Assembly (NCBI RefSeq): GCF_004364155.1
Contig: NZ_SOAZ01000024.1
Span: 1-50,195, forward strand
DNA length: 50,195 bases
Source of the DNA: Fonticella tunisiensis
GTDB taxonomy: Bacteria > Bacillota > Clostridia > Clostridiales > Caloramatoraceae
Direction of reading: 5' to 3'
Each line of letters begins with the position of its first letter. The stretch's first letter is position 1. The position numbers and the translations under genes were made by a program. Positions 1-50,195 of the stretch are shown one piece after another. The notes under the pieces are model-generated. The model was not told the origin of the DNA, made no database searches, and saw only the letters and a program-made list of their open reading frames with translations.

Positions 1-91
1 CTTTTTCCCTTCCAAAATTTCAATAAAATAGAAAAAATCTAATTTCCTATAAAGAAAAAAGCTTTACTGGAAATTAGATGCGAAATCTCTG
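1..91. repeat. Dispersed repeat at left window edge, inverted copy at right edge
   Basis: These 91 bases are the exact reverse complement of 50101-50191, and the match stops abruptly at base 92. Inside is an inverted repeat, ATCTAATTTCC against GGAAATTAGAT, separated by an A/T-rich loop, so the element can form a hairpin. A shortened copy lies at 46163-46189. Identity at both ends of the window suggests the assembly broke at a multicopy element (IS end or MITE), but no transposase is visible here. Confidence 0.85.
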
Positions 92-142
92 TTAATGCTT
101 TACTATTCTTGACAAGTTGTTGACTTTAATTTATATTAATTT

Positions 143-315
143 TAAATTAATCCGTTGTGCTGGTTTAAAAACTGAGCGAAGGCGCATTCGTGAACCTTTC
201 TAGGCTGTGCGAATCAGGTGCTATAGAACTTCTTTGCGAAGCGCAGCAGCTGCTGGGATATATTTTTTATCTCATCGCCAGTCTTTAAATTTATCTGGCA
301 CAACGAGTTAAATTA
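143..315. repeat. Palindromic intergenic element, copy A
   Basis: Its ends are related inverted repeats: the left reads AAATTAATCCGTTGTGC and the right, on the other strand, AATTTAACTCGTTGTGCC. Inside are GAACTTCTTTGC and ATATATTTTTTATCTC blocks that recur in the elements at 14408-14575 and 21013-21281. It fills the gene-free 350 bases upstream of hpt, and its right end lies about 40 bases before the hpt start. No coding potential was seen. It resembles a MITE or a large REP-like repeat. Confidence 0.7.
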
Positions 316-352
316 TGAGTTTGTGTTACACTATACAAAAGGAGGTGCTCCA

Positions 353-880
353 ATGGAAGGCAGAAAGGAAAACATACTTATATCAGCAGATGAAATCGCT
401 AATAAAGTCACAGAAATTGGCAAAATAATTTCCGAGGATTATAAGGACAAAAAGCTATACGTTCTCTCCCTCCTTAGGGGAAGCTTCATATTTACTGCTG
501 ATCTGGTAAGACAGATAAAGGTTCCTGTAAAAATTGGATTTATGGCTACTTCAAGCTACGGCCACGGCGAAGTTTCCTCTGGAAACGTTAAGGTAGTTCA
601 GGACATAGCCGATGATATCGAAGGTTATGATGTGCTTGTAGTGGATGACATAGTTGATTCAGGGATTACAATGAAATTCGTTATGGAATACCTAAAAAAA
701 TACAACCCGGCAAGCATTAAGTCATGCGTTCTTCTTGACAAACCGGAAAGAAGAAAGGTTGAAATAAATCCAGATTACTGCTGCTTCACAATACCCGATG
801 TTTTTGTTGTTGGATACGGCTTAAACTATGGGGATTATTACAGAAATGTACCCTATGTATTTAACTGGGAGGCAGAATAG
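353..880 (+). CDS. hpt: Hypoxanthine (purine) phosphoribosyltransferase
   Basis: This enzyme salvages hypoxanthine or guanine to IMP or GMP with PRPP in the cytoplasm. The 175-residue protein is of normal length for the family and has the PRPP-binding loop VLVVDDIVDSGIT at about residues 94-106, preceded by the LRGS loop near 41-44. I chose the ATG at 353 because AAAGGAGGTG lies 5 bases upstream; an in-frame ATG at 323 has no such site. The gene stands alone on the plus strand and ends in a strong terminator at 904-931. The family assignment is firm; preference for guanine versus hypoxanthine cannot be read from the sequence. Confidence 0.93.
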   Translation: MEGRKENILISADEIANKVTEIGKIISEDYKDKKLYVLSLLRGSFIFTADLVRQIKVPVKIGFMATSSYGHGEVSSGNVKVVQDIADDIEGYDVLVVDDIVDSGITMKFVMEYLKKYNPASIKSCVLLDKPERRKVEINPDYCCFTIPDVFVVGYGLNYGDYYRNVPYVFNWEAE

Positions 881-903
881 ATTATAAATTAGGCCTTTCA
901 AAC

Positions 904-931
904 AAAAAACCTGACTAGACTCAGGTTTTTT
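904..931 (+). terminator. Rho-independent terminator of hpt
   Basis: An 11-bp perfect stem (AAAAAACCTGA with TCAGGTTTTTT) with a 6-base loop is followed by more T residues. It begins 23 bases after the hpt stop codon. Confidence 0.9.
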
Positions 932-962
932 GTTTTACCTATTAGAGGATAATATAATCCTT

Positions 963-1001
963 AAAAAAAGAAAGGAGCAGAGTATGTTTATACTTTGCTC
1001 C
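963..1001 (-). terminator. Terminator of the tRNA-Ala/tRNA-Ile transcript
   Basis: A 12-bp stem (GGAGCAGAGTAT with ATACTTTGCTCC, one G-U pair) with loop GTTT lies just 3' of tRNA-Ile on the minus strand and is followed there by a run of T residues. Confidence 0.85.
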
Positions 1002-1005
1002 CAAA

Positions 1006-1082
<77 letters not shown>

Positions 1083-1185
1083 TTGATTAAAAGACCAGAT
1101 ATCTGAAGTTAAAAGTCAGCAATTTGATAAATCAAGTAGAGATTTAACCTTCTGACCTCTCACCTTCGACTTCCGTCTTCTATAG

Positions 1186-1261
1186 TGGTGGAGATGAGGA
1201 GATTCGAACTCCTGACCCCCTGCTTGCAAGGCAGGTGCTCTCCCAACTGAGCTACACCCCC
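1186..1261 (-). tRNA. tRNA-Ala (TGC)
   Basis: This is a 76-base cloverleaf on the minus strand with D-arm GCTCAGTTGGGAGAGC, anticodon TGC in the loop CTTGCAA, T-arm GAGTTCGAATCTC and an encoded CCA. The acceptor stem GGGGGTG/CATCTCC contains two G-U pairs. It is the first gene of the small tRNA transcript. Confidence 0.97.
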
Positions 1262-1280
1262 ACGTCCTCCGTGCTTTTTT

Positions 1281-1309
1281 ATATTATCATAATATGTATT
1301 TCAAGTCAA
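1281..1309 (-). promoter_or_regulatory. Promoter of the tRNA-Ala/Ile unit
   Basis: On the minus strand TTGACT at 1304-1309, a 17-base spacer and TAATAT at 1281-1286 make a good sigma-A promoter. It would start transcription about 12-15 bases before the tRNA-Ala 5' end. Confidence 0.75.
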
Positions 1310-1333
1310 CAACAATTTTTCACAAATAGCATC

Positions 1334-2011
1334 CTAGCGATTAAAAGTACCATAGTTGTTGCTTCCGGAGTTTCCCGGTGTGTTCTGGAAATTTCCATAA
1401 AACTCCGGCACTTTGCCAACTATAATGCTTTCAGCAATCGGAATGCTTGAAGTCAAAGAAACACTATTCTTTGCAAGGGGAATTATAACTAGTATATTCG
1501 TTGTAACATCGAGATAAACGATGTGTCTTGTTTGATTTATCCCAGCTGCCTCAAACTCAGACCTGTAGGTCGTATTAACAGAACCTACGGGCTGCATCTT
1601 AAAGGTAATTTTAGGCCCATATTGGGCAAACAAATCGTTTTTTAACAAAACCCCTAAAGGAATTTTTACAGACCTTGGCTCTATGTTCTGAATCCTCTTC
1701 TGCACAGAAATGGCTACTTCAGAACCAATTCTATTCAGCTCCACGGTATTTGCCTGTATCATCACCACGTTTCCATCCTTATCAGTCTTAACGTTCATGA
1801 TATCGTCATATGAGATCTTATTTCCAAATTCCCTGCTTACAGTTTCATTTATGGTCTGTGTCGCCGTAATTCTCGCCTCAGCATCGCAGTAGGCCATAAG
1901 TATAGGCCTTAAATCATGATCTAATTTGTATAAAAAGTATATAAAAAATGTAAAAAAAACTATTAGAAAAACCCACTTTTTATACTTTGATTTTTTTAGG
2001 GCCCCCGTCAT
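1334..2011 (-). CDS. yunB: Sporulation protein YunB
   Basis: The 225-residue protein matches YunB, a sigma-E-dependent sporulation protein of Bacillus and Clostridia whose exact role is not well defined. It has one N-terminal membrane segment (about residues 12-30), then the typical run beginning DHDLRPILMAYCDAEAR, and a mixed alpha/beta exported domain. The C-terminal tail is rich in N, S and G. The ATG at 2011 has GGAAGGGGG upstream. The gene stands alone, between a glycosyltransferase gene in the same direction and the tRNA promoter, and a possible sigma-E promoter lies at 2032-2059. Recognition is from characteristic sequence, with good confidence. Confidence 0.85.
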   Translation of the reverse strand: MTGALKKSKYKKWVFLIVFFTFFIYFLYKLDHDLRPILMAYCDAEARITATQTINETVSREFGNKISYDDIMNVKTDKDGNVVMIQANTVELNRIGSEVAISVQKRIQNIEPRSVKIPLGVLLKNDLFAQYGPKITFKMQPVGSVNTTYRSEFEAAGINQTRHIVYLDVTTNILVIIPLAKNSVSLTSSIPIAESIIVGKVPEFYGNFQNTPGNSGSNNYGTFNR

Positions 2012-2031
2012 AAAAACACCCCCTTCCTTCT

Positions 2032-2059
2032 ATAATATGCATAACAGGGATGTTTTGAC
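2032..2059 (-). promoter_or_regulatory. Possible sigma-E promoter of yunB
   Basis: On the minus strand GTCAAAA at 2053-2059, a 13-base spacer and CATATTAT at 2032-2039 loosely fit the mother-cell sigma-E pattern, and B. subtilis yunB is known to be sigma-E controlled. The match is partial. Confidence 0.4.
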
Positions 2060-2079
2060 ACTTACAGCCTGTACTTTTT

Positions 2080-2110
2080 TAAAAATAAAAGAGTCAGAAA
2101 CTGACTCTTT
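2080..2110 (-). terminator. Terminator of the family 2 glycosyltransferase gene
   Basis: A perfect 10-bp stem AAAGAGTCAG/CTGACTCTTT with an AAA loop overlaps the stop codon of the gene ending at 2109. On the minus strand it is followed by TTTTATTTTT. Confidence 0.85.
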
Positions 2111-3536
2111 AAGCTATAGACTTGTTTTCCATACCCTCAATTTCATTGATGCTTATTTGCCTTGTATGCTTTGTATGGCTCCACTCTTTTTTATTTTTAT
2201 CCATTATACCCTGAATGGTTATAGGTATCCATGTCAATGTATAAATGCCATAGAGAAGATACCATATAAATAACTTAAAAGACTTTTTACCTTCAAGCCA
2301 GAGTATGACCATTAAAAATAGTGATAAATACAATCCATGGGCTAAAGCAAGTACAAGGAAATTGGTATCGTTGTCAAAAATAGCACTCATGATAAATATG
2401 TTCATAGAATATAAAGCGAAAAAGGCAAGAATTCTTTTTGAAAGCTTTTTTTCAAGAACCATCACAAATGGAGTAAACAGAAACTGAAATACGCTGAAGA
2501 TTTTCCATACAACGGGGTTAAATATAGAATCAATAACAAATATGTTAAACCCGCTTCCTGTTCCATTGTTATTTTGAATAAAGTTTAATAAAACCGATAT
2601 ACCAAGTCCTATTACAACAAAGGGCTGAACAGTGTAAAGTGCACAGTCAAAGGCTACTAAATCTTTATCCCTAAAGGCCTTTTTCATAAGCTTTGTAAAA
2701 AACCTTGATGCAACATCTGCAAACCCCTGCATCCACCTTTTCCTTTGATACCATGACTGTTTAAGGGTTAATGGTTTTTCATCGTATACAACTGCATTGT
2801 GGGCCCAGCCAACCTTATACCCATTTAAAACAAGCTTGCACGTAAATTCAAGGTCTTCAGTTAAACATGTAGCTCCCCATCCAAACTCCTTTAAAAGCTC
2901 AGTTTCAACACAAAAACCTGTTCCTCCAATCTGGTTTGATAGTCCAAGCTTTGCCCTTGAAGCCTGGAAAAGCCTGTTTGCAGTCCAGAAGGAAATGGAA
3001 TAGGATTCCGTAATCCATGAATCATGAGGATTCTTGCTGTCTATATATCCCTGAACAACCCTGTACCCTTCCTTGAGCTTTCTATTCATTTCCCTGAGAA
3101 AGTTTCTGGAAGCAAGGTTGTCGGCATCAAATACAACAACTGCATCGTATTTCTTTTTCATTTTAAAGATGTTGTTGAACATCCACTCAAGGGCATAACC
3201 TTTACCTCTTTTATCGGAGTTAAACCTTTCATATACCTTTGCACCATGCTTTTCTGCTACAAGCTTTGTGTTATCGGTACAGTTGTCCGCTATTACAAAT
3301 ATATCATAGAGTTCACTCGGGTAATCCTGATTTTTAAGGCTCTCAACTATTTGCCCTATAACCATTTCCTCGTTGTGTGCAGCAACTATTAAAGCAAATG
3401 TTTTTTCGGGACTTACATCATCGGTGTTCTCCTCTTTAAGGCGGAGACCAAAAATCGAAATCACAAGATAATATCCGGATAATATAAACATGAAAATCTG
3501 GAATATCATGGTGATATTATATATTAGCTCACTCAT
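2109..3536 (-). CDS. Membrane glycosyltransferase, family 2, processive type
   Basis: The protein (475 residues from the preferred start) has an N-terminal membrane segment (about 5-30), a GT-A catalytic domain with VAAHNEE near 51-57, DAD at about 137-139, TED at about 226-228 and QRKRW at about 264-268, then several C-terminal membrane segments. The D, DxD, TED, QxxRW set is that of beta-glycan synthases such as cellulose, hyaluronan or poly-N-acetylglucosamine synthases; the product cannot be read from sequence. I prefer the ATG at 3536 because GGAGG lies 7 bases before it; in-frame upstream ATGs at 3542 and 3560 are badly spaced. The gene stands alone between terminators and has a hairpin in its leader at 3622-3647. 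Confidence 0.82.
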   Translation of the reverse strand: MSELIYNITMIFQIFMFILSGYYLVISIFGLRLKEENTDDVSPEKTFALIVAAHNEEMVIGQIVESLKNQDYPSELYDIFVIADNCTDNTKLVAEKHGAKVYERFNSDKRGKGYALEWMFNNIFKMKKKYDAVVVFDADNLASRNFLREMNRKLKEGYRVVQGYIDSKNPHDSWITESYSISFWTANRLFQASRAKLGLSNQIGGTGFCVETELLKEFGWGATCLTEDLEFTCKLVLNGYKVGWAHNAVVYDEKPLTLKQSWYQRKRWMQGFADVASRFFTKLMKKAFRDKDLVAFDCALYTVQPFVVIGLGISVLLNFIQNNNGTGSGFNIFVIDSIFNPVVWKIFSVFQFLFTPFVMVLEKKLSKRILAFFALYSMNIFIMSAIFDNDTNFLVLALAHGLYLSLFLMVILWLEGKKSFKLFIWYLLYGIYTLTWIPITIQGIMDKNKKEWSHTKHTRQISINEIEGMENKSIA

Positions 3537-3975
3537 CTTCATTCCTCCAAACGATAGCATAAGCCGTCAGTATTTTTGCATTAATAAACCTTTATTGAGC
3601 CATGTAGCAGATAAATAATACAAAAAGATACCTGTTAATATCTTTTTCCAAACCCAAGGTATTTATTCCGATAAACTGATAAATTATTCCAATAAATCTT
3701 TACTACCATGCTTTATTATAGCTATTTTATAGGATTAATAAAGTCATTTCACAGATTATTAATAATTAATTAATAATCATTTAGTACATTTGTATCGTTT
3801 GTACAATATAATCAACTTAAATGCTGTCTGTACATATAGAATTTAAAGAACTAACAGTTTCTAATTTTTGCTAATTTAAATTTGTTTTATGGATATAATA
3901 AGGATAAAATGTTATAATATCATAAAGGCCTGTCAATAATTAATAATGTTTCTATCCTTATGAAGGAGGTTAATT
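3537..3975. other. A/T-rich divergent intergenic region
   Basis: No gene is seen in these 439 bases. They hold the upstream regions of the divergent glycosyltransferase and PBP genes. A hairpin AAAAAGATA-N8-TATCTTTTT at 3622-3647 lies in the leader of the minus-strand gene and could be an attenuator or only an A/T palindrome. The rest is very A/T-rich, with several overlapping TATAAT-like strings. Confidence 0.5.
3882..3910 (+). promoter_or_regulatory. Candidate promoter of the PBP1A gene
   Basis: TTGTTT at 3882-3887, a 17-base spacer and TAAAAT at 3905-3910 lie about 65 bases before the start codon. Other TATAAT-like strings are nearby, so the choice is tentative. Confidence 0.4.
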
Positions 3976-6489
3976 ATGGAATCAAAAAACAGGACAAGTG
4001 AAAAAAATAGAAAAAAACATAAAAAGGGAATCGGCAAAGTTGTTTTACTGTCCTTTTTAATATTGTTCTTACTTGTTGGAGCAGCAGGGGCAGGTGTTTT
4101 AGTGGCTGTCATTAAATCGGCACCTGCAATCAATTACGACATAATTGATAATCTCAAGGAAAGCAGTAAAATATATGACAGCCAGGGTAATTTCATTGCC
4201 AACTACACCGATGGGGAAACGAGGAATATAGTTGATCTTAAGGATATACCAGAATATACCAAAAACGCATTTATAGCTATAGAAGATACAAGGTTTAAAA
4301 CCCATCACGGAATAGATATAAAGAGAATATTCGGCGCTCTCTGGGTTGATATAAAGACAATGTCACTCGCTGAAGGGGCATCAACCATAACCCAGCAGCT
4401 TATTAGAAACTATGCGCTTACTCTGGATAAAAATTGGACAAGAAAGCTTCAGGAGATGTATCTGGCAGTTCAGCTTGAAAGACATAAAACCAAGGATGAA
4501 ATACTAAACGCCTATCTCAACACAATACACCTTGGAGGAAACAAGTTTGGTGTACAGGCTGCCTCAAAGTTTTACTTTGGTAAAGATGTAAAAAATATAA
4601 CAATTGCTGAAAGCGCCCTTCTTGCAGCAATGCCAAAGGCACCTTCAAGACTATATCCATTCAGCGAAAAAAATATGAAGGATCCAACGGAATATGTCAC
4701 CCGCCAGAGACTTGTTTTAAGCAAGATGCTTGAGCAGGGCTTTATAACAAAGGAACAGTACGATGAGGCTCTTAAGGAGGATATAGTTGCAACAATCAAA
4801 TCACAGTATAACAAAAAAGAATCGGCAAGTTCCTCCATGAAATATCAATGGTTTATAGAACCTGCAATGGATCAGATTGCCCAGGATTTTGCTGATAAAT
4901 ATGGAATATCGAAGGCCGAAGCCATGCAAAGGCTCAGAACCCAGGGATACAGTATATATTTAACAATGGACACAAGAATCCAGCAAAGGGCTGAGGATGC
5001 CGTAAACAACTACAAAGGTTATCCTAAAATAAAGGTTGAATCAAAAAAGGTCAGCCCATATGACCCAAATATTGTAGAACCTCAGGCGGCCGGAGTCATC
5101 ATAGACGTAACAAACGGCGCCGTGAAGGCAGTTGTTGGAGGACGTGGGGATCATCCAGAAATGTCAACCAACAGAGCTACCCAGGTCCAGAGACAGCCTG
5201 GTTCAACAATCAAGCCCCTTGGGGTTTATGCTCCTGCAATAGAAACAGAAAAGGCTACAGCTGCAACACCGCTATATGATGCCCCCCTTCCAACAGAATT
5301 CTGGAAAGGTTATGGCTGGAAAACACAGCCTAAAAACTACGATGGTGCTTATGACGGCCTTATGACGCTAAGGCAGGCGATTACAAAATCTCAGAACATA
5401 CCTGCTATAAAGGTGTGGGATATGGTGGGATCAAATGTTTCAAGGGATTTCCTTATAAACAAGTTCCACCTGGGAAATCAGATTGCATCTTCAGATACAG
5501 GTCCCGCATCACTTGCTCTTGGAGGTTTAACAGAGGGTGTTACACCCCTTAGAATGGCTGCAGCCTACAGCGTTTTTGCAAACAACGGCATATACTCAGA
5601 ACCTATGTTTTATACGGTAGTTAAGGATAATAAAGGAAGTATCGTCCTTGAAAGAAAACCGGAACAGTCAAAGTCATTATCACCGCAGGCTGCATATATA
5701 ATGGTTGACCTTCTGGAATCCGTAGTTAAAAACGGTACAGGTAAGGCTGCAAACCTTGGTTCAATGCCAACAGCAGGAAAGACAGGAACCTCAAATGACT
5801 GGCAGAATGGATGGTTTGCCGGAATAACTCCATACTATGCAGGGGTTTTCTGGATAGGTCATGACGATCCAAATTTCTCATTTGACGGAAAGCATAATTC
5901 GTACAGCAAGCTTCAGGGTGCAACTGTTGCTCCTTTATGGAAGGAGGTAATGCTTGAAGCCCATAAGGGACTTCCCGTAAAGGACTTTAAAAGGCCATCT
6001 GGAATTGTAACTGCCCAGGTATGCCTTGATTCTGGAAATGCAGCAACTTCACTATGTTCCCAGGATCCAAGGGGAAACAGGGTTGTTTCAGATATATTCA
6101 TTAAGGGAACTGAGCCTGTTGAACTTTGCGATGTGCATACTACTGCGAAGATAGACATCAGAACCGGAAAACTTGCAAGACCTGATACTCCCGCTCAATT
6201 TGTGCAGGAAAAGGTGTTTATAAAGCCCTATCCAAATTCTATAATACTCGATAAGGATAAGCCATATATACTCCCCACCGAATACACCGACGCACCAAGC
6301 ACTGTTCCGCAGCCGCCAACGAATACCAACCCTCCTACCGGTACCGATAATACTGGAAACACCGGAAATACTGGCGGTGCAAACGATAATGGCAATACGA
6401 ACAATCCTAATAATAATGGCAGCGGCAGTAATGGCGGTAATAATAATGGGAATAATGGAAATAACGGAAATAACCACACAACCCCGTAG
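3976..6489 (+). CDS. Class A penicillin-binding protein (PBP1A family)
   Basis: This bifunctional enzyme polymerises and cross-links peptidoglycan at the outer membrane face. After a basic N-terminus and one membrane segment (about 20-45) comes a GT51 domain with EDTRFKTHHG at 103-112 (catalytic Glu103), GASTITQQL at 134-142, RKLQE at 156-160 and KDEILNAYLN at 173-182. The transpeptidase domain has the serine motif STIK at 410-413, SQN at 472-474 and KTG at 602-604. The 837-residue length is usual for clostridial PBP1A. The last about 60 residues are a low-complexity tail of N, G, T and P, probably extended into the wall. An AAGGAGG site precedes the ATG by 6 bases. Sub-family naming (ponA/pbp1A) is not attempted. 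Confidence 0.93.
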   Translation: MESKNRTSEKNRKKHKKGIGKVVLLSFLILFLLVGAAGAGVLVAVIKSAPAINYDIIDNLKESSKIYDSQGNFIANYTDGETRNIVDLKDIPEYTKNAFIAIEDTRFKTHHGIDIKRIFGALWVDIKTMSLAEGASTITQQLIRNYALTLDKNWTRKLQEMYLAVQLERHKTKDEILNAYLNTIHLGGNKFGVQAASKFYFGKDVKNITIAESALLAAMPKAPSRLYPFSEKNMKDPTEYVTRQRLVLSKMLEQGFITKEQYDEALKEDIVATIKSQYNKKESASSSMKYQWFIEPAMDQIAQDFADKYGISKAEAMQRLRTQGYSIYLTMDTRIQQRAEDAVNNYKGYPKIKVESKKVSPYDPNIVEPQAAGVIIDVTNGAVKAVVGGRGDHPEMSTNRATQVQRQPGSTIKPLGVYAPAIETEKATAATPLYDAPLPTEFWKGYGWKTQPKNYDGAYDGLMTLRQAITKSQNIPAIKVWDMVGSNVSRDFLINKFHLGNQIASSDTGPASLALGGLTEGVTPLRMAAAYSVFANNGIYSEPMFYTVVKDNKGSIVLERKPEQSKSLSPQAAYIMVDLLESVVKNGTGKAANLGSMPTAGKTGTSNDWQNGWFAGITPYYAGVFWIGHDDPNFSFDGKHNSYSKLQGATVAPLWKEVMLEAHKGLPVKDFKRPSGIVTAQVCLDSGNAATSLCSQDPRGNRVVSDIFIKGTEPVELCDVHTTAKIDIRTGKLARPDTPAQFVQEKVFIKPYPNSIILDKDKPYILPTEYTDAPSTVPQPPTNTNPPTGTDNTGNTGNTGGANDNGNTNNPNNNGSGSNGGNNNGNNGNNGNNHTTP

Positions 6490-6495
6490 CTTTTA

Positions 6496-6527
6496 AAAGG
6501 AATCGGTTCATCCGATTCCTTTACTTT
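6496..6527. terminator. Bidirectional terminator between PBP1A and spoVAEa
   Basis: An 11-bp perfect stem AAAGGAATCGG/CCGATTCCTTT with a 5-base loop lies 7 bases after the PBP stop and overlaps the spoVAEa stop codon. T-rich tails exist on both strands, so it can end both convergent transcripts. Confidence 0.85.
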
Positions 6528-7081
6528 TTCTCTTCATTTAACTTGATTATCTCTTTTAGAGCTTTAGTTATAATCGGCGCTCCGATTTCAATATCGTCAA
6601 ATCCATCCATCTTGCCTGGATCGCCTACGCCAACAATTACCGGCGCTTTTAAATCATTAAGAACATCCAGAGTGTCTCCCTTTATTATTCTCCCATCCCT
6701 GGAATTACCATGCTTATCCACCGCCTTTTCAATTATATTTCCATCCCGATCCACGGATAAATTGACCTTTACTCCCCTTACATGCTTTGTATTCGATGCT
6801 ACTGCAACTATGCCAAGCACTTCAACATCCGGGCTTTCAAGTATATATTCCATGGCTTTTTCCCCAGCGCCTTTATGGGTGTTACCCCTGTCATCTACCA
6901 TTACAACAACAGGATCATGCTTGGCCTCCTTTATAAGCTCTACTATCTTTTCACCTGAAAGGGGTGTAGGGTTTCCTGCAGAGCTTGAAATGCATCTTCC
7001 TCCAATGTTTTTTGCTGCAATCTCTACAGCCTTTTGAGCTATTGTATCTCCATCTGTAACAAGTATAACATTTCGCTTCAT
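6521..7081 (-). CDS. spoVAE: Stage V sporulation protein AE, soluble form (SpoVAEa)
   Basis: This 186-residue soluble protein matches the SpoVAEa type found at the end of spoVA operons; it is not essential for dipicolinic acid (DPA) movement in Bacillus and its role is unclear. The N-terminus MKRNVILVTDGD and the strings VVMVDDRGNTHKGAGEKA and VGVGDPGKMDGFDD are typical. It has no signal peptide or membrane segment. The gene lies 12 bases downstream of the spoVAEb stop codon and ends within the bidirectional terminator at 6496-6527, so it is the last gene of the spoVA operon. Confidence 0.87.
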   Translation of the reverse strand: MKRNVILVTDGDTIAQKAVEIAAKNIGGRCISSSAGNPTPLSGEKIVELIKEAKHDPVVVMVDDRGNTHKGAGEKAMEYILESPDVEVLGIVAVASNTKHVRGVKVNLSVDRDGNIIEKAVDKHGNSRDGRIIKGDTLDVLNDLKAPVIVGVGDPGKMDGFDDIEIGAPIITKALKEIIKLNEEKK

Positions 7082-7093
7082 TCATTCAGCTCC

Positions 7094-7450
7094 TTAATTT
7101 TTAGTTCTGGGTTTAAAAATTAAAGCCATGATATATCCAAAGAAAACCGCTGCCGCCATTCCTGCTGATGCAGCTTTAATGCCTCCTGTAAAGGCACCTA
7201 TTATTCCATTTTTTTGTACCTCCTCAATTGCCCCCCTGGCAAGTGAATACCCAAAACCTGTAAGAGGAATAGATGCACCTGCCCTTCCGAATTCTGCAAT
7301 GGGCTTATATACGCCAACTGCACCGAGTATAACCCCTGCGGTAACGAATATTACAAGTATTCTTGCCGATGTTAGTTTAGTTTTCTCCATCAATATTTGA
7401 CCAATAAGGCAAATAGTTCCTCCAACTAAAAAGGCTCTTATATAATCCAT
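7094..7450 (-). CDS. spoVAE: Stage V sporulation protein AE, membrane form (SpoVAEb)
   Basis: This is a 118-residue integral membrane protein with about four hydrophobic segments and the SpoVAC/AEb family signature around VPITGFG-like sequence (here ASIPLTGFGYSLARGAIEE). Together with SpoVAC it is thought to form the inner spore membrane channel for Ca-dipicolinate. The start follows GAAGGGAGG and lies 1 base beyond the spoVAD stop codon, so translation is coupled. The length is normal for the family. Confidence 0.9.
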   Translation of the reverse strand: MDYIRAFLVGGTICLIGQILMEKTKLTSARILVIFVTAGVILGAVGVYKPIAEFGRAGASIPLTGFGYSLARGAIEEVQKNGIIGAFTGGIKAASAGMAAAVFFGYIMALIFKPRTKN

Positions 7451-7451
7451 G

Positions 7452-8468
7452 CTATATCCTCCCTTCTATTGCTACAGCATGGGCTATTCCAGGTATTGAT
7501 TCCCCTTGCTGCGTGCTTGTTGGGCTTAGAAGGGCTCCCGTTGACATTATTAAAAGCCTCTTTATGTTTCCCTTCTTTATCTGGCTATATAAATATCCAC
7601 AAAACACCACTGCAGAGCATCCACATCCGCTTGCGCCAGCATGTACATCCTGCCTGTCAGAGTCGAATATTTCAATTCCGCAGTCTGTAAAGTTTTGAGA
7701 AATATCATATCCGTTTTCCTTTACCATATCAATTGTAAGCTGCCTTCCTACCTGCCCCAGATCCCCTGATATTATTAAATCGTAGTCCTGGGGTTTAAAT
7801 CCCGTATCCTTAAAATGCCTTATTATGGTGTCTGCTGCTGCAGGTGCCATTGCAGCTCCCATATTGTTGGCATCCTTAATCCCAAAATCCATTACCCTCC
7901 CAGTGGTAACATATGTAATATACGGTCCCTCTCCATTTCTTCCTACTACGGCAGCACCCGCTCCCGTTACAGTCCACTGTGCTGTGGGAGGCCTCTGGGT
8001 TCCAAGCTCAAGTGGAAATCTGAACTGCCTCTCTGCCGAACTAAAATGGCTTGACGTTGCCGCGACGGCATAATCTGAATACCCTCCATCGGTGATCATG
8101 GCTGCAAGGCTCAAGGATTCTGTCATGGTTGAACACGCTCCATAAAGTCCAAAAAATGGTATTTTAAGATCCCTTGCTACAAAGCTTGAGGACGTTATTT
8201 GATTTAGAAGATCCCCCTCAAAAAGATAATCAACCCTATCGGGAGTCATCCCAATCTTTTTAAGTGCCATTCTAACTGCTTCCCTTGCCATTTTACTCTC
8301 CGCCTTTTCCCAGGAGTCTTCATCATACAGGTCATCACTTATTATTAAATCAAAGTATTCCCTTAAAGGCCCCTCCCCTTCCTTCGGTCCAACTATTGAA
8401 GCTGTAGAAACTATTGATGGTGGATTTTTAAATTTTACCGTCTGAAGTCCTATCTTTTTCTCTGCCAT
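7452..8468 (-). CDS. spoVAD: Stage V sporulation protein AD (SpoVAD)
   Basis: The 338-residue protein has the thiolase-like fold family pattern of SpoVAD, including LFGLYGACSTMTESL-like and HAGASGCGCSA strings, and is the protein that binds dipicolinic acid in Bacillus. The length is as expected. It starts 9 bases after spoVAC and is followed with a 1-base gap by spoVAEb. It has no membrane segments. Its function in DPA uptake into the forespore is taken from established work on the family. Confidence 0.93.
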   Translation of the reverse strand: MAEKKIGLQTVKFKNPPSIVSTASIVGPKEGEGPLREYFDLIISDDLYDEDSWEKAESKMAREAVRMALKKIGMTPDRVDYLFEGDLLNQITSSSFVARDLKIPFFGLYGACSTMTESLSLAAMITDGGYSDYAVAATSSHFSSAERQFRFPLELGTQRPPTAQWTVTGAGAAVVGRNGEGPYITYVTTGRVMDFGIKDANNMGAAMAPAAADTIIRHFKDTGFKPQDYDLIISGDLGQVGRQLTIDMVKENGYDISQNFTDCGIEIFDSDRQDVHAGASGCGCSAVVFCGYLYSQIKKGNIKRLLIMSTGALLSPTSTQQGESIPGIAHAVAIEGRI

Positions 8469-8477
8469 ACTTCCACC

Positions 8478-8930
8478 TCACCTTATAAAATAATATATTA
8501 ACCCCACTATAATGGAAGCTGATATGCCGTATACAAGCACAGGGCCTGCTATAACGAACATTTTAGCCCCAACTCCAAAAACGTATCCTTCCCTCTTAAA
8601 CTCCATTGCAGGGGACACTACGGAGTTTGCAAAGCCCGTAATTGGAACTATAGACCCAGCCCCTGCATGTTTTCCTATATTATCGTAAACGCCAATTCCT
8701 GTTAAAAAGGCTCCCAAAAAAATCATAACCGCTGCCACATAGGAATTAACCTCATCCTTTGGTATACCAAGGGATAAAAAATAGTTCATTACAAGCTGGC
8801 CAACATCGCAAATAAGCCCCCCGACGATAAAAGCTGCTGCACAATTCTTTAAAAAACTCGATGAAGGTCCTACCTTTTCAGCCATTTTTAAATAATCCTT
8901 CTTAATCTCTTCTTCCTTTGACCTTTCCAT
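8478..8930 (-). CDS. spoVAC: Stage V sporulation protein AC (SpoVAC)
   Basis: This 150-residue membrane protein has a charged N-terminus, then about four hydrophobic segments with IVPITGFANSVVSPAMEFK as the family signature. SpoVAC acts as a mechanosensitive channel component that releases or takes up DPA. The start is preceded by AGGTGA, which overlaps the stop region of a 47-codon ORF ending at 8935, pointing to translational coupling. spoVAA and spoVAB are absent, as is usual in Clostridia. Confidence 0.92.
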   Translation of the reverse strand: MERSKEEEIKKDYLKMAEKVGPSSSFLKNCAAAFIVGGLICDVGQLVMNYFLSLGIPKDEVNSYVAAVMIFLGAFLTGIGVYDNIGKHAGAGSIVPITGFANSVVSPAMEFKREGYVFGVGAKMFVIAGPVLVYGISASIIVGLIYYFIR

Positions 8931-8934
8931 GGAA

Positions 8935-9078
8935 TCACCTACTGTCCTTTATTTTTTCATTTTCACCCACCAGCGCTGATGATAAATCCACCCTCACTTT
9001 GCCATAATCAAACCTTGTATGTTTATCTTCTCTCTGCTTAACCTTTGAAATATCGCATCTTTTACCGCTATAATACAA
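8935..9078 (-). CDS. Small TTG-start ORF upstream of spoVAC, 47 codons
   Basis: On the minus strand a near-perfect Shine-Dalgarno AGGAGGTGAT precedes a TTG at 9078 by a few bases. The frame stays open for 47 codons and ends in TGA 4 bases before the spoVAC ATG. The predicted product is hydrophilic and basic, starts MYYSGKRCDISKVKQ (TTG read as Met) and ends NEKIKDSR, with one Cys and no membrane segment. I do not recognise the family. Its place between sigF and spoVAC suggests it is the first cistron of the spoVA operon and expressed in the forespore. The alternative is a short leader peptide whose only job is to couple translation. Confidence 0.6.
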   Translation of the reverse strand: MYYSGKRCDISKVKQREDKHTRFDYGKVRVDLSSALVGENEKIKDSR

Positions 9079-9124
9079 AATATCACCTCCTGCTTATACA
9101 GTTATTTTTCCTCATAATTTATAT

Positions 9125-9192
9125 TTAATGTAACTTGTTGTGCTGGTTCTTCTGTAAATAAGCAAGATAAAAAATATATGAAATTCACATTT
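9125..9192. repeat. Palindromic intergenic element, partial copy B
   Basis: This stretch carries the terminal motif CTTGTTGTGCTGG followed by GATAAAAAATATATG and AAATTCACAT, the same order as one arm of the element at 21013-21281. The opposite arm is missing, so it is a solo or truncated copy between the sigF terminator and the small ORF. Confidence 0.6.
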
Positions 9193-9216
9193 AGAAAGCG
9201 AATAACTGAGATAGCT

Positions 9217-9258
9217 TAAAACAAAAAGGGCAAGGACCTAATGATCCCTACCCTTTTT
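9217..9258 (-). terminator. Terminator of the sigF operon
   Basis: On the minus strand a 14-bp stem with G-U pairs (AAAAAGGGTAGGGA with TCCTTGCCCTTTTT) and an 8-base loop directly follows the sigF stop codon and runs into a T tract. It separates the spoIIA operon from the spoVA genes. Confidence 0.82.
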
Positions 9259-10015
9259 AAGTCATAGCCTTTCTTAAATAATCCAGTACCTTCTTTTCAA
9301 TTCTTGATACCTGTACCTGGGATATTCCAAGCCTCTCTGCTATCTGGCTTTGAGTCATATCCTTAAAATACCTGAGAATGATAACCTGTCTTGCCTTTGG
9401 GTCTAAATTGCCTATCAGTTCCTTTAATGCGACCCTGTCAATCAAATCCGAGCCATAGTCATTTCCATCGCTTTTTATCTTGTCAATAAGAAGAACTGGA
9501 GAACCATCATCCTGATGAATGGTTTCATATAGATATTCAGGGGCATTTAGGCTGTCCAGGCTCATAACAACGTCTTCAGAGGTTATGCAGAGCTCATTTG
9601 CAATTTCCTCAACGGTTACTTCCCTCCCATATTGTTTGGAAAGCTTCTCCTTTGCATGTTTAACCTTTTTGGCCGTTTCCTTTACATTTCTGCTTACCTT
9701 GATGATGCCATCATCCCTTATAAACCTTTTTATCTCTCCCATGATCATGGGAACTGCATATGTTGAAAATTTGACGTTGAGGCTGGTATCAAAATTTTTT
9801 ATGGCTTTAATAAGCCCTATGGAACCTATTTGAAACAAATCCTCATACTCGTATCCTCTGTTTAAAAACTTTTTAACTATAACAGAAATGAGCCCTATGT
9901 TCGAGTTTATAAGTATGTCCTGAGCTTCCCGGTCTCCCTGCTGGCTTCTTCCTATAAGTTCCATAACCTCTTCATGGCTCTGAAACTTATAGCTTATGGA
10001 TGAACTATCTTTCAT
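9257..10015 (-). CDS. sigF: RNA polymerase sigma factor SigF (forespore)
   Basis: The 252-residue protein has all sigma-70 regions: region 2 with DLFQIGSIGLIKAIKNFD and the -10-reading RFIRDDGIIKVSR, region 3, and a C-terminal region 4 helix-turn-helix MTQSQIAERLGISQVQVSR. SigF is the first forespore sigma factor and is held by the anti-sigma factor SpoIIAB, encoded 17 bases upstream. Third position in a spoIIAA-spoIIAB-sigF operon makes the assignment to SigF rather than SigG firm. Confidence 0.95.
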   Translation of the reverse strand: MKDSSSISYKFQSHEEVMELIGRSQQGDREAQDILINSNIGLISVIVKKFLNRGYEYEDLFQIGSIGLIKAIKNFDTSLNVKFSTYAVPMIMGEIKRFIRDDGIIKVSRNVKETAKKVKHAKEKLSKQYGREVTVEEIANELCITSEDVVMSLDSLNAPEYLYETIHQDDGSPVLLIDKIKSDGNDYGSDLIDRVALKELIGNLDPKARQVIILRYFKDMTQSQIAERLGISQVQVSRIEKKVLDYLRKAMT

Positions 10016-10032
10016 ATATATTCCTCCATAGA

Positions 10033-10458
10033 TTAAAAGGATTTGAATTCCTTTGTCATCTTTACCCTTGTCCCTTTAAGAGGTTCTGATTCCACTTCAA
10101 GACTGTCCATAAAGGTTTCCATAACGGTGAAACCCATTCCTGACCTTTCAAGCTCAGGCCTGGATGTATATAATGGCTGCTTTGCAAGTTCAACATCTTC
10201 TATTCCCTTGCCATAGTCTGTGACAATCACCGTAAGGGTTCTGCCTTCAATTTTACATTCTATCTCTATCTTCCCACTGGAATTTTCGTAGCCATGTATG
10301 ATTGCATTTGTAACGGCCTCTGAAACGGCGGTTTTCACATCTGAAAGCTCCTCTATGGTTGGGTCCAGCTGAGAAGCAAAGGCGGCAACCACAACCCTTG
10401 CAAAGGCTTCATTTTGAGATTTGCTTGGAAACTCTATTTTCATTTCATTTTTAAACAT
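10033..10458 (-). CDS. spoIIAB: Anti-sigma F factor SpoIIAB (serine kinase)
   Basis: This 141-residue GHKL-type kinase binds sigma F and phosphorylates SpoIIAA on serine. The N box is [13 protein letters not shown], the G1 box DYGKGIED and the G2 region [10 protein letters not shown]. It starts 13 bases after spoIIAA. Length and order agree with the Bacillus and clostridial operon. Confidence 0.95.
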
Positions 10459-10471
10459 AGTACATCCCCCT

Positions 10472-10807
10472 TTATAAATTCAAAACGGCTTCATCAATAT
10501 CCCTGTATTCCTTTATTATTTTGAAAAGGCCCCCAAGTTCAAAAACCTTTTTAACAGGAGAAGCCAGGTTTACAATGGCTACCTTTCCGCCCCATTCAGA
10601 AACTTTTCTAAATCTCCCTATAACCACACCAATCCCTGAGCTGTCCATAAAGTTAACTCCGGAAAAATCCAGTATTAAATTTTTTACACCAAGCTCGTCT
10701 ATTTTATTATCAATCTTTATTCTGACCCTCTCCGCCGAATGGTGATCAAGCTCTCCAAGCATTGTAACCACAAGGGCTCCCTTTTTTTGGCTAAACTTTA
10801 AGTTCAT
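10472..10807 (-). CDS. spoIIAA: Anti-anti-sigma factor SpoIIAA
   Basis: This is a 111-residue STAS-domain protein with the phosphorylatable serine in [20 protein letters not shown]. When dephosphorylated by SpoIIE it frees sigma F from SpoIIAB. It is the first gene of the sigF operon, with a GGGGGG-type Shine-Dalgarno site before the ATG and a matching sigma-H promoter at 10841-10869. Confidence 0.95.
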
Positions 10808-10840
10808 TAGAATCCCCCCAAAAAATACATATTAACTTAT

Positions 10841-10869
10841 ATATTCTATAAAATGTAAATTTTTCCTTC
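10841..10869 (-). promoter_or_regulatory. Sigma-H promoter of the spoIIAA-spoIIAB-sigF operon
   Basis: On the minus strand GAAGGAAAA at 10861-10869, an 11-base spacer and ATAGAATAT at 10841-10849 match the sigma-H consensus (RnAGGAwww and RnnGAATww) at every defined position. It lies about 35 bases before the spoIIAA start. Sigma-H control of this operon is established in Bacillus. Confidence 0.85.
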
Positions 10870-10877
10870 TAAAGTAT

Positions 10878-10911
10878 AAAAAAACTACGGAATAATCGTT
10901 TAAATTATTCC
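10878..10911 (-). terminator. Terminator of the M16 peptidase gene
   Basis: An 8-bp stem GGAATAAT/ATTATTCC with a 7-base loop is followed on the minus strand by GTAG and seven T residues. It sits just upstream of the sigma-H promoter and insulates it. Confidence 0.7.
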
Positions 10912-10983
10912 CATTCTGACTTAATTTTATACAGGTCTTTTGAAAATCAAACCAAATTTCAACAAAATAAGGTTATGGAAAAT

Positions 10984-12219
10984 CTACGCCGGCAATAAAA
11001 TATGAATTAAAGGCTCCTTAAACACCTTCTCAATAACCCCTTTGATATCCTCTACATTAATTGAATTCATCATTTCCAGGACCTCCTGAAAGTTTAGGGG
11101 ATTTTCATAATTGATTTCTCCATCCAGGAGATATTCCACCATATGGGAAGAGGATTCAAGAGCGATTGCCATATGGGTAAAGAACATATCCTTAATCGTT
11201 TTAATGCTTTCTTCATTAATGCCTAGCTCATTTTTCTTACAGTTATCAATGACCTTTTCTATGACGTTCATCGTATCCTTCAGATTTTCCTCTGAAATAC
11301 CTGCATATATATAAAACATCTTTAAATTCTTAATAAAGTCAATGCTGCTGTATACACTATATGCATATCCCCTTTTATCGCGAAGCTCTTTAAATAATAT
11401 CGAGTTGGCACCTGCACCTATTTTCTCATTCAAAAGTGTCAGAGCCACCTCTTCCCTTCTGCTTAAACTCTGAATGTCAAAGGCGTAAATAAGATGTGTC
11501 TGACTCAATCCCTTCCTATGCCTTACAACCCTTCGAGGATTAATTGCATATTTTCCCTCTGCAAGTACAGGCGCTTCTTTTCCGACCCATTTTCCGAAAT
11601 ACTTTTCCACCATATTAACTACTTCATCATGGCTGTAGGAACTCACAACACATATCGCGGCATTTTTTGGAACATAGTAGTTTCTATAAAATTCCTTAAG
11701 CATATTTATTTTAATGCCCTTCACCGATTTTATGGTGCCTGCTATATAATACTTATGCCATGATTCAGGAAAAGCAGCCTTAAAAAGCCCCAGGTATGAC
11801 TGCTCCTCAGGGTCATCCTTATCCATTTTTATTTCCTCAATGATAACCTTTTTTTCAAGCCTGAATTCCCTTTCAGGGAATATGGAGTTCATCATCATGT
11901 CCGATATTATTTCAAGGCACTCCTCTCCCTTTTCCTTCATAACATCTGCGGTAAGAACGGTGCTGCCATAGGTTGTATATATATCAATATCACCCGCCAG
12001 CCTTTCAATATCATCATTAAGCCTATCCATATTCCTGTTTATTGTTCCTTTAAAGAGCATATGCTCAACCATATGTGCTATTCCATTGTTGTCTTTATCC
12101 TCATAAAGGGACCCTGCCTTAATTCCCATACCAAGTGAGAAGATATCGCTATCTCTGCAGGCAGTTATAACACTAAGTCCATTGCTTAAAATCGTCTTCT
12201 GTACCTCTATGTTTTTCAT
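10984..12219 (-). CDS. M16 family zinc metallopeptidase
   Basis: The protein (411 residues from the preferred start) has the inverted zinc motif HMVEH at about residues 49-53 and a downstream glutamate pair at about 128-129, the third zinc ligand position, then the C-terminal M16 inactive half. This resembles bacterial processing-peptidase homologues such as YmxG/MlpA. I chose the ATG at 12219 because GTGAGG lies 6 bases before it; the longer frame back to 12315 adds hydrophobic residues from what looks like non-coding DNA. It is a single-gene unit between speE (divergent) and the spoIIA operon. The substrate is unknown. Confidence 0.87.
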   Translation of the reverse strand: MKNIEVQKTILSNGLSVITACRDSDIFSLGMGIKAGSLYEDKDNNGIAHMVEHMLFKGTINRNMDRLNDDIERLAGDIDIYTTYGSTVLTADVMKEKGEECLEIISDMMMNSIFPEREFRLEKKVIIEEIKMDKDDPEEQSYLGLFKAAFPESWHKYYIAGTIKSVKGIKINMLKEFYRNYYVPKNAAICVVSSYSHDEVVNMVEKYFGKWVGKEAPVLAEGKYAINPRRVVRHRKGLSQTHLIYAFDIQSLSRREEVALTLLNEKIGAGANSILFKELRDKRGYAYSVYSSIDFIKNLKMFYIYAGISEENLKDTMNVIEKVIDNCKKNELGINEESIKTIKDMFFTHMAIALESSSHMVEYLLDGEINYENPLNFQEVLEMMNSINVEDIKGVIEKVFKEPLIHILLPA

Positions 12220-12350
12220 CCTCAACCTCACCATTTCATATTTGCAGTAAATATATTTTAGCATAAAGAAAGGAAAAATCCATATAGGTTCAAAATGTAT
12301 TTTTATATTGTACAATCCGCATAATAATGATAAAATGCACTATGTACATA

Positions 12351-12379
12351 TTGACATTGCTTGGATAGCATTATTTCAT
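12351..12379 (+). promoter_or_regulatory. Possible speE promoter
   Basis: A perfect -35 box TTGACA at 12351-12356 is followed after 17 bases by the weak -10 box TTTCAT at 12374-12379, about 27 bases before the speE start. The weak -10 box makes this tentative. Confidence 0.35.
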
Positions 12380-12405
12380 GAATTACAAACAGGGGAGGTA
12401 ATCAT

Positions 12406-13245
12406 ATGGATTTATGGCTCAAAGAAATGCAGCTTGAAGGTGAAGGCGTGGCTATGTCCTACAAGATAAAGGAAACTCTTGTCAGGAAGAAAACCAAATA
12501 TCAGGATCTTGCAATTGTTGATGCTGAAGTTTTTGGAAGAATGCTTGTACTTGACGGAATAGTACAAACAACCATAAAGGACGAATTTATATACCATGAA
12601 ATGATTACTCATGTTCCTCTTTTCACCCATCCCAACCCAAAAAAGGTGCTTGTAGTTGGCGGCGGAGACGGAGGTGCAATAAGAGAAATCCTAAGGCATC
12701 CTTCCGTGGAGAAGGCTGTTTTATGTGAAATAGACGGAGATGTTATAGAAGAATGTAAAAAATATCTGCCTGAAATAAGCCATGCCCTTGATGATCCAAG
12801 GTGTGAAATATTCGTAGGTGACGGAATTCAATACGTGAAGGACCACAAAAACGAATTCGACGTAATAATTGTAGACTCCACTGACCCCTTCAGCATTGCC
12901 GAGGGACTATTCGGTGGAAACTTCTATAAGGACATCTATGATGCTCTTACGGAGGATGGTCTTTTCATAGCCCAGACCGAAACGCCTTTCTTCCTTCCAG
13001 ACACAGTTAGAAAGGTGTTTAATGACGCAAAAGCTATTTTCCCAATAACAAAGTTATTTATGGCAGGAATTCCTACATATCCTGGTGGATACTGGAGCTT
13101 TACCATAGGTTCTAAAAAATATGATCCATCACAGGTTGATACAACCAAAATACCTGATTGGGACACTAAATATTACACCCCAGAACTGCACAAAGCTGCA
13201 TTTGTGCTTCCAAAATACATAAAGGATGTAATTGGTGAAAAATAA
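12406..13245 (+). CDS. speE: Polyamine aminopropyltransferase (spermidine synthase)
   Basis: The 279-residue enzyme transfers the aminopropyl group of decarboxylated S-adenosylmethionine to putrescine or a related amine. It has an N-terminal beta domain, the cofactor loop GGGDGG at 85-90, acidic CEID near 107-110 and the catalytic DSTDP at 157-161. The usual GPA after this motif is SIA here ([10 protein letters not shown]), which may affect amine choice. GGGGAGG lies 7 bases upstream of the ATG. The gene is isolated, without speA, speB or speD nearby, and ends in a strong terminator. Confidence 0.9.
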
Positions 13246-13246
13246 C

Positions 13247-13282
13247 AAAAACCACTCTTGGGATAACCAAGGGTGGTTTTTT
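13247..13282 (+). terminator. Terminator of speE
   Basis: A 15-bp stem with one G-U pair (AAAAACCACTCTTGG with CCAAGGGTGGTTTTT) and a 5-base loop lies directly after the stop codon and ends in T residues. Confidence 0.9.
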
Positions 13283-13329
13283 GTTATTTTTCAGCTTCTC
13301 TTCACTCATTTATCTTAAATCGATTAGCG

Positions 13330-13361
13330 AAAACAAAAACACCCCGATTTCTCCATCGGGG
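13330..13361 (-). terminator. Terminator of trpS
   Basis: On the minus strand a 7-bp G/C-rich stem CCCCGAT/ATCGGGG with a 6-base loop is followed by TGTTTTTGTTTT, just after the trpS stop codon. Confidence 0.88.
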
Positions 13362-13369
13362 CGGTAGTT

Positions 13370-14374
13370 TTACTCGTATTTTCTCGGTATAAAACCGACC
13401 TTTTTATAAACCTTTCTCAGGGTTTTCGCCGCAGCCCTTTCTGCCTTATTTGCACCATCCATATAAACCTTTTCAAGGTAGTCCCTGTTGCTTAGAAGAT
13501 AGTCAACCTTTTCTCTAATTGGCCTTAAGGCTTCTATTATAACCTCCGCCGTATCTTCCTTGAACTTTCCATATCCCTGTCCTTCATACCTGTTTACTAT
13601 ATCATCAACGGACTCCCCAGAAAGCTTTGAATATATCGTTATAAGGTTTTTAATTCCCATCTGTTCATCTGAATATCTCACAACTCCAACCGAGTCGGTA
13701 ACTGCCCTTTTAATCTTTCTTCTTATATCTTCCGGCTTATCGAGAAGAAGTATATATGCATTTTCATTTTCATCGGATTTTGACATCTTCTTTTCGGGTT
13801 CCTGAAGGCTCATGATTCTGGCACCAACCTTTGGAATATAGGCTTCCGGAACCTTAAAGGTTTCGCTATACCTGCTGTTAAACCTCTTGGCAATATCCCT
13901 TGCAAGTTCAAGGTGCTGCTTCTGATCCTCACCAACCGGCACCAGATCCGTCTGGTAAAGAAGTATATCGGCTGCCATAAGCACAGGATAGGTAAAAAGT
14001 CCCGCATTTAAGTTAGCCTCGCTCTTTTTTGATTTCTCCTTAAACTGCGTCATCCTGTTGAGCTCTCCCATATAGGTAAGGCAATTTAAAACCCATGCCA
14101 GTTCAGTATGGGCACTTACATGGGATTGAATAAATATAGTGTTTTTCTCAGGATCCAGACCCATTGCAATATACTGTGCAAGCTGAGTCAAAGATCTCTT
14201 TCTAAGAAGGGCAGGCTCCTGAGGAACGGTTATTGCGTGAAGGTCAACTATGCAGTAATAACAGTCAAATTCATCCTGAAGCTCAACCCAGTTTTTAAAC
14301 GCCCCTATATAATTGCCAAGGGTTAATTCACCCGATGGCTGTGCTCCGCTGAATATAACCTTTTTGTCTCCCAT
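13370..14374 (-). CDS. trpS: Tryptophanyl-tRNA synthetase
   Basis: This 334-residue class I synthetase has the HIGH-type signature PSGELTLGNYIGA with GNYIG at about 20-24 and the KMSKS loop at about 196-200. The ATG at 14374 follows AAGGAGATGAT with good spacing; the extra ten codons upstream have no ribosome site. A Trp-specific T-box leader ends about 220 bases upstream (14597), so charging of tRNA-Trp should control expression. Between leader and gene lies a degraded copy of the palindromic repeat (14408-14575). Confidence 0.95.
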   Translation of the reverse strand: MGDKKVIFSGAQPSGELTLGNYIGAFKNWVELQDEFDCYYCIVDLHAITVPQEPALLRKRSLTQLAQYIAMGLDPEKNTIFIQSHVSAHTELAWVLNCLTYMGELNRMTQFKEKSKKSEANLNAGLFTYPVLMAADILLYQTDLVPVGEDQKQHLELARDIAKRFNSRYSETFKVPEAYIPKVGARIMSLQEPEKKMSKSDENENAYILLLDKPEDIRRKIKRAVTDSVGVVRYSDEQMGIKNLITIYSKLSGESVDDIVNRYEGQGYGKFKEDTAEVIIEALRPIREKVDYLLSNRDYLEKVYMDGANKAERAAAKTLRKVYKKVGFIPRKYE

Positions 14375-14407
14375 AAAATCATCTCCTTCTGAATTTATAT
14401 GCATATA

Positions 14408-14575
14408 TATTAAACTGTTGTGTTAGCTATTTATCTTACCCTCACCATCCTGCAAGGATATTTTCTCTATTTTGATTAGCCAGAAAGTAGCAAAGGAATT
14501 GATTTACCCCGAACCTTAGAACTCCTCTGAACAAGGGAAGCAGTAAATGAAATATGTTTTTTCCATGAAAACGAA
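14408..14575. repeat. Palindromic intergenic element, degraded copy D
   Basis: One end reads TTAAACTGTTGTGTTAG, like the CGTTGTGC ends of the other copies. The other part has CCTTAGAACTCCTCTG and AATGAAATATGTTTTTTCC, matching the order of blocks in the left arm of the element at 21013-21281. It lies in the transcribed gap between the T-box terminator and trpS. Confidence 0.5.
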
Positions 14576-14596
14576 ATTATATAAATTTTAGTAATA

Positions 14597-14835
14597 CAAA
14601 AAGCCCTCCATCTCAAAAAGAGACGAAAGGCTGCTTCCGCGGTACCACTCCCATTGGCCATAGGCCCACTCTATCCCGTAACGGGGGACATCCGTCAAAT
14701 CCTACTAAAATTCAGACTGCACTCATGAGCCCATTCAGCATATTCCTTATATCGGGCTTCCACCATTCCCGAATCGCTGTTATAAGGTTGATATACCTAC
14801 TAGCCTCAATCATCGTTTTAACTATTTTGTTGACG
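14597..14835 (-). ncRNA. Trp T-box riboswitch leader of trpS
   Basis: On the minus strand the T-box sequence GTGGTACCGCGG lies at about 14637-14648, preceded by a stem III-like element with CCCGTTACGGG. It is followed by an intrinsic terminator, stem from AGCC at 14602-14605 to GGCT at 14629-14632 and then T residues. Stem I begins with the AGTAGG motif near 14798 and contains CCTTATA/TATAAGG pairing. The putative specifier codon is TGG (tryptophan) at 14731-14733, followed by G, which fits the downstream trpS. Uncharged tRNA-Trp should stabilise the antiterminator. Confidence 0.88.
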
Positions 14836-14965
14836 CTCCGCACGCCTGAAGGCATAGGATTCTTTGGTGTAGTCGGTAGTGCATAAAGCACCATAGGCGA
14901 CAGCCCTGTTACCAGGCTGCCCAGCTTGTCGTATTAGAGTCTTGTACTTGTAGCCATCGAATGAT
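14829..14965 (-). mobile_element. Relic of an IS200/IS605 right end with tnpB C-terminus
   Basis: On the minus strand a frame reads through GYKYKTLIRQAGQPGNRAV to TKESYAFRRAE and a stop, which resembles the tail of TnpB proteins after the last RuvC segment. It ends in GAATC, a hairpin CTATGCC-TTCA-GGCGTGCG and GAGCGTCAAC at 14829-14862. That GAATC-hairpin-GAG-GTCAA layout is the right end, and the 3' end of the guide (omega) RNA, of IS200/IS605 elements such as ISDra2. No tnpA, no rest of tnpB and no left end are present. The residue match is from memory. Confidence 0.6.
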
Positions 14966-14976
14966 GGATTAACTAT

Positions 14977-15005
14977 ATTATACAAAAAATGACTTGCCAG
15001 CACAA
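14977..15005 (-). promoter_or_regulatory. Promoter upstream of the tnpB relic and T-box
   Basis: On the minus strand TTGTGC at 15000-15005, a 17-base spacer and TATAAT at 14977-14982 form a good sigma-A promoter. It is the only clear promoter seen between the methyltransferase stop codon and the T-box, so the leader may start here and run through the IS relic. Confidence 0.6.
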
Positions 15006-15042
15006 GTGCGACATTCATCCCATGCCAAAAGACGCTAAATTT

Positions 15043-16773
15043 CTATTTACACCAGCCTTTTATAATCTCATATTCTTCACCGGTGATTCCAAAGTATTTA
15101 TTTAGGACACTATCAAGCCTGTCCCTTAAATCATCGCCCTTCTTTATAACCTCCTTCTCAAGCTCAGGAATATATTCCGGTATTTTCAGCGTCATTATTT
15201 TATTGGGATAGTATTCGTAAATGTCATCTCCAAGCTTTTTTGCCATGATCTTTATATAAAATTCATATATTCTGCTGTTCAAAATCCCCAGCAAAAACTC
15301 ATAGCTAATGGTATTTATAAACATATCCCTTATTTTAATGGCATAAACGTCTGCACTGAAATAGCTTCCCCTATCAAGGGCAAATCTGTTTCTCGAGGCT
15401 TTAAAGGGATAAATTATTTTCAAATCATCAAAAAGTTCAGGCCTTCTCCCCCATTGAAGCTCATACCATTTTCTTCTTCCATTTATACATTCCCTTCTTC
15501 TCTCCAGCCTATCCCTAAACCTTTCTATGTAGCTAATTGCGTTTTTATATTTTTCTTCACAACATATTAAATCAGAATAAATGATAACCTCATCTGAGGG
15601 CTGAACGTTAAAGGCTTCCACATTTTTATTTTTAATCCATGGCCTTAGCACATCCCTTTCTATTCCAAGGGCTTCGGCCTCATCCACTTTAAGTACAAAG
15701 GCATCGTCACAGCCCGTAATAATGCCCTGGTATCCCTCGCACAGGGTATTAAGCTCAACACCCTTTATTTTGTTTAAAATCGACTCCTCCAATTCGTCTA
15801 AAAACATCCATCTGTCATCCCTCATCCTTTGCATATCCACACTTATATGCCTTGAATAGATGTTTTCCCAGGATTTAATATCCCTAAAAACCTCCTCTCC
15901 CCTTCCCTTCGCCTCCTCCATCAGCCTGAAATAGTGGGTTTTCTCCCCCTGTTCATCCTTTATAAACTCCATTATCATATTGTCAACCCCTGCCCCCTTT
16001 ATTACCCTTACACCATAGAAGTCAATTAGAGTTGATATCGTCCCAGACTTTTTAATATATCTTCTTAGCTTTTCACCATTTAGAGCCTCAAGCAGATATC
16101 TGGAAGTAAAAAATAGAAGTTTTCCTCCATCTTCAAGGCTGTCTATTGATTTTTTTATGAAACAATAGGATATATCCCCCTTGTCTGAAAACACCTCGCC
16201 ATACAATCTATAAAGCTCTTCTCTATAGCTTCCGGTTAAAACCTTGTGCCCCATATACGGTGGATTGCCAATTATGATATCATACTTTTCTTTAGAATCT
16301 AAAAGGAAATCCTTCTTATCTATATTTTTAAAAACGTATCCCGTCCTGTCATAGAGCTCCAGAGCCGTAATCATAACTGCGTTTTCATCTATATCAGATC
16401 CATATAAATTATTTTGAAGAACATGCTCCTCAACGTTTGCCAATCCCTCATCCCTTCCTTTTTGGACAAGATGTTCAAAAAGGGATATGAGAAAATATCC
16501 ACCTCCACAGGAGGGGTCGGCTATCCTTATATATGGATTTTCCTTTAAACTAACATCCTCTAAAGCCCTCTTAACCATAAAATCCACGATCTCATGGGGA
16601 GTATAGAAGCTTCCCATTTGCTTTTTTAATTCTTTGTAGCATAAATTCTGGTAAACTTCACCTATGCTTCTTTTTATGTTCCACTTTTCTTTAAAAACAT
16701 GAAGAGAAGGCTCTTCTCCCCTGTTTATTCTTTCATAAACGTTTCTTATATCTGTAACAAAATCCCTCAGCAT
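15043..16773 (-). CDS. CamA-like type IIG DNA adenine methyltransferase
   Basis: The 576-residue protein has the N6-adenine methyltransferase motifs DPSCGGG at 86-92 (AdoMet binding) and NPPY at 170-173 (catalysis), followed by a C-terminal DNA recognition domain with GIITGCD at 350-356 and RRKWYELQWG at 433-442. These strings and the length agree closely with my memory of C. difficile CamA (577 residues), an orphan enzyme that methylates CAAAAA and affects sporulation. No nuclease motif or restriction gene is nearby. GGAGGG precedes the ATG. Whether the target is also CAAAAA cannot be read from sequence. Confidence 0.78.
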   Translation of the reverse strand: MLRDFVTDIRNVYERINRGEEPSLHVFKEKWNIKRSIGEVYQNLCYKELKKQMGSFYTPHEIVDFMVKRALEDVSLKENPYIRIADPSCGGGYFLISLFEHLVQKGRDEGLANVEEHVLQNNLYGSDIDENAVMITALELYDRTGYVFKNIDKKDFLLDSKEKYDIIIGNPPYMGHKVLTGSYREELYRLYGEVFSDKGDISYCFIKKSIDSLEDGGKLLFFTSRYLLEALNGEKLRRYIKKSGTISTLIDFYGVRVIKGAGVDNMIMEFIKDEQGEKTHYFRLMEEAKGRGEEVFRDIKSWENIYSRHISVDMQRMRDDRWMFLDELEESILNKIKGVELNTLCEGYQGIITGCDDAFVLKVDEAEALGIERDVLRPWIKNKNVEAFNVQPSDEVIIYSDLICCEEKYKNAISYIERFRDRLERRRECINGRRKWYELQWGRRPELFDDLKIIYPFKASRNRFALDRGSYFSADVYAIKIRDMFINTISYEFLLGILNSRIYEFYIKIMAKKLGDDIYEYYPNKIMTLKIPEYIPELEKEVIKKGDDLRDRLDSVLNKYFGITGEEYEIIKGWCK

Positions 16774-16861
16774 TTCAGCCCTCCTTTAATCAGACTAATA
16801 AAATTATAACTGTAAAGCCTCCTTTTATCAAAACCTATGTCAAACATATCCCAGGCACCTA

Positions 16862-16886
16862 TAAAAAAACCACCCAAATTGGGTGG
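16862..16886 (-). terminator. Terminator of the zinc-ribbon gene
   Basis: A 7-8 bp stem CCACCCAA/TTGGGTGG is followed on the minus strand by TTTTTTTAT, 9 bases after the stop codon at 16895. Confidence 0.85.
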
Positions 16887-16894
16887 ATATTAAA

Positions 16895-17140
16895 TCAAAG
16901 TATCTTCCTTACCTTTTCAGCTTCATATTCCCTGATAAACTTATTATTCGATTCGTCCCTTATAAGAAGCCTTACAACACCATCCTTTATCTTTAAAACC
17001 TTTCCTTTCAATTTGCTTCCAATAACGTTAACCGGGGCTCCTGCCACAAGCTCCTTAAGGGTTTCATTCTTACAAAAATCACATGACAAATCACTCTTTA
17101 CCACTCTTTTACATCTGGTACAATAATAAAGTTTGCTCAT
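16895..17140 (-). CDS. Small zinc-ribbon protein
   Basis: This 81-residue protein starts with four cysteines in two CxxC pairs, YCTRCKR and CDFCKNE, about residues 6-24, a zinc-ribbon. A beta-rich region follows (VIGSKLKGKVLKIKDGVVRL) that looks like a small SH3- or OB-like barrel. The ATG at 17140 is preferred because GGGAGG lies 8 bases before it; an upstream ATG almost touches that site. It is a single-gene unit with its own terminator. I do not recognise a named family; a role in nucleic acid or ribosome binding is only a guess. Confidence 0.7.
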   Translation of the reverse strand: MSKLYYCTRCKRVVKSDLSCDFCKNETLKELVAGAPVNVIGSKLKGKVLKIKDGVVRLLIRDESNNKFIREYEAEKVRKIL

Positions 17141-17334
17141 ATACATACCTCCCAACTATTTTTGGGCAATGATGGATATAAAACTGCTTTAGAGCAACAT
17201 ACAAACTTCTTAAATTCTATATAACTTGCATAAACTGCCATATAACTAATATATTCTATATATTTAGAAAATTTCCTTCATATACTGATAAGAAGATAAA
17301 AAGAATTAAATGGAAATGAAAGGCTGAAGAGAAT

Positions 17335-17363
17335 AAAAAATGGGGCGGGTTTTTATACCCGCC
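17335..17363 (-). terminator. Terminator of the fRMsr gene
   Basis: A 7-bp stem GGCGGGT/ACCCGCC with a 6-base loop is followed on the minus strand by CCATTTTTT, right after the gene ending at 17368. Confidence 0.87.
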
Positions 17364-17367
17364 TACC

Positions 17368-17874
17368 CTATACCCTTGTTAGCTCATCCCAGTTGATATA
17401 TTTGTTAAGTTTCTCTACAAACTCTTCAAGATAAAGCTTATCCACCTCATCAAATCTATCAAATACTGGGGCGTCAATATCAAGTACTCCATATAATACA
17501 TCATTCTTTACAATCGGAACCACTATCTCCGATCTTGAGGCCGCATCACAGGCTATATGCCCTTCAAATTCCAGCACATTTGGAACCACATATGTTTTTC
17601 TATCCCTTGCAGCGCTTCCACAAACGCCTCTGCCAACCTTTATCCTTGTACATGCAACCTTCCCTCCAAAGGGCCCTAAGACAAGCTCACCATCCTTCAT
17701 AATATAAAAGCCTGCCCAGTTTATGTTCTCCAGATTATTAAATAGATGTGCTGCACTGTTGCTTAGATTTGCGAGGGAATCATTTTCTGATGATATGAGA
17801 CCTTCAAGGGTCGTAAGAAGCAGCTTATAAAACTTCTCCTTGTCATCTGCAACTATTTTACTATTGTCGTGCAT
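17368..17874 (-). CDS. msrC: Free methionine-(R)-sulfoxide reductase, GAF domain
   Basis: The 168-residue single-GAF-domain protein has the fRMsr signature LGPFGGKVACTRIKVGRGVC and HIACDAASRSEIVVP. The three family cysteines are at 75, 85 and 109, with Cys109 in the position of the catalytic residue. It reduces free methionine-R-sulfoxide with thioredoxin. The gene has a GGAGGTG site before the ATG and its own terminator, with no obvious partner gene. The symbol follows the E. coli enzyme; other names (yebR, ytsP) are also in use. Confidence 0.88.
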   Translation of the reverse strand: MHDNSKIVADDKEKFYKLLLTTLEGLISSENDSLANLSNSAAHLFNNLENINWAGFYIMKDGELVLGPFGGKVACTRIKVGRGVCGSAARDRKTYVVPNVLEFEGHIACDAASRSEIVVPIVKNDVLYGVLDIDAPVFDRFDEVDKLYLEEFVEKLNKYINWDELTRV

Positions 17875-17983
17875 ATTTTCACCTCCCAGAAGTATATTCT
17901 ATCATAAATCAACATACAGCAATACTCCTGTCTCCATTTTGAATTGCCGAAAAGCTTTAAGCTATTAACCTTTTCCCCTGCAT

Positions 17984-18625
17984 TTACAGCTTTCCTTCCA
18001 CCAGTTCAATAATACGTTCTTTTCTTTCCTTTGCAAGTTCAAGAAGGCCTTCACATTCCCTGGAAGCTGTATCAACCACATTCCTATCCTTTATAGCCGC
18101 AAGGTTAATCCTTACATTTAAAACTGCACTTTCAAGGGCAGAAAGTGCAAAAAGTGCCCCCACTCCTGCATCGGATATGGCATTGGGATTGCCATACTTT
18201 GCAGAAATTTCGAGAAGGTCGAATATTTCAATGGCTTTACGGGCCATTTTAAGGGGCACTTCCATAGCGCCTTTATATGCCTCCTGTATGCTTCTGCTTC
18301 TTATGTCCTTCTCCTCCTCACTTTCCTTTGGAAGTTTAAAGGCAGCCATAACCTTATTAAATGCATTTATATCCTCATCCATAAGCTCAAGGAACTCATC
18401 CTTAAGCTCTCCCGCCCTCAAAAGGCTTTTATTAATCTTTTCCTTTACAGAATCATCGTATTCGTTATAAAACTTCTTTCCAGTTGTTAAATTGAAAACC
18501 ATACCCGCCAGAGCAGCGCCAATGCACGCTCCAAGTGCAGCCGCAGAACCACCTCCTGGGGCAGGCATACTTGAGTAAAGTTTATCCATAAACTCCTTAA
18601 CGGACAACTTCTCAATTTTTTCCAT
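17984..18625 (-). CDS. Cyclodeaminase/cyclohydrolase family protein (FTCD-C/FchA-like)
   Basis: The 213-residue helical protein has the family signature PAPGGGSAAALGACIGAAL near residues 22-40. Members are formimidoyl-tetrahydrofolate cyclodeaminases or, in clostridia, methenyl-tetrahydrofolate cyclohydrolases (FchA) that interconvert one-carbon folates. The length fits a stand-alone FchA-type protein. I chose the ATG at 18625 because AAGGAGGG precedes it by 5 bases. No other folate gene is adjacent, so the exact reaction is not resolved. Confidence 0.82.
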   Translation of the reverse strand: MEKIEKLSVKEFMDKLYSSMPAPGGGSAAALGACIGAALAGMVFNLTTGKKFYNEYDDSVKEKINKSLLRAGELKDEFLELMDEDINAFNKVMAAFKLPKESEEEKDIRSRSIQEAYKGAMEVPLKMARKAIEIFDLLEISAKYGNPNAISDAGVGALFALSALESAVLNVRINLAAIKDRNVVDTASRECEGLLELAKERKERIIELVEGKL

Positions 18626-18790
18626 GATATCCCTCCTTAATGGTACAAACAACCATTTCTAATAACAATTTTATCACCTTTAACAGCAATATCAACATGG
18701 TTTATTTCTGCCCATTTCCAATTCTGAGCGAAATCGACAGTTCCCATGCCAGCCTGGTCCTCTTTTTTATCATATCGTCAAGGTAAAGTT

Positions 18791-18875
18791 AAAAAAAGTG
18801 GCTAACAAGCCGTAGTGAAATCCGTTATACTTAAGGATATGCAAGTTTAACGAATTCGCCTGGCTTGTCAGCCGC
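18791..18875 (-). terminator. Long palindromic terminator after the gene ending at 18920
   Basis: A 78-base imperfect palindrome has outer arms GTGGCTAACAAGCC (18798-18811) and GGCTTGTCAGCCGC (18862-18875) and inner arms containing CGTTATACTT and AAGTTTAACG. On the minus strand it runs into seven T residues, so it can act as a terminator. Its apex resembles that of the element at 21013-21281, so it may be a repeat recruited as terminator. Confidence 0.65.
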
Positions 18876-18919
18876 ATCATATATTAAAACTCTTTGAATT
18901 GAGTGGTGTGAAGGCTGTT

Positions 18920-19906
18920 TTAAATGTCCTCCTCCGTTATGAGGTTTTGCGAATCAACATAGGTTATTGTACTGTCGCTGATATCTATTATCTTCACATC
19001 AGGTTTTATCCTTATATTTTTTTGATTTATTAAATCATATACATGATCTTTATAGACTAGATATATCCTGTTATCCTTGCTATAAACATCTTCGTAGGAA
19101 GTATCATCAATATTCATCTGGTAACTAACCCTTTCATCCTTAACAACGTATATGGTTTTAGCATCTTCCATTGACATGAGGTATAGATTATCATCCTCAT
19201 CAACTCCAAGGAGTTTAAATTTATTTTCCTTTCCGTATTTAAAAAGTCTATTATTTATATATACGTTGTTTTTATAATCCTCATACACGAGTACATCCTC
19301 GTTGTTTAAAAGATTCACAGCATCTATTTTTTTATTCGATACAGCAATTGATACCGTTTTCATGATGTTTATTCTATAGATGTTGTTCTGTATTTCGTTT
19401 TTTGCCTTCGTCTCAACGTTTACATAAATAACATTAGTATACTTTGAATATTTTACATCATCTATTCTGTAAAAGTTCTTTACTGGAAAGGCCTTATGGT
19501 CTGCACTCTCATCCCTTGCAATGTCGTAAGTTTTAATATAAAGCCTTCCATTTGCATAAACGAAATACATAACGATACTTCCATTATCAATCGGAGCTGC
19601 ATATACTACAGGATTAAGCTCATTTATTTCTTTAACAAGTTTATCGTTTTTTATATTCTTTATATAGATATTTCCCTTATTAACATAGGTCACATAATCC
19701 GTATCATGTACTCTTGAAACATACTCAGCTCCCTCCGGAAGCTTGACATGAAGATTAAGGGCGTTTACAATAAAACTTCCCTTTTTCTCTTCCGATATAT
19801 CGGTGTTTTCTGAAAGAAGCACATTGTTTACATAGTATAAAGGTGTAAGAGTTATAACAACGCCTATAATCGAATATATTATCAGCTTCTTAATTATCCT
19901 TTTCAT
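18920..19906 (-). CDS. Membrane-anchored exported protein of unknown function
   Basis: The 328-residue protein has a basic N-terminus and one hydrophobic anchor (about 7-30), followed by a long beta-strand-rich exterior domain with repeated patterns such as NGRLYIKTYD, DDNLYLMSMED and DNRIYLVYKDHVYD. These suggest a beta-propeller-like fold. I do not recognise a named family. AGGAGGG precedes the ATG, and the gene follows the NAGPA-type gene by 9 bases, so the two proteins probably work together at the cell surface. No catalytic motif is evident. Confidence 0.7.
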   Translation of the reverse strand: MKRIIKKLIIYSIIGVVITLTPLYYVNNVLLSENTDISEEKKGSFIVNALNLHVKLPEGAEYVSRVHDTDYVTYVNKGNIYIKNIKNDKLVKEINELNPVVYAAPIDNGSIVMYFVYANGRLYIKTYDIARDESADHKAFPVKNFYRIDDVKYSKYTNVIYVNVETKAKNEIQNNIYRINIMKTVSIAVSNKKIDAVNLLNNEDVLVYEDYKNNVYINNRLFKYGKENKFKLLGVDEDDNLYLMSMEDAKTIYVVKDERVSYQMNIDDTSYEDVYSKDNRIYLVYKDHVYDLINQKNIRIKPDVKIIDISDSTITYVDSQNLITEEDI

Positions 19907-19915
19907 AATACCCTC

Positions 19916-20863
19916 CTACTTTATTATAAAGGCAGAAGGTATAGACCTTTCTCCGAGTATATCAGAAGGCTTGTTTACTACCTGTTTGTCCAAAACCATT
20001 GTTGAGGATGATCCTCCATCAAGGTTAGCAGCATTGTACGCTCCATACTTTAAAAGTACATTTTGAACATCCTTTAATGTAGCACCTATACTATCCTTCT
20101 GCCTTCCATCGATAACTAAAAGCAGCACAGCTCCATCCTTTCTCTGCCCTATGGCAGTTCTTGGAGCAATGCCCCATCCTCCGTCACCACTTTTAATCAT
20201 GGGCTTTCCGTTGATTATAAGAGGCGGGCCAAAGGTAACGGCATCCCTTATTTTCATACTCTTTATCTGACTTAAGGAATAATTGCCTATTATAAGCACG
20301 TTCTTATCGTTGAATCCAATGATGCCGTAGGTCGAAGATTTATCTATATGCTTTATTTTACCGTTTTCTATTAGAATTCCTGAAGGCTCTCCGCCTGTAC
20401 CGGTCATCTTCCTGTCGCTGAATCCCCCAGCGTTTATCCCACCGACTGCATCATATTTTTTAACTATTTCGCTTAGGGTCATTCCCCTTTCTCCAAGCTC
20501 ATCCGCTGTCCCAACTGATATTCTTGCAGGATTATCGATAATCATAAGATAACCTCTGAACTTGTTGGCTTTGATATTTATTACGTTTATATCGTTTGAC
20601 TTACTGCCTATAACTATTTCATCCTCATTTTCCCTTTCAGATGCTATTCCACTCTGATTCTTTTCCATTATCCTTTTGATTTCTTCATCGCTTAAAAATA
20701 TCGTCGCAAGATACTTGTGTCTTAAAGTGGTCATCGCCGATGTAACAAAGGTCTCCTTAATCCTTGTAAAGGGTCCGTAAAACACAAGATAAATTCCAAG
20801 TATGGTGCAGAATATAATTTCAAATACTATGAAACCAGTTATTTTTTTAAGCTTTTTAATCAT
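19916..20863 (-). CDS. Phosphodiester glycosidase (NAGPA) family protein
   Basis: The 315-residue protein has an N-terminal membrane anchor (about 5-30) and an exterior NAGPA domain with GGINAGGF, GTGGEPSGILIENG, APRTAIG, VIDGR and NLDGGSSSTM. In animals the domain uncovers mannose-6-phosphate by removing GlcNAc from a phosphodiester; bacterial members are linked to exopolysaccharide and wall glycan turnover. The ATG at 20863 is chosen because AAGGTGG precedes it; the longer frame lacks a site. It is in an operon with the unknown exported protein downstream. With a phospho-decorated glycan locus in the same window, a sugar-phosphodiester substrate is plausible but unproven. Confidence 0.83.
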   Translation of the reverse strand: MIKKLKKITGFIVFEIIFCTILGIYLVFYGPFTRIKETFVTSAMTTLRHKYLATIFLSDEEIKRIMEKNQSGIASERENEDEIVIGSKSNDINVINIKANKFRGYLMIIDNPARISVGTADELGERGMTLSEIVKKYDAVGGINAGGFSDRKMTGTGGEPSGILIENGKIKHIDKSSTYGIIGFNDKNVLIIGNYSLSQIKSMKIRDAVTFGPPLIINGKPMIKSGDGGWGIAPRTAIGQRKDGAVLLLVIDGRQKDSIGATLKDVQNVLLKYGAYNAANLDGGSSSTMVLDKQVVNKPSDILGERSIPSAFIIK

Positions 20864-20985
20864 ACATATCCACCTTTCTCTGGCTTTGAAAGCATGGAAC
20901 ATCCATACAACATTATAGTTTATAGAGTTTATATCAAGTTATCAACAAATAAATTGTAAATATTTTTTATTTTAAATACGAAATA

Positions 20986-21008
20986 TGGCACAGTACCAGG
21001 CTGTGCCA
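20986..21008. other. Short hairpin beside the palindromic element
   Basis: TGGCACAG-N7-CTGTGCCA is a perfect 8-bp inverted repeat. No T tract follows closely on either strand, so a terminator role is doubtful. It abuts element C, and together they fill the 410 gene-free bases between the NAGPA and TauE genes. Confidence 0.5.
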
Positions 21009-21012
21009 AAGG

Positions 21013-21281
21013 ATTAATTTAACTCGTTGTGCTAGATAAATTTACAGATCGGCGCTGCGATAAAAAATATATTTCATTCACCAGTACGCTCAGCAAAGAA
21101 GTTCTAAGGCTCGGGATTTGAAAAATCAAGAACTTTCGTTAAACTCGCCTTGCTTAAGTCACGAAAGTTCTAGGATTTTTCTGCATCCCTTCGCCTAGAA
21201 CTTCTAATTGCCAGCTTTATGTGAATTTCATATATTTTTTATCTCCGCTCTGCCCCTGAACTATCACAACGGATTAATTTA
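21013..21281. repeat. Palindromic intergenic element, full copy C
   Basis: The element can fold over its whole length. The left end has TTTAACTCGTTGTGCTAG and GATAAAAAATATAT; the right end, on the other strand, AATTAATCCGTTGTGATAG and GATAAAAAATATATG. The central arms are AGAAGTTCTAAGG with CCTAGAACTTCT and GAACTTTCGT with ACGAAAGTTC. GGATTAATTTA occurs at both edges (21011 and 21271). The right edge supplies the stop codon of the TauE gene, so insertion probably trimmed that gene's 3' end. Confidence 0.75.
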
Positions 21282-22029
21282 TTATGTTTAACATCATTTT
21301 AACAGCAACGCCCAGTGACATAACCACAAAGATAGGCTTTACAAGCCTTACCCCTTCTTTAAGAGCCATTTTAGTTCCTATCCTGGCGCCAAGTATCATA
21401 AATATCATAACGGGAAGCCCGAGAACATAATCAATCTTGCCCTGAATCGCAAAAAGGATAAGGGAGGTTATATTGCTAATAAAGTTAAGAACCTTGGCAT
21501 TTCCTCCTGCCTGAACAAAATCAAAACCATATATGCTTATAAGGCCGAACATGATAAATGAGCCTGTACCGGGACCGAAAAATCCATCATAGAACCCAAG
21601 GGCGAAGGCTAAAAGCATTCCAAAGAAAACATTCTTTCCTGTAAGCCCCTTAAATTTGTCCTCCCTGCCCATTGATTTTGAAAAAAAAGTATATATAGAA
21701 ACAGCCAATATCATTATAAACACCGTGGTGTTCAAAAATTTCTGATCTATTTTAAGTACAGTATTTACTCCTAAAACCGCTCCCAAAAGTGTAAATGGAA
21801 TAAGGTATCTTAAGAGCTTGAAGTTCACCTTGCCCGACGCTGCATACTTTATAGAACTTGTAAAGGCCGAAGCAGTTGCAGAAAACTTATTCGTTCCAAG
21901 GGCAAAATGCGGCTGTACTCCGGCAATTAGAAAGGCTGGAAGACTTATAAGCCCTCCCCCTCCGGCAATTGAATCCACGAAGGAAGCTGCAAAACCTGCC
22001 ATGCATAAAAACAATATTTTAGTTACCAT
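21274..22029 (-). CDS. TauE/SafE family membrane permease
   Basis: This 251-residue integral membrane protein has about seven or eight hydrophobic segments and the family pattern GFAASFVDSIAGGGGLISLP near the N-terminus, repeated as GFYDGFFGPGTGSF in the second half. Members export sulfite, sulfoacetate or other small organic anions; the substrate is not readable. The start at 22029 follows GGGGGAT. The stop codon lies inside the right end of repeat element C. The gene is monocistronic and lies downstream of murJ in the same direction, behind the murJ terminator's far side. Confidence 0.85.
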   Translation of the reverse strand: MVTKILFLCMAGFAASFVDSIAGGGGLISLPAFLIAGVQPHFALGTNKFSATASAFTSSIKYAASGKVNFKLLRYLIPFTLLGAVLGVNTVLKIDQKFLNTTVFIMILAVSIYTFFSKSMGREDKFKGLTGKNVFFGMLLAFALGFYDGFFGPGTGSFIMFGLISIYGFDFVQAGGNAKVLNFISNITSLILFAIQGKIDYVLGLPVMIFMILGARIGTKMALKEGVRLVKPIFVVMSLGVAVKMMLNIIN

Positions 22030-22074
22030 AATATCCCCCATCACAACAAAAGTTATAGATATTTTATCATATTT

Positions 22075-22107
22075 TTAAAAAAATTACCACTGCTGAAGTG
22101 GTAATTT
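22075..22107 (-). terminator. Terminator of murJ
   Basis: A perfect 11-bp stem AAATTACCACT/AGTGGTAATTT with a 5-base loop is followed on the minus strand by a T run. It lies about 40 bases after the gene ending at 22147. Confidence 0.85.
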
Positions 22108-22146
22108 TTTATTTGCTGATTCATACATGGCGCAGGCATATACCGC

Positions 22147-23721
22147 CTACTTTTTAAACTTTCGTTTTATTGTTCCAACTGCAAAATCAAGCTCTCCCAT
22201 TTTAAGAGCATAGGCCGCTAAAATATATATAATCATCCCAACAGCAATGGCTGTACCTGCATCAATCAACTGGGCCATCTTCGACGCCGTTCCAATGGAA
22301 CCTTCAACAACCTTCGAAATTCCAAAGGCAGCAGCCCCCATTATTATAGAAGCAATAGTTGCCTTCGACGTTGAAATCATCAATTCCTTTGTCCTAAGCC
22401 CATCAAACCTTCTGGCAAGAAGTTTATACAGAAGTATCATCTGCAAAATAGATGTAAGGGAGCTTGAAAAGGCAATTCCTCCAATTGCAAGGTTGCTGAA
22501 TTTAACAAATATGAGGTTTAATATTACATTTGCAGCAAAGGCAATGGCCCCAACCTTAACGGGGGTTTTTGTATCCTGTATCGCATAAAACCCTCTTATA
22601 ATAATAGGTACTGCTGACTGGCCTATTATGCCTATTGCATAGAAGCTTAGAGCAAAGGCCGTTACCTTAACATCCTGCTCCATGAATTTTCCGGATTTAA
22701 AAAGCAGCCTTACAACGGGCTCACTTATGGCCATGATTCCTGCTGTCGCCGGTATTATAATAAACATAAGGGTTTTGAGCCCATTTAAAAGCGTATCCTT
22801 AAACTCTTCAATTTCTTTTTTGGCAATGTGCATGGACATTTCAGGAAATATTGTCGTTGAAATGCTTGCACCAAAAATACCTATAGGTAGCATCATAATC
22901 CTCTGGGCATATCTAAGCGCAGTTATGCTTCCATCATCAAGGAACGAGGCTATATTCTGGTTTACAACAAGGTTTAACCTTGCAAGGGCAAGTCCTATAA
23001 TAGCTGGTCCCATAAGCCTCAGCATCCTTCTGTATCCAGCATTTTTTGTATTCAGTTCAAGCCGAAATCGCTTTCCAAAGGCTAAAAACTCGGGAAGCTG
23101 CACCGCAACGTTTAATATGGCCCCAGCAACAACCCCAACTGCCATACCATAAATTCCAAATTTACGTCCAAGAAGCAGTGCTCCTAAAATAATACCAACA
23201 TTATAAAGCATGGGCCCCAGAGATGGAATGGTAAACCTCTTATAGGAATTCAATATTCCTCTAATGAGGCCTGCAAGTACCGTAAAGGTTACGGCCGAAA
23301 ACATTATCCTGGTAAGCTTTACCGTAAGTTTAAAGCCTTCCTGATTATCTGTCATGCCTGCCGCAACAAAGGGTACCAAATAGCGTGCAAATACCATTCC
23401 CAATAAATTGAAAACGATGATAAATATCATAGATACAGTTATAAAGGTATTGGCTGCATTCCAGGCCCCTTCCTCATCTTCCTCCGCAAGATATGAGTTG
23501 AAAACAGGCATAAACCCTGAGCTCAGCGCCCCCGATATTAAAAGGTCGAAAAGCACATCTGGTATTGTAAAAGCTGCAAAAAAGGCATCTGTAACATAGT
23601 TGCTTCCAAACACCCTTGCAGTTATCATTTCCCTTACAAACCCCAATATTCTGCTCAAAAAAAGAGTAATCATGAGCATAAAAGTGGCCCTTTTTATATT
23701 TTCACCCTTTGGTCTCGTCAT
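22147..23721 (-). CDS. murJ: Lipid II flippase MurJ
   Basis: The 524-residue protein has about 14 membrane segments and MurJ/MviN features, including LSRILGFVREMITARVFG at the N-terminus and the later RRFD-type loops. It moves lipid II, the peptidoglycan precursor, across the membrane. AAGGGAGA precedes the ATG. It is a single-gene unit. A second MurJ-like protein at 37028-38578 lies inside the polysaccharide locus; this copy, next to housekeeping genes, is the likelier peptidoglycan flippase. Confidence 0.87.
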   Translation of the reverse strand: MTRPKGENIKRATFMLMITLFLSRILGFVREMITARVFGSNYVTDAFFAAFTIPDVLFDLLISGALSSGFMPVFNSYLAEEDEEGAWNAANTFITVSMIFIIVFNLLGMVFARYLVPFVAAGMTDNQEGFKLTVKLTRIMFSAVTFTVLAGLIRGILNSYKRFTIPSLGPMLYNVGIILGALLLGRKFGIYGMAVGVVAGAILNVAVQLPEFLAFGKRFRLELNTKNAGYRRMLRLMGPAIIGLALARLNLVVNQNIASFLDDGSITALRYAQRIMMLPIGIFGASISTTIFPEMSMHIAKKEIEEFKDTLLNGLKTLMFIIIPATAGIMAISEPVVRLLFKSGKFMEQDVKVTAFALSFYAIGIIGQSAVPIIIRGFYAIQDTKTPVKVGAIAFAANVILNLIFVKFSNLAIGGIAFSSSLTSILQMILLYKLLARRFDGLRTKELMISTSKATIASIIMGAAAFGISKVVEGSIGTASKMAQLIDAGTAIAVGMIIYILAAYALKMGELDFAVGTIKRKFKK

Positions 23722-23861
23722 TTTCTATCTCCCTTCGCACAAGTCTTATTAAATTATAATCCAATATAATCCTTTCTTCAATAAGATGGCGGTTAACAAA
23801 GGGCATACATTTCTGTTATTATATTTAAAAATACTATAACCTTTGATAAGGAGGAGTTTTC

Positions 23862-25037
23862 ATGACAAGACTTTATTATGACAATCCCTACCTCACTTCA
23901 TGGGAGGCAGAGGTGATTGATGTAGTTGAAAAGGAAGGCAAATTCGCCGTAACGCTTTCGCAGACGGCCTTTTATCCTGAAGGAGGAGGCCAGCCCTCCG
24001 ATAGAGGAACAATCGACGGAATACAGCTTCTCGATGTCATAGAAGATGGCGGTATAATATACCACATTCATCCATCAAAACCCCAGAGCCAGACAGTAAG
24101 ATGCGAAGTTGATTTTCAAAGGCGCTTTGACCATATGCAGCAGCACACAGGCCAGCATATTCTGTCCGCTGTATTTTACAACCTTTATTCTGGGGAAACC
24201 TCAAGCTTTCACTTAGGCGAAGACTACGTTTCAATAGATATTTCCCTGCCTGAAATTTCGGATTACATGCTCAGGAAGGTTGAGGATACAACAAACGATT
24301 ACATATATAAAAATCTAAAGGTTAAAACGTACATAATTAAACCAGACGAAGTTTCAAAGCTTCCCCTCAGAAAACTTCCTCCGGTTGCCGATTCCATAAG
24401 AATAGTTGAAATAGACGGAGTAGACTATTCTCCATGCTGCGGCACACACGTTAGAAGCCTAGGTGAAATAGGCATTATAAAAATCATTAAAACGGAAAAA
24501 TACAAGGGTGCCACAAGGGTATATTTTAAATGTGGAAAAAGAGCTCTGCTGGACTACCAGGCAAAACAGGACATAGTTGCATCCCTCTCAAGACAGTTCA
24601 CAGCCTCCGAAGGCGAATTAATTCATCGTGGAGAAGCGTTATCAGCGGAGCTTAAGAACCTTTCAAAGGAAGTAAGGGACCTAAAGGAGAAGCTCCTTGG
24701 ATATGAAGCAAAGGAAATCATAGCTGCTTCTTCATCGAACCTCATCGTAAAGTCCTTCGATGATAAAAGCTTTGAAGACATACAGCTTTTATCAAAACAA
24801 ATAGTTAGCCTTGGAGACTACGTAGTAATACTTACTTCCACCTTTGACAGAAAAATCCTTTTAGCCCACAGTGGGAAATCCTCCATTCACTGCGGCAAGC
24901 TCTTTAAAGAACACCTCTTAAAATACAACGGCAGAGGTGGCGGAGGCGATAGGATGGCCCAGGCCCTATTTGCTGATGTTAAAGACCTTAAATCCTTCGA
25001 AAAGCTCCTTGTAGAAACAGTAAAAGCCCAGCTTTAA
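23862..25037 (+). CDS. Alanyl-tRNA editing protein (AlaX-L with DHHA1)
   Basis: This free-standing editing factor hydrolyses mischarged Ser- or Gly-tRNA(Ala). The 391-residue protein has GGGQP at 41-45, the zinc-binding HTGQH at 95-99 and CCGTH at 192-196, a coiled coil around residues 240-280 and a C-terminal DHHA1 domain with GRGGGGDRMAQA. This is the long AlaX type. AAGGAGGAG precedes the ATG. The gene lies alone on the plus strand, and its terminator overlaps its stop codon. Confidence 0.9.
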   Translation: MTRLYYDNPYLTSWEAEVIDVVEKEGKFAVTLSQTAFYPEGGGQPSDRGTIDGIQLLDVIEDGGIIYHIHPSKPQSQTVRCEVDFQRRFDHMQQHTGQHILSAVFYNLYSGETSSFHLGEDYVSIDISLPEISDYMLRKVEDTTNDYIYKNLKVKTYIIKPDEVSKLPLRKLPPVADSIRIVEIDGVDYSPCCGTHVRSLGEIGIIKIIKTEKYKGATRVYFKCGKRALLDYQAKQDIVASLSRQFTASEGELIHRGEALSAELKNLSKEVRDLKEKLLGYEAKEIIAASSSNLIVKSFDDKSFEDIQLLSKQIVSLGDYVVILTSTFDRKILLAHSGKSSIHCGKLFKEHLLKYNGRGGGGDRMAQALFADVKDLKSFEKLLVETVKAQL

Positions 25038-25049
25038 TGGGCCTTTTTT
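25022..25049. terminator. Terminator between alaX and tagA-type gene
   Basis: A stem AGCCCA/TGGGCCT around the alaX stop codon is followed by TTTTTT on the plus strand. The minus-strand gene ends at 25049, so it may also serve that transcript weakly. Confidence 0.65.
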
Positions 25050-25771
25050 CATTTCCTTTTAACTCCAAATAAAACTTTCAATAGAAAAACTGGAAGCACC
25101 GCCATCCTTTTATACCTCCAGGGCTCCTTTATAAGCCTGTAGAGCCACTCAAGTCCAATGCTGCACATCCATTTTGGTGCCCTTTTGATATTGCCGCATA
25201 TAACATCATAGCTTCCTCCAACTCCCATGCACAATGGAACGCCGAGTTTATCCATATTCTTCGTAATCCAATACTCCTGCTTTGGACTTCCCATTGCAAC
25301 AAAAAGTACATCTGGACTGGAGGCTTTAATGTTCTCTATAACTTCATCCTCATCCTTAAAATATCCATCCCTTGTACCGACAATATTAAGCCCCGGATAT
25401 CTCTTCTTTAGAATGTCAGAAGCCCCTTCCGCAACTCCTGGCTTTGCACCAAGTAGAAAGACCCTGTAGCCCTTCTTTGCCGATACTTTGCATATGTTCT
25501 CCATAAGCTCTATTCCCGTTACTCTGCTTCTTATTTTCCCGCCTTTAAACCTTGACGCAATCACAACTCCTACTCCATCGGGTATCTGCATGGAGGCACT
25601 GTTTAAAAGATTTCTTAAACTTTCATCCTTCTGTGCCTTCATGATCTTTTCTGGATTTATTGCAACAACAAAGGAAGGTTTTCTATTTGAAATAATCCTG
25701 TCCACTTCATCAAGTGCATCCTTCATATCAATCCTGCATACATCAACCCCCAGATAGTTTTCCCTAATCAT
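25049..25771 (-). CDS. WecG/TagA/CpsF family glycosyltransferase
   Basis: The 240-residue GT26 enzyme has PDG at 64-66 (catalytic Asp region), RVTGIELM near 83-90 and SPKQE at 162-166. TagA members add N-acetylmannosamine to undecaprenyl-PP-GlcNAc as the second step of teichoic acid linkage units; other members act in capsule synthesis. GGAGG lies inside the end of the upstream gene, and the two overlap by 8 bases, so translation is coupled. The sugar used is not certain. Confidence 0.87.
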   Translation of the reverse strand: MIRENYLGVDVCRIDMKDALDEVDRIISNRKPSFVVAINPEKIMKAQKDESLRNLLNSASMQIPDGVGVVIASRFKGGKIRSRVTGIELMENICKVSAKKGYRVFLLGAKPGVAEGASDILKKRYPGLNIVGTRDGYFKDEDEVIENIKASSPDVLFVAMGSPKQEYWITKNMDKLGVPLCMGVGGSYDVICGNIKRAPKWMCSIGLEWLYRLIKEPWRYKRMAVLPVFLLKVLFGVKRK

Positions 25772-26891
25772 TTTTTTCCTCCTTCGCTAAAAGGCTTCTG
25801 TATATTTGAATGTATTTGTCAGCAAGATTTTCTATCGAATAGCAATCCCTGGCTTTGGTATGTAGCCTTTCCCCCATTTCCCGGCACAGGGCTTGATCGT
25901 CAATGAGACGTAAAATTCTATCTGCAAGGGTACCGCTGTCTCCGGGTTTTATAAGATACCCGTTTACTCCATCTTCAATTAAGTCTGGGATTCCTCCAAC
26001 CTCCGTTGATATAACTGTTTTCCTATACTTTGCAGATTCTAAAATGACAAGGGGAAAGCTTTCAGTAAAGGAAGTAAGCACAGTAAAATCCGATATAAAC
26101 AAAAACTCATCGGGCCTTTGAAAGCCTACAAAGCTTATATGATCCCTTATTCCAAGATTTTTAGCGTAATCTTCCATTTCATTCCTTATATTCCCATCTC
26201 CAACAAGTATAAAAGATACATCGTTTCTTTTATCTAAAACAGTTCTGCACCCATCTAAAAACACCCTATGCCCTTTAACGGGATGAAACCTTGCAACCAT
26301 CGCCACATGGTACTTTGAATCCCTAAGACCATACTTTTTTATAATATCTTCCCTTGAAAAATTCTGCTCCACTTCATTGAAGTTTATGCCATTATATACT
26401 ACATAAATATTTTTATTTTTAAATCCCCTCTTAATAAGCATATCCTTGAAACTGCTGGAAACGGTTATATAATAATCGAAGGAATTTAATACAGCCCTGT
26501 TTATATTGCTGTATATAAGGGTTTTATAAAAATTTCCTCTGTAATCCTCCCTGTAGTCGCTGTGTATTGTAGTTACATAAATAGCCCTGTATACCTTCTT
26601 AAGGAAATAGCCTATAAAATTTGCTCTGCCCCCATGGCAGTTTATTATGTCTATGCCTTCCTTCTCACAAATACCCTTAATTCGTTTTATTATGCTCAAA
26701 TCAAACCTTTTGCTCTGTTTTACAAGCCTTATGTCAAGCCCGGCCTTTTTAGCCTCATCATAAAGCAAGCCTTCCATAAAGCAAAGGATTATGCTCTCTT
26801 CTCCCTTCTTCCTCATAGCCTCTACAAAGGATAAGAGATGATTTTTAGAGCCCCCTGTCTCTCCACCGCTTATAATATGCAGTACCTTCAT
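25764..26891 (-). CDS. Glycosyltransferase, family 4
   Basis: The 375-residue GT-B enzyme starts with MKVLHIISGGETGGSKNHL and has the C-terminal sugar-nucleotide signature with ESFPLVILESAKYRKTVIS and GGIPDLIEDGVNGYL. The ATG at 26891 follows GGGAGGAA. It overlaps the tagA-type gene downstream, and the pair forms a two-gene unit after the terminator at 26954-26990. No donor or acceptor can be assigned. Confidence 0.87.
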   Translation of the reverse strand: MKVLHIISGGETGGSKNHLLSFVEAMRKKGEESIILCFMEGLLYDEAKKAGLDIRLVKQSKRFDLSIIKRIKGICEKEGIDIINCHGGRANFIGYFLKKVYRAIYVTTIHSDYREDYRGNFYKTLIYSNINRAVLNSFDYYITVSSSFKDMLIKRGFKNKNIYVVYNGINFNEVEQNFSREDIIKKYGLRDSKYHVAMVARFHPVKGHRVFLDGCRTVLDKRNDVSFILVGDGNIRNEMEDYAKNLGIRDHISFVGFQRPDEFLFISDFTVLTSFTESFPLVILESAKYRKTVISTEVGGIPDLIEDGVNGYLIKPGDSGTLADRILRLIDDQALCREMGERLHTKARDCYSIENLADKYIQIYRSLLAKEEKND

Positions 26892-26953
26892 ATAATTCCT
26901 CCCATAAGTCATATCGAGGTCAAAACCATCACAATATAACTTCAGTATTATCC

Positions 26954-26990
26954 AAAATAAAGGGGCAAGCCCCTGGACTTACCCCTTTAT
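26954..26990 (-). terminator. Terminator of the GT2-gtrA unit
   Basis: A 13-bp stem with one G-U pair (ATAAAGGGGCAAG with CTTACCCCTTTAT) and an 8-base loop is followed on the minus strand by TTTTGG. It lies 30 bases after the gtrA-type gene. Confidence 0.8.
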
Positions 26991-27019
26991 TATATCATCT
27001 TAATTTTCAACTTTAAATC

Positions 27020-27397
27020 TCATTTAGCACTGTCAAACACCGCTGTTTTACTTCCAATATAATTTACGACAGTGGTAGCTCCCGTTGCTATAATCTGTGA
27101 AAGGGTTTTCAATAGATTAAATTTATCTACGCATATGTACATGATTAAAAGATTTATTCCAAGAGAAAAAACGTTTAGGACAGCAAATTTTAAAAACTGG
27201 GGTAAAACTTTGTTATCGTTATCACCAAAAGTCCACTTTTTATTTAGGATAAAACTGTTGGCAACTCCTGCGACATACCCCGTAAAGGAGCTTATCAAAT
27301 AATTCACTCCTAAGATCTCGCTTAAAACATAAAATGTAACGAATGAAATTATCGTATTGGCGACTCCAACAGCGCAGAACTTAACAAATCTTTTCAT
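27020..27397 (-). CDS. GtrA family membrane protein
   Basis: This 125-residue protein has four membrane segments and the GtrA pattern RFVKFCAVGVANTIISF at the N-terminus with LNKKWTF in the loop. GtrA proteins are thought to flip or help flip polyprenyl-phosphate-linked monosaccharides. It follows a GtrB/DPM1-type glycosyltransferase by 36 bases, which is the usual pair, so together they likely make and move an undecaprenyl-phosphate sugar for glycan side branches. GGAGG precedes the ATG. Confidence 0.88.
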   Translation of the reverse strand: MKRFVKFCAVGVANTIISFVTFYVLSEILGVNYLISSFTGYVAGVANSFILNKKWTFGDNDNKVLPQFLKFAVLNVFSLGINLLIMYICVDKFNLLKTLSQIIATGATTVVNYIGSKTAVFDSAK

Positions 27398-27433
27398 ATG
27401 ATTAGTCCTCCAAAACTAGCTCAAAGGGTTAAA

Positions 27434-28402
27434 TTATTCATTCTTCTCCCTGTCATCCTTGGTGTTATCTATATTGATCTCCTTTTCAATAATATAAAGT
27501 GGCCTTCCCTTGCTTTCATCGTATATCCTGGCGATATATTCCCCTAAAACTCCAATGGAAAGCAGCTGCACCCCTCCTATGAATGTTATGGTAACCATTA
27601 TGGAAGTCCAGCCTGAAACCGGGTTCCCTACTCCAAAAATCTTACTTACAATTGAGTAGATAAAAACACAGAAAGTTACAATTATTGAAAGGAACCCAAT
27701 GTATTGAACCATTTTTAAAGGCTTCGCAGAAAATGAAATAATGCCATCCAATGCAAACTTTATCATCTTTTTAAGGGGATATTTTGTCTCCCCCGCAAAC
27801 CTTTCCTTCCTCTCGAACTCAATAGCAGTTTGCTTAAAGCCTACCCAGCTTACCATGCCCCTTACAAATCTATTATGTTCACGCATTTTTCTGAGGGCCT
27901 CAACCACTTTCCTGTCAATTAATCTGAAATCTCCAGTATCCACCGGAATTTTGACGGAGCTCATCCTGTCTAAAACCCTGTAAAATGCCTTTGCAGTTGC
28001 CAGCTTAAACCAGCTTTCTCCCTCCCTCTTCTTTCTTTTGGCATAAACTACATCATATCCTTCTTCCCAAAGCTTAATCATATCGGGAATCAGTTCCGGC
28101 GGATCCTGTAAATCCGCATCTATAATAACCACGGCATCTCCAATTGCCTTATCCATTCCTGCAGTTATAGCTATCTGATGTCCAAAATTTCTTGAGAAAC
28201 TGATTACTTTAACATGATTATCCACCTTAGCAATTGACTCTAAAATCTCCAGAGTCCTGTCAGTGCTTCCATCGTTTACAAAAATTATTTCATAGTTTAA
28301 GTCATTTTTTCTGGCTACTTCAGTTAGCCTTCTATAGCATTCCTCAGCAACAAGCTCTTCAAAATACATTGGAACTACAATGGATATCATTTTTTTGCTC
28401 AT
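27434..28402 (-). CDS. GtrB/DPM1-like polyprenyl-phosphate glycosyltransferase
   Basis: The 322-residue GT2 enzyme begins KKMISIVVPMYFEE, has IIDADLQDPPELI (DxD motif) in the catalytic domain near residues 85-97 and two C-terminal membrane segments, as in GtrB and Yfdh-type enzymes. It should load a sugar onto undecaprenyl phosphate. The ATG at 28402 is preferred, with GGAGG 8 bases upstream; the longer frame starts at a TTG overlapping that site. It forms an operon with gtrA under the promoter at 28573-28601. Confidence 0.86.
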   Translation of the reverse strand: MSKKMISIVVPMYFEELVAEECYRRLTEVARKNDLNYEIIFVNDGSTDRTLEILESIAKVDNHVKVISFSRNFGHQIAITAGMDKAIGDAVVIIDADLQDPPELIPDMIKLWEEGYDVVYAKRKKREGESWFKLATAKAFYRVLDRMSSVKIPVDTGDFRLIDRKVVEALRKMREHNRFVRGMVSWVGFKQTAIEFERKERFAGETKYPLKKMIKFALDGIISFSAKPLKMVQYIGFLSIIVTFCVFIYSIVSKIFGVGNPVSGWTSIMVTITFIGGVQLLSIGVLGEYIARIYDESKGRPLYIIEKEINIDNTKDDREKNE

Positions 28403-28572
28403 GAAATTATCCTCCAAATTATTTCATTCTCAGATTGTATATTAATTTTGTACATGAAAATACCTGTTTAAAAATTAATCATAAAAATAAAACCCATTTT
28501 AATTATTAAACTGGTTTCTCATTACCAAAAATCCTGTTAATATTTCTATAGTCTATTAATAAATTCAATAAA

Positions 28573-28601
28573 ATTATACTAATCAGAATAAATATCGTCA
28601 A
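28573..28601 (-). promoter_or_regulatory. Promoter of the GT2-gtrA unit
   Basis: On the minus strand TTGACG at 28596-28601, a 17-base spacer and TATAAT at 28573-28578 closely match the sigma-A consensus. Confidence 0.78.
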
Positions 28602-28681
28602 TGGACTAGACATATAGAAAGAATTATGTAATTTTAATTTTATCACCAAAAATCATTTCAAATTTCAAGACCAAAACTTTA

Positions 28682-28708
28682 TAAAAGAAAAGTGGCAAAT
28701 AATGCCAC
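28682..28708 (-). terminator. Terminator after the nucleotide-sugar dehydrogenase
   Basis: A stem GTGGCA/TGCCAC with a 5-base loop is followed on the minus strand by TTTTCTTTT. It lies about 40 bases after the gene ending at 28751. Confidence 0.75.
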
Positions 28709-28750
28709 ACTCAAAGCAAATGATGAATTGATATTATACCTTCTAAATTT

Positions 28751-30085
28751 CTAAATCGTTATAACAAACATACCCCTGGCCTTTAAATCTTCTTTTTTCT
28801 CTGAAATGATATTTCTTGTATCAAATATAACAGTGCCCTTCTTAATTTTATTCACTATCTCTTCATTAAATCTGTCATAGCCCTTCTGCTTTGCCAGTAT
28901 TAAAATAGCATCCTTTTCTTCAACAGCTTCTTCAATGCTATCTACTTTAAAATCATATTTGGTAGGCACAACCGGGTCATATGCAAAAACCCTGGCTCCC
29001 TTTTCCAGAAGTATTTTTATTATTTCTATAGGTGGGCTAATTCTATCATCATTTGAATAATCCTTCATTGCAATTCCTAAAACTCCAACCCTGGATGTTT
29101 CTATTTTCTTTCCTAATTTTAATAATTCACCTTCAAGCATTGACACAATGACATTAGGAATATCCGAATTTTTAAGTCTTGCAAGTTTCAGTATATCAAG
29201 GTTTACCCTGAGTTCTTCAGCCTTGGGTTCCAAATAATAATATGCATTTGGTATACAGTATCCTCCAACTCCAGGTCCTGGGGTTAATAAATTTACCCTC
29301 TTATGTGTATTTGCAACTTTAATAACTTCATATATATCAATACCCAGTGCCTCCGTAAACCTTGCAAATTCCTGAACCATCGCAATATTTACATCCCTCT
29401 GCACATTTTCAAAAACCTTTGCAGTTTCAACCACCTTCATATCGCTGGCAACAATGACATCAGTTTTGCAAACTATAGACAAAAGTTCTTTAGCCCTTTT
29501 AGCGCTTTCATCATTGATTCCTGCAACAACTGTTGGCATATATGCAAACTCTTCAAAGGCACGACCTTCTGCAATCCTCTCGGAAGAATATGCAAGATAA
29601 AAATCCTCTCCTGCCTTCATCCCCGACTCCATCTCAAGTATTGGAAGAATCCTTTCTTCAGTCGTTCCAGGTATTACTGTACTTCTTATAACAACCAGGT
29701 CTTCCCTTTTAAGATTTTTCCCAATTTCCGATATACAGCTCAGCAAGTCGGATAGATCATGTTCACCGTTTCTTATTGGAATTCCAACGGTTACTATGAT
29801 GTTATTGCAGTTCTTCATCGCATAGGCCGTATCAGTTGTTGCCCTGTATCTTCCTAAATCAATCTGCTCCTTTAAAATCTCCTGAATGCTTTTTCCATCA
29901 AAGCTTTCAGTATGATAGGTAATTCCATTATTAATATCATCAACAAGCCCCTGAATAACATCTATGCCTAACACGTTGCATCCCCTGAAGGCAAAGCTTA
30001 GAGCAAGGGGAAGGCCAACAAAACCCTGGCCAAATACTGCAACGTTTTTATATTCGCTTTTAATATTGCTTTCTATGCTGCTCAT
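28751..30085 (-). CDS. Nucleotide-sugar 6-dehydrogenase (UDP-HexNAc/UDP-glucose type)
   Basis: The 444-residue NAD-dependent enzyme oxidises C6 of a UDP-sugar to the uronic acid. It has GQGFVG at 19-24 (NAD), the catalytic lysine in VVETAKVFEN (Lys223), and the catalytic cysteine Cys277 in GPGVGGYCIPN. The common GGHCIP has Tyr instead of His here. Length and overall sequence look closer to UDP-N-acetylmannosamine or GlcNAc dehydrogenases (WecC/WbpA) than to UDP-glucose dehydrogenases. It overlaps the upstream polymerase gene by 4 bases (ATGA). Confidence 0.85.
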   Translation of the reverse strand: MSSIESNIKSEYKNVAVFGQGFVGLPLALSFAFRGCNVLGIDVIQGLVDDINNGITYHTESFDGKSIQEILKEQIDLGRYRATTDTAYAMKNCNNIIVTVGIPIRNGEHDLSDLLSCISEIGKNLKREDLVVIRSTVIPGTTEERILPILEMESGMKAGEDFYLAYSSERIAEGRAFEEFAYMPTVVAGINDESAKRAKELLSIVCKTDVIVASDMKVVETAKVFENVQRDVNIAMVQEFARFTEALGIDIYEVIKVANTHKRVNLLTPGPGVGGYCIPNAYYYLEPKAEELRVNLDILKLARLKNSDIPNVIVSMLEGELLKLGKKIETSRVGVLGIAMKDYSNDDRISPPIEIIKILLEKGARVFAYDPVVPTKYDFKVDSIEEAVEEKDAILILAKQKGYDRFNEEIVNKIKKGTVIFDTRNIISEKKEDLKARGMFVITI

Positions 30086-31326
30086 ATCTTATCCTCCTGT
30101 TTTTCAAGTAGATATCCCTTGTATAGCAGGGCAGTCAGTATCCATACAAAAACGTTTAATTGAGGAATGAACATTAGGTTGTTAAGAAAGTTTTGGAAAA
30201 GATAAGCCCCCCAAAAGCCTACCAAGGAAAGAGCAATGAGCCTTAATCCAGTATTCCCTGTATTCTTAAACACTTTATAACAAAGCAGAGCCAATCCAAC
30301 ATATATTATAATAAAGAAAATCCCTCCGAATATTCCAAGCTCTGCTAGAACCTTTAGATATGAATTATGTACACTAAAGAGCTCCTTAGATACAAACAAC
30401 TCTGGAAACCTTTCTATATATTTGGGATAGTTTTGTCCATAATTACCATTCCCTACTCCAAGCCAAAAATGCTCCTTAAACATAATCCAGCCAGTAGTCC
30501 AAAGCTTTACCCTTTGAAGGCTTGTAACAGATTTCATAGTAAAAATTGAAAGGAACCTGTTTCTAATTGAAGGTACTAAAAGGGCACCTACAATCATAAC
30601 CGGTATAGCATAAAGTGTTTTTCTATATCTAATTACACCAATTACAAAAATTCCTGTCATAAAACCGAGCCATGAACCTCTGGTAAAGCTAAATACTAAA
30701 TTGAACATGAAAATCAAAAACACTAAAGCATCAATAGCTCTGTCTTTTCCCCTATACTCCAGCATATGAAGCATAGGATAGAAAATAACAAGGTTTATGG
30801 CTGCACCCCAGTAGTTTGGATTTACAAAGGTTGAATAAATCCTTCCTCTTCCAAAGGGCATTGAGGTATCAAAGTATGATGAGCCATTAAAAATAAACTG
30901 CAAAACTCCTATTATCGCTGCAGCAATCATTGCAGCATAAAAGGCATAGAAACTATTTTTAATAAGCCTTAAGTCTGCTATCAAAAGCAGCATAAAAAAC
31001 ATAATGACATACTCCAAAAACCTTATAGCCTCACTTATAACAGCAGCCTTACTTTCTGCATAACCCAGTGAGATAAAGGATAAAAGGGTAAATCCTAAAA
31101 TACCAATCCCGATAATCCTTATCTCCTTATTTTCCATTAACTGTGATATGGTAAATCTACATCCCTTATTAAAAACTAAATATGCTATACCCGAAACTAT
31201 TGCAAGTCCCCCAATTACAAAATCAGCAGATAGCGGTATAAAGGATATTCTGGCCTTAAATGGCAGTAGGGTAACTATAATCATAAATAAATATATAAAA
31301 AAATTAAATACTCTCTTAAAATTCAT
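30082..31326 (-). CDS. O-antigen ligase/polymerase (Wzy/WaaL family)
   Basis: The 414-residue membrane protein has about 11-12 hydrophobic segments and the large exterior loop of the O-antigen ligase family, with WIMFKEHFWLGVGNGNYGQNY-like sequence (residues about 275-295) ending in HNSYLKVLAELG. It should polymerise or ligate lipid-linked repeat units. GGAGG precedes the ATG. A second such protein at 39913-41259 is only distantly alike, suggesting either polymerase plus ligase or two repeat-unit polymerases. Confidence 0.83.
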   Translation of the reverse strand: MNFKRVFNFFIYLFMIIVTLLPFKARISFIPLSADFVIGGLAIVSGIAYLVFNKGCRFTISQLMENKEIRIIGIGILGFTLLSFISLGYAESKAAVISEAIRFLEYVIMFFMLLLIADLRLIKNSFYAFYAAMIAAAIIGVLQFIFNGSSYFDTSMPFGRGRIYSTFVNPNYWGAAINLVIFYPMLHMLEYRGKDRAIDALVFLIFMFNLVFSFTRGSWLGFMTGIFVIGVIRYRKTLYAIPVMIVGALLVPSIRNRFLSIFTMKSVTSLQRVKLWTTGWIMFKEHFWLGVGNGNYGQNYPKYIERFPELFVSKELFSVHNSYLKVLAELGIFGGIFFIIIYVGLALLCYKVFKNTGNTGLRLIALSLVGFWGAYLFQNFLNNLMFIPQLNVFVWILTALLYKGYLLEKQEDKI

Positions 31327-31345
31327 ATTCTATCCTCCACAGGCT

Positions 31346-32464
31346 TCACCTTGAATATACCTCTATGACATCCTCTATGAACTTTTCAATTGAAAAGTTC
31401 TCTCTAACATATTTTCCTCCCTCATGCCCAATCCTGGTTAAATCATATTTATGCTCAAGTATAAGCTTTAATTTATTATATAATTCATCACTGCTTTGTG
31501 AATTAACTATAAACCCGTTGACTTCATCTTTAATTATATCACCAAGGGCTCCTACCCTTGTGCATAAAACAGGCTTGCTGAGCATCATTGCTTCCAAAAC
31601 CACATAGGGCATACCCTCCTTTACCGAGGGAAGCACAAACATGTCCATGGCATTAATGACATCAAAATTGTCCTTCCTGTACCCGAGGAATTTTATGTCA
31701 TTATATCCCGATGAAAAATTTATCATATCATCATACTTTGGTCCAATACCTGCAAATATGGTTTTAAATTTATAACCCTCATCATATAATCTTTTCAATG
31801 CTTCAATAAGATAAACATGGCCCTTGGTTTCGTAAAAGTTAGCAACGGTTCCAATAACAAACTCATTAGTATTTAAACCAAGTTTTTTCCTTGTTAAATC
31901 CCCAGGGGCCAATTTCTTTATGTCTACTTCCTCTATTGCATTTGGTATATACCTTAGCCTTTTACTGTCTATAACTTTATATTTAAGGGCAATATCATAA
32001 TCCCTGTTTGAAACCGCAATGATATCACTGCTAAGCAGTCCACCGAATTTTTCGATAACAGTATAAGCCCACTTCTTTACCCTTCCCATGGGTTCATTAA
32101 ATACAAATCCGTGAACTGTGTATATCCTTTTTTTAATTCCAGCTAATTTTGCCGCAAGCCTTCCAATAAGTCCGGCCTTAGAGCTGTGGCAATGAACTAT
32201 ATCATATTTTTCTTCCTTAAATTTTTTGTATAAAAACATGGTGGCCTTTAAATCCCTTATAGGATTTATCTCACGTACCATATCAGGAACTTCCATAAAA
32301 CCTATATTCATTTTTTTAAGCTCTTCAATCATCTCGCCGCCTGGTGCTGCAAAAACAGTTACTTCATACCCCTTTTCCCTAAGTAAGGACGAAAGAAGTA
32401 AAACGTGTTTTTGAGCTCCACCCATTTCAGATTGAGTAATAACCTGGGCTACCTTTATTGCCAT
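31346..32464 (-). CDS. Glycosyltransferase, family 4
   Basis: The 372-residue GT-B enzyme begins with IKVAQVITQSEMGGAQKHVL and has VLPSVKEGMPYVVLEAMMLS with a downstream GALGDIIKDEVNGF, the donor-binding EX7E region of GT4. It lies 19 bases before the polymerase gene. AAGGAAG precedes the ATG. Donor and acceptor are unknown. Confidence 0.87.
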   Translation of the reverse strand: MAIKVAQVITQSEMGGAQKHVLLLSSLLREKGYEVTVFAAPGGEMIEELKKMNIGFMEVPDMVREINPIRDLKATMFLYKKFKEEKYDIVHCHSSKAGLIGRLAAKLAGIKKRIYTVHGFVFNEPMGRVKKWAYTVIEKFGGLLSSDIIAVSNRDYDIALKYKVIDSKRLRYIPNAIEEVDIKKLAPGDLTRKKLGLNTNEFVIGTVANFYETKGHVYLIEALKRLYDEGYKFKTIFAGIGPKYDDMINFSSGYNDIKFLGYRKDNFDVINAMDMFVLPSVKEGMPYVVLEAMMLSKPVLCTRVGALGDIIKDEVNGFIVNSQSSDELYNKLKLILEHKYDLTRIGHEGGKYVRENFSIEKFIEDVIEVYSR

Positions 32465-32551
32465 TCATATCTTCCTTCCACCATAATACTTTGAAGCACA
32501 TTCCACCAAGCTGATCCCATAATACCTGATAAGCTTTAAATATTTTCCTTA

Positions 32552-33946
32552 TTAATTATCATCCTTATCAATTGTAATTTCAAGATTTAAATCTTTAAGC
32601 AAGCTTTCCATTGATAAATCATCCTTTAGTCCCTCTGTACTTTCCTTTATAAACATTATTTTAATTGTCTGAAGAATTAACATTATATCAAGGAATATTG
32701 AGTATTTTTTTATATATAGGATATCATATTTTACTTTATCTTCAGCCGTCGTATTATATTTCCCCAGTACCTGTGCAAGCCCTGTTAACCCTGCCTTCAC
32801 AAGTGTTCTATACTTATAGTCAGGAATCTCCTTCTTAAACTGTTCAACAAAAAACGGCCTCTCTGGCCTTGGACCAACAACACTCATATCCCCGACTAAA
32901 ATATTAAAGAGCTGTGGTAGTTCATCAAGCCTTGTAGCCCTTATAAACTTTCCAACCCTTGTTATTCTTGGGTCATTCTCTCCTGCAAGAACCGGACCTG
33001 ACAGCTTTTCAGCATCCTTAACCATAGTCCTGAATTTTATAATATTAAACCTTCTTTCGCCCTCTGTAACACGCTCCTGCTTATAAAATACAGGCGCCCC
33101 ATCCTCAAGCAAAATAAGAATCATAACTATTGCCATAAATGGAAGGGCTATAATTATGCCTATTAAGGAGATTATTATATCCATGAGCCTTTTAATTATT
33201 CTTTCCTCCACGGTTAATCCCATTTTTCTAATTTTTAATACAGGAACATCATCAACCCTGTCCATCTTTGAATTTATAAGCCCGATCTCATACATCCTTG
33301 GAATTATATAAAGGCTTTTTCTCTCATCTATACAGAGCTTAATAATTTCATTTCTTAAATTTGAATCAACATCCTCACATACGAATATAACTTCACTTTT
33401 ATCAATGTAATCCCATAAATTCTTTGATGATGGATCACATATATATTTTATATCATAAATATCGCGCTGCTTCATTATTAGCTTTTTAGCAAGTTTTTCT
33501 GCATATAAATTCCCAATAACAATTGTAGGTTTTCTACCATGCGAAAGTCTTTTGGTCTTCCAAACAACAGCTCTCCAAAGTGATATAAAAAGCATCTGAA
33601 AAATCGTACTTATAATAAGTACACTTCTCGGGTAAGCAAATGCCCTTATAAAGAAGGTTATTGCCATAGTAACAATAAAAAGGGAAATAATTGTTAAAAA
33701 GGCTGAATAAATCATCTCTCCCAGGGATTGTTTTAATATATCCCCCATCCCAAATACGTACGCAAACAACAAATAAAAAATTACAATAAAGGGAGCCGTT
33801 TGCTCAAAGGCAACATAATTAACCTTAGGTGGATTAAAATTAAACATCACCATATAGGATAGATATATAGCAAAGAGGATTAAAAATATATCCATTAAAA
33901 AAACTCCAATTTCATATAAGCCTGTCACAAAGGTTTCCCGTTTCAT
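32552..33946 (-). CDS. Polyprenyl glycosylphosphotransferase (initiating sugar transferase)
   Basis: The 464-residue protein has four or five N-terminal membrane segments, a CoA-binding-like middle domain and a C-terminal bacterial sugar transferase domain (about 255-455) with KFRTM, DELPQLFNILVGDMSVVGPRP and GLTGLAQV. It transfers a sugar-1-phosphate to undecaprenyl phosphate, the first step of repeat-unit assembly, like WbaP/EpsL. A promoter at 33958-33986 directly upstream suggests that the transcript from here to 28751 starts at this gene. Confidence 0.92.
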   Translation of the reverse strand: MKRETFVTGLYEIGVFLMDIFLILFAIYLSYMVMFNFNPPKVNYVAFEQTAPFIVIFYLLFAYVFGMGDILKQSLGEMIYSAFLTIISLFIVTMAITFFIRAFAYPRSVLIISTIFQMLFISLWRAVVWKTKRLSHGRKPTIVIGNLYAEKLAKKLIMKQRDIYDIKYICDPSSKNLWDYIDKSEVIFVCEDVDSNLRNEIIKLCIDERKSLYIIPRMYEIGLINSKMDRVDDVPVLKIRKMGLTVEERIIKRLMDIIISLIGIIIALPFMAIVMILILLEDGAPVFYKQERVTEGERRFNIIKFRTMVKDAEKLSGPVLAGENDPRITRVGKFIRATRLDELPQLFNILVGDMSVVGPRPERPFFVEQFKKEIPDYKYRTLVKAGLTGLAQVLGKYNTTAEDKVKYDILYIKKYSIFLDIMLILQTIKIMFIKESTEGLKDDLSMESLLKDLNLEITIDKDDN

Positions 33947-33957
33947 AAAAACACCTC

Positions 33958-33986
33958 ATTGTATAACTATAAATATTTTTTCGCAA
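33958..33986 (-). promoter_or_regulatory. Promoter before the initiating sugar transferase
   Basis: On the minus strand TTGCGA at 33981-33986, a 17-base spacer and TACAAT at 33958-33963 precede the start codon with a very short leader. The -10 box lies only about 12 bases before the ATG, so the mRNA could be nearly leaderless, or this may be a chance match. Confidence 0.45.
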
Positions 33987-34036
33987 TCTATATATATATT
34001 TTATCACATGAAGTTCTTAAAAAATATTTGACTGAG

Positions 34037-35152
34037 TTATTTCTGTACAAACCTGCTGTATATATTCTCAAGCCTTTCAATATATCTGTTTATATTATAA
34101 TTTTCATATAAAAAACTATATGCATTTTCAGCCATTTGCCTTGAAAGCTCCGGCTTTTCATAAACCGTAAGCATTGCTTCCGCTAATGCCTCCTCTGTTC
34201 TTTCTTCAAGTATAAGACCATTATAACCATCCTTCATAAGATCCTTAAGTCCTGCAACAGGTGTTGAAATAACTGTTTTTTTCATTGCCATAGCCTCTAA
34301 AACAGCAATTGGCAGGCCTTCAGTTATGGAAGGCAATATAAAACAATCAAAAATATTCATGTAGTCGTAAACATTTTTCTGATAACCGGTAAATATTACT
34401 TTATCTGAAATACCATATCCCCTTACCTTTTCCTCAAGCTTTTGCCTTTCCGGACCATCCCCGACAATCAGAAGAACTGTATTTTCCTTTTTCTTTTGAA
34501 CGATATTGAAGCTGTCTATCATTAAATCAGCTCCCTTTATTTCAATAAGCCTTCCTAAAAAGCCATAAATAAATTTGTTCCTGTCTATACCAAGCCGTTC
34601 TTTAAAATTAACCCTGTCCTGTAATTTAGCTTTCTCCAACTCATTAAAATTAAAGGCATTATTAAGGGTTATTATGCTCTCCGGATTTATGGTATTGTTA
34701 TGAGTCAAATAATAGCTCCTTGCCATTTCAGATACGGCTATGGACAAGCTATACTTTTTTCTAAAGTATCTATCCATTAGCTTAAGAGGAGAGGGCTTTT
34801 GCATCCAGTAATAACTTGCATGCATATGTGATATTACTGGAATTTTAAATCTCTTTGAGGCCAAATACCCTGAAATAGATGCCTTAATGTCATGCCCATG
34901 AACAATATCTATATTTTTATCCTTGATTAAATTTTTTAATCTCCTAATCTCAATTGGGTTAAGCTTGCTTATATCTATAATATGGGCTTCTATTTCATTA
35001 TTCATATAATACCCCTTTAGTTCTTCGCCGGCACACACTACCACAGGCTCAAACCTGTCCCTATTTAAGTTTGTGCATATATCAAGTACAACCTTTTCTG
35101 CCCCACTAAGAGTTCCAGTTGCAACAATATGCAAAACCTTTATTTTATCCAT
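34037..35152 (-). CDS. Glycosyltransferase, family 4
   Basis: The 371-residue GT-B enzyme begins DKIKVLHIVATGTLSGAEKV and has LPSITEGLPIAVLEAMAMK and VAGLKDLMKDGYNGL, typical of GT4. The ATG at 35152 is preferred because GGGAGATG precedes it at normal distance. It lies 20 bases after the first licD-type gene and is the last gene of the unit that begins with the flippase gene. The sugar is unknown. Confidence 0.86.
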   Translation of the reverse strand: MDKIKVLHIVATGTLSGAEKVVLDICTNLNRDRFEPVVVCAGEELKGYYMNNEIEAHIIDISKLNPIEIRRLKNLIKDKNIDIVHGHDIKASISGYLASKRFKIPVISHMHASYYWMQKPSPLKLMDRYFRKKYSLSIAVSEMARSYYLTHNNTINPESIITLNNAFNFNELEKAKLQDRVNFKERLGIDRNKFIYGFLGRLIEIKGADLMIDSFNIVQKKKENTVLLIVGDGPERQKLEEKVRGYGISDKVIFTGYQKNVYDYMNIFDCFILPSITEGLPIAVLEAMAMKKTVISTPVAGLKDLMKDGYNGLILEERTEEALAEAMLTVYEKPELSRQMAENAYSFLYENYNINRYIERLENIYSRFVQK

Positions 35153-35172
35153 CGTAACATCTCCCATTCCGG

Positions 35173-36084
35173 TTAAAATCCTTCATTCAAACTTGCCTTT
35201 TCTTCCTCAGAAAGTATTGGCTTTAAACCAAGATTATGTGATACCCTATCCTCTTCTGGAGGAAGCTGCATGTAGTCCCCAAACATTATCTTCAAATACT
35301 CATCGTAATTTCCTGGAGCAAAAAACTCACCATCCTCGAATTTGATGGTTGTTAAAGGATACACCACATCCTTTGGCACTTTAAAGTTCCAAAACAAGGC
35401 ATCCGGACTATAAACAAGAAGATTACCCCCTTTATGTGAAAATCTCGATAATATATTATCCCTTTTATTGAATAAATATTTAAAAACCCTCTCCCTTCCC
35501 ATAAGAGTTATGGGAAATCCAAGAACCTTTAATCCCAACTTGGCAAAATTTCTCGTAAGCGTCTTTGTATTTGTAACCTTCTCAAAGGGTTCATTTATTA
35601 AGGTCATCGTTCTATAAATATTTTTAAAGTTTCTCTTAATCTTAACATATTCATCGTAATCACCTGAAAAGTCATCCACAGGAAATATATCAATAAACAT
35701 GCCGCGATGATATTTTCCGGGTTTATATTCAACAATCATGCTGTTTCTATCTCTTATCTTAATCCAGGGCATGTCGTAGTAAAGGTCAGTTTTATAATAT
35801 TGAAAAAACAAATCCTTAGGAAGCTCCTCTTTCCCTATCTCAATAAACCTGTTATAATCATCCCTGTGCATTACAATATCCACATCATCATCCCAGGGTA
35901 TAAATCCTCCATGCCTTACAGCTCCAAGCAAAGTCCCAGCATCCAGCCAGTATTCAATATTATGCTTTCTGCATATATAATCAACTATCTTTAAAATTCT
36001 AAGCATAACAAGCTGGGATTGCCTTAAAACATATTCCCCCTCATGTCTATTGTCTGGAAATTGTTCTAAATCACGCTCTATCAT
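35173..36084 (-). CDS. LicD family phosphotransferase (copy 1)
   Basis: The 303-residue protein carries the LicD signature WLDAGTLLGAVRHGGFIPWD with DDDVDI (about residues 46-70). LicD proteins transfer phosphocholine, and in related families other phospho-groups, from a CDP carrier to glycans such as teichoic acid. It overlaps the second copy by 4 bases, and the two are clear paralogues (shared ILKIVDYICRKHNI run). The nearby licA, eutH-type and licC genes supply a likely donor. Confidence 0.9.
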   Translation of the reverse strand: MIERDLEQFPDNRHEGEYVLRQSQLVMLRILKIVDYICRKHNIEYWLDAGTLLGAVRHGGFIPWDDDVDIVMHRDDYNRFIEIGKEELPKDLFFQYYKTDLYYDMPWIKIRDRNSMIVEYKPGKYHRGMFIDIFPVDDFSGDYDEYVKIKRNFKNIYRTMTLINEPFEKVTNTKTLTRNFAKLGLKVLGFPITLMGRERVFKYLFNKRDNILSRFSHKGGNLLVYSPDALFWNFKVPKDVVYPLTTIKFEDGEFFAPGNYDEYLKIMFGDYMQLPPEEDRVSHNLGLKPILSEEEKASLNEGF

Positions 36085-37031
36085 AAATCAATCTCCCCTT
36101 TATTATAGTAAAATCCCTTGTTTATTTTCCTTACTTCCTCCTCAGGCAATATAGTTTTAATCATCTTGTTGTGATATACCCTTTTGCTTTCCGGAGGCAG
36201 CTGCATATAGTCATCACCAAAAAATACCCTTAAAACATAGTCAACATCGTTAGGCACTAAAAACTCCCCGTCCTCAAACTTCATCGTTTTAAGAGGAAAT
36301 ATCTTCTCCGCTTTAAACACCTTGTCCCAGTTAAGTACATCAGTTCCATACCCATAATTTATTTTTGGATTTTTATCCATTCTCTTGATTCTCTTATCCC
36401 TCGTTTTAAGATTAAGCTTATATATAACATCCTTATTAAATATTGCAAACACAAAGAAAACCATCTTCAGTAATAGCTTTATAGCATTTATAACCGCATT
36501 TTTCCCCTTAAAATACGGCTTTTTCAGTGGAGCATTTATAGCATATACATTTATATATAAAAGCTTGTACAACTTTTCAATAAAAACCCTTCTAAAGGGG
36601 TTGCTTGAGTAGCTGTCATATGGAAATATATCTATATACAGACCCGGATGCTGATTCTCCTGTCCCCAAATAACTATTTTGCTCTTCCTATCCTTTATTT
36701 GCGTCCAGGTATTTCCGGCATACTCTGTCGTATCAAGGTTTTCAACGAAAAGGTCATCCGGCAACTCATCCTTTGCAATACTTAAAAATCTATTGTAATC
36801 CTCCCTTGTCATACCGATATCTATATCATCATCCCAGGGTATAAACCCCCCGTGTCTTACAGCACCAAGCAAAGTTCCGCTTTCAAGCCAGTAACTAATA
36901 TTATGCTTTCTGCATATATAATCAACTATCTTTAAAATTCTAAGAATTATAAGCTGCGCCTGTCTTAGTGTCGGCTCACTTTCATACTCTCTTCTTCTGT
37001 CTGGAAATATCTCGCTTAAATTTTTTTTCAT
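36081..37031 (-). CDS. LicD family phosphotransferase (copy 2)
   Basis: This 316-residue LicD protein has WLESGTLLGAVRHGGFIPWD and DDDIDI at about 48-72. It is a paralogue of the downstream copy, with a longer, more hydrophobic middle (about 180-205, including LLLKMVFFVFAIF). Two LicD proteins in pneumococcus (LicD1, LicD2) act on different sugars of one repeat unit, and a similar division of labour is possible here. It overlaps the flippase gene upstream by 4 bases. Confidence 0.9.
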   Translation of the reverse strand: MKKNLSEIFPDRRREYESEPTLRQAQLIILRILKIVDYICRKHNISYWLESGTLLGAVRHGGFIPWDDDIDIGMTREDYNRFLSIAKDELPDDLFVENLDTTEYAGNTWTQIKDRKSKIVIWGQENQHPGLYIDIFPYDSYSSNPFRRVFIEKLYKLLYINVYAINAPLKKPYFKGKNAVINAIKLLLKMVFFVFAIFNKDVIYKLNLKTRDKRIKRMDKNPKINYGYGTDVLNWDKVFKAEKIFPLKTMKFEDGEFLVPNDVDYVLRVFFGDDYMQLPPESKRVYHNKMIKTILPEEEVRKINKGFYYNKGEIDL

Positions 37032-38578
37032 ATTCTTCCCCCCATAATTTTTTTCTTAACCTTTTCATAAACAGTATTAAACTCATTTACCCTTAAAAAT
37101 TTAAGCTCAGCTGCATATATAACCAAACCTGCGAATGAAGATAAGATAAATCCTGTTAAAACCCCGCTGAACCCTGTTATCCTGATAGATATAATAGAAT
37201 ATATAAAATATACACATATGCCCATTATTATCGATGACAACACTATCTTACCTGTTGTAATCAAAATTTCCCTTCCATTTATGCCTCCAATTCTATTCCT
37301 TAAGCTTCTTAAAAGCAGGAAGGTAGTTACAATGGCTGCAATGGAAGTAGCCAGGGCAAGGCCACCTAATCCCATGAATCTTACTAAAGTGAAATTGAGT
37401 ATTATGTTGATGCCTATTCCTATCAAACCATTTATTGTAGAAGTTTTAGTATCCTTAAGAGCATATAAACCTCTGTTAAAAACGTCCCTAACACCATAAA
37501 AGGGTATTCCTATAGAGAAAAATATAAGAGCCGTGGAGGTCATCATAACTGCTCTGTCATCAAATACACCATGCTTAAAGAGTATAGTAACTACGGGTAT
37601 GCTCAAAATGATAAGCCCGGCAGTACAAGGTATCATTATAAGGTTAATATTGTTTACTGCCCTAGTAATATATAGCTTAAACTCATCGAAGTTTTTATTA
37701 CTCCCTTCCCTTGAAAGTGCAGGATAAACTACTGTAACCACGGCCGTTGCAAAGGTGACGTATACCACGTCGGTAATTCTGCTTGCAAAGTTTAGGGCTG
37801 CAATACTTCCATCCGGGAGCCCTGACCCTATAGTCTTATCTATAATTGCATTTAATTGATTTGCACCTGCTCCAACTATTACGGGTAGAATAAGCATGAT
37901 AATCCTGTTAACCCTTTTGTCCTTCAAATTTATTATCCATTTAAACCTGTAACCATGCTTAAACATCCAAGGTAGTTGAACAACAACCTTTAAAACGTTA
38001 CCAATTACAGTTGCAATGGTAAGGCCTACTACTCCTCCCCTGGCTCCGAGTAATATGTATATAATAATTGGAAAGTTAAGCATAATTCCCACAAAGGCAG
38101 GGGCTAAAAAATCATCAAAGGTCTGTAGAAGTGCAGTATAGCCCGCTGTTAAACTCATAAAAACAAGATTTAATATGCTTATTTTAACTAAAACAACAGT
38201 CAGCTCATACTTTTCCCCCGTAAACTTTGGCGCTATAACACTAACTAATTGAGGGGCAAAAATCCATCCAAGCACAGAAAATATTAATGAAATGATAACA
38301 ATTAAATTCATAATGTTGTTGAAAAACTGAAACATATCCTCTTTACCCCTGCTATTATAACTCTCGCTTAATATGGGTATAAAGGTAGTGGTAATTGCAA
38401 GGCTGAGAATGGCAAATAAAATCTCGGGTATAGATATAGCCATATTATAGGCATCGGTTTGATATGTTGCGCCAAAGGAACTGGCGATTAAGGTATCTCT
38501 AAGAAAACCTACAGCTTTACTTATAAATGTTACTACCATTATCAAGGTTGCTGCCTTAGCTAGTTTTGCCTTACTCAT
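37028..38578 (-). CDS. MurJ-like flippase of the polysaccharide locus
   Basis: This 516-residue MOP-superfamily protein has about 14 membrane segments and the MurJ-like opening ATLIMVVTFISKAVGFLRD. It resembles MurJ more than Wzx, yet it sits in the glycan locus, overlapping licD, so it probably exports the lipid-linked repeat unit or a decorated precursor. The ATG at 38578 has GGAGGAG upstream; the longer frame begins at a TTG. It is a distinct paralogue of the protein at 22147-23721. Confidence 0.82.
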   Translation of the reverse strand: MSKAKLAKAATLIMVVTFISKAVGFLRDTLIASSFGATYQTDAYNMAISIPEILFAILSLAITTTFIPILSESYNSRGKEDMFQFFNNIMNLIVIISLIFSVLGWIFAPQLVSVIAPKFTGEKYELTVVLVKISILNLVFMSLTAGYTALLQTFDDFLAPAFVGIMLNFPIIIYILLGARGGVVGLTIATVIGNVLKVVVQLPWMFKHGYRFKWIINLKDKRVNRIIMLILPVIVGAGANQLNAIIDKTIGSGLPDGSIAALNFASRITDVVYVTFATAVVTVVYPALSREGSNKNFDEFKLYITRAVNNINLIMIPCTAGLIILSIPVVTILFKHGVFDDRAVMMTSTALIFFSIGIPFYGVRDVFNRGLYALKDTKTSTINGLIGIGINIILNFTLVRFMGLGGLALATSIAAIVTTFLLLRSLRNRIGGINGREILITTGKIVLSSIIMGICVYFIYSIISIRITGFSGVLTGFILSSFAGLVIYAAELKFLRVNEFNTVYEKVKKKIMGGRI

Positions 38579-38635
38579 AGTCTCCTCCAAACATTAAAAC
38601 GTAAAAATCACCTACTATTATACATCAATTATATA

Positions 38636-38660
38636 CAAAAACCACTATTAAAAATAGTGG
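38636..38660 (-). terminator. Terminator of the GT4 gene at 38703
   Basis: A perfect 8-bp stem CCACTATT/AATAGTGG is followed on the minus strand by TTTTTG, about 40 bases after the stop codon. Confidence 0.8.
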
Positions 38661-38702
38661 TGTCAAATCAACAACAATTTTCATTAATATGTTTATGGTA
38701 CT

Positions 38703-39803
38703 TTATTTGAACCTACAAACATCCTCAAACACCTTATAATACTCCTCCGATATATTTTCCCAATCAAACAATTTCACTGCCCTTTCATATCCCTTTATAT
38801 TAATTGTCTCCTTATTTTCCAGGCAGGATATTATTAAGTTTCCCAAATCATCCTTTTCCCTGTCATATAGATATATTTCGTCCTTTTCAAAATACTGTGC
38901 GATGGGCAGGTGTTTAGATATTAAAATCTTTCTTTTATGAAGCAGTGCTTCTACAATGGACATACCAAAGGTTTCAAACTCGCTGATCTGTACATACAAA
39001 TCGCACTGATTATAGATATTACTCATTTGATTTGGATTCACAAGTCCTATAAACTTTATATTGGAGTAATTTTTATATTTATTAATTATGTAATTTGCAT
39101 ATTCAGTGTCGTTCTCCCCAGCTATTAATAGATAGGCCTTCCTGTATAAATTGCTATTGTTAATAAATCCCTCTATAAGTTCCTCAATATTTTTTATTTT
39201 CCTGATGCCTGCAGTAAATATTATTTTATTCTCGCTGTTTAGGCCATAGAAGTTTCTTATATCTATCTCTTCTCTTACAGGTATAACAGAAACACCATTA
39301 TTTATAATCTCTATTTTTTCTTTTTTCAAATTAGGATGATATTTCAAGAGCTCATCTCTCAGGGCATGGGATATGACAATTATTCTGTCGCACCAGCTTA
39401 AAAAAAAGCCCTCAAGCATGCCATGGTAAAATTTAAAGGATTTGTTTATTTGTGCTTCCTTCTTAACTATACCATGAACCGTATATGTAAGCTTAAAGCG
39501 ATATTTAAATTTAAGGTATATTAAGTATAAGGCTATTGAGGTATGATATCTTGCGAAATAGACAACATCAATCTCCTTCGATTTTATAAAACTCTCTATA
39601 CCTTTAACAGGTCCCTTGACCTCCATGTCATTAATAATAACAACCCTTGTTGGATCTTCAGGCACTTCATCCTCATATATTCCATAATAATAGACATTAT
39701 CATGTTTTTTTATTATATTATTGTACAAAAAATTGGAAACCTTTTGAGGACCCGATATTATTTCATCTTCATTTTTTCTCACACCTATAAAAAGTACATT
39801 CAT
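38703..39803 (-). CDS. Glycosyltransferase, family 4
   Basis: The 366-residue enzyme of GT-B type has FTAGIRKIKNIEELIEGF in the hinge and QISEFETFGMSIVEALLHKR in the donor-binding region. It is more A/T-rich in codon use than neighbouring GT4 genes, with many Ile, Asn, Tyr and Lys, which may mean a different origin. It stands as a single-gene unit between a promoter (39837-39865) and a terminator (38636-38660), unlike the other GT genes. Confidence 0.85.
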   Translation of the reverse strand: MNVLFIGVRKNEDEIISGPQKVSNFLYNNIIKKHDNVYYYGIYEDEVPEDPTRVVIINDMEVKGPVKGIESFIKSKEIDVVYFARYHTSIALYLIYLKFKYRFKLTYTVHGIVKKEAQINKSFKFYHGMLEGFFLSWCDRIIVISHALRDELLKYHPNLKKEKIEIINNGVSVIPVREEIDIRNFYGLNSENKIIFTAGIRKIKNIEELIEGFINNSNLYRKAYLLIAGENDTEYANYIINKYKNYSNIKFIGLVNPNQMSNIYNQCDLYVQISEFETFGMSIVEALLHKRKILISKHLPIAQYFEKDEIYLYDREKDDLGNLIISCLENKETINIKGYERAVKLFDWENISEEYYKVFEDVCRFK

Positions 39804-39836
39804 AAGTAATTCCTCTTCTCCACACTATATATAAAA

Positions 39837-39865
39837 ATTATAATATTATATGAAATATTTGTCTA
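39837..39865 (-). promoter_or_regulatory. Promoter of the GT4 gene at 38703
   Basis: On the minus strand TAGACA at 39860-39865, a 17-base spacer and TATAAT at 39837-39842 lie about 35 bases before the start. A second TATAAT 8 bases upstream gives an alternative -10 box. Confidence 0.6.
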
Positions 39866-39880
39866 TTAATAGGTTTTAAT

Positions 39881-39906
39881 GAAAAAGACAGGAAAAACCT
39901 GCCTTT
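39881..39906 (-). terminator. Terminator of the second polymerase gene
   Basis: On the minus strand a 9-bp stem with one G-U pair (AAAGGCAGG with CCTGTCTTT) is followed by TTC and further T-rich sequence, just after the gene ending at 39913. Confidence 0.75.
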
Positions 39907-39912
39907 AACGAT

Positions 39913-41259
39913 TTAGTCTATATTCCTATATAAATATTGTGAACCATATGCTATGGTTATAAGTGTCACTAGCTGAATAAAACCTATCTCCCCCAGGTAA
40001 ACCTCTTCCATCTGCATATAAAGGAATATGGAAGTAAAGAGTGTAATTATATTAAAATATTTCATATTTAGTTTTCTATTCCTAAACATTTTTATTAGAA
40101 GGGTTAAAGGAACATATGAAAATACGGCTATAAAAATTATCACGCCCGCCAAGCCATTTGAAGCAAAATATCTAAAGAGTGTATTATGATAACTTATTCT
40201 CTCAGCGCCCTTACTCCTGGAGCTTATGACCTTTTCCACATCTATTTTATTAACGATATTATATTGAAGACCATCTCCCACTAAAACATATCTCTTATAA
40301 TCCCTTATAACCGCTAGCCATATAAATTGTCTTTGATTAACGCCCTTTTCATTCTTTTCAGCCAGCATATCGGCTGCCGATCTTGTACTTTTATTATTTC
40401 CAGGCAAGTTAAGTTCGTTTCTATAGCCAGGCAACATTATGATACCCATCATAACCAGATTTGAAATTAATATTGCCGCCAGGGTTCTTTTATTAAATAG
40501 CAATTTAAATTGCTTTGTATTAAAAATAATAAAAGCAACCAAGTTTAGAAAAACATATACCGCAGCTGAAACTATGCTAGTTCTTGCAACAGTTAAATAA
40601 AGCATATATGCCTGAAGGACTAAACCAAATATAATGAATCCTTTTCCATTCTTTTTATCCCTAAGAATAAGATAATATATCCCTGCTATTATGGATAAAA
40701 ACAAATAGGTTCCATGCCCATTTACATTACCATACATCGAAGCCGGATTATAGGCAGGCCAGTCTGATATGGTAACTCCAAGTATAGTATTGTTTAATGT
40801 GATAAACTGGTTAAGCCCTATAACTGAATGGAATATTCCTAGTAAAAATACATACTTACATATCTTATATACAAGCTGCCCTCGGCTTTCTTCCTCTAAA
40901 CTAGCCAGGTATATCCTTAACATCAATAAATATATACCAACGATAAACCACATTTTAAAAATATAAAGCAGAGTGGACTTCCCGCCCCCATTTATTAAAT
41001 AGGTAAAAGCTGTCCATAATAAATATGCTGCCACAACAAAATTGAATTTACTTCTAAAAAGCCCGTCTATAACAGCCTTAAAACCACATCTTGCTATAAT
41101 TAAACAAAAAATCACCATGGATAGAAGTATAAAAACACCCCAAAATAAATTCATTCCAATATAGTCAAGAGTATACCACCCCGTTACAGATGAGAATAGT
41201 AAGGCTACAATTAATAAGGCATCTATTATTTTATGATTAATACTACTTAATTTTTTCAA
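39913..41259 (-). CDS. O-antigen ligase/polymerase family protein (second copy)
   Basis: The 448-residue membrane protein has about 10-12 hydrophobic segments and a large exterior loop containing NEKGVNQRQFIWLAVIRDYK and a following YVLVGDGLQYN, then SYHNTLFRYFASNGLAGV, the family pattern. The start is TTG at 41259, with GGGGGAG upstream. It is a single-gene unit. With the polymerase at 30082 it means that two such proteins serve the locus. Confidence 0.8.
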   Translation of the reverse strand: MKKLSSINHKIIDALLIVALLFSSVTGWYTLDYIGMNLFWGVFILLSMVIFCLIIARCGFKAVIDGLFRSKFNFVVAAYLLWTAFTYLINGGGKSTLLYIFKMWFIVGIYLLMLRIYLASLEEESRGQLVYKICKYVFLLGIFHSVIGLNQFITLNNTILGVTISDWPAYNPASMYGNVNGHGTYLFLSIIAGIYYLILRDKKNGKGFIIFGLVLQAYMLYLTVARTSIVSAAVYVFLNLVAFIIFNTKQFKLLFNKRTLAAILISNLVMMGIIMLPGYRNELNLPGNNKSTRSAADMLAEKNEKGVNQRQFIWLAVIRDYKRYVLVGDGLQYNIVNKIDVEKVISSRSKGAERISYHNTLFRYFASNGLAGVIIFIAVFSYVPLTLLIKMFRNRKLNMKYFNIITLFTSIFLYMQMEEVYLGEIGFIQLVTLITIAYGSQYLYRNID

Positions 41260-41424
41260 CTACTCTCCCCCTTGCTGAAAATAAATTAAATACCAATGCT
41301 ATTTTACTCGATAATAGTTTAAAAGTAAATCTATCAAGTATTTATTAGACAATATTTTAACTCATTTTACTCAATTAATACCTCATTGCTTGAGTAAACA
41401 AAGATCTATTCCTTAACCCTATGT

Positions 41425-41455
41425 ATAATAAAATAGGGCTTTAAAACCCTATTTT
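41425..41455 (-). terminator. Terminator left by the lcp remnant
   Basis: A 9-bp stem AAAATAGGG/CCCTATTTT overlaps the remnant's stop codon, in the same arrangement as the terminator of the intact lcp gene (48962-48986). It may now end the licC transcript. Confidence 0.7.
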
Positions 41456-41640
41456 GTACCATAAATAAACTCATGGAGTTTATCCTTATTTACCTCTAAG
41501 TTTGGAACTAAAACTGCCATTCCGTTTATATTCTGGCTTGAAAATAAACCATCCACTGATAGTCTAAACTAGCCAATCTGCTTGTATTAAACTTGGATAC
41601 ATCTCCAACCTTATCAATTGCTTACTCCTTTCAAAAATGC
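41449..41640 (-). pseudogene. 3' remnant of an LCP (LytR-CpsA-Psr) family gene
   Basis: Reading the minus strand in two frames gives SKFNTSR and then NINGMAVLVPNLEVNKDKL with HEFIYGTK and a stop. This matches the last about 50 residues of the intact LCP protein at 48986-49969 (AAKFNTSS, NINGMAVLVPDIEANKDKL, HEFIYGEK). One base is missing relative to the intact gene soon after SKFNTS, which shifts the frame and creates an early stop. The two DNA copies are clearly related but far from identical, so this is an old paralogue remnant. Nothing of the catalytic domain remains. The rest of 41641-41755 and 41260-41424 shows no gene. Confidence 0.8.
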
Positions 41641-41755
41641 ATGGCTATTATTCCCATATTTACCGATTACACATGCATAAAAAGAGCATACACAGATCTG
41701 ATTTATAAAAATCTATATATGCTCCCAAGGGACGATAAAACATCCTTTAGCTTTT

Positions 41756-42448
41756 TTAAACATTTTTTCCAAGTATATAATTTTCAGCCTTCTTAAGATC
41801 CTCAAGAGAATCAATTTCAAACCAATCATTTGAATCTATTTTTTTAATATAAACTCTTACATCCCCTAAAATTGTTCCTACTACATCATCCCAGTATACC
41901 CTGTCAAAGTTTCCACCTTCAACTACTTCCTCAAGTTTTTTCCTGATAACCTGTCCATCCTGCCTGGTCCAATAGGAAATACCTGACATAATATAGTCTG
42001 TACCTCCACCTACTTCTATCTCGAATACTCTCCCATCTTCATCGAAGTGAAGCTTCCATTCGGATTCAAATCCTTCCTTTATACCTCCAAAGTATGTGGA
42101 GTTTTCCAAATGATTTTCAAAATAGTTTCTACACATATATACATCTGCCTCAGTAACATAGGCATCTTCAAGATATTCCCTTACTAAATACATAGTATAT
42201 ACATTGTTATAAACGTCATACTTATCATTATGAATAAGCTTAACTCCGTATCTTTCCCTTAAATATTCAAACTTTTCCTTAAGGTACCCTGTAACCACAA
42301 TAATATCATCTATGCCCTTTTCCTTTAAAAATCTTATTTGCCTTTCAGCCATTGGCTCTCCAGCAACCTTAACCAGGGATTTGGGAGTGTCATATGTAAG
42401 GGGCCTAAGCCTTGTTCCCATTCCTGCTGCCAAAATAATAGCTCTCAT
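41756..42448 (-). CDS. licC: CTP:phosphocholine (or phosphoethanolamine) cytidylyltransferase LicC
   Basis: The 230-residue protein begins MRAIILAAGMGTRLRPLT with the intact nucleotide loop GMGTR at 9-13 and continues PKSLVKVAGEPM, GYLKEKFEYLRERYGV, FGGI and SGISYWT. It is close to pneumococcal LicC (229 residues), which makes CDP-choline from phosphocholine and CTP. Whether the base is choline or ethanolamine cannot be told. It has its own promoter with an inverted repeat (42614-42649) and lies downstream of the winged-helix fusion gene in the lic module. Confidence 0.88.
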   Translation of the reverse strand: MRAIILAAGMGTRLRPLTYDTPKSLVKVAGEPMAERQIRFLKEKGIDDIIVVTGYLKEKFEYLRERYGVKLIHNDKYDVYNNVYTMYLVREYLEDAYVTEADVYMCRNYFENHLENSTYFGGIKEGFESEWKLHFDEDGRVFEIEVGGGTDYIMSGISYWTRQDGQVIRKKLEEVVEGGNFDRVYWDDVVGTILGDVRVYIKKIDSNDWFEIDSLEDLKKAENYILGKNV

Positions 42449-42613
42449 TTGTATCTTCCTTTCTAACTTGTATTAGTAATATATAACAATCATTAATCGA
42501 GAATTGAATAACAAATTAGATCCTAAACAAAGCTCATTGGAGCTTATTAGCTATGTAGGTTAAGATTGTCAAGACATTTTTTGCCTTGTTAAGGTGTATA
42601 ACAACCTCCGACC

Positions 42614-42649
42614 AGTATATTTGTAAATACACAATTTGCAAGTATTTAC
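42614..42649 (-). promoter_or_regulatory. licC promoter with overlapping inverted repeat
   Basis: On the minus strand TTGCAA at 42636-42641, a 16-base spacer and TATACT at 42614-42619 form a promoter. A perfect 8-bp inverted repeat GTAAATAC-N11-GTATTTAC (42623-42649) brackets the -35 box, as an operator would. Its sequence differs from the GTTCA-N5-TGAAC site, so a different regulator is implied. The leader to licC is about 160 bases. Confidence 0.5.
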
Positions 42650-42706
42650 GGTATATAAGCTTGACCTGTTTAAACTTAACAGTGATGATTGGATTTTACT
42701 AATGCA

Positions 42707-43678
42707 TCACTTGTGTTTTTCCCTATTTTCCAACATCGGAAAAATAAAGTTTACAAGATTACTGTAATGCCACTGGGTGTCGATTTCGGTCCATATGAGA
42801 TCTTCTATTTTTGCATAACCTATGTTGTAGGTTCTCGCCACATCCAAAAGTACATACTCATAATTTAAATAGGGATTGCTGTTTCCCGAAAATTCTTCAA
42901 GCATCTTTTTATATATGTCAATTGAAATTTTACTTATGCCTATCATCTCACCATCTATTTTGTTAAACTGATGTTTATCCTTTGACATTTTAAAAATAAA
43001 GGTATTTCGTATTTCAACAAATACCTCATCCCCTGATCCACTTACACTACTAATTAAAACACAATCCCTGTTTTCGTTTTTAAGAACTTCACCAATTGCC
43101 CTCTTTTCAAATACTATATCACTTTCAATTAATATAAAATCATCTTTAATCAAATCCTTTGCCGCAGCAAGGGATGTCATTGTTCCCGTGGATTTATACT
43201 TTCTATTTTTTACAAGGCTTATTTTTCTTTCCTTTGCAAGCTTTTCATAGTAGTGGCTTTCATAACCCGCAACAACTATAATATTCTCTATTCCATATTC
43301 CTCAAGTATGTCAAGTATTCTTTCGATTATAGTTTTCCTCCCAAGCGGAAGAAACCCTACAGGTTTATCAAAATTTGGACTTTCTCCCGCAGCAAGTACA
43401 ACTGCAGTATTAACTTTTTTATCATGCTTAGGAATTATGATTTTTTTGTTTATTGCTCCGTTTATATGCTCCTCAAGGGCATCCAAACCCTTTTTATTTA
43501 CAACGTATCTGGATTTACGCGAGTGTTTATCAATGCTTATATAACCATCCTCCACCAGATGCTTTATTATTGAATTAACATTACCGATAGAAATATCCGC
43601 AGCCGCTGCAATACTTCTTTGGCTTATTCCACTATTTCTGTTTAATATCTCTAAAACCCTCAACTCTTTATCCAGCAT
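42707..43678 (-). CDS. Winged-helix regulator fused to a LicC/PntC-like nucleotidyltransferase domain
   Basis: The 323-residue protein has an N-terminal winged helix-turn-helix (about 1-70; SQRSIAAAADISIGNVNSII as recognition segment) and a nucleotidyltransferase-fold domain from about 90 to the end, with NRKYKSTGTMTSLAAA, LIESDIVFEKRAI, GDEVFVEI and GEMIGISKIS, as in phosphocholine and aminoethylphosphonate cytidylyltransferases. The glycine-arginine nucleotide loop found in LicC (GMGTR) is replaced by AAGESPNFDKPVGFL, so catalysis is doubtful. I infer a ligand-sensing regulator. Its own promoter carries an 18-bp-armed palindrome, and a core of that site recurs before licA. Confidence 0.8.
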   Translation of the reverse strand: MLDKELRVLEILNRNSGISQRSIAAAADISIGNVNSIIKHLVEDGYISIDKHSRKSRYVVNKKGLDALEEHINGAINKKIIIPKHDKKVNTAVVLAAGESPNFDKPVGFLPLGRKTIIERILDILEEYGIENIIVVAGYESHYYEKLAKERKISLVKNRKYKSTGTMTSLAAAKDLIKDDFILIESDIVFEKRAIGEVLKNENRDCVLISSVSGSGDEVFVEIRNTFIFKMSKDKHQFNKIDGEMIGISKISIDIYKKMLEEFSGNSNPYLNYEYVLLDVARTYNIGYAKIEDLIWTEIDTQWHYSNLVNFIFPMLENREKHK

Positions 43679-43699
43679 TTATTTCACACCTTCATATGC

Positions 43700-43740
43700 A
43701 CAATAAGGATATGTTCAAATAATGAACATATCCTTATTGT
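43700..43740. promoter_or_regulatory. Large palindromic operator over the fusion-gene promoter
   Basis: Two perfect 18-base arms (43700-43717 and 43723-43740) flank 5 bases. The centre is GTTCA-N5-TGAAC, the same as at 46094-46108 before licA. The right edge overlaps the -10 box. No T run follows on the minus strand, so a terminator for the eutH gene is less likely than an operator, though an RNA hairpin cannot be excluded. Confidence 0.75.
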
Positions 43741-43764
43741 ACCAATTTCAAAACCATAGTTCAA
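43736..43764 (-). promoter_or_regulatory. Promoter of the winged-helix fusion gene
   Basis: On the minus strand TTGAAC at 43759-43764, a 17-base spacer and TACAAT at 43736-43741 lie about 60 bases before the ATG. The palindrome at 43700-43740 begins inside the -10 box, an arrangement that fits autorepression. Confidence 0.7.
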
Positions 43765-43812
43765 TATATTCTTTCAATATATTGTTTTTTGACTAAAAAT
43801 TATTTTTAAACC

Positions 43813-45036
43813 TTACAAGCTTGTATTTGCACATTCCTCAAGCTTATCCTGCTTTTCAAGAGCTACAGCCTTTGGAACGGATAGCTTTAAAGCGATACCA
43901 ACAGCTATAATTCCGGCAGTCAGCTTACCTATCATAACAGGTAAAATCATTGTCGGCTGAAAGTTTGCTGTAAAGGCAAGGTGATCTCCTATCAGGAAGG
44001 CTGAACATACCGAGAAGGCAATAGTCTTAACCTTATCAGCTGCAGGCATGTCCTTTATTATTCTAAAAAGGGCTAATATGTTTGCTGCTCCGGCTAAAAT
44101 CCCTGCACTTCCAATTGAACTAAATCCTAACCTTTTGCCAATAGCTTCGAGGGGCTTTGAAAGATACTTCTTAATGAGATACACCATTGGGAATGCACCT
44201 GCAAGCATAATACCTATATAACCGGCAATCTCAAGTGCTCTAAACTGATCCTGAGCATCTGCAATTATCGGATTGAATCCCCAGGCTCCAAATATCTTTG
44301 TAAAGACTCCTGTAAAGTACTCAACTATTGAAAATACAAGTATTATTTTTATTGCAGCGTCCATAATCTTTCCAAACCATATAAAGCCCTTAACCATTTT
44401 GTCGGGTATAAGCCATAGTCCCAATGCAATAAGTATACAAATCACAATAAGAGGCAGAAGATTTGATAAAATTTGCCCAAATCCCAGTGCAAGCTGATAG
44501 GTAGCCTCAGCATCTGTACTTATCACTCCACGTACGCTTGCCTTAGACAGGGATAAAATAGCACTAGTCACAAATACTCCTATTGGCACTGTAAGTATTC
44601 CCGACATAACCCCAAGTGCCATATATTTATGATCCTTTTTATCAATCATTGCAAGCCCTACAGGAATGCTAAATACTATTGTAGCCCCAGCCATATAGCC
44701 TGTTACCATTGCCATAATCCAGCTCTCCTTCGTATCCGCAAGGGCCTCGGCAAGCTGATATCCGCCCATGTCAACGGCGATAAAGGTTGTAGCTGCTATG
44801 GCGGGGTCTGCCCCCACAGCACTAAAGGCAGGACCGAATATTGCCTTAACAAAGCTTGCTAAATAAGGTGTTGCCGCCATTATACCCGCAACGGGAACGA
44901 AGATTGGACCTATTGAAAAAAGGCCCTCAAGAAATTCTCTGCCAAGTTCGGATTCATCATTTATAATTGAAGCAAATGCTCCCAAAACTGCACACGCCAT
45001 AATAACATATAGTACATAATTACCAAACTGAGCCAT
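43813..45036 (-). CDS. eutH: EutH-type ethanolamine permease
   Basis: The 407-residue integral membrane protein has about ten or eleven hydrophobic segments. Strings such as AGIMAATPYLASFVKAIFGP, FIAVDMGGYQLAEALADTKE and the C-terminal FSVCSAFLIGDHLAFTANFQ are characteristic of EutH, the ethanolamine permease of eut operons. No eut catabolic genes are present. Instead it follows licA by 37 bases, in the place where lic loci usually carry the choline permease LicB. It may import ethanolamine, or a related amine, for glycan decoration. GAGGT precedes the ATG. Confidence 0.87.
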   Translation of the reverse strand: MAQFGNYVLYVIMACAVLGAFASIINDESELGREFLEGLFSIGPIFVPVAGIMAATPYLASFVKAIFGPAFSAVGADPAIAATTFIAVDMGGYQLAEALADTKESWIMAMVTGYMAGATIVFSIPVGLAMIDKKDHKYMALGVMSGILTVPIGVFVTSAILSLSKASVRGVISTDAEATYQLALGFGQILSNLLPLIVICILIALGLWLIPDKMVKGFIWFGKIMDAAIKIILVFSIVEYFTGVFTKIFGAWGFNPIIADAQDQFRALEIAGYIGIMLAGAFPMVYLIKKYLSKPLEAIGKRLGFSSIGSAGILAGAANILALFRIIKDMPAADKVKTIAFSVCSAFLIGDHLAFTANFQPTMILPVMIGKLTAGIIAVGIALKLSVPKAVALEKQDKLEECANTSL

Positions 45037-45073
45037 ATTACTTTACCTCACATTATTTTTTATTTAAATCATT

Positions 45074-46054
45074 TTAAAATGCAGCCGCTTCGGCTTCAGC
45101 ATCAAAGTAAACCCTTTTCTGTGAATCATTTTTAACAGCTTCCAGGTATTTTTGGAAGTTTTCGCTTTTAATAAGTTTTTTGAATCTTTCATATCTTCCC
45201 ATAGCATATGGCCAATAATCATTCTCATGTTTTCCATATACAATTTGTACTATGGCCCATACGGTCCAGTAGGCATCTATTAAAACCTTGTTTATTACCA
45301 TTCTTCCAAAATTGGCAGCAGTAACATACCCATCAAAGTATTCCCTCATCATCATGTATTCCTGGTGTTCTGTAAGTCCTGCTTCTATTGAAAAGGCCCC
45401 AAGATCCCACATTGGGTCATTCATTCCTGAATACTCCCAGTCTATAAGATACAACTTTTTGCTGTCTGAAATGAAATTTTCACATAAAGGGTCATTGTGG
45501 CTTGGTACAAGCTTTACCGGTTTGTCTTTTATTACCTTCCTGATAATCTCCAGGTCTTTATAGGTCTCAGCGTAATCATCAGGAAGCCTTGCATTATTTC
45601 TTTTTAATATATCATCATAAAGATCAATACCGTCAAAGGCATCAAAGGTGAATTTAAACTCCTCACCGATAGAGTGCAATTTCTTAAGTACCTTAGTGGC
45701 CTCAACTACGAGTTCATCCTTTACAAAGCTTTCAGGATGCATAGTCACAGCATTTTCAATATATTTTGTCAAAGCAATTCCTGTTTTCTCATCAAAATAT
45801 ATAATCTCTGTATTTATACCATTTCTTGATGTTATATTAGCATTATGCATCTCAACACTTCTGTCTATGTAGAGACTTGTACCTTCCCCTGGAATCCTCA
45901 AAACATAATTTTCTTCGCCAAGGGTTATTTTATAGTTTCTGTTTGTTAGTCCTCCCAATAGTTGTTCAATAAATGTAATCTCATCAACTCTATTTTTAAG
46001 TATGTCAATTTTCTCAATAGCGTTAAACACTTCCTGCGGCAGGTTTTTAATCAT
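45074..46054 (-). CDS. licA: LicA-type choline/ethanolamine kinase
   Basis: The 326-residue kinase has a nucleotide-binding N-lobe with LGGLTNRNYKI at 33-43, the catalytic HNDPLCENF at 186-194 and IDWEYSGMNDPMWDLG at 204-219, the choline/ethanolamine kinase signature. It phosphorylates the imported amine with ATP. Length agrees with LicA. A GGGGGATGG site precedes the ATG. It is the first gene of the licA-eutH unit, and the putative operator GTTCA-N5-TGAAC lies 40 bases upstream. The substrate (choline or ethanolamine) is not resolved. Confidence 0.88.
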   Translation of the reverse strand: MIKNLPQEVFNAIEKIDILKNRVDEITFIEQLLGGLTNRNYKITLGEENYVLRIPGEGTSLYIDRSVEMHNANITSRNGINTEIIYFDEKTGIALTKYIENAVTMHPESFVKDELVVEATKVLKKLHSIGEEFKFTFDAFDGIDLYDDILKRNNARLPDDYAETYKDLEIIRKVIKDKPVKLVPSHNDPLCENFISDSKKLYLIDWEYSGMNDPMWDLGAFSIEAGLTEHQEYMMMREYFDGYVTAANFGRMVINKVLIDAYWTVWAIVQIVYGKHENDYWPYAMGRYERFKKLIKSENFQKYLEAVKNDSQKRVYFDAEAEAAAF

Positions 46055-46093
46055 TTTACCATCCCCCTTTGCTCTATATTATAATTATATTCC

Positions 46094-46108
46094 GTTCATT
46101 TTTTGAAC
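46094..46108. promoter_or_regulatory. Putative operator before licA
   Basis: The perfect inverted repeat GTTCA-N5-TGAAC lies 40 bases before the licA start, just upstream of two overlapping TATAAT-like -10 boxes (near 46076-46090). The same core and spacing sit at the centre of the palindrome before the winged-helix fusion gene, including the preceding TAT on the coding strand. Confidence 0.65.
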
Positions 46109-46162
46109 ATAACTTAATTTTAATATTATTTTTACAAAAAAGCAACACATAAAATAAGGTTT

Positions 46163-46189
46163 CAGAGATTTCGCATCTAATTTCCAGTA
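46163..46189. repeat. Internal partial copy of the window-end repeat
   Basis: These 27 bases are identical to 50101-50127 and in the same orientation. They are followed at once by GGAAAT, so the loop of the full element appears deleted. The copy separates the licA promoter from the cytidylyltransferase remnant. Confidence 0.75.
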
Positions 46190-46199
46190 GGAAATAATA

Positions 46200-46404
46200 T
46201 TTTGATGTAAATTTGATATTTTTCAACATCTTTAAAATTTTGTAATCAACCAAACCACAGGTGATTTTGGATACACTAATGTCTGTCAAAACTTTCAAGA
46301 GCTTGTATGATAAGCGGCTTTCCATACACAACAACTAATTGCTTTGGCTTGTCAACCACACCCATTCTTATACCGGTGCCTCCGGCTAGAATCAACAAAA
46401 CATG
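46200..46404 (-). pseudogene. Remnant of a TarI/IspD-like cytidylyltransferase
   Basis: On the minus strand a frame reads HVLLILAGGTGIRMG, DKPKQLVVVYGKPLII and QALESFDRH before a stop at 46276-46278. The next frame then continues ISVSKITCGLVDYKILKM. This is the start of a cytidylyltransferase of the TarI (ribitol-5-phosphate) or IspD type: nucleotide loop, PKQ, then the KI-x-x-V segment. There is no usable start codon, one frameshift, and nothing after about 65 residues. Its place between licA and the SpoIID gene suggests that a teichoic-acid-type gene was lost here. The rest of 46055-46486 holds the licA operator, the partial repeat and a terminator. Confidence 0.7.
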
Positions 46405-46462
46405 TCAAATTATGTAACCCTAATTAAATATATAGTGGGAATATTATGGAATAGATATTCAT

Positions 46463-46487
46463 AAAAAAGGAGCAGCCTTAGCTGCCC
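46463..46487 (-). terminator. Terminator of the SpoIID-domain gene
   Basis: An imperfect stem GAGCAGC/GCTGCCC with loop CTTA directly follows the stop codon and is followed on the minus strand by TTTTTTAT. Confidence 0.75.
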
Positions 46488-48772
46488 TATCTTAATTTTT
46501 CATTTATCTTTGCTGCGGTTGCCGGACCTACTATGCCATCTGTTGCCAGATTATTTGCCCTCTGGAAGGCTACAACCGCCGAATAGGTTCCAGGTCCAAA
46601 ACTTCCGTCTATTGTGGATTTATAATATCCAAGCCTCTTAAGTGCATCCTGCAGCCTTTTTACATCTTCTCCCCTGCTGCCCTTCTTCAACGTCCTTGAC
46701 AGGCTGAAGGAAGTGCTGCCCGGTGTTGATGGCTGTGATGTTGGCGGCGCTATAGGCTGGATTGTTGTACCTCCCTGGAGTTTTTCGTTTATCTTTGATG
46801 CAGTTGCCGGACCTACTACACCGTCTGCTTTCAGCCCGTTTGCCCTCTGGAAGGCTACAACTGCTGAATAGGTTCCAGGTCCAAAGCTTCCGTCTATCGT
46901 GGATTTATAATATCCAAGCCTCTTAAGTGCATCCTGCAGCCATTTTACATCTTCTCCTCTGCTGCCCTTCTTCAACGTCCTTGACAGGCTGAAGGAAGTG
47001 CTGCCCGGTGTTGATGGCTGTGGTGTTGGCGGCGCCGCAGGTGTCTTCTCAACGGTTACTGTAATTTCCTTAACATCATCATACTGTTTAGTGCTTAGCT
47101 TATCCTTAATATATGCTTTTACTACATATTGACCTGAACTATCAGGTGTAAAACTATATGTAGAGTTTAAAGCTAAACCAGTAGATATAAATTTTCCAGA
47201 CTTTAAAATCTCATATTTGTACTCAACACCATCCGTGCTCCCACCCTCGTATTCAACGCTAACCGATACGGGTTTCTTTTCAACGGGCTTCTCAGGAGAA
47301 ACTGTTACAGTTTTTATTTTAGGTTGAGCGTAAACTGAAAAGGATATCCTGTCAGTTGCCTCGTAATCCTGCGTTGATAGCTTGTCCTTCACATAAAGCT
47401 CAACGCTGTAGTCTCCAGGCTCTCCTGGAGTGAATGTATCCTTTGAAACCTCACTGTAGTCCCTGGTATAAACTACACTGTCACCCTTTTTAACAATGTA
47501 CCTGTATAATGGAATGTTGCCATTTGATGCCTGAGAAGTAAAGGTTACCCCATCTCCCTGAATTATCTTAGTTTTATCTAAATTAAAGCTGGTTATTCTG
47601 GTTCTAAGGTTATACAAATACGAACCATCATAATAGAACTTTAAAATATCCTCATAGGTTTGTCCAGCTTTTGCCCTATCCCTTGCGCCTATCTGGCTGA
47701 GTCCAACTCCATGTCCGTAGCCTTTACCTGTAAAGGTGTACACACCATCATTCAAGGATACATCATATAATGAGCTTTTCAGGCCTAAAAACGTTCTTGC
47801 CGATTCCTTTCCAAATGCTTTTCTATTTATGCTTCCTGTACTTGTTGAATATACAATTTCAATATTTGATATTCTTCCGCTCTCATATTTTCTTATTGTA
47901 TCAGTATCTATCTTTATAAAGCTATCAGTTTCTGATAAATATCCCTTGTTTTTAAGAATTTCATCTATTTCTGAACTTGTAAATGACGCAGTCCAATCAT
48001 AGCTTGGATCTTTATCATATGCATCAGGCTTTGCATTAAAATATGGAAGGCTCGAAAGCCATACATTTTCTGATGCCTCGGTATATCCCCCATTGCTTGC
48101 AGAATAGTAGGCATTTACCAGTTTGTCTCCATATAAAAGAACCATTCCCCTTGTTTCTTCAACGGCCCTTATGGCATTGGCGTAGTAACTATTGTACCCT
48201 CTATATACCTGATTGCTTATGGTATCATCGATATCATAGCCGTAGCTGTTGTATTTCCCCATATTGGCTAATGCATAGTTTCTTGCAGCAACTGCCTGGG
48301 CCTTTAGGGCTTCCAGGGGATAGGAATTTGACATTTCATAGGGAACAACACCCTTTAAATAGTCTTCAATATTTATCGTGTTGATCTCAAAAACCTGATT
48401 ATCAGAAACCTTAAATGTCATACTCCCCAGATATGAATATTCCTTGATTGTGCCGTTATTTACCCTAAGCTTTATTGTATTTTTATCCGATGAAGGAACA
48501 AAGGTTATTGAATCATATTCTTCGCCATTAAAAAGCACCTTTCCATTGCTTACTGTAAGAGTAAAGCTTGTCCCTGAAGCATACGTTTTCTCCCCTGCCT
48601 TATATTCACCGCTAAGGGTAACATTAACCGAGGGCGAAAGCATGTTCTTAAGCCCAACTCTCAAATCCCTATAATAATTTGAATTTGTATATCCAAGAGC
48701 AGGTGAAGCATAGAAAAGCATAGAAAGAAGAAAGGATAAAGCAGTGAAAAAAGAAATAGCAAATTTCTTCAA
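46487..48772 (-). CDS. SpoIID/LytB-domain exported protein with two peptidoglycan-binding domains
   Basis: The 761-residue protein has a signal peptide (ending near ALG, residues 24-26), a SpoIID/LytB amidase-enhancer/lytic transglycosylase-like domain at about 110-390 (VPYEMSNSYPLEALKAQAVA and GHGVGLSQIGA), two beta-sandwich Ig-like domains (about 395-580) and two C-terminal peptidoglycan-binding type 1 domains. The last two are nearly identical and 95 residues apart. The start is TTG at 48772 with AGGAGG 7 bases upstream. Unlike SpoIID it has no membrane anchor, so it is likely secreted to the wall and acts on glycan strands. Whether it is catalytic is unclear. Confidence 0.85.
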   Translation of the reverse strand: MKKFAISFFTALSFLLSMLFYASPALGYTNSNYYRDLRVGLKNMLSPSVNVTLSGEYKAGEKTYASGTSFTLTVSNGKVLFNGEEYDSITFVPSSDKNTIKLRVNNGTIKEYSYLGSMTFKVSDNQVFEINTINIEDYLKGVVPYEMSNSYPLEALKAQAVAARNYALANMGKYNSYGYDIDDTISNQVYRGYNSYYANAIRAVEETRGMVLLYGDKLVNAYYSASNGGYTEASENVWLSSLPYFNAKPDAYDKDPSYDWTASFTSSEIDEILKNKGYLSETDSFIKIDTDTIRKYESGRISNIEIVYSTSTGSINRKAFGKESARTFLGLKSSLYDVSLNDGVYTFTGKGYGHGVGLSQIGARDRAKAGQTYEDILKFYYDGSYLYNLRTRITSFNLDKTKIIQGDGVTFTSQASNGNIPLYRYIVKKGDSVVYTRDYSEVSKDTFTPGEPGDYSVELYVKDKLSTQDYEATDRISFSVYAQPKIKTVTVSPEKPVEKKPVSVSVEYEGGSTDGVEYKYEILKSGKFISTGLALNSTYSFTPDSSGQYVVKAYIKDKLSTKQYDDVKEITVTVEKTPAAPPTPQPSTPGSTSFSLSRTLKKGSRGEDVKWLQDALKRLGYYKSTIDGSFGPGTYSAVVAFQRANGLKADGVVGPATASKINEKLQGGTTIQPIAPPTSQPSTPGSTSFSLSRTLKKGSRGEDVKRLQDALKRLGYYKSTIDGSFGPGTYSAVVAFQRANNLATDGIVGPATAAKINEKLR
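46490..47060 (-). repeat. Tandem 285-base coding duplication (peptidoglycan-binding domains)
   Basis: The string GCTGCCCTTCTTCAACGTCC recurs exactly 285 bases apart (from 46676 and 46961), and long stretches around it are nearly identical. The unit encodes one peptidoglycan-binding domain plus a QPSTPGSTSF linker. High DNA identity points to a recent in-frame duplication. Confidence 0.85.
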
Positions 48773-48804
48773 TATTTCACCTCCTCTTTATTTTGTTTAC
48801 AACA

Positions 48805-48833
48805 ATTATATAATATAAAAATCTATCCATCAA
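48805..48833 (-). promoter_or_regulatory. Promoter of the SpoIID-domain gene
   Basis: On the minus strand TTGATG at 48828-48833, a 17-base spacer and TATAAT at 48805-48810 lie about 33 bases before the TTG start. The sigma-A-like pattern suggests vegetative rather than sporulation expression. Confidence 0.72.
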
Positions 48834-48961
48834 CGAAATAAAATGAAATATTTAAATGTATATTTTAACAACATTTTATTTGCAATTAAAGCTTACTTGA
48901 AGTAAACCAAAATTGATCACTCAATCTGAAAGCGATATAATGGGCTATATGATTTTTTAGA

Positions 48962-48986
48962 CAAAAAAACAGGGCTTAAAAGCCCT
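48962..48986 (-). terminator. Terminator of the lcp gene
   Basis: The stem AGGGCT/AGCCCT overlaps the stop codon and is followed on the minus strand by GTTTTTTTGT. Confidence 0.82.
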
Positions 48987-49969
48987 TATTTCTCTCCATA
49001 TATAAACTCATGCAGTTTATCCTTATTAGCTTCAATATCCGGAACTAAAACAGCCATTCCATTTATGTTCTGACTCTTAAAATAGCCATCAACTGGCAGC
49101 CTAAACTGCTCAATGCTGCTTGTATTAAACTTTGCTGCCTCCATTGCAAGATCGATTATCTCCTTATTAGAAAGGCTTGTTTCTATATATGGAATAAGTT
49201 CCGAAACCAGCCCTGGTATCTTAGCTGTTCCCTGAGCCTTTATTTTCTGGAAAAGCTGATTTAAAACCTCTCTCTGCCTTTCAGTTCTTTCATAATCACC
49301 GCGGCCTACATATCTAATTCTTGAGTATGCAACAGCTTGTCTACCATTTAGCACCTGAATTCCTGGCTTTACACCTTTAACTACATTTCCATTAAGTCTA
49401 TTTAATTCTGCCAAATATCCATTTACATATGTTGCTTCAGCTTCAGATATATTAATTTTTACACCACCAACCTTATCAATAAGTTTTTCAAGTCCAAAAA
49501 AATCAATAGTCACATAATCCCTTATATCTAGTCCAAAATTTGAGTTTATCGTTTTAACTGCAAGTGCCGGGCCCCCGAATGCATAGGCTGCATTTATCCT
49601 GTTGTTTCCTTTACCCGGTATGGGAACATACATATCTCGCATAAGGGATGTCATTTTAACCTTCTGGTTTGTCTTATCAATGGAAACAACTATAATGCTA
49701 TCGGATCTCGAACTTTCACTTGTTTGATTTCTTCTATCAAGTCCGAAAAATACTATATTAATTATATTGCTATCTTTATTTTCTGCAGCCTCAGGCTGTA
49801 TTCCAAGTTCCTCATTAGTCTTAGGCAACTCCTTTCTTTGAAGCCTTCCAAAGAAAGTGTAGTACCCGTAAGCAGCTGAGCCCACGATCATTGCCAATAT
49901 AATCGTCAAAACTATAAGAACTTTGTTTCTCTTATTCTTTTTATTCCTTTTCCTTCGTCGCTCGCTCAT
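48986..49969 (-). CDS. LytR-CpsA-Psr (LCP) family glycopolymer ligase
   Basis: The 327-residue protein has a very basic N-terminus, a membrane anchor (about 17-40) and an LCP domain with SSRSDSIIVVSID (about 86-98), RDMYVPIPGKGNNRINAAYA (111-130) and SRIRYVGRGDYERTERQ, whose Asp and Arg residues bind the polyprenyl pyrophosphate. LCP enzymes move finished teichoic acid or capsule from the lipid carrier to peptidoglycan. Its position at the head of the glycan locus suits that role. AGGAGG precedes the ATG. A broken 3' paralogue lies at 41449-41640. Confidence 0.93.
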   Translation of the reverse strand: MSERRRKRNKKNKRNKVLIVLTIILAMIVGSAAYGYYTFFGRLQRKELPKTNEELGIQPEAAENKDSNIINIVFFGLDRRNQTSESSRSDSIIVVSIDKTNQKVKMTSLMRDMYVPIPGKGNNRINAAYAFGGPALAVKTINSNFGLDIRDYVTIDFFGLEKLIDKVGGVKINISEAEATYVNGYLAELNRLNGNVVKGVKPGIQVLNGRQAVAYSRIRYVGRGDYERTERQREVLNQLFQKIKAQGTAKIPGLVSELIPYIETSLSNKEIIDLAMEAAKFNTSSIEQFRLPVDGYFKSQNINGMAVLVPDIEANKDKLHEFIYGEK

Positions 49970-50032
49970 TAATTATTTACCTCCTAATATTGGACATAGC
50001 TATCTTAAAGCAGTAAAAAACACATATATTTA

Positions 50033-50061
50033 AATGTAACACTGTAAATGATGTTTTTCAA
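50033..50061 (-). promoter_or_regulatory. Promoter of the lcp gene
   Basis: On the minus strand TTGAAA at 50056-50061, a 17-base spacer and TACATT at 50033-50038 lie about 65 bases before the start codon. Confidence 0.6.
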
Positions 50062-50100
50062 GAGAGTGTAATTAAAGTTTCAAAAGTATTAATATTTTAC

Positions 50101-50191
50101 CAGAGATTTCGCATCTAATTTCCAGTAAAGCTTTTTTCTTTATAGGAAATTAGATTTTTTCTATTTTATTGAAATTTTGGAAGGGAAAAAG
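50101..50191. repeat. Dispersed repeat at right window edge
   Basis: These bases are the exact reverse complement of 1-91. The inverted repeat ATCTAATTTCC/GGAAATTAGAT flanks an A/T-rich loop. It is followed by only four more bases in this window. Confidence 0.85.
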
Positions 50192-50195
50192 GCCG

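Follow-up and report, generated by a model that had tools for sequence, protein, structure and literature searches.

A winged helix fused to a PntC-like pseudo-cytidylyltransferase as predicted regulator of phospho-amine head-group genes in Fonticella tunisiensis and relatives

At the cell surface, phosphocholine, phosphoethanolamine and aminoethylphosphonate are important for contact with the host and for the function of the cell wall. The literature found (titles and abstract openings) does not explain how such bacteria regulate their supply of these head groups. The window analyzed here, a 50,195-nucleotide stretch of F. tunisiensis DNA, raises the question of which protein reads a palindrome, GTTCA-N5-TGAAC, that lies upstream of both licA-eutH and a gene encoding a winged helix fused to a nucleotidyltransferase domain (Table 1). 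An earlier note on this DNA had reported the same core with the same spacing at both places, and both copies are exact; the larger palindrome that it described around the first copy was also recovered, with two 18-nt arms that are 100% complementary and separated by 5 nt. Taken for the window alone, the count of two sites is weak evidence, with at least two matches at one mismatch in 22 of 100 window shuffles. As set out below, the fusion protein is very probably the repressor of its own gene and of the neighboring genes for ethanolamine/choline uptake and activation; its binding, its ligand and the sign of its control are inferred.

Table 1. Features of the window discussed in the text, with positions, strand and basis of assignment.
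Feature	Position	Strand	Basis
Fusion gene: winged helix + PntC-like pseudo-cytidylyltransferase, predicted repressor/sensor	42707..43678	-	Pfam, AlphaFold2, fold search
Perfect 18-bp-armed palindrome, operator core central	43700..43740	.	Palindrome search
Operator GTTCA-N5-TGAAC at the fusion gene's own promoter, centre about +9	43713..43727	.	Motif, conservation, promoter scan
Predicted sigma-A promoter of fusion gene, TTGAAC-17-TACAAT	43736..43764	-	Promoter scoring and consensus scan
Operator GTTCA-N5-TGAAC upstream of licA-eutH	46094..46108	.	Motif count
Candidate licA promoter TTGCTT-17-TAAAAT, operator at +9	46117..46145	-	Promoter scoring; geometry of homologous loci
Alternative licA promoter TTCAAA-18-TATAAT, overlaps operator	46107-46078	-	Promoter scoring and consensus scan
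licA, choline/ethanolamine kinase; separate gene here	45074..46054	-	Choline_kinase 4e-24
eutH, ethanolamine permease	43813..45036	-	EutH 8.5e-127; NF011668 above cut-off
licC-type separate cytidylyltransferase	41756..42448	-	Intact GxGTRLRPLT...PK signature
LicD-family gene 1, presumed user of activated head group	36081..37031	-	LicD 3e-45
LicD-family gene 2	35173..36084	-	LicD 9.6e-45

The fusion protein comprises a winged helix (residues ~1-77) and a PntC-like domain (residues ~88-321). Pfam analysis assigned HTH_24 (6.9e-12) and NTP_transf_3 (1.3e-12), and the winged helix exceeded the curated cut-offs of both HTH_24 (45.2 bits, cut-off 21.9) and MarR (28.5 bits, cut-off 24.6). The top structural match of the AlphaFold2 model (pLDDT 90) was PntC 6pd1 (Z 34.8, rmsd 1.3, 232 residues; the winged helix was not searched separately), which is also the sequence in the PDB closest to the nucleotidyltransferase domain (E 3.5e-48). 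An assignment of this domain as LicC-like was discarded because the PDB and fold searches were clearly nearer to PntC. In most relatives the protein is a triple fusion of winged helix, nucleotidyltransferase and choline kinase. A kinase match follows the regulator part at 49 of the 50 other loci, and in many relatives an EamA-family permease is found near the fusion instead of eutH.

The signature Arg and Lys (GxGSR loop and PKG Lys) are absent from the window protein and from 50 of the 51 proteins compared; the loop and the catalytic Lys are retained solely in L065 (see below), and the loop is six residues shorter in the fusion proteins. In PntC, two Glu face the substrate amine and Lys25 is the transition-state residue (PMC6697681). 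With the residue roles given there and the sequence alignment to 6pd1, the equivalents of Glu104 and Glu196 were each found in 50 of 51 proteins, with E185 and E274 as the counterparts in the window protein. The metal Asp is kept in 43/51 and the Trp in 51/51. The domain thus appears to have descended from a PntC/LicC-type enzyme and, because the catalytic Arg and Lys are lost, is better read as a sensor, a dead-enzyme reading that rests on sequence comparison and a single structural model. Of the nucleotidyltransferase named in the earlier note, the fold remains, now as PntC-like, and a sensor is preferred over an enzyme. A nucleotidyltransferase that is still active, so that the protein would sense by catalysis in the manner of the trigger enzymes BirA and NadR, is unlikely but keeps some standing: the intact fold and the retained Asp and Trp are in its favor, as is the lack of a visible licC-type gene at 11 of 50 loci, some of them on short contigs. 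Against it stand the shortened loop, the missing Arg and Lys25 equivalents, and a separate licC-type gene in the fetched stretch at the other 39 loci.

The earlier note had made its proposal dependent on the palindrome being present upstream of orthologous genes, and this was borne out. The site precedes the fusion gene exactly in 30 of 51 loci, in 47 when one mismatch is allowed and in 49 when two are, compared with shuffle means of 0, 0.2 and 4.9 for the 51 upstream stretches and counts of 0, 1 and 8 in a within-gene control. For nine alternative palindromes built in the same way there was no exact match, and zero to one locus out of 51 at one mismatch; three of them reached 31-32 loci at two mismatches, because each is two bases away from the motif. 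The conserved sites range from Clostridium to Bacillus and Abiotrophia and hence over several families, and only the 15-bp core is conserved, with information near zero beyond it. It is this conservation across loci, and not the count in the window, that carries the weight of evidence for an operator. Loci of one clade are not independent of each other.

Operator and fusion gene also occur together. Among 68 Clostridium genomes, an exact site was present in 27 of 28 with the fusion versus 12 of 40 without it, and the 15 sites in the latter are at chance level (control: 16). The reversed control pattern was likewise more frequent in genomes with the fusion (49 in 131 Mb vs 16 in 126 Mb without it), so that part of the excess of sites there is due to base composition. 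At stand-alone PntC-like genes of the Clostridium set, an exact site was located no more than ~183 bp from the match start in 20 of the 21 assessed (of 22; G478 was left out). The 20/21 obtained in the genome-wide set is partly a matter of construction, 18 of the 20 genomes besides that of the window having been preselected for an exact site at the fusion gene. This set and the 68 Clostridium genomes overlap, and some genomes, recognized by equal coordinates, carry two handles (G405/G411, G441/G415, G487/G410, G437/G416 and G443/G424).

The exceptions were examined individually. G438 has the winged-helix fusion and no exact site, with two-mismatch variants upstream of both copies. Variants of the operator are associated with the identity of residues 36 and 37 in the recognition helix (L060 and L065 were left out of this comparison); this association in the sequences is confounded by clade, with mostly one clade per variant. 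In G284 and in C. mediterraneense the only homologue lacks the winged helix, and its gene has no site; the two proteins are different (59% identical) and count as two cases. C. mediterraneense has one exact site elsewhere, without the promoter geometry described below. L065 (Clostridiaceae bacterium 14S0207) combines a winged helix with a catalytically intact domain, and no operator site was found near its gene or anywhere in its genome; this protein may be different from the regulator and possibly represents an intermediate between enzyme and sensor. A search of 398 genomes of the phylum yielded no further intact protein of this type: four matched, the window's own and three PntC-like ones without winged helix, and no exact site was found at the latter three loci.

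The assignment of the site to the fusion protein, an inference in the earlier note, is supported by the co-occurrence and by the sites at its own gene, though binding has not been demonstrated. For lack of binding data, another regulator encoded elsewhere could own the site and control the lic/phosphonate genes including the fusion gene, with the winged helix binding something else, and the presence of the site ahead of genes far from the fusion gene would suit such a regulator. We regard this as quite improbable in view of the site that precedes the fusion gene itself in 49 of 51 loci at up to two mismatches, the control-level counts in fusion-less genomes, the clade-confounded match between operator and recognition-helix variants, and the absence of the site at the homologue in the two genomes where this has no winged helix.

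The position of the operator relative to predicted promoters was nearly constant. At the fusion gene the -10 box of the predicted promoter overlaps the end of the palindrome, as the earlier note had recognized. The same note's -10 boxes downstream of the licA site are probably wrong. The promoter there and the upstream candidate TTGCTT-17-TAAAAT score nearly equally (6.8 vs 6.7), and a consensus scan reports the downstream one only; the upstream candidate was chosen because the fusion gene and most homologous loci share the geometry that it gives, with the operator at +9. The licA promoter remains ambiguous, and its start needs mapping. When the best promoter was sought in an interval reaching 90 bp to the upstream and 70 bp to the downstream side of the site, the operator centre was at +7 to +9 from the predicted start in 40 of 48 fusion-gene loci (excluding L039 with an upstream stretch of 38 nt, and L060 and L065 without an entry in the site table). 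The fusion gene meets what is expected of an autoregulated repressor, an operator that overlaps or directly follows the own promoter, with starts that are predicted and not mapped. A promoter of at least 4 bits with the operator at +7/+8 was associated with 67 of 78 sites in fusion-bearing genomes, with none of nine in fusion-less genomes (nine of 15 sites examined) and with 177 of 3300 random positions; the choice of range and threshold followed the survey of fusion-locus promoters.

This geometry also bears on whether the palindrome acts as an RNA hairpin in the 5' leader, i.e. as an attenuator or stability element, instead of a DNA operator. Most of the perfect 18-bp stem would indeed be transcribed at the fusion gene. 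We nevertheless rejected the hairpin as very improbable, since conservation is limited to the core and the distance to the predicted start is nearly fixed, whereas that to the next gene varies from a few bp to >250 bp. A chance coincidence of two common AT-rich palindromes, with which the window shuffles and a whole-genome count no higher than the control when any spacer is allowed are compatible, is practically ruled out by the upstream conservation at 51 loci from several families.

In the genome of the window (3,103,119 bases), GTTCAN5TGAAC occurs four times, the same number as the reversed control; with a 5-bp A/T spacer required, exactly two copies remain, both in the window (control: 0). 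At up to one mismatch there were 13 matches in total compared with 16 for the control, and the 11 one-mismatch sites were dismissed as chance-like and not taken as additional regulon members. Ten of them lie inside long open frames, including the one with the highest promoter score (9.0, in a 469-codon frame), and the remaining one scored only 3.3. PEP mutase was not found in this genome at E 1e-20, which shows little in the absence of a positive control. With two sites and no PEP mutase found, this genome does not show a wide regulon.

In relatives, most sites examined in fusion genomes precede permease/ABC transporter genes, a methyltransferase gene or a 2-aminoethylphosphonate operon. Of the 78 sites (55 among those listed for fusion genomes and 23 in 15 regions of the genome-wide set), 64 precede a gene of the reference set; most sites at the fusion genes themselves are not among the 55. 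Pfam, NCBIfam (E 1e-20) and PDB sequences gave no function for the methyltransferase beyond 'SAM methyltransferase'. The sites follow the fusion gene; a scatter without regard to lic genes, which would have refuted the earlier note, was not observed. The control circuit that this note proposed for phospho-amine decoration of a surface glycan reaches beyond the module in relatives: to judge from their sequences, related proteins of many Clostridium-like and of some Bacillus-like bacteria seem to govern a larger set of choline and phosphonate genes through this site.

No winged-helix pseudo-cytidylyltransferase regulator was described in the literature found (titles and abstract openings). NrtR resembles it as an auto-repressor that joins an enzyme domain to a DNA-binding domain and leaves the DNA upon binding a pathway metabolite; in M. 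smegmatis the enzyme domain is catalytically inactive (PMC6800001). It differs in its Nudix domain, of which the fusion protein has none (Pfam gives NTP_transf_3), in its pathway (NAD genes) and in the lack of a kinase domain. The domains of NadR are arranged in the order repressor, nucleotidyltransferase, kinase. In enteric bacteria this single protein combines the three activities to act on pathway and transport genes (PMC7221760). Its domains are unrelated, with NMN adenylyltransferase and ribosylnicotinamide kinase in place of NTP_transf_3 and, in relatives, a LicA-type kinase; its NMNAT is active, whereas the nucleotidyltransferase of the fusion protein is apparently dead. PntC-AEPT from Treponema denticola (6pd1/6pd2) is closest in sequence and structure and also has PntC fused to another domain; unlike the fusion protein it is an active enzyme with GxGSR and Lys25, its partner is an aminotransferase, and it is not known to have a DNA-binding domain. 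LicA and LicC of Streptococcus pneumoniae, the kinase and the CTP:phosphocholine cytidylyltransferase for surface decoration, have counterparts of both types in the window, but are separate enzymes not known to carry a winged helix; no regulator of this kind was named for them in the titles and abstract openings found. MarR/HTH_24 regulators share the N-terminal winged helix, which matches both, and the palindromic operator at the predicted start; the ligand domain with a cytidylyltransferase fold sets the fusion protein apart. Specific DNA binding, typical of these regulators, is inferred for it only indirectly, through the conserved operator and the association between operator and helix variants.

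We consider it highly probable that the palindrome is the operator of the fusion protein, which would repress its own gene and licA-eutH with a dead phospho-amine sensor as its second domain. The protein would bind GTTCA-N5-TGAAC as a dimer directly downstream of the -10 box and block transcription of both units. The conserved operator, its position at +7 to +9, the co-occurrence, the pathway-linked targets in relatives and the loss of catalytic residues were established by computation; binding, dimer formation, repression, the ligand and the direction of its effect are inferences, in the absence of binding or expression data. As the two amine-facing Glu equivalents are kept, the sensor domain probably reports the level of the phospho-amine head group and would so tune supply to demand. 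The ligand may be phosphoethanolamine in F. tunisiensis and phosphocholine or aminoethylphosphonate elsewhere, or the CDP form; feedback co-repression is a guess.

The outcome is a named regulator with a 15-bp operator, a set position at promoters and a list of targets; the C-O-P (choline/ethanolamine) branch and the C-P (phosphonate) branch are joined in a single predicted regulon. The protein seems to be a clear example of a pathway enzyme converted into a sensor, with L065 as possible intermediate. Whether it extends to a family of one-component regulators in several Firmicutes families is, in our estimate, evenly balanced: a dead aminoethylphosphonate/phosphocholine cytidylyltransferase, usually joined to a choline kinase, would measure the pool of activated head groups and choose between salvaging choline/ethanolamine and making or importing the phosphonate analogue; the methyltransferase would be a further regulated step.

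GTTCA-N5-TGAAC, the predicted target of the winged-helix/nucleotidyltransferase fusion protein, is exact at 43713-43727 and 46094-46108, confirming the earlier note's claim of one core occurring twice with the same spacing. The former copy lies, as also claimed, at the heart of a perfect palindrome (43700-43740, arms of 18 nt). With any spacer, the core has four copies in the Fonticella tunisiensis genome and the reversed control pattern no fewer; with an A/T spacer, these two are the only copies and the control gives none.

Minus-strand genes noted in the window
Feature	Position	Strand
licA	46054-45074	minus
eutH	45036-43813	minus
Fusion gene	43678-42707	minus
licC-type gene	42448-41756	minus
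O-antigen ligase-type gene, then further on two LicD-family genes		minus

Three further features were read by eye. One is a direct repeat of 26 bases, AGAGATTTCGCATCTAATTTCCAGTA, with copies upstream of licA (46164-46189) and near the window's end (50102-50127). Also upstream of licA lies a decayed remnant (46275-46415, minus strand), the N-terminal piece of a nucleotidyltransferase that soon ends (LAGGTGIRMG...KPKQL) and that we take to be IspD/TarI-like. The stretch 41500-41600, beside the licC-type gene, resembles a remnant of the C-terminal part (about 49040-49140) of the presumably LytR-CpsA-Psr-like gene 48986-49969, as if left over from a duplication.

Contigs were scanned for peptide patterns of the nucleotidyltransferase domain, without regard to the DNA site, which gave 50 relatives. 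Within at most 250 bp upstream of these 51 genes (the window's included), the core was exact in 30, present with at most one mismatch in 47 and with at most two in 49. Shuffled sequences gave 0, 0.2 and 4.9, and a control stretch within the same genes 0, 1 and 8, respectively. Since the loci are labeled Clostridium, Romboutsia, Terrisporobacter, Peptostreptococcus, Caloramator, Lachnospiraceae, Turicibacter (MAG), Bacillus, Cytobacillus and Abiotrophia, among others, conservation is not confined to one clade, although loci of the same clade are not independent. Only two genes had more than two mismatches: that of C. mediterraneense (L060), which encodes a homologue devoid of the winged helix, and that of Clostridiaceae bacterium 14S0207 (L065). 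In the aligned sites, the information was nearly confined to the 15-bp core.

Of 21 genomes with the fusion that were searched, 20 contained the pattern GTTCAWWWWWTGAAC (44 sites, control 12), but most of the 21 had been chosen for already having an exact site. A fairer sample came from a single Clostridium genus: 68 genomes, of which 28 encode the winged-helix fusion. The site was found in 27 of these 28 (85 sites in 131 Mb, control 49) versus 12 of the 40 genomes without the fusion (15 sites in 126 Mb, control 16). Part of the excess is due to composition, because the control was also denser in the fusion genomes. A 29th genome (G284) encodes a homologue without the winged helix as its only one; no exact site was found in this genome, and the best match upstream of the gene had four mismatches. 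For C. mediterraneense, where the only homologue likewise lacks this domain, the upstream match had three mismatches, and the single exact site is far from the gene and without promoter geometry.

For each site, the best sigma-A-type promoter was taken within a stretch reaching 90 bp upstream and 70 bp downstream. Relative to the start so predicted, the operator is centred at +7 to +9 in 40 of 48 loci; the remaining eight have it at +3, +10, +11, +12, +15, +15, +43 and +47. A position immediately behind the -10 box is one from which a bound repressor blocks initiation. For the window's fusion gene, the predicted promoter TTGAAC-17-TACAAT places the operator at +9. At licA, two promoters scored nearly equally: TTCAAA-18-TATAAT, which overlaps the operator and is the one listed by a simpler scan, and TTGCTT-17-TAAAAT, which that scan did not list. 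By analogy, we prefer TTGCTT-17-TAAAAT, which would again place the operator at +9 from the predicted start.

When sites were read individually, a promoter of ≥4 bits placing the operator at +7/+8 accompanied 67 of 78 sites in fusion genomes versus 0 of 9 in fusion-less ones (random positions, 177/3300; intergenic-like positions, 54/781); range and threshold were set post hoc, after the 48-locus analysis. Taking the gene on the strand with the better promoter, the 78 sites preceded PntC-type nucleotidyltransferases (20), methyltransferases of about 186 aa (18), UgpB-like ABC transporter solute-binding proteins (10), EamA permeases, presumably LicB-like (8), ABC permeases (3), a PhnT2-like ABC ATPase (2, one gene with two sites), an OpuA/ProV-type ATPase (1), the fusion gene (2), targets without an assigned family (10) and no gene (4). 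Six of the ten unassigned targets are one permease, 86-97% identical to that of L133 and TauC-like, although the scanned copy falls short of the NCBIfam cut-off; another is PhnD-like, also below cut-off. The 68 Clostridium genomes contain 22 PntC-like genes that stand alone; 21 were assessable, and 20 of these had an exact site close upstream. L090, the only PntC operon examined closely, goes on with PEP mutase, phosphonopyruvate decarboxylase and 2-aminoethylphosphonate (AEP) transaminase, each above its cut-off. In the F. tunisiensis genome this wide regulon was not seen, only the two lic sites being found, and a search without positive control found no PEP mutase.

The SAM methyltransferase (e.g. 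L090 8328-8888, L098 3158-3715), whose substrate is unidentified, might N-methylate the head group, be it ethanolamine or aminoethylphosphonate, but this is a guess. In G453 (L166 1503), an operator lies upstream of a gene for a 476-aa protein that we take to be a PHP-type phosphoesterase, possibly releasing head groups from diesters. In Bacillus sp. cl95, a second site (L088 3108) coincides with the beginning of an ABC permease gene, beside a protein with choline-binding repeats; this site does not show the usual promoter geometry.

Four residues of the winged helix are invariant, Q20, S30, G32 and N35, the last three in or just before helix 31-43. Val at residue 37 marked exactly those proteins with CGAAC in place of TGAAC in their operator (10/10 vs 0/39), and Tyr at residue 36 paired with an altered outer base (5/6 vs 4/43). 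These associations are supporting evidence only, because each variant comes mostly from one clade; one Clostridium genome (G438) combines Tyr36 with altered outer bases beyond the Bacillus group.

The nucleotidyltransferase domain is nearest to Treponema denticola PntC by sequence (E = 3.5e-48 vs 2e-12 for LicC) and, in an AlphaFold2 model (pLDDT 90), by structure (Z = 34.8, rmsd 1.3 over 232 residues, vs Z = 24.5 for LicC). Its GxGSR-bearing loop is six residues shorter than in PntC, and the signature Arg and the Lys of PKG are absent in 50 of 51 proteins, including L060. In PntC, this Lys is Lys25, to which the role of stabilising the transition state is assigned, and the amine of AEP is faced by Glu104 and Glu196 (PMC6697681). 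The two glutamates align with residues E185 and E274 in the window's protein, and each is conserved in 50 of 51 proteins. With the Glu pair retained and Arg/Lys missing, the pocket has kept its amine end and lost its catalytic one. The sole protein with an intact catalytic signature is the kinase-less winged-helix/PntC protein of L065 (6001-6924), in whose genome no site was found; it perhaps represents an earlier stage, intermediate between enzyme and regulator.

Behind the nucleotidyltransferase, 49 of the 50 other loci show a LicA-type kinase match, and in 47 an open frame of 597-628 codons runs on from where the match starts; most relatives are thus triple fusions. The order fusion gene, EamA permease, licC-type gene occurs in 20 of 50 loci; in another group, licC is next to the fusion gene and EamA further on. 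Unlike in the relatives, the window's kinase is a separate licA with EutH beside it, which, by inference, favours ethanolamine over choline.

The operator and its place with respect to predicted starts, the co-occurrence, the targets found in relatives and the loss of catalytic residues are computational findings, made without experiment and on genomes that are related to one another; binding, repression, the ligand's identity and whether it tightens or loosens binding are inferred. Two regulators come closest as functioning parallels. NrtR has a Nudix domain, inactive in the M. smegmatis protein, and is released from DNA by ADP-ribose (PMC6800001); NadR combines repression with nucleotidyltransferase and kinase activities (PMC7221760). 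The fusion protein belongs to neither family and, judged from searches of open-access literature only, appears to be undescribed. We propose that it acts as a dimeric repressor sitting on the start sites of its own gene and of genes that supply head groups, with its pseudo-cytidylyltransferase domain as sensor for a phospho-amine or its CDP form.
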